Assembly: GCA_031270845.1 (NCBI GenBank)
Contig: JAISXF010000095.1
Location: 1-36,126 of the forward strand
Direction of reading: 5' to 3'
Length of the DNA: 36,126 nucleotides
Source of the DNA: Prevotellaceae bacterium
GTDB taxonomy: Bacteria; Bacteroidota; Bacteroidia; Bacteroidales; UBA932
Shown: one piece after another, positions 1-36,126 of the stretch
Layout: every line of letters starts with the position of its first letter
Numbering within the stretch: position 1 is the stretch's first letter
The notes under the pieces: model-generated
Seen by the model: only the letters and a program-made list of their open reading frames with translations
What the model was told of the DNA's origin: nothing
Database searches by the model: none
Made by a program: the position numbers and the translations under genes

Positions 1-396
1 CTTAAAAATATTTATGTCGAGGGTGAGTTGGACGAAATTTCAACTGCCGAGGATTTCTCGGTAGTTCAACAGGAAGGCAGTCGCGAAGTTTGCAGAACTG
101 TAAAACACTACAATCTTGACGCGATCATCGCTGTTGGTTACCGGGTCAATTCCAAACGGGCAACGGCTTTCCGACAGTGGGCGACGGCTGTGTTGCGCGA
201 TTTTGCGTTGCGCGGTTATGTGATTGACAGTAAGCGAATGGAAAACGGCGCTTTTCTTGACGACGATTATTTTGAGAGGCCGAAAAGGCAAACCGTGCCC
301 TCGGCAGGCACACAAAAACGGGTTTGGAGACTGTCGCCGAAAACGAACAGGATTATTATGATACGGAAGCAAAACAGTAATTCCATGAAAGCATGA
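1..396 (+). pseudogene. RhuM-family protein, 5'-truncated by the window edge and decayed at the 3' end
   Basis: The reading frame is open from base 1, so the start lies outside the window. The visible part has the RhuM hallmark block: GELDE near the start, then KHYNLDAIIAVGYRVNSKRA, FRQWAT and a GYVID segment, ending in FLDDDYFER. RhuM proteins (named from a Salmonella pathogenicity island; function unclear, found with mobile or restriction loci) normally continue about 200 residues past YFER with a helical region. Here the frame runs only about 38 unrelated-looking residues to a stop. A neighbouring frame near 330-370 reads LETVAENEQDYYDTEAKQ, which resembles the usual acidic RhuM C-terminus. 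I therefore infer an internal deletion plus frameshift, that is, a broken gene. Its stop overlaps the next start (ATGA). Confidence 0.75.
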
Positions 397-956
397 AACT
401 CATCAAATCGTCATTACCCGAAAACGCGCAGACAGGGCATTTCCTGCCTGCCGGTTATGTCGAGGCGTATGCGGTCATCGTTCCTGAATGTAGCCGGTTA
501 ACGCCCGACAATATCCTCGTCGCCATGTGGACGGATTTCCCAAAATGGCTGCGCATGCTGTTTACATTAAGGGACTGGCTCGTCAAGCCTTTCGGACTGA
601 AAGCGGGCAGCGGCGGAAAAAATGCCGGACAAAAACTGGAAGCCGCCATTCGTGCCGGCAATCCGCTGGGGTTAATGACCGTGCCTGCAAAAACAGCCGA
701 CGAAACCGTCATCCGCCTTACCGATAAACATCTCACCGCGGAGTTATCCGTCCATAGCGAAAAACGGACTGACGGCCAACGAAAGATAAGCATCATAACG
801 CTCGTCCACTTTCACAGTGCGGCGGGGAAAATGTACTTTTTCGTCATCCGCCCGTTTCATAAAATAATCGTGAAGACCGCGACAAAACGCAGCCTAAAGC
901 GTTTGCAAGCCGGCAACAGCGCCCGGCGAAAAGAGATAACAACAAACGGGGGTTAA
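393..956 (+). CDS. DUF2867 family protein
   Basis: A 187-aa protein whose ATG overlaps the preceding stop codon by ATGA. The order of motifs fits DUF2867: an early YVEAYAV strand, FPKWLRMLFTLRDWLVKPFGLK, a central DKHLTAELSV segment, then VHFHSAAGKMYFFVIRPFHKIIV, the conserved late block. The family is small, soluble and without a defined biochemical role; some members are fused to SDR-type reductases. The last 25 residues are basic and low in complexity and may be a tail extended by local sequence decay. The stop sits inside a 20-bp perfect palindrome (945-964) that could end transcription. The ATGA overlap with a broken gene suggests both are remnants of an accessory segment. Confidence 0.7.
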   Translation: MKLIKSSLPENAQTGHFLPAGYVEAYAVIVPECSRLTPDNILVAMWTDFPKWLRMLFTLRDWLVKPFGLKAGSGGKNAGQKLEAAIRAGNPLGLMTVPAKTADETVIRLTDKHLTAELSVHSEKRTDGQRKISIITLVHFHSAAGKMYFFVIRPFHKIIVKTATKRSLKRLQAGNSARRKEITTNGG

Positions 957-964
957 CCCCCGTT
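945..964. terminator. Perfect palindrome over the DUF2867 stop codon
   Basis: AACGGGGGTTAACCCCCGTT is a perfect 20-bp palindrome that includes the TAA of the upstream gene. It lies between convergent genes and could act as a short bidirectional hairpin, but no T-run follows it, so the terminator role is inferred. Confidence 0.4.
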
Positions 965-1037
965 CATCGTTCATCGTTCACAGTTCATCGTTCCCCGTTC
1001 CCCGTTCATCGTTCATAGTTCACAGTTCATCGTTCTA
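961..1037 (-). repeat. AACGATG heptamer array at the 3' end of the BACON gene
   Basis: On the minus strand the TAG stop of the BACON gene is followed at once by AACGATGAAC-type units (with CTGTGAAC and CGGGGAAC variants) on a 7-bp spacing. The same family follows the LRR2 gene at 35958-36008, again in the sense direction of the gene it follows. Confidence 0.85.
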
Positions 1038-2492
1038 CCGGACGCACCGTACCCGGAAACCGTAGGATTTGTCGTACGCGCCCATCCCGGCGTATTCTAT
1101 GCCGAGTTCCATGTAATACGTTAATTGAAGGGCGGTATTGGCGGCATCTGCCTCGTCCGAAAATGGCCATTGGTCTTCCGCCTTTGTGGACGACCAAAAG
1201 TGCGCCATCGTACTGTAAAACTTTGCCGTATTGGTTTCGGGGTCAATGTAGCCGCCATAATCACCCAGTATCGGCCGGAGGTTCGGAGTGGCATTGCGAA
1301 GGCCATTGAGGTCGCCGTAGGTCGGTACGCGCCAGGGGGCGGGACAGAGCGTGTGCTGATGTTGGATAACATACGGCCAGTTATAGTAATAGAACGTCCA
1401 GCCCCAGCTGAAGCTCCTGCATTGAGACTCGGTGCGGCTGAAGGCGAAATCCGTTTTGTTGCATTCGGGGATATGAATCGCGTCGCTCCATACGCTCAGT
1501 CCGTAAACCCATGTCATGGTGCTTGAGGCGTACGTCGGCAGCGGGGGCGTTCCGTTCTGCACTACAGTCAGCGTACGGACAAGGGTGTCCGCCGTAAAGC
1601 GTATCGTGGCGGTGCGGATAGCGTTATCGGGGTTTGTCGTAACGTCGAAATACACGGTATCCCTGCCCGTACCCGAATTAATCGACAGCGAGCACCATCC
1701 TGCCGCTTCGCTGTTCACGGCCGCTGTCCACGGCACGTTGCCGGCTGTCGTTACGCGGTAGCGGCTCGCGACCGAAGCCACAGTCATCGACGTCGGCGAC
1801 AGTTCCATGTAAGGAATGGCTGCCGCCTGTGTAATAAGCACCGCGCGGGAGACGGTGCCGGCGCTGAACGTAAGCGTCCCGGAGCGGGCGGCGACGGGGC
1901 TGTTTTCATCGACTTCCACGTACACATAATCCGTCATCGTTGACCCCGATGGAACAGACCCCCGCGGCTCCGAAGGCCATACCCGGCACCATCCGGCGGA
2001 GCCGGCATCGAGCGTAGCGGTCCACTCCATATTATATTCTACATAAAGGAAATTCTCGCCCTCGCAGACGCCGAACCCGTCGAATGACAGGCTGTTTTTA
2101 TCGACCGTAAAAAGCGGGTCGCAGGGCGCCTGATCTACCGACACCACGTAAGTAAGCGTGCCGGCAGAGAAGGTTATCGAAGCGCTGCGATGCCCGAAGT
2201 CCGTGTTATTTGCCACCGTTACGATAACGTCGCTGCTGTTGTTGCCCGATTGCTCTGAGAGATAACTCCATGCTCCGCCGTCGTCTATGCTGGCAGTCCA
2301 GGCGGTGTTACACGTTACGGCGAGGGAGTACGTGCCGCCCGTTGCGCCGGCGCTGATTGCCGCCGGTTCGACCGTCAGGGTTGTTGCATTCGGGTCGTCG
2401 TCGTTGTCGTCGTCCGAATTAGTCATGTCGCAGCTGTGGCATACGACTGTCGCTGCTGCGGCAAGCAGCCAAATCCATGTTTTTGCTTTCAT
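1035..2492 (-). CDS. Lipoprotein with three BACON domains and a C-terminal FISUMP domain
   Basis: A 485-aa secreted protein. The N-terminus is a signal peptide (MKAKTWIWLLAAAATVV) with a probable lipidated Cys at residue 21, followed by an acidic SDDDNDDD stretch that resembles the Bacteroidetes lipoprotein export signal for the cell surface. Three BACON-type beta-sandwich repeats follow (about 40-125, 130-225, 230-315), each with the pattern W(T)A(S/T)..., a central W.S/WC segment and FSAGT/FTADT...V.Q. BACON domains are common in Bacteroidetes surface glycan or mucin proteins. The C-terminal 170 residues carry CPAPWRVPTYGDL, FWSST and a final YGFRVRCVR, which is the Fibrobacter major paralogous (FISUMP) domain. 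It is probably a surface-exposed binding or structural protein; no catalytic site is visible. It follows the 222-aa gene by 93 bp, mostly heptamer repeats. Confidence 0.88.
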   Translation of the reverse strand: MKAKTWIWLLAAAATVVCHSCDMTNSDDDNDDDPNATTLTVEPAAISAGATGGTYSLAVTCNTAWTASIDDGGAWSYLSEQSGNNSSDVIVTVANNTDFGHRSASITFSAGTLTYVVSVDQAPCDPLFTVDKNSLSFDGFGVCEGENFLYVEYNMEWTATLDAGSAGWCRVWPSEPRGSVPSGSTMTDYVYVEVDENSPVAARSGTLTFSAGTVSRAVLITQAAAIPYMELSPTSMTVASVASRYRVTTAGNVPWTAAVNSEAAGWCSLSINSGTGRDTVYFDVTTNPDNAIRTATIRFTADTLVRTLTVVQNGTPPLPTYASSTMTWVYGLSVWSDAIHIPECNKTDFAFSRTESQCRSFSWGWTFYYYNWPYVIQHQHTLCPAPWRVPTYGDLNGLRNATPNLRPILGDYGGYIDPETNTAKFYSTMAHFWSSTKAEDQWPFSDEADAANTALQLTYYMELGIEYAGMGAYDKSYGFRVRCVR

Positions 2493-2524
2493 ATTATTGA
2501 ATTAATAAAGAGGAACGGTTAAAA

Positions 2525-2588
2525 ATAAGCCGTCCGTAATTGATAATGGATAATCCGTAATTCGTAATTCGTAATTCGTAATTAATTA
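2525..2588 (-). repeat. ATTACGA heptamer array after the 222-aa gene
   Basis: Read on the minus strand, the TAA stop of the 222-aa gene opens a run of TTACGAATTACGA units that then degenerates into GGATTATCC-like copies. Four near-perfect units are visible. Confidence 0.85.
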
Positions 2589-3254
2589 CGGGATGATTGC
2601 GCTCAGAATTTCCGACCACGGGCCTTTTTTGCTGCTGGTGTTGACCCACCGGAGGGCAAAATAAATGGTTTTGCCGCGCTGGTCGTTCTCGAAGATAAGG
2701 GTGTAGGGCGAATTGGTATCGACGTCGGAGTGCCTCAAATCCTCCCACCGCACAACCGGCGTGTCGCTGAGCAGCCATACGATTTCGGCGCCGTGCTGTC
2801 CTTCGGGTTTGCCTTTTTTGTGGCTGCCGCCGCGTTTAAAGAAGTGAATGGTTATCCGCCCGATAACCGATGTGTCGATGTCAAAATCGGGCGACTCGGT
2901 AGCTACCGGCGCTTCGGTGTGCTCGTCCGGTATAAGGGCGATGCCCATTGCTTCGAGGTCTATATCCGTTACTAACGGGTTGCCCTGCAAAGTCCGTATC
3001 AGCGGGCGGAGCACTGTTTCGTAGTCTTCCCGCGCGTTGTTTTTTTTAGCCGTGATAACGGTTGTGCGGGTATTGGGGTCTTCGTAGGCTGCCCAGGCCG
3101 CGTCCCATACGGCTTTTCGGGGCAGCACTTCGTCGTCGAGCCAGTCGGCGTCGAGCTTCCAGGCGGTGCGTTTTGTACTTGCCGTTGTAACGATAATTCT
3201 CTGACGGACATCAAAATCGGTGTCTTTTCTGGGGATACTGGTGTTCTCTGCCAT
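2586..3254 (-). CDS. Conserved Bacteroidetes protein of unknown function
   Basis: A 222-aa protein starting MAENTSIPRKDTDFD. It has no signal peptide and no membrane segment. The N-terminal two thirds look helical, with W-rich segments (WKLDADWLDDEVLPRK, WDAAWAAY) and a DYETVLRPLI stretch. The C-terminal third is beta-rich (IVWLLSDTP, YTLIFENDQRGKTIYFALRW, KKGPWSEILSAIIP) and resembles a fibronectin-like sandwich domain. I recognise the overall pattern from uncharacterised Bacteroidetes proteins but cannot name a function. Its ATG lies 5 nt after the stop of the repeat-bearing leader ORF, so ribosomes would have to reach it through that leader. The promoter is more than 400 bp upstream. Confidence 0.7.
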   Translation of the reverse strand: MAENTSIPRKDTDFDVRQRIIVTTASTKRTAWKLDADWLDDEVLPRKAVWDAAWAAYEDPNTRTTVITAKKNNAREDYETVLRPLIRTLQGNPLVTDIDLEAMGIALIPDEHTEAPVATESPDFDIDTSVIGRITIHFFKRGGSHKKGKPEGQHGAEIVWLLSDTPVVRWEDLRHSDVDTNSPYTLIFENDQRGKTIYFALRWVNTSSKKGPWSEILSAIIP

Positions 3255-3259
3255 AATGT

Positions 3260-3667
3260 TTATAATTTATTGTTAAGGATAAGGATAAATGATTTATGCG
3301 TCTTTTGCATACCCGCGTACGCGCGGCTCGTATTCGACGACGCGCGACGCGTATTCGACGACGCGCGACTCGTATTCGACGACGCGCGACTCGTATTCGA
3401 CGACGCGCGACTCGTATTCGACGACGCGCGGCTCGTATTCGACGACGCGCGACTCGTATTCGACGACGCGCGACTCGTATTCGACGACGCGCGGCTCGTA
3501 TTCAAATACGCGGAGCTCGTATTCAAATACGCGGCGATTAATGGTGTATCAAAAAGTGGGGGAGTGGCGGTAGCATTAGACGCTGAAAAACGCGCTGGAA
3601 CAGCGGGAGTTCCGGCGCTGGGGAAGGTTGTTCCCCGATGATGCGGTATATGATTTTTGCTAATCAT
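3260..3667 (-). CDS. Leader ORF A (MISKNHI type) with a 7-residue tandem repeat
   Basis: A possible 135-aa product starting MISKNHIPHHRG. The first about 38 residues match leader ORF B at 32799 (MISKNHIVNHRG, then FPSAGTPAVPA in both). The middle is ten copies of a 7-residue unit, consensus NTSRASS, encoded by a 21-bp DNA repeat. The end reads FILILNNKL. The ATG lies only 5 nt past a strong TAnnTTTG box, so any mRNA is nearly leaderless. The stop is 5 nt before the next start codon, which suggests translational coupling. An RNA-only leader is the alternative: the first 18 nt form an inverted repeat (ATGATT...AATCAT), and GGGGAA...TTCCCC follows. Whether it is translated is unproven. Confidence 0.5.
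   Translation of the reverse strand: MISKNHIPHHRGTTFPSAGTPAVPARFSASNATATPPLFDTPLIAAYLNTSSAYLNTSRASSNTSRASSNTSRASSNTSRASSNTSRASSNTSRASSNTSRASSNTRRASSNTSRAYAGMQKTHKSFILILNNKL
3322..3534 (-). repeat. 21-bp tandem repeat, 10 copies
   Basis: Ten head-to-tail units of 21 bp, consensus on the plus strand CTCGTATTCGACGACGCGCG plus A. The first units vary at one or two positions, and the last two replace CGACGA with CAAATA. The unit is a multiple of three, so changes in copy number would lengthen leader ORF A without shifting its frame. All six frames stay open across it, which explains several spurious ORFs. Confidence 0.95.
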
Positions 3668-3672
3668 GGATG

Positions 3673-3702
3673 CAAAGGTACAACTTTTTTTGAAATTGCA
3701 AA
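3673..3702 (-). promoter_or_regulatory. Bacteroidetes promoter for leader A and the 222-aa gene
   Basis: On the minus strand TTTG (3699-3702), an 18-bp spacer and TACCTTTG (3673-3680) match the -33/-7 consensus. The start codon of leader A is 5 nt downstream. The region from the A-rich spacer onward is nearly identical to the promoter at 32764-32793. Confidence 0.85.
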
Positions 3703-3717
3703 CTTTTTTATCTGAAA

Positions 3718-3861
3718 AGTGATTTTTTGTCCGAACTTTGATTTGGGTGATTTATGCAGATTATGGATGCAAAGTAATATTTAATAAATTAAAAAAAAGT
3801 AACATAAATCAAAGTCCAGACAAAAAACTTACACCAATCAAGGCTCAGACAAAAAATCACT
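3718..3861. repeat. Inverted 14-bp repeat with TTTTTTGTCyGAACTTTGATT copies
   Basis: AGTGATTTTTTGTC at 3718-3731 reappears as its exact reverse complement at 3848-3861. A further related copy (minus strand, TTTTTTGTCTGGACTTTGAT) lies between them. The region is AT-rich and holds no gene. It may be a repetitive element common in related genomes, or a remnant of an insertion. Confidence 0.75.
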
Positions 3862-3865
3862 ATTC

Positions 3866-3893
3866 AAAAAGGACGATTGTGCCGGTCATCCTT
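3866..3893 (-). terminator. Intrinsic terminator of the ribosomal protein operon
   Basis: On the minus strand, 19 nt after the rpsC stop, AAGGATGA pairs with TCGTCCTT (one G-T pair) around a 9-nt loop and runs into five T. This closes the operon after rpsC. Confidence 0.75.
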
Positions 3894-3911
3894 CGGAGCG
3901 CCGTCGGGCGG

Positions 3912-4703
3912 TTATTTTCTTCTGTCGCGGTCGCGGCGGTCGCCCCTGTCACGACGGTCGCCCCGGTCGCCCCGGTCGCGACGGTCGCCCCTGTCGCGGC
4001 GGTCGCGGCGGTCGCCTCCTCCCTGTCCGCCGGCATGGTTTAAAGCCGCGCTGCCGACATTGGGCGAGAGGTCGCGCTTGCCGAAAATTTCGCCGTTGCA
4101 AATCCATACCTTAACGCCGAGCACGCCTACTTTGGTGTGCGCTTCGGCGAGGGCATAGTCAATATCGGCGCGGAAGGTGTGCAGGGGCGTGCGGCCTTCT
4201 TTCAACATTTCGCGGCGCGCCATTTCGGCTCCGCCGAGACGTCCGCTGATGAGGACTTTGATGCCTTCGGCGCCGACGCGCATCGTCGAGGCCATCGCCA
4301 TGCGGATGGCGCGGCGGTACGACACGCGGCCTTCTACCTGACGGGCAATGCTGCTGGCGACAATGGCCGCGTCGATTTCGGGGCGTTTTATTTCGTAGAT
4401 ATTGATTTGGATTTCCTTACTGGTAACCTTCTTCAACTCTTCCTTGAGCCGGTCAACTTCCTGGCCGCCCTTGCCGATAATAAGCCCCGGCCGTGCCGTG
4501 TGAATGGTAACAGTGATGAGTTTGAGGGTTCTCTCAATCACAATTTTCGACAGACTGGCTTTCGCCAGACGGGTGTTGAGGTACTGGCGGATTTTTGAAT
4601 CTTCCAAAATTTTGCCGGCATAATCGGTTCCGCCATACCAGTTGGAGTCCCAACCGCGGATAATGCCTAAACGATTACTGATAGGGTTTGTTTTTTGTCC
4701 CAT
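3912..4703 (-). CDS. rpsC: 30S ribosomal protein S3
   Basis: A 263-aa S3, which binds the 16S rRNA head and lines the mRNA entry channel. [18 protein letters not shown] is the standard start. The KH-type RNA-binding segment is around residues 60-80 ([18 protein letters not shown]). The C-terminal domain ends in [20 protein letters not shown]. After about residue 215 there is an unusual tail of about 35 residues made almost only of R, D and G (RRDRGD repeats), encoded by 9-bp repeats. Tails at this position are known in Bacteroidetes S3, but this one is very regular. It is the last gene of the cluster: 6 bp separate it from rplV, and a terminator follows directly where rplP would normally come. 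Confidence 0.98.
3918..4025 (-). repeat. 9-bp repeats encoding the RDRGD tail of S3
   Basis: Imperfect copies of CGGTCGCCC (plus strand), with CCTGTCGCGG-type variants, cover the 3' end of rpsC. They encode alternating Arg, Asp and Gly and are likely length-variable between strains. Confidence 0.8.
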
Positions 4704-4709
4704 ACTCTT

Positions 4710-5147
4710 TTACTCTTCTGTTCCTTCTTCGGTTTGTGTTAGTATTTCATTTCTTTTGTTGAGCACAATCGTAACGTGGTTCGAGCGTTTGCGGATGCGC
4801 GCGGCGCGGCCGCGCGATGCGATGTGAATGCGTTTGATGGTGCGTCCCTGCCCGACCGAAATATGCTGTACATATACGTTTCCGGCTTCCAGTTCTTTAC
4901 GGTCGTCTTCATTTTTGGCTTCCCAGTTGGCGATAGCCGACTTAACGAGCCGGCCTAACCGTACAGAGGCTTCTTTTTTGGTATATTTTAAAATATCCAG
5001 CGCTCTGTTGACTTCCACGCCCCTGACGAGGTCGGCGACTAACCGCATTTTGCGGGGTGATGTAGGCACATTATTCAGCTTTGCGACGGCTGTTTGCCTT
5101 TTTATTTCCTTATGCCTTTCGGCCATTTCTCTTTTACGAGCTCCCAT
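4710..5147 (-). CDS. rplV: 50S ribosomal protein L22
   Basis: A 145-aa L22, which reaches into the peptide exit tunnel and contacts 23S rRNA. Recognisable blocks are NNVPTSPRKMRLVADLVRG, ALDILKYTKKEASVRLGRLVKSAIANWE and the tunnel-hairpin region VGQGRTIKRIHIASRGRAARI. The N-terminus (MGARKREMAERHKEIKRQTA) is slightly longer than in enterobacteria, as usual in Bacteroidetes. The gene lies between rpsS and rpsC, as in the standard S10 order. Confidence 0.98.
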   Translation of the reverse strand: MGARKREMAERHKEIKRQTAVAKLNNVPTSPRKMRLVADLVRGVEVNRALDILKYTKKEASVRLGRLVKSAIANWEAKNEDDRKELEAGNVYVQHISVGQGRTIKRIHIASRGRAARIRKRSNHVTIVLNKRNEILTQTEEGTEE

Positions 5148-5177
5148 TGTTGGTATGTTTTATAATTTAACAATCGT

Positions 5178-5444
5178 TTATCTGTTTCCCGAATGCCCTC
5201 TGAAGTTGCGGGTCGGGGCAAATTCTCCCAGTTTGTGGCCGACCATGTTTTCGGTAACATAGACGGGAATAAACTTGTTTCCGTTGTGCACGGCGAATGT
5301 CAACCCGACAAAGTCGGGCGAAATCATACTGGCGCGCGACCATGTTTTGATTACTTCCTTTTTCTTTTTGCCTTCGACAATATCAAGCACTTTCTTTTCA
5401 AGACTTGGTTCGATATACGGTCCTTTTTTTACTGAACGACTCAT
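5178..5444 (-). CDS. rpsS: 30S ribosomal protein S19
   Basis: An 88-aa S19 of the 30S head, which works with S13. The start [19 protein letters not shown], the central [22 protein letters not shown] and the end [17 protein letters not shown] are textbook S19. Length is normal. It lies 23 bp after rplB and 30 bp before rplV in the same operon. Confidence 0.98.
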
Positions 5445-5467
5445 AGTGTTATCTTTGTTTTAACCGG

Positions 5468-6292
5468 TTATTTTTTTCTTCTTTCAATGATAAACTTCTT
5501 CGAGTTTTTCTTCGGGTCGCGTGTCTTATATCCTTTTGCCGGGATACCTTTACGCGAGCGCGGATGCCCGCCCGAAGCACGCCCTTCGCCGCCGCCCATC
5601 GGGTGGTCAACGGGGTTCATCACTACGCCGCGGTTGCGCGGGCGACGGCCTAACCAGCGGTTGCGGCCGGCTTTGCCGTGCGATTCCAGATTGTGGTCGG
5701 AGTTCGACACGGTGCCAATCGTCGCGCGGCAGGTTACCAATACCATACGCGTTTCGCCCGAAGGCAGTTTCAACACGGCATAGGAGCCTTCGCGGGCGGT
5801 TAGCTGGGCATAGGTTCCGGCGCTGCGAGCCATCGCCGCGCCCTGTCCCGGATGCAGTTCTATGTTATGCACCAGCGTCCCCAACGGTATTTCAGAAAGC
5901 GTCAGCGTATTGCCCACATCGGGCGCAGCGCCTTTACCCGATTGAATTTGCTGGCCTACCTTTAAGCCGGTCGGCGCAATGATATAGCGTTTTTCGCCGT
6001 CGGCATATACTACTAATGCAATGCGGGCGCTGCGGTTGGGGTCATATTCAATAGTCTTTACGGTCGCGGGGATGTTGTCCTTATTGCGTAAGAAGTCGAT
6101 GATACGGTACATCCGCTTATGCCCACCGCCAAGGTATCGCATGGTCATTTTGCCCTGATGGTTGCGGCCTCCGCTTTTATGCAGCGGGGCGAGCAACGAT
6201 TTTTCGGGCTTTGCGCAGGTGATTTCATCAAATGCGCTGATTATTTTATGTCGGGTACCGGGGGTTACCGGTTTAAATTTACGTACTGCCAT
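5468..6292 (-). CDS. rplB: 50S ribosomal protein L2
   Basis: A 274-aa L2, needed for subunit association and near the peptidyl transferase centre. It carries [21 protein letters not shown] near the N-terminus, the OB-fold and SH3-like core, and the C-terminal block around [20 protein letters not shown], whose HPMGGGEGR motif contains the conserved His. Length is standard. It starts 5 bp after the rplW stop. Confidence 0.98.
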
Positions 6293-6297
6293 AGCGC

Positions 6298-6594
6298 TTA
6301 AATATTACTGAAGAAGTCAATAGTCTCGTTCCCGGCCAGCGTAACAATCGCTTTTTTGAAGTGGTTGGTGCGGCCTTTTAATACACCGGCTGTTTTGGAA
6401 TTACGGCTTTTGCGTTTGCCGTGGTAATTGATGGTGTTTACGTCGCTTACCTTCACTCCGTACATTTCCTCGACCGCTTTTTTTATTTCCACCTTATTGG
6501 CTCTGCGGTCAACAACGAAACCGTAATGGTTCAACTTTTCGCCCTGAACCGTCATCTTTTCGGTTACTATCGGCTTTATAATTATATCTATCAT
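6298..6594 (-). CDS. rplW: 50S ribosomal protein L23
   Basis: A 98-aa L23 at the tunnel exit, the docking site for trigger factor and [14 protein letters not shown] at the start, [19 protein letters not shown] and [11 protein letters not shown] are the usual blocks. It sits in the normal position between rplD and rplB. Confidence 0.97.
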
Positions 6595-6605
6595 GGTTTC
6601 TAAAA

Positions 6606-7238
6606 TTATGAACGTGCCAGCTGTTTGTTCAGTGTATCGGCCGCATCGCCCACGAGGACAAGGGATGTGGCGTTCACGATGTCGTAAGTCGTAAGCTCCG
6701 TAACAGGCACCACTTTGGTGCGCGACAGGTTGCGCGACGAGAGGTAAATCGTATCATTGTTTTCGGGAAGCACCATCAGCACTTTTTCACCGTCGATGTC
6801 AAGATTTTGACAGATGGTGATAAATTCTTTGGTTTTGGGCGCTTCCAGCGTAAAGGCTTCCAGGCAGGTGATAGCGCTTTGCTGCGCTTTGTACGAGAGG
6901 GCGCTGCGGCGTGCGAGCTGCTTGATTTTTTTATTCAGCTTAAATCCGTATCCATGCGGCTTGGGGCCGAATACGCGACCGCCTCCTACATAAATGGGCG
7001 CCTTGATACTTCCATGTCGCGCGCCACCCGAGCCTTTCTGGCGGATGATTTTTTTCGTGCTGAATGCCACTTCGCCGCGTTCTTTGGTTTTGTGTGTTCC
7101 TTGACGCTTGTTGGCTAAATGCTGCTTCACGTCCAAGTAAATAGCATGGTCGTTGGGTTTGATTCCAAACACGGTATCGTCGAGCGTAACCGTGGTTTCC
7201 AACGCATGTCCGTCGATGTTGTAAATTGATAGTTCCAT
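6606..7238 (-). CDS. rplD: 50S ribosomal protein L4
   Basis: A 210-aa L4 with the exit-tunnel loop around residues 45-105 ([18 protein letters not shown], then [16 protein letters not shown] and [13 protein letters not shown]) and the C-terminal Rossmann-like part. Autoregulation of the S10 operon by L4 is known in enterobacteria; nothing in this leader shows it here. It lies 7 bp after rplC. Confidence 0.98.
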
Positions 7239-7245
7239 TGTCCGA

Positions 7246-7869
7246 TTACTCCTCTATTAATAAGTACGACCCTTTGGCTCCCGGGATGGAACCTTTGACC
7301 AATAACAAGTGATTTTCGGGAATTACCTTAAGCACTTTCAGGTTAAGCACTTTTACCTTATCGCCTCCCATGCGTCCGGCCAGCCGTTTGCCGGGGAATA
7401 CGCGCGAAGGCCATGACGATGCGCCCATTGAACCGGGCGCCCGCAGGCGATTGTGCTGGCCGTGGGTTTGCCCTCCCACTCCACTGAACCCGTGGCGTCG
7501 AACAACGCCCTGGAATCCCTTGCCTTTTGAAATACCTGTTACATCGACCCAGTCATTTTCATTGAGCACGTCGGCAACAGTGATGATGTCTCCCAATTGC
7601 AATTTTTTCTCGTAGTTGTTTTCAAACTCCGCGACTCTGCTTTTCGGGGTGGTGTTTGCCTTTTTAAAGTGGCCTATTAAGCCTGCGCTGGTGTGTTTCT
7701 CTTTTTTATCGTCATAGGCAAGCTGTACAGCGGCATAACCATCTTTCTCTTCTGTACGAACCAGCGTAACTACACACGGACCAGCCTCGATAACCGTACA
7801 CGGTATATTTTTACCGTCGGCATCGAACACGGAAGTCATTCCGATTTTTTTACCAATTAGTCCAGGCAT
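7246..7869 (-). CDS. rplC: 50S ribosomal protein L3
   Basis: A 207-aa L3, a primary 23S rRNA binder. [20 protein letters not shown] is the standard start. [19 protein letters not shown] and [21 protein letters not shown] form the extended loop that approaches the peptidyl transferase centre, and [14 protein letters not shown] follows. It is the first gene of this operon: a strong promoter lies 63 bp upstream, and rpsJ, which nearly always precedes rplC, is absent. Confidence 0.98.
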
Positions 7870-7931
7870 TTGTTTATTAAAATAATTAATTTATAGTTCA
7901 TTATACTGTCTTTTCTTAAAAAACAGGCCTG

Positions 7932-7962
7932 CAAAGGTACTACTTTATTTTGAATTTACAAA
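7932..7962 (-). promoter_or_regulatory. Promoter of the rplC-rpsC operon
   Basis: On the minus strand TTTG (7959-7962), a 19-bp spacer and TACCTTTG (7932-7939) give an ideal Bacteroidetes promoter. It leaves an AT-rich leader of about 55 nt before rplC. It lies between the operon and the R-M gene, so the operon does not depend on read-through. Confidence 0.9.
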
Positions 7963-8009
7963 CAAGTTGTAAACATTTTTTGCAAAGATGCGTGCGGCTA
8001 TGGCAAAAA

Positions 8010-11000
8010 CTAAATGCCAATTAAATATTCCTCGCCCATATTGTCTATTTCCTGCATGACGGCAAGCGTGTTTTTTATTGCGCTAATCATATCTTTGAGG
8101 TGTTTGAGGTCGGAAGCGTTGATCACAACGTTATCTTTAATTCTGTATTTGAGCCATTTTTCAATCGGTTTGTAGGAGCCGATTTCAAAGTTATAAACAT
8201 CGGAAGTTACAGGACGGATTTCTATTCTTTTATTGTGGGTTGTATAAATATTCAGCATATCATTATCATGGCTTATCTTTTCAATACTAAAATCGCCGTC
8301 AAAATTTGCGTCTATTTGAAGATTGAGATATTTTTTCATTCTGACAAATTCTCCGTTGTGCAGTACTGCTTCGTGATAAAAATCATCAACAGGCGTTTTC
8401 AACAAATGCAAATCAATGAGTGTTTGCCCCAGCGTTGCATATTTGTCGAATGTTTCTCTGTGGGTTGTCATGGGCACGGCGGGGAAATCGATTTTTAAAT
8501 ACTCAATGTATTTTTCTCTGTAAACTTTTGAATGCAAAACGCCATAGATGTAGGCGAGAATTTCTTCAGGCGTGGGCGCAGGGTCTAATTTTTTGAGGTA
8601 TCGTTTTATAAATTTTCCGGTGAAATTAGCAAACTTTTTTCCTTCGCCCTTAAAATTAAGTTGCAGCATTTCGGAATGTTCCAAGCCATTGTAGAAATAA
8701 AGCGGAGCTATGTAATTTTGTCCGCTGATTATGTGTAAATCAATATATTTATTAGTTACAAAAACATCCGTATAATTTTTATCTACATTTCTTGTAAAAC
8801 ACAATCCAATATTTTCTTTTTCAAAATGCTTAGCCGTTTCGTAGCGGGGATAGGCAATAAAACCCTTTGAGATTTTTGATAACGAAGTAATTCTGTTGTC
8901 AAAAGGGCGATATGCAATTTCTTGCGGATTATAATTTTTCAACAAATCTTCTTTTGCTTTTTCGATTGTCCAATCTCGGCTGTCGCAAACATTATATTTC
9001 GCGGCAATTTCCGGTTTATATAAAGGACGTATTGCCGCGGCAAGCTGTTCTAATGATTTTTGCGAATAATGCATAACGAAATCATCATTCTTTGTCTGTA
9101 TGCCGCTGTTGTAATAATTAAAAATGTCCGTCAATTTCCAAAACTTTTTATATTGTTTTATGTTTGAAAATTTTTTGTCGGTAAACCAAAAATAGGTACT
9201 ATCGGAAGGAATAATTTTCTTCCAGCGCACCGTTTTAAAATCGGTATTTTCAAGAAACGATAATTTTTCGGCGCGGGAAATTAAATGGTTATCAAGGGTA
9301 GAAAAATAAAATACAGGCTTCGGCGGCGCAACATCTTTATGTGGCCTGTTAAAATTCAACGTTTGCTGCTCTACTTTTGGAGTACTGGTTTTTTCTTTTT
9401 TATATTTTACAAAAAACGAAATGGAAACCCCCACCATAATATCAAAGATATTTTTGTCGGTGTCGCCTTTGCGGGTGTTGCCGTGCAAGTTGAGGATGTA
9501 AATTTCGTCGAACGTATTATACAGATGTTCGCGCATTTTGCGATGCGTAACACCGTCAAGAAAGCTGTTATTGGTAATTATGCCCACAATTCCATACCCG
9601 TTTTTTTCGATTTTGCGCTCGGCAAAACGAATAAATTTAATGTACAGGTCGTCCAGATTTATTTTTTTCTCATGGAGTCCGGCTTTGTATTTTTGCAATT
9701 CAGCGTCAATGATATCGCTCTTCTCCCGACTTCTCCCGTTAAAATACGGGGGATTTCCTATAATGGCTAAAAGCGCTTCCACATCTTTAACCGATTGTGA
9801 TTTTTCATATTCGCTTTTCAAATACGGCAGCAGTTCGCTGATTGAATGCTGACTGATGTCAAGCGTATTGGTGAGATAAATACCCAAACGCTCCTTTTTC
9901 CCCGGATCCAAAACAATGCCTCTGTCTTTTAAAAAGCGCGTTAAAATGGTGTGTGCAATTATGTAAGGCGTAAAAAGCAACTCAAAGCCGTAAATATCAT
10001 TTTGCACTTTTTGTTTTACGATGCGTTTATCTAAACTATCCGGATTTTCAGGAATAATTTGCTCTAAAATGGAATGAATAAAAGTGCCGGTACCACACGC
10101 GAAATCAAGGATTTTTATGCTTAAATCGCTGTAGCCATCCAAGTTGAATTTATCTTTTATTAAATAATTTACGCCGCGGGTAATGAAATCAGCCGCCTCC
10201 ACAGGCGTATAATAAACGCCGCCTTCCTTGCGGTTTTCCGTTCCGCGAAGCGTGTCGTATCGAGCCAAAAAGTCTTCATAAAGATAAACGGCAATGTTTT
10301 GCTTGCCGTTGTTGCTTTTCAAAAACTCATTGGTTATTGCCGCCGTATCAATCAAATTGATGTTCTTACCAATGTTGGTGAGCGCCATTTTTATTTCTGT
10401 AGGCAAATGCCGTATCAAATAGCCCTGTTCCAAAAATTCATAAAGCAGGCGGTATTCGTCGGGAATATTTTCAAGATAGTTCAGCTTTTGTTCGTTCAGC
10501 GGCTCGTTTGTATCCAAGCGTGCAAGCAGCAGCCCATAGACAAGCGACTGTGCGTAAACATCGCAAAAATCAGCTAATTCGTAATGGTAGTTAATGGATT
10601 TTTCATACTCGCCGAAAAGGCCTCTGAATTTGGTATAAAAACTTTCGGCGGCATTTGTTTTGTCTGCAATGTATTCGCGCAGCGCCACCGAATAATAGAA
10701 ACTTTGCGCGGCGAGCGCCGACACAAGCGTTTTTTTCGTTTTTATATAAGGATATTTGTACCCGTAAAAATCCTGCAAAAGGGTTACAAAATCAAGCCGT
10801 GCTTTGGTGTCGGCGGCAAGCGTAATATCGTGCTGCTTTTTGCCTTCCTGCAACAGAATGAACCGCGTATAATTGGTTATGATTATATTTTCGCAGGTTT
10901 TGGAATACTTTTTAATTTGCGCGCTTTCAATTAATTTATCGAGATTAAACGACGGCTTTTTGCATTCGATAAAACCTATCAGGCTTTTGAAAAGAGAGTC

Positions 11001-11228
11001 GGCGTCATTCCACACGAAAAAGTCGGGCATACCGTCAATGTCAATGCCGCTGCGGCGGTCTTCCTGCACGAGGGACGTTTTGTTCAAAAAGGGGATTTGC
11101 AACGTATTGAAAAGCGTTTCGAGCGGCGTGCGATATTCTATCTCTTCGCCGTCGGGACGGGCTGCCAAACAGGCAAGATAGGCTTGTACCTGCGGTTCGA
11201 TGGTCGCTATTAAAGTTTCGTGCTGCAT
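8010..11228 (-). CDS. Single-chain restriction-modification enzyme, type IIG / ISP-like (N6-adenine methyltransferase)
   Basis: A 1072-aa protein that should both cut and methylate DNA. An N-terminal PD-(D/E)xK nuclease is visible: GIDIDGMPDFF (Asp69) and IGFIECKK (Glu88, Lys90). A helical region precedes the gamma-class N6-adenine methyltransferase core, with GGVYYTP (336-342), the SAM-binding DFACGTGTF (375-383) and catalytic NPPY (492-495). The C-terminal half resembles the type ISP specificity domain, with IAYRPFDNR and a later GLCFTRN. There are no separate R, M or S genes nearby, as expected for a single-chain enzyme. No helicase block is visible between nuclease and methyltransferase, so type IIG is more likely than classical type ISP. 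All catalytic residues are present. It occupies the place upstream of rplC where rpsJ is normally found. The target sequence cannot be read from the protein. Confidence 0.9.
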   Translation of the reverse strand: MQHETLIATIEPQVQAYLACLAARPDGEEIEYRTPLETLFNTLQIPFLNKTSLVQEDRRSGIDIDGMPDFFVWNDADSLFKSLIGFIECKKPSFNLDKLIESAQIKKYSKTCENIIITNYTRFILLQEGKKQHDITLAADTKARLDFVTLLQDFYGYKYPYIKTKKTLVSALAAQSFYYSVALREYIADKTNAAESFYTKFRGLFGEYEKSINYHYELADFCDVYAQSLVYGLLLARLDTNEPLNEQKLNYLENIPDEYRLLYEFLEQGYLIRHLPTEIKMALTNIGKNINLIDTAAITNEFLKSNNGKQNIAVYLYEDFLARYDTLRGTENRKEGGVYYTPVEAADFITRGVNYLIKDKFNLDGYSDLSIKILDFACGTGTFIHSILEQIIPENPDSLDKRIVKQKVQNDIYGFELLFTPYIIAHTILTRFLKDRGIVLDPGKKERLGIYLTNTLDISQHSISELLPYLKSEYEKSQSVKDVEALLAIIGNPPYFNGRSREKSDIIDAELQKYKAGLHEKKINLDDLYIKFIRFAERKIEKNGYGIVGIITNNSFLDGVTHRKMREHLYNTFDEIYILNLHGNTRKGDTDKNIFDIMVGVSISFFVKYKKEKTSTPKVEQQTLNFNRPHKDVAPPKPVFYFSTLDNHLISRAEKLSFLENTDFKTVRWKKIIPSDSTYFWFTDKKFSNIKQYKKFWKLTDIFNYYNSGIQTKNDDFVMHYSQKSLEQLAAAIRPLYKPEIAAKYNVCDSRDWTIEKAKEDLLKNYNPQEIAYRPFDNRITSLSKISKGFIAYPRYETAKHFEKENIGLCFTRNVDKNYTDVFVTNKYIDLHIISGQNYIAPLYFYNGLEHSEMLQLNFKGEGKKFANFTGKFIKRYLKKLDPAPTPEEILAYIYGVLHSKVYREKYIEYLKIDFPAVPMTTHRETFDKYATLGQTLIDLHLLKTPVDDFYHEAVLHNGEFVRMKKYLNLQIDANFDGDFSIEKISHDNDMLNIYTTHNKRIEIRPVTSDVYNFEIGSYKPIEKWLKYRIKDNVVINASDLKHLKDMISAIKNTLAVMQEIDNMGEEYLIGI

Positions 11229-11245
11229 GTTGAAAATTTTGCTTG

Positions 11246-11253
11246 CAAAGGTA
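11246..11253 (-). promoter_or_regulatory. -7 box of the restriction-modification gene
   Basis: TACCTTTG on the minus strand, 17 nt before the ATG. The upstream promoter region is made of ATTACGA-type repeats (11258-11275), so the repeat may supply or replace the -33 element. Confidence 0.75.
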
Positions 11254-11257
11254 CAAT

Positions 11258-11420
11258 TTTAATTACGAATTACGAAAGAACATAGACAATAGAGCATAGA
11301 GCATAGACAATAGACGGAAGAACATAGACGGAAGAACATAGACATCTTACGTCTTTGTTCTTCCGTCTTCCGTCTTCCGTCTATGTTCTTCCGTCTTTGT
11401 TCTTACGTCTTGCGTCAGAA
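11258..11420. repeat. ATTACGA and TAGAC-type heptamer arrays, self-complementary
   Basis: After two ATTACGA units come CATAGACAATAGAGCATAGA-type units with TAGAC every 7 bp or as GGAAGAACATAGAC. From about 11350 the reverse complement follows (GTCTTTGTTCTTCCGTC), so the array can fold on itself. No gene lies in 11229-11769 (541 bp). This array, the 21-bp palindromes and the metG tail repeats fill most of it. Confidence 0.8.
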
Positions 11421-11473
11421 AAAATAGAGAACAGGCACGAAAATTATTTTATCGAAGGAAAAAACGAAAAAAA

Positions 11474-11697
11474 CTCTCCAGAGATAAAAATTATCTCTGG
11501 AGAAATAATTTCTATCTCTGGAGAAATAACACTATCTCTTGAGAGATAATTTTTATCTCTTGAGAAATAATTTTTATCTCTCAAGAGATAATTTCTTCTT
11601 CTTCAAAAAATAATTTTTATCTCTCTACAGATAACATTATCTCTCCAGAGATAATTTTTATCTCTGGAGAAATAAAAATTATCTCTGGAGAAGATTT
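11474..11697. repeat. Palindromic array with 20-21 bp period (ATCTCTsGAGA type)
   Basis: Copies of ATCTCT followed by TGAGAGAT, GGAGA or CAAGAGAT recur at 11493, 11514, 11534, 11555, 11576, 11619, 11639, 11660 and 11681, that is every 20-21 bp with one double step. A/T tracts lie between them. Each core is a near-palindrome, and the spacers are also nearly palindromic. A cleaner form of the same array starts at 36054. Confidence 0.85.
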
Positions 11698-11737
11698 TTC
11701 AGAATCCCACACCATTTTTATTTTGTCTGTACAACCT

Positions 11738-11772
11738 GATTTCAATTCTCAACTTTCAACTTTCAACTCTCA
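11738..11772 (-). repeat. GTTGAAA heptamer array after metG
   Basis: On the minus strand the metG TGA stop is directly followed by GAGTTGAAAGTTGAAAGTTG and a decayed copy. These are 7-bp units in the sense direction of metG. Confidence 0.85.
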
Positions 11773-13806
11773 ACTTATTATGGCTCCGTTCTCCATCCGT
11801 TCTTCCGGCTGGATGATTCGCATGGTTCCGTCGGGCTGCTGTGCCATGAGAATCATGCCTTGCGATTTGATGCCTTTGATGGTGCGGGGTTCGAGGTTGG
11901 CTAAAAGGCAAATCTGTTTGCCGTAGATAGCTTCGGGCGTGTAGTATTGGGCGATGCCCGAGACGACGGTGCGGGTATCCAGTCCGGTATCGACCGTCAG
12001 CTTGAGCAGTCTGTCGGTTTTGGGTACACGTTCGGCTTTGATGACGGTGGCGGTGCGGATGTCGGTTTTCATAAAATCGTCGTACGTACAGGGTTCTTTT
12101 TGCGGCGGCAGGGACGGCAGGGACGGTGGCGGCGCTGCGGCGGCGGCTTGCAGGCGTGCCTTTTGCCGGTCAATGTCGGCGTCTTCGATTTTATCGAACA
12201 GCAGTTGCGGTTCTTTGAGCCGGCGGATGCCGGCGAGGATGTCCGGCTGGCCGAAGGTATCCCACGAAACGGCGTTCATGCCTAACATATACCGCAGTTT
12301 TTGCATGGTAAAGGGGAGGAACGGTTCAAAGGCGATGGCGATGTTGGCGCAAATCCGGATGGCGACATGTATGATCGTCGCTACGCGGGGGCTTTGGCTG
12401 GCGGCGAGCTTCCATGGTTCGGTGTCGGAGATATACTTATTGCCGAGTCGGGCGAGGTTCATGGCGTCTTTCAGGGCATCGCGGAAGTGGTAGGTTTCGA
12501 TATTGTTTTCCATCGACTGTTTGATGACGGGGATTTCATTCAGCGTCGCCTCGTCGTAGTCGGTAAGCGTATGGATGGGCGGCACATGCCCGTCGAAATA
12601 TTTATGCGCAAGCATCAGGGCGCGGTTTACGAAGTTGCCCAGAATGGCGACCAGCTCGCTGTTGTTGCGGGTTTGGAAATCGGTCCACGTAAAGTCGTTG
12701 TCTTTTGTTTCCGGGGCATTGGCGCAAAGGACGTACCGCAGGACGTCTTCCTTGCCGGGAAATTCGTCAAGGTACTCATGCAGCCAGACCGCCCAGTTGC
12801 GCGACGTGGATATTTTATCATTCTCAAGATTTAAAAATTCGTTGGCCGGGACATTCTCCGGCAGGATAAAGCCGCCGTGCGCCTTCAGCATGGCCGGGAA
12901 GACGATGCAGTGGAAGACGATATTATCTTTCCCAATAAAATGCACCATTTTCGTATCCTCGTCTTTCCACCACATCTCCCACTCGTCGGGCAGCAGTTCG
13001 ATGGTATTCGACAGATAGCCGATAGGGGCGTCGAACCATACGTAAAGCACTTTTCCTTTGGCGCCATCGACAGGCACAGGCACGCCCCAGTCAAGGTCGC
13101 GGCTTACGGCACGCGGTTGCAGGCCACCGTCGAGCCATGATTTGCACTGGCCGTAAACATTCGGTTTCCACTCCCGATGTTCCTCCAGAATCCATTGGCG
13201 CAGCCAGGGCTCGTAGCGGTCGAGGGGGAGGTACCAGTGCGTTGTATCGCGCAGTACGGGCTTGCTGCCGCTGATGGCCGAGTGCGGATTAATCAGTTCG
13301 GTCGGGCTGAGCGTCGAGCCGCATTTTTCGCACTGGTCGCCGTAGGCATTGTCGTTGCCGCAGGTCGGGCATGTACCCACGATGTAGCGGTCGGCAAGGA
13401 ACTGCCCGGCTTCCTCGTCGTAGTACTGCGCCGTTGTTTTTTCGACAAATACGCCTTCGTCATACAGTTTTCGGAAGAAATCGGAGGCGGTTTGATGGTG
13501 TATTTTCGACGAGGTGCGCGAATAAATATCGAACGAAATACCGAATCGCTCGAACGAGTCCTTAATAATAAGGTGATATTTATCGACAATATCCTGCGGC
13601 GTAACGCCCTCTTTGCGTGCTTTGATGGTAATCGGGACGCCGTGCTCGTCGGAGCCGCCGATAAATTTCACTTCGCGCCCGCGCAGCCGCAGGTAGCGGA
13701 CGTAGATGTCGGCCGGGACGTACACCCCGGCAAGATGCCCGATATGCACCGGGCCGTTGGCGTACGGAAGGGCGGAAGTAACAAGGTAGCGTTTGTACTG
13801 TTTCAT
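11770..13806 (-). CDS. metG: Methionine-tRNA ligase with C-terminal tRNA-binding domain
   Basis: A 678-aa class I synthetase that charges tRNA(Met). HIGH is at 21-24. A zinc knuckle is formed by CPTC (146-149) and CEKC (159-162). The KMSKS loop appears as KISTS (331-335), a known variant of the motif. The anticodon-binding helical domain follows. A linker of Ala and Pro ([10 protein letters not shown]) leads to a C-terminal EMAP-II/OB-fold tRNA-binding domain from about 575 ([14 protein letters not shown] to [10 protein letters not shown]). The size is normal for Bacteroidetes MetG with the fused domain. It is monocistronic and divergent from the acetyltransferase-like gene. The last codons end at the TGA that opens the GTTGAAA array. 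Confidence 0.97.
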
Positions 13807-13828
13807 GCTGTATTATTAAAAAAGAGTA

Positions 13829-13836
13829 CAAATGTA
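13829..13836 (-). promoter_or_regulatory. -7 box of metG
   Basis: TACATTTG on the minus strand, 22 nt upstream of the metG ATG. No convincing -33 element is visible. Confidence 0.55.
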
Positions 13837-13912
13837 CGGAAAGAAATCGACAATTTAAGAATTGATATTGAATATCGTCAATCGTCAATCATCAATATCC
13901 AATTTCTTTTCG

Positions 13913-13920
13913 TACCTTCG
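13913..13920 (+). promoter_or_regulatory. -7-like box of the acetyltransferase-kinase operon
   Basis: TACCTTCG is one mismatch from TAnnTTTG and lies 22 nt before the ATG at 13943. Repeated CGTCAATC/ATCAATAT words lie upstream (13877-13900). Confidence 0.5.
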
Positions 13921-13942
13921 CACTCCTTAAAACCCGAATAGC

Positions 13943-15061
13943 ATGGTAACAATAAAAGAAGTAACAACACAAAAAGAATTAAAGCGGTTTGTCCGCTTCC
14001 CGTTTTCGCTGTATGCAACAGAGCCTTGCTGGGTTCCTCCTCTCATCTCCGATGAGATGAAAACCCTGAGCCGGCACATTAATCCCTCGTTCGATTTTTG
14101 CGAGGCGGTTTATTTTATGGCCTTCAAAGAGGGGAAGCCCGCAGGCCGCGTGGCCGGCATTATTAATCATAAGGCGAACGACCGGTGGCAAAACAGGCTG
14201 ACACGCTTTGACTGGCTCGATTTTACGGACGACGAAGAGGTGTCGCGGGCATTGCTCGATGCCGTTGAAGTCTGGGGCAAAAGCAAGGGCATGACCGGCA
14301 TCCACGGGCCGATGGGCTTTACCGACTTGGACTCCGAAGGAATGCTCGTCGAAGGTTTTGGCAAACAGCCGTCGATAGTCGCCAAGTACAACTACCCCTA
14401 TTACCCGGTGCACCTCGAAAAGCACGGCTATGTGAAGTCGGTCGATTGGCTGCAGCACCGCTTTCCCGCCTCGCAGCCGGTGCCGGAAAAGATAGAACGC
14501 ATCAATAAGCTGATAAGCCAGAAGTACAACCTGCGCATCAAGGAATTTGCCCGCAGCAAAGACGTGCTTCCGTACGCGCCCAAAATGTTCGACACCATCA
14601 ACCGCTCGTTTATCGACCTGTATGGCTACACGGAGCTTTCGCCCCGTCAAATCGCCTACTACGTCAAAGCCTATTTCCCTTTCGTGCGTCCCGAATTGAT
14701 ATGTTTTATTATTGATGAAAACGACGATGTGGTCGGCTTCGGCCTGAGTATGCCGACCCTGTCGCGCGCCTTCCAGAAAGCCAAAGGGAAACTGTTCCCC
14801 TTCGGCTGGTTTCATATCCTGCGGGCATTGCGCCGGTACGATACCGTCGATTTGTATTTCAACGGCGTCCATCCCGACTGGCAGCACCGCGGCGTCCACT
14901 CGCTCTACTACGTAGCAATGAACAATGCCTACATCCGGCGTGGTGTAAAGGTTGCCATCTCGACCCCGCAGCTCGAAGAGAACATCAATGCCGTCGGGAT
15001 CTGGGACAACTACGAAAAAGAATTTTATATGCGCACACGATGCTACATCAAGAATGGTTGA
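13943..15061 (+). CDS. GNAT-like acetyltransferase family protein (YghO-like)
   Basis: A 372-aa soluble protein found widely in Bacteroidetes. The N-terminus (RFVRFPFSLYATEPCWVPPL) and the HGPMGFTDLDSEGMLVEGF segment are typical of the uncharacterised YghO-like family. The C-terminal half resembles the GNAT fold: a DENDDVVGFGLSMP strand, then FNGVHPDWQHRGVHSLYY, which corresponds to the CoA-pyrophosphate loop region (Q/R-x-x-G), and a late NINAVGIWDNYEKEFYMRTRCY block. The substrate is unknown. A nucleoside kinase starts 12 bp after its stop, so the two are probably co-transcribed. Confidence 0.65.
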   Translation: MVTIKEVTTQKELKRFVRFPFSLYATEPCWVPPLISDEMKTLSRHINPSFDFCEAVYFMAFKEGKPAGRVAGIINHKANDRWQNRLTRFDWLDFTDDEEVSRALLDAVEVWGKSKGMTGIHGPMGFTDLDSEGMLVEGFGKQPSIVAKYNYPYYPVHLEKHGYVKSVDWLQHRFPASQPVPEKIERINKLISQKYNLRIKEFARSKDVLPYAPKMFDTINRSFIDLYGYTELSPRQIAYYVKAYFPFVRPELICFIIDENDDVVGFGLSMPTLSRAFQKAKGKLFPFGWFHILRALRRYDTVDLYFNGVHPDWQHRGVHSLYYVAMNNAYIRRGVKVAISTPQLEENINAVGIWDNYEKEFYMRTRCYIKNG

Positions 15062-15073
15062 TGGGGAATCATT

Positions 15074-16738
15074 ATGGTACGTATCTTTTGTGAAAATACC
15101 CAAAGCTACTGCACATGCCCGCCGGGGACAACGCTGTACGAATTAATCGGCCGGCTCGACCTGCGCGGCGTGTCGGACATGCTGGCCGCGTGGGTGAATA
15201 ACCAGCTGAAGGATCTATCGTATCAAGTCTATGGCGAATTAACGGTGCGGTTTATTGACATTGCGCACCCCGACGGCATCCGCACCTACCAGCGCTCGCT
15301 GTCGTTCCTTTGCCAGAAGGCCGTCTGCGATGTGCTGCCCGATTACCGGCTCTCTATTGAACATTCGATTTCGCGCGGGCTGTACGGCGAAATAACCCGC
15401 CACGGGCAACCGGCCGGCGACACGCTGCTCAAAAAAGTGAACAGCCGGATGCGCGAACTGGCCGAGATGGACATTCCATTCGTCCGTGCCCGAAAAGAAA
15501 CCGACGAGGTCATCCGCCTCTTCGACCGCAACGGCCAGCATGAAAAAGCCCTGCTGCAAAAAACACGCGGCCGGTTCTATACCACTGTTTATTACTTGGA
15601 CGGCTACCCCGACTGCTTCTACGGCCCGTTAGTTTACTCGACCGGCTCGCTGAAAGTATTTGAACTGTGCCGTTACCGCGACGGCATCCTGCTGCGAATG
15701 CCCCGTGCCGACGCGCCCCGGCGGTTAGAAGAGAAGCCCCGACAGGCGAAACTGTTCCGTATCTTTCAACAGCATAAGGACTGGAACCGGATTCTGGGCG
15801 CCACAAACATCGGCTCGCTTAACGAATTGGTGCAGGGCAACCAAATCCGCCAGCTCATTCTCGTCGCCGAGGCGTTGCAGGAACGCGAATACGTATCGCT
15901 CGCCAAGCACATCCAGCGACGGCATGACCAGTTGAAGTTAGTGCTGCTCGCCGGCCCCTCGAGCAGCGGCAAAACAACCACCGCCAAGCGGCTCGGCATT
16001 CAGGCAAAGCTCGCCGGATTGAACCCCGTGGCCATCGAACTCGACAATTACTTTGTCGATAGGGACAAAACGCCCCGCGACGCCGACGGCAAATATGATT
16101 TCGATTCGATCGACGCCTTAGACCTCGACCTGCTCAACACCCACCTGCGCGCCCTGCTGCGCGGGAAGTCCATCACCACGCCGCGGTTTGACTTTATCTC
16201 CGGCAAGCGCCATCTTTCGGGGGACACCCTGCGCATCCGCCCCAATGACCTGCTCATGCTCGAAGGCATTCATGCCCTCAATCCCTTATTAACGGAAGGC
16301 GTCGAACAGCCAAACAAATTCCGGATATACGCCTCGGCGCTGACGTCGATTGCGATGGACGAGAACAACCGCATCTCGACTACCGACAACCGCCTGCTGC
16401 GGCGCATTGTGCGCGATGCGCGGACGCGCGGGTACACCGCCGCCCAGACCATCGCCCAGTGGAGCAGTGTCCGCCGCGGCGAAGACCGCTACATTTTCCC
16501 TTTTCAGGAGCAGGCCGACATCATGTTTAACTCGGCGCTGCTGTACGAGCTCGCCGTGCTGCGCCGCTACGCCGAGCCGCTGCTGCACCGCATCCTGCCC
16601 ATCGACCCGTCCTATGCCGAAGCCCTGCGGCTGCTCAAATTCCTTAGTTATTTTGAAATGGTTGCTCCCGACGACGAATCGACCATCCCCTCCACCTCCG
16701 TACTGCGCGAATTTATCGGCGGCAGCTGCTTTGATTAA
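15074..16738 (+). CDS. Nucleoside (uridine-like) kinase with N-terminal TGS/ThrRS-like region
   Basis: A 554-aa protein. Residues 1-60 resemble a TGS domain and the next part resembles the ThrRS second additional domain (HPDGIRTYQRSLSFL, and EHSISRGLYGEI). From about 285 there is a phosphoribulokinase/uridine kinase domain with a P-loop GPSSSGKTT (294-302). DNYFVDRDKTPRDADGKYDFDS is the nucleoside-binding segment, and LLMLEGIHALNP and RRIVRDARTRG follow. This fusion is a known Bacteroidetes/Firmicutes type annotated as nucleoside kinase; the natural substrate is not certain. It is the last gene of a two-gene unit. Its TAA stop opens an ATTACGA array. Confidence 0.88.
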   Translation: MVRIFCENTQSYCTCPPGTTLYELIGRLDLRGVSDMLAAWVNNQLKDLSYQVYGELTVRFIDIAHPDGIRTYQRSLSFLCQKAVCDVLPDYRLSIEHSISRGLYGEITRHGQPAGDTLLKKVNSRMRELAEMDIPFVRARKETDEVIRLFDRNGQHEKALLQKTRGRFYTTVYYLDGYPDCFYGPLVYSTGSLKVFELCRYRDGILLRMPRADAPRRLEEKPRQAKLFRIFQQHKDWNRILGATNIGSLNELVQGNQIRQLILVAEALQEREYVSLAKHIQRRHDQLKLVLLAGPSSSGKTTTAKRLGIQAKLAGLNPVAIELDNYFVDRDKTPRDADGKYDFDSIDALDLDLLNTHLRALLRGKSITTPRFDFISGKRHLSGDTLRIRPNDLLMLEGIHALNPLLTEGVEQPNKFRIYASALTSIAMDENNRISTTDNRLLRRIVRDARTRGYTAAQTIAQWSSVRRGEDRYIFPFQEQADIMFNSALLYELAVLRRYAEPLLHRILPIDPSYAEALRLLKFLSYFEMVAPDDESTIPSTSVLREFIGGSCFD

Positions 16739-16882
16739 TTACGAATTACGAATTACGAATTACGGCTTTTTAATTACGAATTACGAATTACGAATTACGG
16801 GTTCCCCCTGCGTTCGTAATTCGTAATTCGTAATTCGTAATTCATCCGGCGGATGCCGGATGCCGTAATTCGTAATTACGGC
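16736..16882. repeat. ATTACGA heptamer arrays between two convergent gene ends
   Basis: From the kinase stop, two blocks of about four TTACGAATTACGA units run rightward. From about 16814, TTCGTAATTCGTAAT units run the other way and end at the stop of the 180-aa gene (16876-16878). A CATCCGGCGGATGCCGGATG palindromic stretch (16843-16862) lies between. The two halves can pair into a long hairpin serving both convergent units. Confidence 0.9.
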
Positions 16883-17418
16883 TCTTTGCTCATGCCGACA
16901 AAGTAATCGCGTTTATCTTTGAACAGCACATTGAAGGTGGTCAGGCTGCCGTAGATGCGGGAGATATATTGCTGCAACCCGACCTTGTCCTCGTCGGAGA
17001 GCCTTTTATGGCTGTTGATATTTTGCTCGAGTACCCGCAGGCGATCGCGCAGCATTACGATTTTGTGAAAAAATATTTCTATCGGTATTTCCTTCGGCAA
17101 CGAATCGTTGGCCGGTTTGAGTATCATTATACCGCCCTGCCAGCGGTCGCCCAGTTCCACGTCATGCTCCAGCCCGTTATGGCGGTCTAACAGCAGCGTG
17201 AGCACGCTCTCCACCTCGGCCAGCGTGAGTTTCGGCGTGTCGTCGTCCGTCTCGACGGCCTCGACGACTTCCATTTCATTCATCGCCGTCGATTTCAGCA
17301 GCGACAGCTTGCCGCCGCGTTCAAAGATAATGTCGTAATTGGTTAACGACACGGCGAGGACATACCCCGCTCCGTAACGGTCGTGCTCAACCCTCGTGCC
17401 TGCGGTTAATTCTTCCAT
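16876..17418 (-). CDS. Conserved Bacteroidetes hypothetical protein with N-terminal Tudor/SH3-like segment
   Basis: A 180-aa soluble protein. The N-terminus (GTRVEHDRYGAGYVLAV, NYDIIFERGGKLSLL) resembles the small Tudor/SH3-like barrels seen at the C-terminus of UvrD helicases and in CarD-type proteins (pattern G..V.H..YG.G.V). The remainder is acidic (VEAVETDDDTP) and then helical (LTLAEVESVLTLLLDRH, IFFHKIVMLRDRLRVLEQNI). I know similar uncharacterised proteins from Bacteroidetes but no function. It starts 14 bp after the glyS stop and is probably co-transcribed with it. Its TAA opens an ATTACGA array. Confidence 0.65.
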   Translation of the reverse strand: MEELTAGTRVEHDRYGAGYVLAVSLTNYDIIFERGGKLSLLKSTAMNEMEVVEAVETDDDTPKLTLAEVESVLTLLLDRHNGLEHDVELGDRWQGGIMILKPANDSLPKEIPIEIFFHKIVMLRDRLRVLEQNINSHKRLSDEDKVGLQQYISRIYGSLTTFNVLFKDKRDYFVGMSKEP

Positions 17419-17432
17419 GTTGATAGTTGATT

Positions 17433-18977
17433 TTAGAGATTAGATTGTAACGGCCGCTGACTCTGCCTGCAGCCTGCTGCCACTATCAACGGGAGCATAT
17501 CGGCGGAGACGCGGTCTTGCGTCATGCTGTTGCGGTAGCGGACGGTTACGGTGTCGTCTTTCAATGTTTGATGGTCGATAGTGATGCAGAAGGGCGTGCC
17601 GATGGCATCCTGCCGGCGGTATCGCTTGCCGATGCTGTCTTTTTCGTCGTACTGGCAATTGAAGTCGGTACGCAGCGACTGTAACAGTTCGCGGGCGTAT
17701 TCGGGCAGCCCGTCTTTCTTCACTAACGGCAACACGGCCACTTTCACCGGCGCGAGCGCCGCCGGAATACGCAACACCACCCGCTCTTCGCCGTTATCGA
17801 GCGTCTCTTCGCAATAGGCCGCCGACAGCGCCGCAAGAAACATGCGGTCAAGCCCGATAGACGTTTCCACCACATACGGCACATAGCTCTCGCCGGTTTC
17901 AGGGTCGAAGTATTGCAGTTTCCGTCCCGAAAACTCCTGATGCCGGCTCAGGTCATAGTCTGTCCGCGAATGGATGCCCTCCAGCTCCTTGAAGCCGAAC
18001 GGAAATTCAAATTCAATATCAACGGCGGCGTTGGCATAGTGCGCCAGCTTGTCGTGGTTATGGAAACGGTACTTTTCGTCGCCCAGCCCTATCGACCGAT
18101 GCCACCGCATCCGTTCTTCCTTCCAGTACTTAAACCATTTCATCTCTTCGCCGGGGCGGACAAAGAACTGCATTTCCATCTGCTCGAACTCGCGCATGCG
18201 GAAGATAAACTGCCGCGCTATAATCTCATTGCGGAATGCCTTTCCGATTTGCGCGATGCCGAACGGGATTTTCATCCGTCCGCTTTTCTGGACATTCAGA
18301 AAATTCACAAAAATCCCCTGTGCCGTTTCGGGACGCAGGTAAATCTGACTGGCCTCGTCGCTCACGCTGCCGATGCGTGTGCTGAACATAAGGTTGAACT
18401 GCCGAACCTCTGTCCAGTTACGGCTTCCCGACACGGGGCAGGGGATTTCGCAGTCGATAATCAGTTGCCGCAGCGCCTTAAAGTCATTCGCCTGCAGGGC
18501 GGCATTCAACCGCACCCGTATTTCCAAAATTTTTACAAGATGGCGTTGCACATTCACATTCGTAGCGCGGAAATGGGCTTCGTCGAACGAAGCGCCGAAT
18601 TTCTGGCGCGCCTTTTCCACTTCCTTTTCGATTTTCTCTTCGATTTTCGCGGCATGCTCTTCTACCAGCATATCGGCGCGGTAGCGTTTTTTGCTGTCAC
18701 GGTTATCAATCAGCGGATCATTGAACGCGCCCACATGCCCCGAGGCCTCCCAAATGCGCGGGTGCATAAAAATGGCGCTGTCCAACCCGACAATATTATC
18801 ATGTTGCCGCACCATCGCGTTCCACCAACTCGCTTTGATATTATTTTTCAGTTCTACGCCTAACTGTCCGTAATCATACACGGCAGCAAGCCCGTCATAA
18901 ATTTCGCTCGACGGGAAAATAAAGCCATATTCTTTGGCATGAGCAATCAGTTTTTTGAACCGTTCATCGGCATTCAT
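17433..18977 (-). CDS. glyS: Glycine-tRNA ligase (dimeric class IIa)
   Basis: A 514-aa alpha2-type GlyRS that charges tRNA(Gly). The chosen start (MNADERFKKLIAHAKEYGF, ATG at 18975-18977) is the family's normal N-terminus and lies 27 nt after a -7 box. A longer open frame to 19256 would run through the divergent Fur gene and encodes nothing sensible. Class II motifs are visible: YDYGQLGVELKNNI near the N-terminus, YLRPETAQGIFVNF, GKAFRNEI (motif 2 area), MREFEQMEMQFF, and VVETSIGLDRMFLA (motif 3). A C-terminal anticodon-binding domain (APVKVAVLPLVKKDG) completes it. It shares an intergenic region with the Fur-family gene. Confidence 0.97.
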   Translation of the reverse strand: MNADERFKKLIAHAKEYGFIFPSSEIYDGLAAVYDYGQLGVELKNNIKASWWNAMVRQHDNIVGLDSAIFMHPRIWEASGHVGAFNDPLIDNRDSKKRYRADMLVEEHAAKIEEKIEKEVEKARQKFGASFDEAHFRATNVNVQRHLVKILEIRVRLNAALQANDFKALRQLIIDCEIPCPVSGSRNWTEVRQFNLMFSTRIGSVSDEASQIYLRPETAQGIFVNFLNVQKSGRMKIPFGIAQIGKAFRNEIIARQFIFRMREFEQMEMQFFVRPGEEMKWFKYWKEERMRWHRSIGLGDEKYRFHNHDKLAHYANAAVDIEFEFPFGFKELEGIHSRTDYDLSRHQEFSGRKLQYFDPETGESYVPYVVETSIGLDRMFLAALSAAYCEETLDNGEERVVLRIPAALAPVKVAVLPLVKKDGLPEYARELLQSLRTDFNCQYDEKDSIGKRYRRQDAIGTPFCITIDHQTLKDDTVTVRYRNSMTQDRVSADMLPLIVAAGCRQSQRPLQSNL

Positions 18978-19004
18978 AGCTGTATTATTTATAATTTGAA
19001 AGTG

Positions 19005-19012
19005 CAAAGGTA
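19005..19012 (-). promoter_or_regulatory. -7 box of glyS
   Basis: TACCTTTG on the minus strand, 27 nt before the ATG. It lies back to back with the Fur-gene promoter; only 25 bp separate the two -7 boxes, so the upstream elements must overlap. Confidence 0.8.
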
Positions 19013-19021
19013 ATAAAAAAA

Positions 19022-19045
19022 CGTCAATCATTTTTAGTACCTTTG
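19022..19045 (+). promoter_or_regulatory. Promoter of the Fur-family gene with CGTCAAT element
   Basis: TACCTTTG at 19038-19045 with CGTCAAT 16 nt before it (19022-19028). The same word at the same distance precedes rpoN (29847). The ATG follows after 8 nt, so the transcript should have almost no leader. Confidence 0.75.
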
Positions 19046-19053
19046 CGCCTTCA

Positions 19054-19461
19054 ATGAATAAGATGGATAAACCGAAACGCAATACAAAAACCAAACAAAT
19101 GGTGATGGATGTGCTCGACAACGCCTCGACGGCGCTCTCCCATGACGACATCGGGGCGCGGCTGGGGGGGACTATGGACCGCGTTACCCTGTACCGCATC
19201 CTGCAAAGTTTTTGCGAAGACGGGAAAGTGCATCGCATTTTTGGCAATAACGGCAAGACCTATTATGCCCGCTGTCGCGGATGCGTAGCCGGGGCGCATC
19301 ACGACAATCATCCGCACTTCCGATGCCTGCGCTGCGAGGCCATCACCTGCATCGAGCGTCCGCTTGCCGCCCAGCCCCTGCCTGCCGGATACCGCGCCGC
19401 CGCCGCCACCGCCCTCATCGTAGGCTACTGCCCGGAGTGTTTTGAGAACATAGACTTTTAG
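19054..19461 (+). CDS. Fur-family metal-responsive regulator
   Basis: A 135-aa repressor-type protein. The winged-helix DNA-binding part spans about 10-75 (LSHDDIGARLGGTMDRVTLYRIL is the recognition region). The metal-binding part has a His cluster HHDNHPHF (82-89), the structural zinc pair CLRC (91-94) and a second pair CPEC (126-129). This is the Fur/Zur/PerR fold; which metal it senses cannot be told, though the His-rich loop and two CxxC pairs would suit zinc or iron. It is transcribed alone, divergent from glyS. The last four residues and the TAG stop (GACTTTTAG) already belong to the TAGAC-type repeat, so the C-terminus may have been set by the array. Confidence 0.9.
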   Translation: MNKMDKPKRNTKTKQMVMDVLDNASTALSHDDIGARLGGTMDRVTLYRILQSFCEDGKVHRIFGNNGKTYYARCRGCVAGAHHDNHPHFRCLRCEAITCIERPLAAQPLPAGYRAAAATALIVGYCPECFENIDF

Positions 19462-19640
19462 ACGTTAGACGGAACAGAGACGGAACAGAGACGGGACAGA
19501 CAATAGACTTTGAGACAATAGACTTTTAGACAATAGACAGAACAGAGAAAACAGAGACGGAACAGAGACAATAGCCAAAAACGTAGGGGCGAACCAATGT
19601 GTTCGCCCCTGCGTTTTTGTCTAACGTCTCAACGTCTATT
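19448..19640 (+). repeat. TAGAC-type heptamer array after the Fur gene
   Basis: ATAGACTTTTAGAC, GGAACAGAGAC and CAATAGAC units follow the stop in the sense direction. From about 19617 their reverse complement (GTCTAACGTC, GTCTATTGTCTATCGTC) follows, giving a fold-back around the terminator hairpin. No gene is visible in 19462-19946; it holds repeats only. Confidence 0.85.
19577..19617. terminator. Strong hairpin with A-tract and T-tract (GTAGGGGCGAAC type)
   Basis: AAAAACGTAGGGGCGAAC pairs with GTTCGCCCCTGCGTTTTT (one T-G pair), an 18-bp stem around a 6-nt loop (19595-19600). The T-run on both strands suits a bidirectional terminator. Related palindromes lie at 24328 and 24374. Confidence 0.7.
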
Positions 19641-19655
19641 GTCTATCGTCTTCCA

Positions 19656-19694
19656 CCCCCCAAATTCCCCTCCGAAGGAGGGGAATTTGGGGGG
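19656..19694. repeat. Perfect 18-bp inverted repeat (CCCCCCAAATTCCCCTCC)
   Basis: CCCCCCAAATTCCCCTCC (19656-19673) and its exact complement (19677-19694) flank a GAA loop. Flanking TTCC/GGAA extends the stem past one mismatch. No coding role is visible. Confidence 0.9.
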
Positions 19695-19755
19695 CGGAAG
19701 CAAATTCATCGCTCATAGCTCAAAAAAAAAGGGGGTGCATCCCTGCAACCCCTTT

Positions 19756-19864
19756 GTACAAAGTGCCAAATTATTAAGATGGTTCAAGTATTGATAAGAA
19801 TACTCATGTAATAATTTCTAATAAAAATAATAAAAGATGCATCTTAATTTTAAACACTTTGTCC
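19756..19864. mobile_element. Possible MITE-like element
   Basis: An AT-rich stretch of about 109 bp unlike its surroundings. Its ends form an imperfect inverted repeat of about 29 bp: both begin ACAAAGTG and both reach ATTAAGATG after a short variable part. AGTATT...AATACT forms an inner hairpin. There is no ORF and no clear target duplication, so this remains tentative. Confidence 0.35.
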
Positions 19865-19884
19865 TGCCGTTTTTGTTATTAATG

Positions 19885-19949
19885 TTTTACGTCTATTGTC
19901 TAAAAGTCTATTGTCTCAAAGTCCAAAAATCTAAAAGTCCATTGTCTCA
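19885..19949 (-). repeat. TAGAC-type heptamer array after the DUF6261 gene
   Basis: On the minus strand the TGA stop of the DUF6261 gene opens GACAATGGACTTTTAGA, followed by GACTTTGAGACAATAGAC and related units in the sense direction. Confidence 0.85.
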
Positions 19950-20888
19950 ACTCGCAACTATATGAAAGGTGCTGTCGTATCGACCGGTGTATTTGCCTTT
20001 GCCGTGGATGAAGAGGTGCGCCTCGCCCACTTCGATGTTGTTGCGGTAGGTAACATCAAAATCTTCCGAAAATACTAACTCGCGCAGCTCCGTGTCGGCC
20101 TGGTAGAAGACGCGGGGCAGGGGCGTGATATGCTTGCCGGTATGCACCTGTTCGGGGATGGGCGCCACCGACGTGCGCGCGGGGGTGAGCGGTACCGGCT
20201 GGTGCGAAATGTACCTGCGGCGGATGTCGTTCATCGCGCTGAAGAGCTCCGCAAGCCCGGTCACCGGCAGCGTAAAGAGATGGAGTTCGATAGCCGTGCA
20301 AAAGTTGTCATAATCTTCCACCACCTCGTCTTTGACGCTGCTTGCCGCGGGACTGTCGGCAGCCGACAGCGCGTCCAGCCGTTGGTTGTAGAGGGTAAAG
20401 AGGGCGGTGTTCGCCGTAAAGAGGGCGGCCATTACCGGCGTCAGTCCCAGGGTGGCGGCAGCGGCTACGGCTACGGTATCGGCCTGATAGCGTGTCTTGA
20501 GCGTGTCGATGTGGGTAGTCTGGGTCATCATCGGGGAGGTTCCCGTGCTCCAGATAGGGTCTAAAAATTCCGACAGTTTGATACCGGCGGCAGCGGTAGC
20601 GGGCACCGTGCTTTTGCGCGCCGCCGCAACCGTACGTTTGATGTCGGAAAACACCACGTCGCGCTCCTTATCCTTCGCCGCAATGAGCGGCGTAAGAGGG
20701 CTGGCGTGGGAGCGGTCCATGAGCGAGATTAGCCGTCCGTTGGAGGCGGTCAGCTTATCAAGCGCTTTGACATCTACATTATTAAGTAATGCTACTCCCG
20801 CGTTTGCGCGGACAATCGTTTCGGAGGTCAACCCGGCCAGGTTGCCTAATCGCAGATGCGATACATTCAATGCAATGAATTTTTCCAT
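19947..20888 (-). CDS. DUF6261 family protein with C-terminal Ig-like extension
   Basis: A 313-aa protein without a signal peptide. The N-terminal about 220 residues are helical and match what I know of DUF6261, a Bacteroidetes family often present in several copies and of unknown function (opening MEKFIALNVSHLRLGNL, later DNFCTAIELHLF). The last about 55 residues are different: LRELVFSEDFDVTYRNNIEV, then GEAHLFIHGKGKYTG and a final FHI strand look like the short beta-sandwich repeats of bacterial surface proteins (pattern YxNNxxVG.A...GKG.YTG). The gene starts 13 nt after leader ORF C and is probably coupled to it. Its stop opens a TAGAC-type array. Confidence 0.65.
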   Translation of the reverse strand: MEKFIALNVSHLRLGNLAGLTSETIVRANAGVALLNNVDVKALDKLTASNGRLISLMDRSHASPLTPLIAAKDKERDVVFSDIKRTVAAARKSTVPATAAAGIKLSEFLDPIWSTGTSPMMTQTTHIDTLKTRYQADTVAVAAAATLGLTPVMAALFTANTALFTLYNQRLDALSAADSPAASSVKDEVVEDYDNFCTAIELHLFTLPVTGLAELFSAMNDIRRRYISHQPVPLTPARTSVAPIPEQVHTGKHITPLPRVFYQADTELRELVFSEDFDVTYRNNIEVGEAHLFIHGKGKYTGRYDSTFHIVAS

Positions 20889-20901
20889 TTTTACTGTGTT
20901 T

Positions 20902-21264
20902 TTAAAGATGAATATTTATGCCATTTTGGCAGAGTATAGAATATTTTATGCTATTTTGACAGGAAAGTACCTTCTGCCGGTCGGCAGAACCTGCTTTTCG
21001 ACCCAAAAGTACCTTCTGCCGGTCGGCAGAACCTATTTTTCGACCCAAATATACCTTCTGCCGGTCGGCAGAACCTACTTTTCGACCCAAAAGCGCCTTC
21101 TGCCGACCGGCAGAACCTATATTTGGGTCGAAAAGCCCCTTTTGCCGGTATTTTGGGGTTGGTTGCCCCTTGCCGGCGAGGAAAATACTACCGCTTCCAC
21201 CCCGCCCGCAAGCCGCGCCGGTATGTTTCCTTGTGTCTGTTATACCTGTATCAATCTCTTTCAT
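20902..21264 (-). CDS. Leader ORF C with a 14-residue tandem repeat
   Basis: A possible 120-aa product starting MKEIDTGITDTRKH. It contains about four copies of a 14-residue unit, consensus GSADRQKVLLGRKV, encoded by a 42-bp hairpin repeat. The ATG lies 19 nt after a TATCTTTG box with an A-rich stretch just before it, as usual for Bacteroidetes starts. The stop is 13 nt before the DUF6261 start. It has no sequence similarity to leader A, but the layout is the same: promoter, short ORF with in-frame tandem repeat, then a conserved protein. It may be a translated coupling peptide or only a structured leader. Confidence 0.45.
   Translation of the reverse strand: MKEIDTGITDTRKHTGAACGRGGSGSIFLAGKGQPTPKYRQKGLFDPNIGSAGRQKALLGRKVGSADRQKVYLGRKIGSADRQKVLLGRKAGSADRQKVLSCQNSIKYSILCQNGINIHL
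20971..21140 (-). repeat. 42-bp hairpin tandem array, last copy inverted
   Basis: TTCTGCCGGTCGGCAGAA palindromes begin at 20972, 21014 and 21056, exactly 42 bp apart, with TTTTCGACCCAAA between. The fourth (21098) has the loop reversed (ACC instead of GTC) and is followed by TTTGGGTCGAAAA, the reverse complement of the spacer, so the final unit is inverted. Spacers are conserved, which rules out CRISPR. Confidence 0.93.
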
Positions 21265-21283
21265 ATTTTTTATAAAATAAATG

Positions 21284-21291
21284 CAAAGATA
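21284..21291 (-). promoter_or_regulatory. -7 box of leader C and DUF6261
   Basis: TATCTTTG on the minus strand, with a TTTG 16 bp upstream (21308-21311). It places the whole hairpin array inside the transcript. Confidence 0.7.
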
Positions 21292-21321
21292 GGAAATTTT
21301 TTAATTACAAACTACTTTTTT

Positions 21322-21360
21322 TAATTACGAATTACGAATTACGAATTACGAATTACGGCG
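21322..21360. repeat. ATTACGA array between LRR gene 1 and the DUF6261 unit
   Basis: About five ATTACGA units on the plus strand. It does not start at the LRR1 stop (21364) and runs antisense to that gene, so it is the exception to the stop-codon rule. Confidence 0.85.
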
Positions 21361-21363
21361 GGG

Positions 21364-24186
21364 CTAATACGTTTGAGTTTTATTTACCGTCCAGCCGGTG
21401 GGAGCGAGGCCTGTGTTGCAGTTTGCGGTGCCGTCGCCAGGGTTGCCATAGCCGGAGGAACCCGGTCTCGGGTTCTGCCAGATATATACCGTTTTTCCGC
21501 TGCCGCCGGCGGGAAGTGTGCCGAATAAAGTATTGAGCGCCGCGGCGGTGAAGAGATTGGTTTGTATCTTCAGGATGTATAGCGTGGTACACTGACTTAC
21601 GTCGAATGAGGTCAAATTATTATTTTGACAGTCCAGGGTAGTTAGTTTGGTATTATACGTTACGTTCAATGAGTCCAAATTATTATTGCCACAGTTCAAG
21701 GTCACTAGCTTGGTATTACTGCTTACGTCTAATGTGCCCAATGGATTATTGTGGCAAGCCAAATAGGTAGTTGCTGTATTCTGCGACAGGTCTAATGAGG
21801 TCAAATTATTATTATAACAGTCCAACGCAACTAACGCAGTACAACTGCTTACGTCTAATGAGCCCAAATTATTATTGTAACACTGCAAGCCACGTAGCTT
21901 GGTATTACTGCTTACGTCTAATGTGCCCAATGGATTATGGCTACACAACAATTCAGTTAGCTCAGTATAATCGCTTATGTCTAATGAAGACAAATTATTC
22001 TCGCGACACCACAAGCTAATTAGCGTAGTACTCTGCGGAAGGGTTAATGTGGTCAACTCATTACTTTCACACCTCAAAGAGGTTAGCGCAGTACAACTGC
22101 TTACGTCTAATGTGCCCAAATTATTATTGTAACACTGCAAGGTCGTTAGCTTGGTATTCTTGCTTACGTCTAATGTGCCCAATAATGGAAGATCGTAACA
22201 GTACAAAGCAGTTAGCTTGATATTCTTACTTACGTCCAATGCGCCCAATAATGAATTATTGTTACACTGCAAGCCACGTAGCTCGGTATTACTGCTTACG
22301 TCTAATGAGGACAATCGATTACCGAAACAATTCAAGTCAGTTAGCTTGGTATTCTTACTTACGTCTAATGAAGACAATTGATTGCCTTGACAGGCCAAGG
22401 CCGTTAGCTCAGTATTCTTGCTTACGTCTAATGCGGACAATTTGTTACTGGGAAAGAACAAAGTAGTTAGCGCAGTATTATTGCTTACGTTTAATTCGGT
22501 CAGTTGGTTGAAGCTACAACTCAAATAAGTTAGCGAGGCACACTTTGTTACGTCCAACGCCGTTAAGCTATTAGAGGTCGATTCCAAACGGGTAATTTTC
22601 GTTGCCTGCGCGGTAATGGTATGCGTGCCGGCAGCATAGGTGTGCGATTTTCCGCTGCCGCTGGTGGTATAGGTGCTTGTTGTACCGTCGCCCCAGTCAA
22701 CGTACAGGGTACCGGTGAAGGTTGAAGCAAAAGACACGCTGCCGGTTTTGATAGTGGTCATACTGAAATACTCTCCGGTAATGGTAATAACCCCCTGCGC
22801 GGTAGTCGTGCCGCAACCGGTAGCCGTTACGGTATAAGAATGTGCGCCAACGGTGGCCGTGTTGGCTGCCGTGCCGGTAATATTTACGTTCGGGGCGCTC
22901 CAGGTATAGCTCAGGCCGGCGGGCAGGCCGGTAACGGTTACGGCGGTGGCATCGGTGGCCGCGTAGGTAATGGCGGTTAGCTGCTCGCCTGCCGCTATTG
23001 TTTGGAGGTCGGTATTTTGAGCAGACAGCAGGGCTACAACCGGGGCGGTCGTGGCGCCTATGGTAATGCAGGTGTCGGCATGGCAGCCAAAGGTATTCCA
23101 GGCACGCACACATACGGTTACACTGCCGCTTTCGGGCATCCGCACCGTAAAGGTACTGTCGCCGGCAGGCGCACAGTATTCCACCATCGGGAACTCGCAA
23201 TCAACCCCCACTACCGTATCATTACCCGTTAAATAAGGGTTGTGCGAAGAACCCGTTACCGTCTGCGTAAAGCAGTACGAGCTGCCCGCACCGGCAGAAG
23301 CCGTGAGCGTAACCGTACTGTCGGCACAGTACGTCGTCGGCGGGCTAACAAACACCGGCACCGGCGGCGGTACCACCGTTACCGTTACCGGCGTACCCGT
23401 AACAGAGCAGCCGGCAGCATTCTTTATCGCAATGGGGTATTCGGTAGTGGCCGTCAGCGAGAAGGTGGCGGCGTTCGTGGCTATCCATGTGGCGCCATCG
23501 TCAAAACTGTAGAAGGCGGCATCGGCAGCGGTGGCCGTGAGGGTCGTGGTATCACCGGCACAAACGGAGTCGGGCGCCGCAGTAAGCGCCGGCGCAGCGG
23601 GCGGCAGCGGCAGGAACCCCGGGCAGCCCGTGGCATCGGTTAGCGCGGTAATACATTCGCCGGCAAAAGTACGCGCCCCGGCGCCTAAAGAAACGCCGTT
23701 AACCACAAAGGGCGGCGTGCCGTGCAGGTCATAATGGGCGGCGCCGAGGGTGGCGTTCGGCGGGTAGTCGGTAACATAAGCGCACCAGTTAAATTTTTTA
23801 CCCGTGAGGCTGCTGCTCAGCGTAACGGTGAGCGTCGAGCTGAAGGGCACGGTGGCGTGGCCGTCGAGGTAAAAGCCGCGTCCGGGAAGCGTGCCGGTAA
23901 TAATGCTCCCCGCGCCGGCATCTACCACGGCGCCGGTAAGCGTGGCAGGCTCCCACGCGCCGAGTGTGCCGTCGGTAGCTATGGTCTGCACATCAACGAA
24001 CACCCATACGGTGTCGCGGTGGCGGGGCGGAGTGGGGGCGTTGTCCCAGAAGACGCGGAAGGTAACGGTGGGGGGTGTGGCGGCGTAGTCGGCGCCGAGC
24101 TGCTGGATTTCTACCACGCGCCCGCCCTGCCCAAAGGCCGGAGAGAGCAGCAAAAACAGTACAAAGGATAAAATAATTTTTTTCAT
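21364..24186 (-). CDS. Secreted surface protein with Ig/PKD-like domains and Cys-ladder LRRs (LRR1)
   Basis: A 940-aa protein. I chose the ATG at 24184-24186 (MKKIILSFVLFLLLSPAFG), which gives a clean signal peptide; the frame is open 11 codons further but that part is not signal-like. An N-terminal beta domain (VVEIQQLGADYA, KFNWCAYVTDYPPNATLG, YDLHGTPPF) is followed by Ig-like repeats with paired Cys, then a PKD-like WGDGT domain (about 510-560). About 16 leucine-rich repeats of 21 residues follow (consensus LDVSKNTKLTxLxCxNNxL). The Cys in each repeat recalls the cysteine ladder of Listeria internalin J. The C-terminus has no recognisable type IX sorting domain. Residues 21-500 are closely similar to LRR2 (33083). 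Probably surface adhesion or ligand binding. Confidence 0.88.
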   Translation of the reverse strand: MKKIILSFVLFLLLSPAFGQGGRVVEIQQLGADYAATPPTVTFRVFWDNAPTPPRHRDTVWVFVDVQTIATDGTLGAWEPATLTGAVVDAGAGSIITGTLPGRGFYLDGHATVPFSSTLTVTLSSSLTGKKFNWCAYVTDYPPNATLGAAHYDLHGTPPFVVNGVSLGAGARTFAGECITALTDATGCPGFLPLPPAAPALTAAPDSVCAGDTTTLTATAADAAFYSFDDGATWIATNAATFSLTATTEYPIAIKNAAGCSVTGTPVTVTVVPPPVPVFVSPPTTYCADSTVTLTASAGAGSSYCFTQTVTGSSHNPYLTGNDTVVGVDCEFPMVEYCAPAGDSTFTVRMPESGSVTVCVRAWNTFGCHADTCITIGATTAPVVALLSAQNTDLQTIAAGEQLTAITYAATDATAVTVTGLPAGLSYTWSAPNVNITGTAANTATVGAHSYTVTATGCGTTTAQGVITITGEYFSMTTIKTGSVSFASTFTGTLYVDWGDGTTSTYTTSGSGKSHTYAAGTHTITAQATKITRLESTSNSLTALDVTKCASLTYLSCSFNQLTELNVSNNTALTTLFFPSNKLSALDVSKNTELTALACQGNQLSSLDVSKNTKLTDLNCFGNRLSSLDVSSNTELRGLQCNNNSLLGALDVSKNIKLTALYCYDLPLLGTLDVSKNTKLTTLQCYNNNLGTLDVSSCTALTSLRCESNELTTLTLPQSTTLISLWCRENNLSSLDISDYTELTELLCSHNPLGTLDVSSNTKLRGLQCYNNNLGSLDVSSCTALVALDCYNNNLTSLDLSQNTATTYLACHNNPLGTLDVSSNTKLVTLNCGNNNLDSLNVTYNTKLTTLDCQNNNLTSFDVSQCTTLYILKIQTNLFTAAALNTLFGTLPAGGSGKTVYIWQNPRPGSSGYGNPGDGTANCNTGLAPTGWTVNKTQTY

Positions 24187-24227
24187 ATTAATAATTTTTT
24201 TTGTTATAAAACATATCAAAAGACGCG

Positions 24228-24235
24228 CAAAGATA
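24228..24235 (-). promoter_or_regulatory. -7 box of LRR gene 1
   Basis: TATCTTTG on the minus strand, about 40 nt before the chosen start. Unlike LRR gene 2, no leader ORF lies between. Confidence 0.65.
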
Positions 24236-24244
24236 GTTATTTTT

Positions 24245-24480
24245 TTTTAAATACGAATTACGGCATCCGGCATCCGCCGGATGAATTACGAATTACGAAT
24301 TACGCATTATGGGTTTCCCGTTCCGTAGGGGCAACGCATGCGTTGCCCCGTAATTCGTAATAAAAAACAAATAGGGGCAACGCATGCGTTGCCCCTACGT
24401 TCGTAATTCGTAATTCGTAATTCGTAATTAAATCCGGCGATAGCCGGATTCCGTAATTCGTAATTCGTAATTCGTAATTT
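24245..24480. repeat. ATTACGA arrays with two GGGGCAACGCATGCGTTGCC palindromes
   Basis: This cluster runs from the LRR1 promoter into the 3' end of ribF. It has four ATTACGA blocks in both orientations, a CATCCGG/CCGGATG palindrome near 24256-24284, and two identical 22-bp perfect palindromes at 24328-24349 and 24374-24395. The ribF stop (24428-24430) is made by the array. Confidence 0.9.
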
Positions 24481-25360
24481 CCTCCCTGTCGGCTTTTAAT
24501 TGCGCGGTGAGCGCGTCTAACGAGGCGAATTGTCGTTCTTCGCGGATGCGGTCGAGGAACTCAAGGGTAAAATCCTGTCCGTAGATGTCGTCGCAGAAGT
24601 CGAGGATATGTGTTTCGACGGTACGTGCGGCGCCGGACGGCTGTACCGTCGGGCGGTAGCCGATGTTGGTCATTCCCATAAATACGGCATCGTAGAGGCG
24701 CACGCGGGTAGCATAGACGCCGTTGGCCGGAAGCTGTTTCAACGGCTCGTAGAGCTGCATGTTGGCGGTGGGGAAGCCGAGGCGCCGCCCGAGATGCTGC
24801 CCCTCGACCACCACGCCCCGCAGGGAATAGGCATAACCGAGCAGCCGGTTGGCGGTCGCGATGGCGCCCCCGGCGAGCGCCTCGCGGATTTTGGTTGAGC
24901 TTACGGCCTGTGCGCCGGCTTCCCCATCGGCGACATACGCCTGCGGCACCTGTTCGACGGCAATGCCTGTTGTCCGACCGATGGCGCGCAGCCGGTCATA
25001 GCCGGCGCCTGCATCCCGTCCCAGATGATGGTCGTACCCGACCACTAAGGTTGAGATATGAAACTGCCCGCACAGGTACTCCCGCATAAAGGCTTCGGGC
25101 GATAGCGCGGCAAAGGCCGGCGTGAAGGGCAGCACATGGATGTGGTCAATGCCGCAGGCGCGCAGGCGCTGTTGCTTTTCGTCGAGGGCATTGAGCAGCC
25201 GCACCTTCTGCGCATCACGATGCAGGATAACCCGCGGATGCGGCCAGAACGTAACCACCGCACTCGCGCTCCCCTGCGCCCGCGCCCGCTCTGCGACCCG
25301 CTGCAACACGGCACGATGCCCCAAATGGACGCCATCGAAAAAACCGGTCGTAGCTACCAT
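24428..25360 (-). CDS. ribF: Bifunctional riboflavin kinase / FAD synthetase
   Basis: A 310-aa RibF that makes FMN from riboflavin and FAD from FMN. The N-terminal nucleotidyltransferase has GFFDGVHLGHRAVL and later VVGYDHHLGRDAGAG and the SSTKIREAL motif. The C-terminal flavokinase has GRRLGFPTANM, NGVYATRV, GMTNIGYRPT and VETHILDF. The final about 18 residues (EEITNYELRITESGYRRI) are encoded by the ATTACGA array and a CCGG palindrome and are not part of the family. The repeat has therefore grown into or replaced the native C-terminus. It lies 33 bp after eno in the same direction. Confidence 0.95.
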   Translation of the reverse strand: MVATTGFFDGVHLGHRAVLQRVAERARAQGSASAVVTFWPHPRVILHRDAQKVRLLNALDEKQQRLRACGIDHIHVLPFTPAFAALSPEAFMREYLCGQFHISTLVVGYDHHLGRDAGAGYDRLRAIGRTTGIAVEQVPQAYVADGEAGAQAVSSTKIREALAGGAIATANRLLGYAYSLRGVVVEGQHLGRRLGFPTANMQLYEPLKQLPANGVYATRVRLYDAVFMGMTNIGYRPTVQPSGAARTVETHILDFCDDIYGQDFTLEFLDRIREERQFASLDALTAQLKADREEITNYELRITESGYRRI

Positions 25361-25393
25361 GTGCGTTGCGCGGTGCGCGTTGAGAAAGAAAAA

Positions 25394-26695
<1,302 letters not shown>

Positions 26696-26720
26696 TTAAT
26701 TTTTTTTTATATAATATTAT

Positions 26721-28607
26721 TTATTGATTTATTCCTTCATTGGCCCAGGCCAGAAACGCCTCCGCGCTTGCTAACCCCAGCCCCTGTTTCTGTATCTCGC
26801 CGTCCGCCGTGATGATGGCAAAGTAGGGGCTGGCAACGGTTTTAAACGTCTCCATCTGATAGGCGCGGTTGCGCTTGCCGATGGTTTTATAGTCCGCCGT
26901 TTGCTCTTCGGGCGGCAGGTCGGTATTTTCGTCGTAATATAAACTGACCCATACAAAGCGGTCGTTAATTAACTCGACAACACGCGGGTCTTTGAACGTC
27001 GAGGATTCCATCTTTTTGCAATTGACGCAGCCATGCCCCGTGAAATCCACCAGCACCGGTCTGTTCAGCGTTTTGGCACAATCCAGCGCCTGCTGCAAAT
27101 CAAAATAGCCGTTGATGCCGGCGGGGGTGTGCATCTTTGTGCCGGCGTATTTGGGCGGGTTGCCGCAGGGCGTTTCCTGCGGGATGGCAATAGCCGGCGT
27201 ATGTGGTGCGCCGCTGAGCGGCAGCGCCGGTTTTGTAGCCGCCGGCAGGAAGGGGTCAACGGCGTTCAGCTCCCCGCCCAGCAGACCCGGCAGCAGGTAG
27301 CCGGCAAAGGTGAACGCCGCAATCGCCAGCATCAACCGCCCGACGCCTGTCCGGGGCGTTTCGCTGTCGTGCGGCAGTTTTATCTTTCCTAAAATATAAC
27401 ACCCAAGCAGTACGGATAACGTGAGCCAGAATGCCACCGCCACCTCGCGGGTAATCAGCTCCACGCCCAGCGATTGGCCGACCTGTGCCAGAAACTTCAC
27501 GCAAAACGCCAGCATAATAAAGGCAAAAACCACTTTCACGGCATTAAGCCACCCGCCCGACTTCGGCAGCCTCTTAAGCAGCGACGGAAACAGTACCAGC
27601 AGCACAAACGGCAGCGACATCGCCAGGCCAAAGAGCCCCATCCCGATAATCGGCTTAACAACCGATGCGCCCTGCGCTGCGGTCATCAGCAAACTGCCCA
27701 CAAAGGGGCCTGTGCAGGCAAAAGAAACGATAGCCAGCACTACGGCCATGAAAAACGAGGCAATATAACCGCCTTTATCGACCTGCCGGTCGGCGCGGTT
27801 GGCCAAGCCGGAAGGCAGGCGAAGCTCAAAGAGCCCGAAGAAGGACAGAGCAAAAACGATAAACAGCGCGGCGAACAGCAGGTTGGGAACCCAGTGCGTA
27901 CTAAGGATATTGGCAAACGCCGGCGTCTTAAACACCGCCACAATGGCGCCGGTGAGTGTATAGATCAGCGTAACGGAAAGCGTGAAAATAACGGCTTTCA
28001 TCAGGCTAACGTAGCGACTCGACGAGCCGCTCATAAAGAAACTGACCGTCATCGGGATCATCGGGAATATGCAGGGCATTATAATCGCTCCGAGACCTGC
28101 CAGCAATGCGGCCAGCATAAAGAACCACAAACTTTCTTCCTCCGCCGCCGCAGCCCCGCCGCCCGGCAGGATGTCGATGGAAAACGCATATTCGTTGGGG
28201 ATACATTCGCGGTCGGAGCAGCTTTGGTACTCCAGCGCCCCGGCGACGGTAAACGCGGCGTCGGCGAGGGGTTTTATCGTTTGTATGAAAACGGCTTTCT
28301 CGTGAAAGTAATACACGGTGGTTTCGAATATGTCGTCGAATTTCTGCTTGGCCGGCGTTTCTTCGGTCAGCGCGCCGACAGGCTCGAAGGCGGCGTTGGC
28401 CGTAAAGCCGATAGTGGTCGGCATCGGGCCGTCCATTTTGTGTACCCCGTAGATGTACCACGCGGGCAGGATGTCGGCGGAGAACACGAGTTCTATAAGC
28501 CCGTCGCCCGACGGCCGCTGGGTTATCCGCCACGTAGCGGCATTGGTCTGTGCAAAGACCGACAGGCCGGCGGTAATAAATAAGAAAAATAATACTGTTC
28601 TTTTCAT
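26721..28607 (-). CDS. dsbD: Thiol:disulfide interchange protein DsbD
   Basis: A 628-aa inner-membrane reductant transporter that carries electrons from cytoplasmic thioredoxin to periplasmic partners. I chose the ATG at 28605-28607 (MKRTVLFFLFITAGLSVFAQ) for its signal peptide; the 12 codons upstream belong to a tRNA fragment. The N-terminal periplasmic domain has a Cys pair CSDREC (130, 135). The membrane domain (about 160-450) has the paired conserved Cys in IMPCIFPMIPMTVSFF (Cys179) and SFACTGPFVGSLL. The C-terminal thioredoxin-like domain has CVNC (527-530) in VDFTGHGCVNCKKME. All three redox centres are present. It is the first gene of a probable dsbD-eno-ribF unit. Confidence 0.95.
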   Translation of the reverse strand: MKRTVLFFLFITAGLSVFAQTNAATWRITQRPSGDGLIELVFSADILPAWYIYGVHKMDGPMPTTIGFTANAAFEPVGALTEETPAKQKFDDIFETTVYYFHEKAVFIQTIKPLADAAFTVAGALEYQSCSDRECIPNEYAFSIDILPGGGAAAAEEESLWFFMLAALLAGLGAIIMPCIFPMIPMTVSFFMSGSSSRYVSLMKAVIFTLSVTLIYTLTGAIVAVFKTPAFANILSTHWVPNLLFAALFIVFALSFFGLFELRLPSGLANRADRQVDKGGYIASFFMAVVLAIVSFACTGPFVGSLLMTAAQGASVVKPIIGMGLFGLAMSLPFVLLVLFPSLLKRLPKSGGWLNAVKVVFAFIMLAFCVKFLAQVGQSLGVELITREVAVAFWLTLSVLLGCYILGKIKLPHDSETPRTGVGRLMLAIAAFTFAGYLLPGLLGGELNAVDPFLPAATKPALPLSGAPHTPAIAIPQETPCGNPPKYAGTKMHTPAGINGYFDLQQALDCAKTLNRPVLVDFTGHGCVNCKKMESSTFKDPRVVELINDRFVWVSLYYDENTDLPPEEQTADYKTIGKRNRAYQMETFKTVASPYFAIITADGEIQKQGLGLASAEAFLAWANEGINQ

Positions 28608-28610
28608 GTT

Positions 28611-28665
28611 AGCGATTCGGAGGGACTCGAACGCACGACCCACAGCTTGGAAGGCGTCATCCCGT
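28611..28665 (-). pseudogene. 3' fragment of a tRNA gene, tRNA-Gly(TCC)-like
   Basis: On the minus strand, GACGCCTTCCAAGCTGTGG looks like the anticodon arm of tRNA-Gly with loop CTTCCAA. It is followed by GGTCGTGCGTTCGAGTCCC, a T-arm with an intact TTCGAGT loop, and by CCGAATCGCT as the 3' acceptor half. Both stems contain mismatches. No matching D-arm or 5' acceptor half is found upstream, so it cannot fold into a tRNA. It abuts the dsbD start codon and lies in its leader. Such 3' remnants are often left at integration sites. Confidence 0.55.
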
Positions 28666-28771
28666 ATTGTTTTGTAAAATTAATAATCAAAATAGTAACT
28701 GCATTTATTTTTTAACAAACATTCAACAAATGGTTCGGCTCCCCGCCGCATTCCCTTTATTAAAATCGCCG

Positions 28772-28779
28772 CAAAGGTA
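28772..28779 (-). promoter_or_regulatory. -7 box upstream of dsbD
   Basis: TACCTTTG on the minus strand, 164 nt before the dsbD ATG. The long leader includes the tRNA fragment. It is the only good box upstream of dsbD-eno-ribF. Confidence 0.6.
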
Positions 28780-28860
28780 ATACTTTTAAATGGATTCTCC
28801 TAAACAAAAAAGGGCTGTTGCCCATTGCGGCACGATGAGTTCAACGTCCCGCCGGGCGCT

Positions 28861-29799
28861 TCAGGCTTTGCGGGAGGGCGCTTCAGGCTTGCGTTTCCAT
28901 GTAATCTTTCCCGTTTTAATCTGTTCAAATCCTTTGCCGAAAACGCCCATCACGTTGGCTACGGAAATAAAAGCCTGCGGGTCGATTTCCTTGACGACGC
29001 GGAAAATGCTGTTGGCCTCGTTCTTCCGCGCCACGACAACAATCACCTTGCCTTCCTTTTTGGTGTACCAGCCCATCGAATCCATCACGGTAACGCCGCG
29101 CTGCAAGTCGCCCACTAACCGGTCGGCAATGGGTTCATAATGCGGCGAAAATACCATGATTTGCACCGATTGCCGGTTGCCCGAAATAACCAAATCTATC
29201 ACATACGAAAACGACACCATCTCGACATAGCCGTAAATCACATGCTCGAACGACCGGTCGGGCAACAGCAGGATAGAGCCGATAATAATCAGGTCGCAAA
29301 AAATGAACACGCGGCCGGGCGACGTATTTTTAAACTTCGACCAGATGATGGCAATAATATCCGTACCGCCGGTGCTGCCGCCCTGCATAAACACCATCCC
29401 GATGCCAAACCCGCTGGCCGTGCCGCCAATCAGGGCGTTGAGCAGGTTGTTGTCGTGAATAATCGCCTTCTCAATAAATTCGGGCGAAATCCATTCCGGC
29501 AGGAAATGAAACAGCAGCGCCGCCATGCCGATACCGAAAAGCGTTTTGAGGCCGAAGCCGCGCCCCAGAATGAGCATCCCGCCGGCGACAAGCCCGGCAT
29601 TAATGATAAGATAACTGTATTCGGTCGGGAACCCCGTGGCGTAGGTGATGATGGCGGCAATGCCAATAACGCCGCCGCCGGCAATCTGGTTCGGAATAAT
29701 GAAAACCACCCACCCCGCAGCATAGATAATCAGCCCGATGGTCATCAACAAATACGACCTCGTTTCCGAATAAATACGATGTTTTATACTGTTGTTCAT
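28861..29799 (-). CDS. YitT family membrane protein (DUF161 + DUF2179)
   Basis: A 312-aa protein counted from MNNSIKHRIYSETRSYLL. The upstream 33 in-frame codons overlap the divergent rpoN promoter and start and were rejected. Five or six membrane segments span about 20-200, with the typical NQIAGGGVIGIAAIITY and GGTASGFGIGMVFMQGGSTGGTDIIA motifs. The cytoplasmic C-terminal DUF2179 domain follows (IMVFSPHYEPIADRL to ISVANVMGVFGKGFE). It may be a transporter, but its substrate is unknown. The 3' end holds a direct duplication of GGGCGCTTCAGGCTT (28855-28893), which places the stop. No heptamer array follows. Confidence 0.9.
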   Translation of the reverse strand: MNNSIKHRIYSETRSYLLMTIGLIIYAAGWVVFIIPNQIAGGGVIGIAAIITYATGFPTEYSYLIINAGLVAGGMLILGRGFGLKTLFGIGMAALLFHFLPEWISPEFIEKAIIHDNNLLNALIGGTASGFGIGMVFMQGGSTGGTDIIAIIWSKFKNTSPGRVFIFCDLIIIGSILLLPDRSFEHVIYGYVEMVSFSYVIDLVISGNRQSVQIMVFSPHYEPIADRLVGDLQRGVTVMDSMGWYTKKEGKVIVVVARKNEANSIFRVVKEIDPQAFISVANVMGVFGKGFEQIKTGKITWKRKPEAPSRKA

Positions 29800-29822
29800 T
29801 GAAAAGTCTGTTAAATTTTGTG

Positions 29823-29830
29823 CAAAGATA
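29823..29830 (-). promoter_or_regulatory. -7 box of the YitT gene
   Basis: TATCTTTG on the minus strand, 23 nt before the ATG. It is divergent from the rpoN promoter; the two -7 boxes are 32 bp apart. Confidence 0.75.
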
Positions 29831-29846
29831 GGGAAAGTTCGACAAC

Positions 29847-29870
29847 CGTCAATTGTTTTTTGTACCTTTG
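29847..29870 (+). promoter_or_regulatory. Promoter of rpoN with CGTCAAT element
   Basis: TACCTTTG (29863-29870) with CGTCAAT exactly 16 nt before it (29847-29853) and a T-rich spacer, closely matching the Fur-gene promoter at 19022. The rpoN ATG follows after 7 nt. Confidence 0.75.
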
Positions 29871-29877
29871 CGGGGCT

Positions 29878-31263
29878 ATGCTTAAACAGACCACACAATT
29901 AAAGTTACAGCAAAAACTCTCGCCGCTGCAAATCCAGACTATCAAACTGCTGGAACTGCCGGTTATGCAGTTCGACCAGCGTATCAAAGAGGAACTCGAA
30001 GAGAACCCGGCGCTCGACGAAGAGCCGTCCTCGGACGAGGAATATACCCCCGTCCCTGTAGCCGACGACGATACGCCGGCCTATAAATTATTTACACCCT
30101 CCTTTACGCCGCCGGTAAAGCCCGAATTTCCTACCTTATCGGTCAGGGAAAATTTTCGCCAGCAACTCGAAACACAGGTAGGATACAGCGGATTGAACGA
30201 GCACGAACGCGCCATTGCGGTCTTCCTTATCGGTAGTTTAGACGACGACGGCTACCTGCGCCGCGACCTTGCGTCGGTGGTTGATGACCTGGCTTTCCGT
30301 TCGGGTATCGATGCAACCGTCGAAGAATTAGAAACAGTATTGTCCGTTATTCAGGATTTTGAACCGGTCGGGGTCGGCGCACGCAGTTTGCAGGAATGCC
30401 TGCTCATCCAGCTGCGCAAAAGCAACCCCAAAACCGCGCTGCAGTGTGTCGCCGAAATGATTGTACACGACTGCTTCGCCGATTTCGGAAAAAAACATTT
30501 TGACAAAATCAAAGCTAAAATCCAAATCGACGACTCCACGCTGAAGGCGGCGATGAACGAGATTGTGAAGCTCAATCCGCGTCCGGCGGGCAGCAGTGCT
30601 GACGCGTACCATGACCAGGCGCGGCAGATTGTCCCCGATTTCCTCCTCGAACCCGTCGATGGAGAGCTGCAACTGTCGCTGCTGCGATACAATATCCCGC
30701 AACTGCGCCTCAACCGGCGCTACGCACAACTCATCGGCAGCAAAGCCCCCGCTACGGCGCAAGGCCGCGCCGCCATGGCTTTTGTCCGGCAAAAGATGGA
30801 AGCTGCCGCGCGTTTTATTGAGGCCGTCAAGCAGCGGCAGCAGACTCTGCTCTCCACCATGCAGGCGATTATTAATTACCAGCATGACTATTTTGTCGAG
30901 GGCGACGAAACCTGCCTGCGGCCTATGGCGCTCCGGCACATTGCCGATGCTTCGGGCTATGATATATCGACCGTTTCGCGCGTCGTGAACAGTAAGTTTA
31001 TCCAGACGCACTTTGGTATCTTTCCGTTAAAATATTTCTTTTCCGAAGGGATGAAAAACACTTCGGGCGAAGAAGTTTCGACCCGCGAAATAAAAAATAT
31101 CCTGCAGGAAAGCATCGACCGGGAAGATAAAAAGAAACCGCTGCCCGATAAAAACCTGGTGGAAGTCCTCCGCCAGCGCGGGTACGCCGTTGCCCGCCGC
31201 ACGGTAGCCAAATACCGCGAACAGTTGAATATTCCGGTTGCACGATTGCGAAAAGAATTGTAA
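29878..31263 (+). CDS. rpoN: RNA polymerase sigma-54 factor
   Basis: A 461-aa sigma-54. The start is MLKQTTQLKLQQKLSPLQIQ, the usual Bacteroidetes N-terminus; the open frame reaches 20 codons further back, through the promoter. Region I (Q-rich activator-interacting) is followed by the core-binding domain (ENFRQQLETQVGY, LIGSLDDDGYLRRDL, GVGARSLQECLLIQL). The DNA-binding part has MALRHIADASGYDISTVSRV and an RpoN box reading ARRTVAKYRE near the C-terminus. Complete and apparently functional. It needs AAA+ activators, none of which is in this window. upp follows 39 bp downstream. Confidence 0.97.
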   Translation: MLKQTTQLKLQQKLSPLQIQTIKLLELPVMQFDQRIKEELEENPALDEEPSSDEEYTPVPVADDDTPAYKLFTPSFTPPVKPEFPTLSVRENFRQQLETQVGYSGLNEHERAIAVFLIGSLDDDGYLRRDLASVVDDLAFRSGIDATVEELETVLSVIQDFEPVGVGARSLQECLLIQLRKSNPKTALQCVAEMIVHDCFADFGKKHFDKIKAKIQIDDSTLKAAMNEIVKLNPRPAGSSADAYHDQARQIVPDFLLEPVDGELQLSLLRYNIPQLRLNRRYAQLIGSKAPATAQGRAAMAFVRQKMEAAARFIEAVKQRQQTLLSTMQAIINYQHDYFVEGDETCLRPMALRHIADASGYDISTVSRVVNSKFIQTHFGIFPLKYFFSEGMKNTSGEEVSTREIKNILQESIDREDKKKPLPDKNLVEVLRQRGYAVARRTVAKYREQLNIPVARLRKEL

Positions 31264-31268
31264 CTTTG
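31261..31268 (+). promoter_or_regulatory. Probable internal promoter for upp
   Basis: TAACTTTG fits TAnnTTTG and overlaps the rpoN stop codon. It lies 34 nt before the upp ATG. The upstream element is weak, so this is tentative. Confidence 0.5.
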
Positions 31269-31302
31269 CCGTCTAATATCTAATATCTAAAGTCTAAAAA
31301 AA

Positions 31303-32004
31303 ATGTCATCAAACAAAACAACCCAATCGAATCAGGCAGCCGGCTTTGCGGCGCGGCTGCATGTGCTGTCTGACACGCCGTCGGTATTCAACGGCTTCCT
31401 TGCCGAAATGCGCGACAGCGTTGTCCAGAAAGACAGTATGCGCTTCCGCCGGAATCTGGAACGCACCGGCGAAATCTTTGCGTATGAAATCAGCAAAACG
31501 CTTGCTTTTACGACGCAGGAAGTAACCACCCCGCTGGGCATCTCGTCGATTGCCTTACCGAACGACAATATCGTTCTGGCCACAATCCTGCGTGCCGGGC
31601 TGCCGTTGCATCAAGGATTCCTGAACTATTTCGACAAGGCCGAAAATGCCTTTATCGCCGCCTATCGCAAATACGGGAAGGACTACAAATTCTCCATTCA
31701 ATTAGAATACCTCACCGCCCCCACCATCACCGGTAAGGTGTTGATATTAATGGATCCGATGTTAGCCACCGGCGAGTCGATGCACCTTACCTACCACGCA
31801 CTGATGGAAAAAGGACAGCCGCTGCACACGCATATCGTGGCGCCCATTGCCAGCAAGTACGGGGTGGAGTACATTCACAAAAATTTATCACAAAAAGACA
31901 TCACCCTTTGGGTCGGCGCTATTGACGAGGAGCTCACCACCAAAGCCTACATCGTTCCCGGCCTGGGCGATGCCGGTGATTTGGCCTATGGCGAAAAACT
32001 GTAA
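31303..32004 (+). CDS. upp: Uracil phosphoribosyltransferase
   Basis: A 233-aa type I phosphoribosyltransferase that salvages uracil to UMP with PRPP. The N-terminal extension is longer than in E. coli, as common in Bacteroidetes. ATILRAGLPLHQGFLNYF and the PRPP loop VLILMDPMLATGES (about 145-158) are clear, and the C-terminal uracil-binding part contains IVPGLGDAGDLAYGEKL. Start MSSNKTTQSNQ is the first ATG after the -7 box. Confidence 0.95.
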   Translation: MSSNKTTQSNQAAGFAARLHVLSDTPSVFNGFLAEMRDSVVQKDSMRFRRNLERTGEIFAYEISKTLAFTTQEVTTPLGISSIALPNDNIVLATILRAGLPLHQGFLNYFDKAENAFIAAYRKYGKDYKFSIQLEYLTAPTITGKVLILMDPMLATGESMHLTYHALMEKGQPLHTHIVAPIASKYGVEYIHKNLSQKDITLWVGAIDEELTTKAYIVPGLGDAGDLAYGEKL

Positions 32005-32051
32005 GCCTTATTATTTATCTGTATAATTATAAAAATAAAATACGAAAAAAT

Positions 32052-32729
32052 ATGCCTTCCATTTACATTATTGCCCTTTTAGTGATGCTCGCGAGCTGGC
32101 TGGTGCAGGCGGGTCTCAAGAGCCGTTTTGCAAAATATTCCAAAATACGCCTTCCCAATGGCATGACGGGCAAACAGGTTGCCGAAAAGATGCTGCATGA
32201 TAACGGTATTTATGACGTCCGTGTTGAGTCGGTTCCGGGGAAGCTCACCGACCATTACAATCCGGCGACCAAAATCGTCAATCTCAGCGAGCCGGTGTAT
32301 GCTACCAGCAGCGTAGCCGCCGCGGCTGTCGCCGCCCACGAGTGCGGCCATGCCGTGCAACATGCCCGGGCCTATCATTTTTTACAGATGCGGTCGAGCC
32401 TGGTGCCGGTTGTCAGTTTTGCCTCCCGGTGGGTTACGTGGATACTGATAGCCGGTATTATTTTCCTGCAATCCTTTCCGGAGTTGCTGTTGGCCGGCAT
32501 CGGGCTGTTTGCCGTAACAACGCTCTTCAGTTTCATCACCTTGCCGGTCGAAATCAACGCCAGTACGCGGGCGGTGGCGTGGCTCAACGAGGCCGGCATT
32601 ACCGACTTTGAAACGCACCCGCAAGCGAAAAGCGCGCTCCGCTGGGCGGCCTATACTTACGTAGTTGCGGCGCTGGGTTCGCTGGCGACGCTGTTGTATT
32701 ATATTATGATTTATATGAGGCGGCGGTAA
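32052..32729 (+). CDS. Neutral zinc metallopeptidase, YugP type
   Basis: A 225-aa membrane protein of the Zn_peptidase_2 family (Bacillus YugP). There is an N-terminal membrane segment (2-20), then KIRLPNGMTGKQVAEKML and LSEPVYATSSVAAAAVAAHE. The zinc motif HECGH is at 96-100. Two central membrane helices (about 118-165) and a C-terminal one follow. The late FDTHP-like pattern (ITDFETHPQAKSALRWAAYTYV) is typical. The role is unknown; the active site would lie at the membrane. It follows upp by 47 bp and probably shares its transcript. No heptamer array follows it. Confidence 0.9.
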   Translation: MPSIYIIALLVMLASWLVQAGLKSRFAKYSKIRLPNGMTGKQVAEKMLHDNGIYDVRVESVPGKLTDHYNPATKIVNLSEPVYATSSVAAAAVAAHECGHAVQHARAYHFLQMRSSLVPVVSFASRWVTWILIAGIIFLQSFPELLLAGIGLFAVTTLFSFITLPVEINASTRAVAWLNEAGITDFETHPQAKSALRWAAYTYVVAALGSLATLLYYIMIYMRRR

Positions 32730-32763
32730 GAACCCTTCCGGCAGGAAAAAATTCCAAACAGGA

Positions 32764-32793
32764 GTTGTATTTTCAAAAAAAGCACTACCTTTG
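32764..32793 (+). promoter_or_regulatory. Promoter for leader B and LRR gene 2
   Basis: TTGT (32764-32767), an 18-bp A-rich spacer and TACCTTTG (32786-32793). From TTTTCAAAAAAAG through the box it is nearly identical to the promoter of leader A, and the leader ATG is again 5 nt downstream. Confidence 0.85.
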
Positions 32794-32798
32794 CACCC

Positions 32799-32933
32799 AT
32801 GATTAGCAAAAATCATATAGTAAATCATCGGGGAAAGGCCTTCCCGAGCGCCGGAACTCCCGCAGTGCCCGCGTGTTTGTGGGCATTTAATATTACCCCC
32901 CCCCCCCCCCCCAACTTTTTACTTAACAGTTAA
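32799..32933 (+). CDS. Leader ORF B (MISKNHI type), interrupted after a 17-C tract
   Basis: As sequenced it encodes 44 residues: MISKNHIVNHRGKAFPSAG, then TPAVPACLWAFNIT, a proline run from the C tract and FLLNS. It is homologous to leader A in promoter, start, the first 38 codons or so, and the ACC..CCCC..ACTTTTT context. If the tract had 16 or 19 C instead of 17, the frame would stay open without a stop to TAA at 33073-33075, 7 nt before the ATG of the LRR gene, giving about 91 residues. This matches the geometry of leaders A and C. The present length looks like an OFF state, unless it is a sequencing error. Confidence 0.55.
   Translation: MISKNHIVNHRGKAFPSAGTPAVPACLWAFNITPPPPPNFLLNS
32896..32912 (+). 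repeat. Poly-C tract, 17 C
   Basis: An uninterrupted run of 17 C inside leader ORF B. Tracts of this length are prone to slipped-strand mispairing. In leader A the same position reads ACCGCCACTCCCCCA, so the pure C run seems derived by mutation or expansion. Confidence 0.95.
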
Positions 32934-32982
32934 TTACAGCGCTTTTGCCAAAGCACAGACGCTCTCTATAACAAACGGTATT

Positions 32983-33032
32983 GCCTGTACCGAACCGTAC
33001 AGGCTCTGTGCGTTTCCGCATTTGGGAACGCA
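32983..33032 (+). promoter_or_regulatory. Two tandem hairpins in the leader of LRR gene 2
   Basis: GCCTGTAC/GTACAGGC (32983-33004) forms a perfect 8-bp stem. TGCGTTTCC/GGGAACGCA (33009-33032) forms a 9-bp stem with one G-T pair. They are 4 nt apart, with 6-nt loops and no T-run, so they resemble regulatory RNA structures more than terminators. Confidence 0.6.
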
Positions 33033-33082
33033 ACCTTCGTTTTCGGATCATTCATTAAAAATTCGTTTAAATTAATATCGTA

Positions 33083-35959
33083 ATGAAGCATTTCTTTTTA
33101 ATCGCAATCTTATTTTTCTCCCTCTCAGCATGGGGGCAAACGCGCGTTGTCGAAATCGAACAGCTCTCAACCGCCTACGGCGCCGCGCCGACCGTTACCT
33201 TCCGCGTCTATTGGGACACCGCGCCCGTTGGCGCCAAACATTTGGACAGCGTATGGGTGTTTGTCGATTTCCAGCGCATCAACGCCGGCAATGTGTTGGA
33301 CAGCTGGGCGCCGGCCACCCTCACCACCCCCGCCACCGTGAGCGCCGGCACGCCGAGTTACCCCTTCCAGCCTACGGCGCGCGGCTTCTACCTGCGCGGT
33401 AATGCCGCCGGCGCATTCAGTTCTACCGTAACAGTAGCCCTGCAAAACCTGGCCGACGCCAAATTCAACTGGTGCGCCTACGCTACCGACTACCCGCCCA
33501 ACGCCACCCTCGGCGCCGCGCACTACGACCTGCACGGCACCCCGCCCTTTGAGATTAACGGCTCTTCTTTAGGCTCCGGTGTCCGCACCTTCTCCGGCGA
33601 ATGTATCACAACCCTGACCGACGCCACCGGCTGCCCGGGCTTAATCCCCACGCCGCCCACCGCGCCGATACTCACCGCCTCGCCCGACAGTATTTGCACC
33701 GGCGACACCACAACCCTCGCCGCCACCGCCGCCGATGCCGCTTTCTACAGCTTCGATGACGGCGCCACATGGATAGCCACGAACGCCGCCACCTTCTCGC
33801 CAACGGCCACAACCGAATACCCCGTTGCCATAAAGAACGCCGCCGGCTGTAGCGTAACCGGCGCGCCCGTTACCGTTACGGTGGTGCCGCCACCCGTGCC
33901 TGTATTTATTAACCCGCCGGCGACCTACTGCGCCGACAGCACGTTTGACCTCACCGCCTCCGCAGGCGCGGGCAGCTCGTACTGCTTTACGCAGACGTAC
34001 ACCGGCGCCTCGCACAACCCCTACCTTTCGGGGAATGATACCGACGCCGGCGTCGATTGCGACTTCCCGACCGTTGAATACTGCTCGCCTTCCGGCGACA
34101 GCGTCTTCACGGTGCGTATGCCCGAAAGCGGCAGCGTAACCATCTGCGTGCGGGCATGGAACGCCTTCGGTTGCCCGGCCGACACGTGCATTACCATAAG
34201 CGCCACGCCGCTGCCGGCCTTCGCATTAATTTCAACACAAGGCACCGACGCCCAAACTATTTCATTAGAGCAGCCCGTAACTACCATTCGATACACGACC
34301 ACCGACGCCTATAGCGCCGCCACCGCCGTAACAGTTACCGGCCTGCCCGCCGGCCTGAGCTACACATGGAATGCCCCGAATATAGAAATTACCGGCACGG
34401 CAGCCGCCTCGGCCACCGTCGGCGCACATTCCTACACCGTAACGGCCGCCGGTAACTGCGGCACCACCACCACGCAGGGCGTCATTACCATTGCCGGCAA
34501 CTTCTTTAGCATGGTTACGACCAACCCCGACAGCGTGTATTTCTCTGTAAACTTCACCGGTACCCTATACATTGACTGGGGCGACGGTACAAGCACCTAC
34601 ACCACCGGCAACGGCCAGAAAAAGCATTTCTATACCGACGGCCTCACGGCGCATACCGTTACCGCGCAGGCGCCGGTAATTACGTATTTGCATTGTATCA
34701 GTAATAAATTAACCGCGTTAGACGTAACGCAGGCGCCCGCGCTAACTTCTTTGCTGTGTTACGACAACCTTCTAACCGCATTGGATGTAAGGCAGAATAC
34801 CGCAGCTACCTATTTGAATTGCCACACCAATCAATTGTCGGCATTGGACGTAAGTAAAAATACCGCGCTACTCGTTTTGGCTTGTAACAACAATCAATTG
34901 TCGGCATTAGACGTAAGGCAGAATACCGCCGCTACTTATTTGGATTGTAACACCAATCAATTATCGGCATTAGACGTAAGGCAGAATCCCGCGCTACGCA
35001 CGTTGAATTGTGGCAGCAATAAACTGCCCTCATTGGACGTAACGCAATGCACTTTGCTAACTTCTTTGCGTTGTGACGACAATCTCTTGACCTCATTAGA
35101 CGTAACGCAGCATCCCGCGCTACTCTATTTGCACTGTGCCCACAATCTCTTGCCCTCATTGGACATAAGTCGGAATACCGCCGCTACCTATTTGGATTGC
35201 AGCTACAATCTCCTGTCCTCATTGGTCGTAACGCCACATTCCGCGCTAAGGACATTGTATTGCTCCAGCAATAAATTGACGACATTGAACGTAACGCAGA
35301 ATACCTTGCTAAGGGATTTGCAGTGTTCCATCAACCAATTGTCCGAATTGGACGTAACGCAAAATACCGACTTACGCGGGTTGCAGTGTAACAGTAATCA
35401 ATTGAAAGTATTAAACCTGTGGGAGAATACCCTCTTAACCGGGCTGCAATGCAACAGTAACATATTGGACTCATTAGACCTGCAACGGAACCCCCTGTTA
35501 AATGCGGTGCAATGTAGGGGCAATCGACTGACCAAATTAAACATAACGACCTGTACCGTGCTCACACAATTGTATTGCGACGGTAATTTATTGCCGCAAT
35601 TAGACGTAAGCAACAATACCAATTTAATCATATTGTCCTTTAATTCTAATCTAATAAGTTCTATGGACCTCAGCGCCAATACCGCGCTAACCTATTTGAG
35701 TCTTAGCGGCAATCAATTTACGGAATTAGATCTGACGGGCAATCCCGCGCTTACAACGGTGGCCTGTAGAAGCAACCTCTTCACCGCCACGGCGCTCAAT
35801 GACCTCTTCCATACCCTGCACAGCAACCCGCTACCTGACAAAACGGTTTATATCTACAACAACCCGAAGTCGAACCCGGGCGCAGGCACCGGCACCGCCG
35901 GCTGCGACCAAAGCATCGCTACCGGCAGAGGCTGGGTGGTAAATACAGCAGCCTATTAA
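33083..35959 (+). CDS. Secreted surface protein with Ig/PKD-like domains and Cys-ladder LRRs (LRR2)
   Basis: A 958-aa paralogue of LRR1. MKHFFLIAILFFSLSAWGQ is a clear signal peptide. The N-terminal 500 residues align with LRR1 almost throughout (KFNWCAYATDYPPNATLG, YDLHGTPPF, FYSFDDGATWIATNAATF). The WGDGT PKD-like domain is at about 500-530. About 17 LRRs of 21 residues follow, consensus LDVxQNTxLxxLxCxxNxL, nearly all with the ladder Cys. It ends in GRGWVVNTAAY without a visible type IX sorting domain. The repeat region is clearly more AT-rich than the N-terminal part. Expression may depend on leader B, whose ON form would end 7 nt upstream. The stop opens an AACGATG array. Confidence 0.9.
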   Translation: MKHFFLIAILFFSLSAWGQTRVVEIEQLSTAYGAAPTVTFRVYWDTAPVGAKHLDSVWVFVDFQRINAGNVLDSWAPATLTTPATVSAGTPSYPFQPTARGFYLRGNAAGAFSSTVTVALQNLADAKFNWCAYATDYPPNATLGAAHYDLHGTPPFEINGSSLGSGVRTFSGECITTLTDATGCPGLIPTPPTAPILTASPDSICTGDTTTLAATAADAAFYSFDDGATWIATNAATFSPTATTEYPVAIKNAAGCSVTGAPVTVTVVPPPVPVFINPPATYCADSTFDLTASAGAGSSYCFTQTYTGASHNPYLSGNDTDAGVDCDFPTVEYCSPSGDSVFTVRMPESGSVTICVRAWNAFGCPADTCITISATPLPAFALISTQGTDAQTISLEQPVTTIRYTTTDAYSAATAVTVTGLPAGLSYTWNAPNIEITGTAAASATVGAHSYTVTAAGNCGTTTTQGVITIAGNFFSMVTTNPDSVYFSVNFTGTLYIDWGDGTSTYTTGNGQKKHFYTDGLTAHTVTAQAPVITYLHCISNKLTALDVTQAPALTSLLCYDNLLTALDVRQNTAATYLNCHTNQLSALDVSKNTALLVLACNNNQLSALDVRQNTAATYLDCNTNQLSALDVRQNPALRTLNCGSNKLPSLDVTQCTLLTSLRCDDNLLTSLDVTQHPALLYLHCAHNLLPSLDISRNTAATYLDCSYNLLSSLVVTPHSALRTLYCSSNKLTTLNVTQNTLLRDLQCSINQLSELDVTQNTDLRGLQCNSNQLKVLNLWENTLLTGLQCNSNILDSLDLQRNPLLNAVQCRGNRLTKLNITTCTVLTQLYCDGNLLPQLDVSNNTNLIILSFNSNLISSMDLSANTALTYLSLSGNQFTELDLTGNPALTTVACRSNLFTATALNDLFHTLHSNPLPDKTVYIYNNPKSNPGAGTGTAGCDQSIATGRGWVVNTAAY

Positions 35960-36008
35960 CGAACGATGAACGATGAACGATGAACGATGAACGATGAACG
36001 ATGAACGA
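35958..36008 (+). repeat. AACGATG heptamer array after LRR gene 2
   Basis: From the TAA stop, CGAACGATGAACGATGAACG and further units give about six perfect 7-bp copies in the sense direction of the gene. This is the cleanest array in the window and the same family as after the BACON gene. Confidence 0.95.
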
Positions 36009-36053
36009 ATCACAAAAATCCGATGAATCACCATTCAAATAGCTGCGCTGTGC

Positions 36054-36126
36054 CTCGAGAGATAGAAATTATCTCTCGAGAGATGGTTTCTATCCCTCGA
36101 GAGATAATTTTCATCTCTCGAGAGAT
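36054..36126. repeat. 21-bp palindromic array, ATCTCTCGAGAGAT, cut by the window end
   Basis: The 14-bp palindrome ATCTCTCGAGAGAT starts at 36071 and 36113, with a one-base variant at 36092 and a partial copy ending at 36063. The spacing is exactly 21 bp, with 7-bp A/T-rich spacers. It continues beyond the window. It is the same class as 11474-11697. Confidence 0.92.

Follow-up and report, generated by a model that had tools for sequence, protein, structure and literature searches.

The window, a 36,126-nucleotide stretch of DNA from a Prevotellaceae bacterium, carries two copies of a short leader cassette, one ahead of a gene for a 222-aa protein (copy c1, minus strand) and one ahead of a gene for a 958-aa LRR protein (copy c2, plus strand). 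BLASTN aligned 3701-3558 (minus) with 32765-32908 (plus) at 116 of 144 positions (81%, no gaps, E = 5e-36), and in both copies the -7 box TACCTTTG is followed by a 5-nt gap and then by ATGATTAGCAAAAATCAT. This 144-bp alignment in front of two dissimilar genes confirms as real the original prediction of a duplicated MISKNHI cassette preceding unrelated proteins. Both promoters fit the Bacteroidetes consensus (TTG / TAnnTTTG), and with the ATG only 5 nt behind TTTG the transcript would be nearly leaderless. The 222-aa protein had no sequence match in Pfam, NCBIfam or PDB.

The original prediction had read the shared block as a portable regulatory leader. It did not mention the poly-C tract and two-stop motif that mark the 3′ end of this block, nor the open frame leading on to the gene. 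Together, these three features point to phase variation rather than to a plain regulatory leader; the portable part of the original reading is supported. At its assembled length of 17 C's, the c2 tract brings the leader into a closed frame that stops at 32931, ending ...PNFLLNS* at +18; 16 or 19 C's would select the open frame, with the ORF stopping 7 nt before the ATG at 33083. Judged from these frames, the LRR gene is OFF as assembled. By the same reckoning, c1 has lost its C run and is locked in the ON frame because CCGCCACTCCCCC replaces the homopolymer.

Table 1. Positions in the window of the two cassettes and the genes behind them
Feature	Coordinates	Strand	Remarks
c1 promoter	3673..3701	-	-7 box TACCTTTG at 3680-3673
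c1 leader ORF, MISKNHIPHHRGTTFPSAGTPAVPARFSASNA	3571..3667	-	Read from the sequence
c1 degenerate C tract, CCGCCACTCCCCC	3558..3570	-	No homopolymer
c1 post-tract motif, ACTTTTTGATACACCATTAATCGCCGCG	3530..3557	-	Both closed-frame stops (+6, +17) retained
c1 21-bp tandem array, 9.8 copies	3319..3524	-	ON-frame translation (RASSNTS)n
c1 complete ON-frame ORF, 135 aa	3260..3667	-	Stop 5 nt before ATG 3254 of the 222-aa gene
222-aa protein gene, putatively controlled by c1	2586..3254	-	Homologues behind cassettes in several other genomes
c2 promoter	32765..32793	+	TTG 32765-32767; -7 box TACCTTTG 32786-32793; sequence common to other copies
c2 leader ORF, MISKNHIVNHRGKAFPSAGTPAVPACLWAFNI	32799..32895	+	32 codons; ATG 5 nt after TTTG; near-leaderless
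c2 poly-C tract, 17 C	32896..32912	+	Read from the sequence
c2 post-tract two-stop motif, AACTTTTTACTTAACAGTTAATTACAGCG	32913..32941	+	Stops at +11 and +18; family-wide alignment
c2 sole open (ON) frame	32913..33075	+	TAA end 7 nt before the LRR gene
958-aa LRR gene, putatively controlled by c2	33083..35959	+	Predicted signal peptide-like N-terminus, LRRs

Several other features of the window were noted. A 951-aa LRR paralogue (21364-24219, minus strand), 58.5% identical to the 958-aa protein, has a plain promoter upstream and no cassette. A third leader ORF (21264-20902, minus strand; 120 aa) has its own TATCTTTG promoter and no C run; it crosses a 42-bp inverted-repeat array (20964-21149), ends 13 nt upstream of the ATG (20888) of a DUF6261 gene, and looks like a nonswitchable version of the cassette design. 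Intergenic 21-bp tandem arrays with a palindromic unit (CTCTCGAGAGAT...) lie at 11474-11692 and 36054-36126; arrays of 21 bp (two helical turns) and of 7 bp (TTACGAA, GTCTATT) are common between genes across these genomes. The 1072-aa protein encoded at 8010-11228 (minus strand), which weakly matches a BREX-type adenine methyltransferase model, is probably a type IIG-like restriction-methylation enzyme.

Anatomy of the cassette family and its proposed frame gate

The assembly to which the window belongs (G000; 116 contigs, 85% complete) contains about eight MISKNHI-type copies. Beyond c1 and c2 there are at least six, two of them on contig C71 and one each on C104, C49, C14 and C12; those on C71, C104 and C49 sit at contig ends, as expected where repeats and homopolymers break assemblies. 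The possibility that c1 and c2 are the only copies, products of a single recent duplication, is ruled out by these and by further copies in the genus. For the wider search, which the original prediction had proposed, every tract of at least nine C's was collected from nine genomes of the genus (g1), together with some from a sister genus (g25), and tracts were kept if a promoter lay 60 to 200 nt upstream, yielding some 42 cassettes. The 3′ part, consisting of the C run and the motif, is far more widespread across the genus than the MISKNHI part.

The order of elements is constant: promoter, ATG, an open leader of 23 to 43 codons, T(A/T/C)TA, 9 to 19 C's, the motif (typically AACTTTTTGATnnnCAGTTARTTACAGCG in g1), a spacer of 60 to 490 nt that mostly contains a 21-bp tandem array, and a gene on the same strand. 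In 39 of 42 cassettes, the ATG of the open leader lies no more than 70 nt from the -7 box. The leader frame, chosen for its openness, has no stop in 1237 codons; the other two frames have 85 in 1232 and 60 in 1203. In about 40 cassettes the open leader frame encloses a tract of C9 to C19, a long pure run of the kind expected in homopolymer phase variation. Two side observations concern this region: locus L287, from genus g9, carries two tandem poly-C cassette tails (C21 and C19) before a SusC-like gene, and a TATACCTATATATATAGTA-like box with a CCTTGnnnnnCAAGG hairpin recurs between the motif and the 21-bp array at many loci (L164, L165, L274, L275; about +110 to +150).

Past the tract, exactly two frames are closed within about 30 nt in 32 of 42 cassettes, usually by stops at +7 and +18 nt. 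When the ON frame was defined as the third frame by the motif alone, irrespective of length, and the closed frames were read on past the motif stops, 17 of 20 ON frames came as close as 60 nt or less to the following ATG, against 10 of 40 closed frames (Fisher p = 1.7e-5), and median frame lengths were 310 (ON) and 104 nt (closed; p = 1.2e-7), although the cassette copies are related and these counts are accordingly not fully independent. For 23 of 29 cassettes the ON stop is placed -14 to +55 nt from the ATG, the closeness of stop and start that translational coupling calls for; in the other 6 of 29 over 60 nt separate the end of the open frame from the recognized gene. Overlaps of the ATGA type occur at L205 and L216 and, in g9, at L287 (SusC-like) and L303. 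The gate is kept when the sequence changes. The L194 motif has 2 extra nt and shifted stops, yet two frames are closed and one is open; the same gate is built from GAAACCGTTGCGAGAGTAAGG at L182, L183 and L204, from AGATACTCACGTAGTTAAAG at L196, and in g25 from GCTGAAAATCAGC, where the open frame again stops at the gene (L274, L275, L276, L281). Periods divisible by 3 are found in 23 of 26 tandem arrays inside the spacer, compared with 46 of 89 outside it. From this anatomy, tract length would decide which frame reaches the gene, as phase variation by frame selection demands.

One might instead suppose that the product of the open frame is a genuine small protein, fast-evolving and itself phase-variable, with 7-residue repeats, and that the downstream gene is merely next in the operon. 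The ORFs do reach about 200 codons with regular heptapeptide repeats, which, like those of surface antigens, vary in number and sequence. However, they have no signal peptide, no family match and no synonymous excess; repeat composition is not conserved between copies; and some spacers (L200, c2, L196) are just 25 to 60 codons long and lack repeats. We regard this explanation as decidedly improbable.

Tract length differs even between close copies. Paired cassettes of one genome whose leaders are 93 to 98% identical nearly always differ in C number, with tracts of 14/12, 13/14, 17/15, 14/12, 19/11 and 13/18 C's, and a SusC-type gene shared by G000 and G006 at 87.5% identity has tracts of 19 and 15, all of these lengths coming from metagenome short-read assemblies in which a run may be a few bases too long or too short. 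In the assemblies, 14 of 39 cassettes have the leader in the ON register and 25 in the OFF register, an ON share near the one-third that free drift of the tract would give. Both RNA and DNA polymerase tend to slip on long homopolymers, and poly-A/T runs have been described as slippery for polymerases (PMC3711429), which could favor a programmed slippage, transcriptional or ribosomal, at the C's, giving a fixed mixture of frames and graded rather than ON/OFF expression. Such a mechanism should conserve tract length, however, and with lengths ranging from 9 to 19 and differing between near-identical copies, we give it almost no credence.

Constraint on the leader

Substitutions are spread evenly over codon positions 1, 2 and 3, both in the leaders (87/81/92, p = 0.70) and in the open spacer (98/84/87). 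The leader peptide is thus not conserved; what is kept is openness, and the leader and spacer peptides look disposable. A functional leader or spacer peptide was rejected for want of a synonymous excess or a family match, and a sensor leader peptide or attenuator because the conserved peptide that it should show is contradicted by the codon-position counts. Even rates also fit an untranslated region.

The leaders fold better than dinucleotide shuffles, with a mean z of about -1.75 over 42 cassettes (c2, -2.4; the second C71 copy, C71b, -5.0), which implies some constraint on RNA or DNA rather than on the frame. Compensatory pairs number 5 of 18 in the G004/G006 leaders and 2 of 8 in the MISKNHI set. 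Besides openness, the leader is thus constrained in its RNA or DNA structure. End-to-end pairing between the leader and the bases just ahead of the tract is hinted at in several families (duplex z averaging -0.9, with 40% lower than -1), with weak compensatory support. With regard to the two inverted repeats proposed originally at the RNA level, GGGAA/TTCCC is kept in the four closest copies, and in the other subtype one pair has changed on both sides. ATGATT/AATCAT is intact in c1 and c2 only; C71 has lost this start-codon hairpin, copies of the C104/C49/C14 type have it at a shifted position, its register is not kept, and it was dropped as a conserved element.

These folding scores and compensatory pairs, together with the lack of codon-position bias and the existence in a g20 genome of copies with no visible leader ORF, would suit a structured, mainly untranslated regulatory RNA leader (an attenuator or riboregulator) in which the ORF and C run are incidental. 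That explanation does not account for a leader frame free of stops, for a pure C homopolymer followed by two closed frames and one open one, or for the ending of the open frame at the next ATG. In addition, neither the window nor 13 cassette loci gave a match to Rfam 15 at the gathering threshold, bar a tRNA elsewhere, so that a known structured RNA family was rejected. An RNA leader of this kind seems to us unlikely, though deserving of some weight.

Copying, downstream genes and taxonomic spread

In several pairs of cassettes (L208/L210, L233/L234, L186/L189, L173/L176), the match begins at the promoter's -33 region and extends across the leader, after which similarity is lost; the upstream flanks of such pairs are about 25% alike. 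The left boundary is the promoter, and the right boundary varies from +30 to over +110 nt. The finding, in several genomes, of cassettes that are 94 to 98% identical, bounded by the promoter and set in unrelated flanks supports the earlier view of a portable 5′ cassette that is not inherited with its gene. So does c1 itself. Its leader is nearest to those of c2 and C71, in its own genome, whereas its protein is nearest to the products of G006 loci L216 (68% over 164 aa) and L208 (63% over 68 aa), both of which have the G006 type of leader. These differing affinities indicate that cassettes are exchanged or homogenized within a genome, and leader families are genome specific. Vertical inheritance also occurs, since the 87.5%-identical SusC-type gene has kept a related leader in both genomes. 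The simplest guess is that cassettes are copied by recombination between cassettes.

The dispersed, near-identical copies with a sharp promoter boundary and unrelated flanks, and the genome-specific leader families, could also be attributed to a nonautonomous, MITE-like mobile element that carries a promoter by chance and affects genes as a by-product. Against this, the cassette is always near a gene and co-oriented with it, and recombination between cassettes accounts for the spread. No common flanking inverted repeat was found in five cassettes, which had short A/T-rich or array-internal repeats only, and no phage or virus match was obtained. We consider a mobile element very improbable. More specifically, derivation from a MITE or insertion sequence was rejected on account of a left end without inverted repeat and the variable right end, an invertible promoter on account of the matching flanking repeats missing from the five cassettes, and a phage or viral origin for lack of a match.

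The genes behind the cassettes, whose listing had also been proposed, encode SusC/TonB receptors (L170, L175, L181, L198, L212), LRR proteins with a common N-terminal domain (c2, L189, L194, L200), BACON-like and other lipoproteins (L178, L184), DUF6261 proteins behind poly-C cassettes of two other genomes (L234, L241), and members of the 222-aa family (c1, L164, L165, L167, L182, L205, L208, L216, L237). By class, these would be usual targets of phase variation.

Among 84,980 species genomes scanned, the g1-type motif is essentially confined to termite-gut Bacteroidales MAGs, most of them labeled "Prevotellaceae bacterium"; five unrelated records with the motif look like chance matches. Across the family (199 genomes), 143 sites of TTTA type stand before nine C's, compared with 34 for a reversed control pattern, and such sites are present in 16 of 25 genera. 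After the tract, many loci of the family continue with TGATAATCA or TGAAAATCA and then GTTAC. The frame design itself was seen in g1, g25 and some g9 loci. In g20, three copies (L329, L330, L331) share a conserved sequence of about 300 nt containing TTTA, poly-C and TGATAATCA with no visible leader ORF, possibly a noncoding relative of the cassette; the lack of an obvious leader ORF suggests that the wider element may have another or older role.

A putative portable switch

The best explanation, and in our judgment a probable one, is that this is a portable phase-variation cassette that acts as a frame-gated switch for the gene behind it. Transcription would start at the cassette's own promoter, and the leader ORF would be translated into the C run, the number of C's being altered in living cells by slippage during replication. 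In two of three registers, the ribosome would meet a stop 7 to 24 nt past the tract and be released with 100 to 490 nt still to go to the gene. The third register would let it cross the spacer, which has no stops and whose 21-bp repeats preserve the frame by their length, and terminate at or just before the ATG of the gene. There, it may reinitiate, or its passage may have kept the RNA open and protected from Rho. Translated poly-C gives poly-proline, on which ribosomes can stall, but a C run as pure as this one points to slippage on DNA. Coupling, RNA opening and relief of Rho polarity are general routes by which such a link could operate (PMC12548453).

A broader version of this proposal is that the promoter, throw-away leader, C-run selector and two-stop gate make up a dedicated, gene-independent phase-variation module, copied by recombination before new genes so that any gene may become randomly switchable, and diversified into genome-specific leader families with related forms in other genera of the family. 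For this version, we find the case evenly balanced.

Homopolymer phase variation is well known from poly-C and poly-G tracts in other phyla, with examples in Neisseria (siaD, poly-C), Bordetella (bvgS/fim, poly-C) and Campylobacter (poly-G). Slipped-strand phase variation by homopolymeric C/G tracts has been reviewed (PMC3711429). As in those systems, a long pure C run appears to set the frame, surface proteins are among the targets, and ON and OFF states are mixed; here, the argument that the cassette works like phase variation is built on its anatomy. Unlike in those systems, where the tract lies in the switched gene or alters promoter spacing, the cassette tract lies in a separate, disposable leader that is copied before unrelated genes. 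The position of the upstream stop at, or overlapping (ATGA), the next start resembles translational coupling and Rho-dependent polarity (PMC12548453). Coupling, however, normally joins two functional genes, whereas the upstream ORF of the cassette apparently has no valuable product and is interrupted by a switchable tract. GeneTack lists frame transitions due to phase variation and to translational coupling as separate classes (PMC3711429).

Within the Bacteroidales, inversion is a described route of phase variation (PMC5903667, PMC8748976), and the cassette resembles invertible promoters of that order in its upstream promoter and its surface-protein and SusC-type targets. It differs from them in that no flanking recombinase sites were found and in that the variable part is a homopolymer within a leader ORF. 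Like bacterial regulatory uORFs and leader peptides (PMC12121999), the cassette places a short ORF, presumably translated, between promoter and gene, but it has no conserved sensor peptide, and what is kept is the frame rather than the peptide sequence. In the open-access literature, we found no description of homopolymer phase variation in Bacteroidales or Bacteroidetes (in itself weak evidence), and no account there of phase variation combined with coupling in a dispersed leader cassette, of upstream-ORF phase switches, or of the 21-bp repeats.

Phase variation by slippage is usually built gene by gene; a portable cassette would confer switching on any gene. It would also offer a ready-made switch with which to separate the contributions of reading frame, reinitiation and Rho polarity as the gate. 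For annotation, the leader ORFs resemble proteins and probably are none. If the proposal is true, it explains how surface receptors, LRR proteins and proteins of unknown function become switchable in uncultured gut symbionts, and the cassette would predict from raw sequence which of the symbionts' genes vary.

Follow-up and report, generated by a model that had tools for sequence, protein, structure and literature searches.

Most of what is known of phase variation in the Bacteroidales concerns DNA inversion, and the capsule and SusC/D systems of Bacteroides have invertible promoters that are switched by DNA inversion between inverted repeats. The passages of a recent review that are reached by a term search describe phase variation in Bacteroides only as inversion-type or uncharacterised. 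A switch driven by a repeat in a leader peptide has been proven in Streptococcus gallolyticus: depending on the repeat in the pil1 leader peptide, ribosomes either do or do not arrive at a hairpin terminator and unfold it (Danne et al. 2014, PMC3894217). An earlier note on the DNA examined here had set its layout apart from classic phase variation; the view that the layout is without precedent is not supported, given this streptococcal system (PMC3894217). Control through the mRNA leader takes a different form in the RepG/tlpB system of Helicobacter pylori, where a variable homopolymer (a G tract) in the leader controls the downstream gene (PMC8295292), and in the flagellar switch of Clostridioides difficile, where the OFF state is reached via Rho-dependent premature termination in the 5' leader (PMC7446863).

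The locus compared with these systems lies in a 36,126-nt stretch of DNA from a Prevotellaceae bacterium (the window). A run of 17 C (C17) is located within leader B, a short ORF upstream of a gene for a leucine-rich-repeat protein, LRR2 (Table 1). The ATG of this leader (32799 to 32801) is situated 5 nt beyond the -7 box. As in pil1, the repeat is present in a promoter-proximal ORF and the point of termination depends on phase, with stops at 32931 for the assembled 17 C, at 32924 for 18 C and at 33073 (TAA, 33073 to 33075) for 16 or 19 C, the last of these being followed by the LRR2 ATG at 33083. The spacing between the -7 box and the leader start, the count of 17 C, the stops for 17 C and for 16 or 19 C and the distance to LRR2 had been given in the earlier note and were correct on re-reading of the sequence, as were the distances at which leaders A and C end before their own genes. 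A terminator-like hairpin (33009 to 33032) lies 3' of both OFF stops and 5' of the ON stop. This anatomy matches that of the proven pil1 switch, and hence slippage of the C tract is proposed to switch translation through a folded region.

Other described modes of phase variation were rejected for leader B. Classic intragenic SSR phase variation was discounted because the tract lies outside the LRR2 coding sequence; LRR2 has its own ATG and an N terminus that, as judged by eye, resembles a signal peptide, and it is not fused to leader B, the C tract being in a separate ORF. A promoter-spacer SSR was rejected because the tract, which begins 102 nt beyond the -7 box, is neither between nor beside promoter elements. 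A scan of positions 28600 to 36126 detected no inverted repeats flanking the leader B promoter at 32786, and an invertible promoter was rejected on the absence of such a pair within this region.

Table 1. Coordinates of the leaders, their component features and the LRR2 gene in the window
Feature	Position	Strand	Basis
Leader A, same leader family, ends 5 nt before its gene	3260..3667	-	81% DNA identity over 5' part
Leader C, different translated leader, ends 13 nt before DUF6261 gene	20902..21264	-	Sequence, Pfam
-7 box TACCTTTG, Bacteroidota-type promoter	32786..32793	+	Direct reading; most relatives have same box upstream
Leader ORF B, 44 codons with assembled 17 C (OFF phase)	32799..32933	+	Sequence
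C17 tract, proline-run codons	32896..32912	+	Sequence
Open frame with 16 or 19 C, ends 7 nt before LRR2	32914..33075	+	Frame reading
TAA shutting 18 C frame (frame open in most relatives)	32924..32926	+	Frame reading
Conserved block CAGTTAATTACAGCG, common to leaders	32927..32941	+	Alignment A1; model R1 matches
TAA shutting 17 C frame	32931..32933	+	Frame reading
Hairpin GCCTGTAC-CGAACC-GTACAGGC within leader B	32983..33004	+	RNA fold
Terminator-like hairpin TGCGTTTCCGCATTTGGGAACGCA, T-rich tail	33009..33032	+	RNA fold; consensus match only
LRR2, 958-aa leucine-rich-repeat protein	33083..35959	+	Pfam LRR_4, E 4.5e-12

The layout shared by the leaders consisted, in order, of a -7 box, an ATG, about 100 nt of ORF, the C tract, a gate and the next gene, the gate being a segment that closes two frames within about 30 nt of the tract and leaves the third open. 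The number of runs of at least 17 C or G expected in the window was about 5e-6. One frame remained open for at least 150 nt of the 170-nt leader B in 27% of Markov shuffles (P = 0.27), so that the open frame of leader B by itself constitutes weak evidence, and the full gate, with the other two frames shut by +18, was reproduced in 1.5% of shuffles (P = 0.015). Judged on the window alone, the case for a phase switch is weak, and the real support comes from the leader family.

The simple picture originally drawn for leader B did not hold, as the frame used by most relatives has been lost through interruption by the TAA at 32924 and a different frame is open instead. Leader B on its own could be a decayed copy that has lost the ability to switch while the family mechanism is valid elsewhere, an explanation that we regard as unlikely but as deserving some weight. 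The broken frame, the ease with which the alternative open frame arises by chance and the lack of a 21-nt repeat array in this leader all speak for decay; set against them are the infrequency of the full gate among shuffles, the length of the tract, which at 17 C is prone to slippage, the course of the open frame past the terminator-like hairpin to a point just before LRR2, and the presence in the same genome of related leaders (L050 and L055) that precede similar genes.

Copies of the leader DNA were found elsewhere in the same genome, on contigs C21 (leader A), C71, C14, C12 and C23, with a looser type on C18 and several further copies cut by contig ends. The genus was sampled by fetching C tracts of at least 9 nt from nine genomes of this termite-gut genus, and about 40 leaders of the common layout were present among these tracts. 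In a pattern scan across GTDB, most occurrences of the element were in MAGs titled Prevotellaceae that, on our reading of their isolate names, appear to come from termite-gut metagenomes; others were in Lentimicrobiaceae and other Bacteroidales. A sequence-only model (R1) had matches in 11 of 26 genera sampled from the family and, elsewhere in the order, in another five. The genomes compared were assemblies, mostly MAGs, in which several leaders were cut by contig ends and some leader genes were called from sequence only. The C17 of leader B seems to represent a single copy of a recurring switch carried by many gut Bacteroidales.

The post-tract block has the genus consensus AACTTTCTGAnnAnCAGTTAATTACAGCG and typically closes two frames, leaving the third without a stop. 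The frame preceding the tract was fixed relative to the tract in 31 of 42 leaders (P = 1e-7; this and the other P values for leaders are somewhat optimistic because paralogous leaders were treated as independent) and, after clustering, in 26 of 37 (P = 5e-6). The gate was observed in 31 of 43 leaders, compared to an expectation of 2.6, and in 3 of 29 control C tracts outside leaders. Following the gate, the third frame extended for 80 to 600 nt and ended near the next gene; the distance left between the open frame and the gene start was no more than 60 nt in 45 of 66 leaders, as against 14 expected. As the search model spans only the first post-tract stretch, the frame was measured beyond +66; here the chosen frame was open for a median of 224 nt more versus 54 nt for the others (P = 4.9e-10), and the difference held separately inside and outside the genus. 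The expectation that homologues preserve an open frame after the tract was thereby borne out, with one frame being kept open across leaders.

Long C runs permit slippage. In an anchor-based count, tracts of at least 9 C were distributed about equally between the three phases (7 ON, 8 and 9), and a longest-frame count on a stricter subset gave 9 ON of 42 leaders. Near-identical paralogues differed in tract length, with 13 and 14 C in L177 and L178, 14 and 12 C in L116 and L120, and 17 and 15 C in L152 and L154. The even phases and the length differences between paralogues fit a freely slipping tract and do not fit a programmed shift.

A non-genetic alternative is that the ribosome or RNA polymerase slips on the tract, such that every template yields some open-frame leader; the tract would then set a level or sense a condition (proline, EF-P or tRNA modification) and would not be an inherited switch. 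Consistent with this alternative, CCC CCC C is a shifty proline run, one more C was needed in 21 of the 42 clear leaders, and short or interrupted tracts favoured the ON phase or a phase that would be mended by a -1 shift. A programmed shift, however, needs a fixed direction, whereas the longer tracts were spread over all phases and paralogues differed in phase; programmed ribosomal frameshifting was rejected on this spread, and we consider non-genetic slippage in general to be quite improbable.

Several observations were made on tracts of other kinds. Where the tracts of genus leaders were short or interrupted (L186, L189 and L247 to L270), they tended to be ON or to lack one C and were almost never in the third phase, a bias for which -1 frameshifting is a possible cause. 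The prediction that every tract of this short or interrupted kind is locked ON did not hold among the leaders examined. Four divergent leaders of genome G008 shared both a tract of exactly 8 C and its phase, and in L257 of this genome, which precedes a gene similar to that of leader A, the tract was interrupted and in frame. A second leader type (L056) was represented by a pair at G000:C18:20094 and 23776, with 15 and 14 C, before genes 3.7 kb apart that by eye resemble a flavoprotein gene and a methyltransferase gene; an extra T before the tract offsets the extra C, and both leaders reach their longest frame. A C13 tract at the 3' end of a gene judged by eye to encode a nucleotidyltransferase (L161; G006:C101:1125-1134, minus strand) is not part of a leader and is possibly a separate switch. 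In G005:C31:15001-15108 (L179 and L180), two copies of the 5' part of a leader meet head-to-head at a G/C-rich joint, an arrangement that reflects either a rearrangement or an assembly artefact. Loss of mismatch repair was rejected as the cause of slippage, MutS being present in all 9 of the 9 genomes.

Homopolymers are error-prone, and the C counts could in principle be errors of assembly around a tract that is really fixed in length. Some copies are indeed broken off by a contig end close to the tract (C49, C104, L125 and L142), but a one-base mistake cannot make a conserved gate or produce long tracts across many independent genomes, and we attach hardly any probability to this explanation. 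The exact C count in leader B could still be an assembly error.

The RNA between the tract and the gene was more folded than shuffled sequences, with mean z scores of -3.3 for the genus, -3.4 elsewhere and -3.9 for the window, part of this folding arising because the repeat units are palindromic. Stems of at least 8 bp were about tenfold enriched in the same interval. A T-tailed hairpin was found after the tract in about 24% of leaders; with such a structure in only about a quarter, a classical terminator is not general, and a universal post-tract terminator was rejected. An intrinsic terminator directly preceding the tract was likewise rejected as a universal feature, as a hairpin with a T run was present in many leaders but not all; a pre-tract T run of 5 or longer was observed in 43 of 99. 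Rho is encoded in the source genome. In the G558 leaders L304 to L313, the C tract lies between inverted repeats, TTGATTATCAAG and CTTGATAATCAA, which would put the C run in a hairpin loop.

Folding of the leader and the presence of Rho are also compatible with the tract acting as RNA, either through pairing with a G-rich small RNA or through Rho loading, in which case the reading frame would be irrelevant. Conservation of the DNA around the tract beyond the codons points in the same direction. Without translation, however, the long open frame kept up to the gene lacks an explanation, and an action of the tract as RNA is in our view very improbable.

Repeat-driven phase variation of a translated leader was the reading that we preferred for the family, with a probability of about 0.7 on the evidence of sequence. 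Replication slippage in the C tract would change the phase in which ribosomes leave it. In the open phase, ribosomes would cross the folded leader and unfold its hairpins, premature termination of either the intrinsic or the Rho-dependent kind would be prevented, and the ribosomes would end up beside the gene start, turning the gene ON. In the other two phases, ribosomes would halt within about 30 nt, allowing the leader to fold or terminate and leaving the gene OFF or low. The barrier that translation overcomes may be a terminator, Rho or occlusion of the start. Leader B would be OFF at 17 C and ON at 16 or 19 C, with a corresponding effect predicted for LRR2, and leaders A and C, which have no long tract, would be permanently ON. 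The strict translational coupling put forward in the earlier note was not supported, since the switch could equally arise from the melting of leader structure, from antitermination or from a relief of Rho polarity. The switch proposed there stands on the retained frame and on the occurrence of all tract phases, and falls short on coupling, novelty of layout and the simple view of leader B.

The peptide encoded after the tract showed little sign of constraint. In four divergent groups of leaders, dN/dS of the post-tract frame was 0.61 to 0.78, and only two of these groups had their lowest value in that frame; a fifth group, a nearly identical pair, had a post-tract value of 1.8, and pre-tract values were mixed. 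Strong purifying selection on the post-tract peptide was rejected, as the contrasts between frames were weak and inconsistent, and any constraint on the peptide is probably weak. In G558 and G438, another frame was usually open, resulting in a different peptide, and the gate was still present. Repeats within leaders had periods of 21 or 42 nt and were in the open frame, except for a few at the leader end, whereas repeats outside leaders had mixed periods of 7, 8, 9, 15 and others, including 21. Leader A has no long C tract, contains in-frame 21-nt repeats and reads through in the conserved frame, and leader C has no C tract and carries in-frame 42-nt palindromic repeats. Arrays of palindromic 21- or 42-nt units were also observed at 11457 to 11676 and 36048 to 36126 of the window and in most leaders after the tract, the sequence differing site by site. 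Comparison of the leader peptide with Pfam and NCBIfam gave no match, and the Rfam covariance models gave only a sub-threshold snoRNA match (E 1.9). With the peptide only weakly conserved, translation itself seems to matter more than its product; together with the repeat periods and the changed frames, this weak conservation suggests that selection may act on being translated and not on the peptide.

The genes downstream of leaders were mostly surface genes, with targets including SusC/TonB receptors, lipoproteins, glycosyltransferases and a 220-aa family (lipoproteins and glycosyltransferases being assigned by eye). Members of this recurrent family of about 220 aa, such as that at 2586 to 3254 of the window (minus strand), have an N terminus like MNNRDFLPKNDNAFLNW, and no match to the family was found in Pfam or NCBIfam. 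The window also contains, at 8010 to 11228 on the minus strand, a gene for a 1,072-aa Type ISP restriction-modification-like protein (Type_ISP_C, Eco57I) with a -7 box at 11253.

Overall, comparison of the leaders establishes, as properties of the sequences, the gate, the retention of a frame, the free phase of the tract, the folded structure and the class of targets. Beyond this, we lean towards a generic, Bacteroidales-wide combination of gate and folded leader that is reused before many unrelated surface genes within a single genome, in which selection would keep the gate and not the peptide and slippage would generate random sets of surface proteins. If the proposed switch is correct, cells could randomly flip surface proteins on or off by gaining or losing a C, and the order would have, besides inversion, a large slippage-driven system for SusC transporters, lipoproteins, LRR proteins and glycosyltransferases. 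Because the tracts sit in unannotated leaders, such a switch would escape screens based on inversion as well as repeat screens centred on genes. A search of the open-access literature found no description of a comparable system in Bacteroidota. The leaders would also provide a natural assay of how leader translation controls downstream expression, and a mechanism so far isolated in Streptococcus would become a recurrent design.

Among known systems, the invertible promoters of the same order resemble the proposed switch in the random ON/OFF control of surface genes. The C. difficile flagellar switch similarly enforces its OFF state in the 5' leader and differs in relying on DNA inversion instead of slippage within an ORF. 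RepG acts on tlpB through graded pairing of a small RNA (PMC8295292), and not through a leader reading frame as proposed here. In the classic intragenic SSRs of Neisseria, Campylobacter and Helicobacter, the length of a homopolymer also sets the frame ahead of surface genes, but the tract is inside the controlled gene, whereas here it is in a separate leader ORF. The closest likeness is to pil1/pil3: in both systems the repeat lies inside a promoter-proximal leader ORF in which a change in the number of units shifts the frame, and a long leader passes a hairpin before surface genes while a short leader stops earlier. The pil1/pil3 repeats are GCAGA units at two pilus loci of one species, as opposed to a C tract in many leaders of many Bacteroidales; the pil1 intrinsic terminator is proven, whereas a T-tailed hairpin accompanies only a minority of the present leaders; and the open frame here, unlike that of pil1, usually runs to the gene start. 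The likeness is thus one of design, and no homology between the two systems is claimed.
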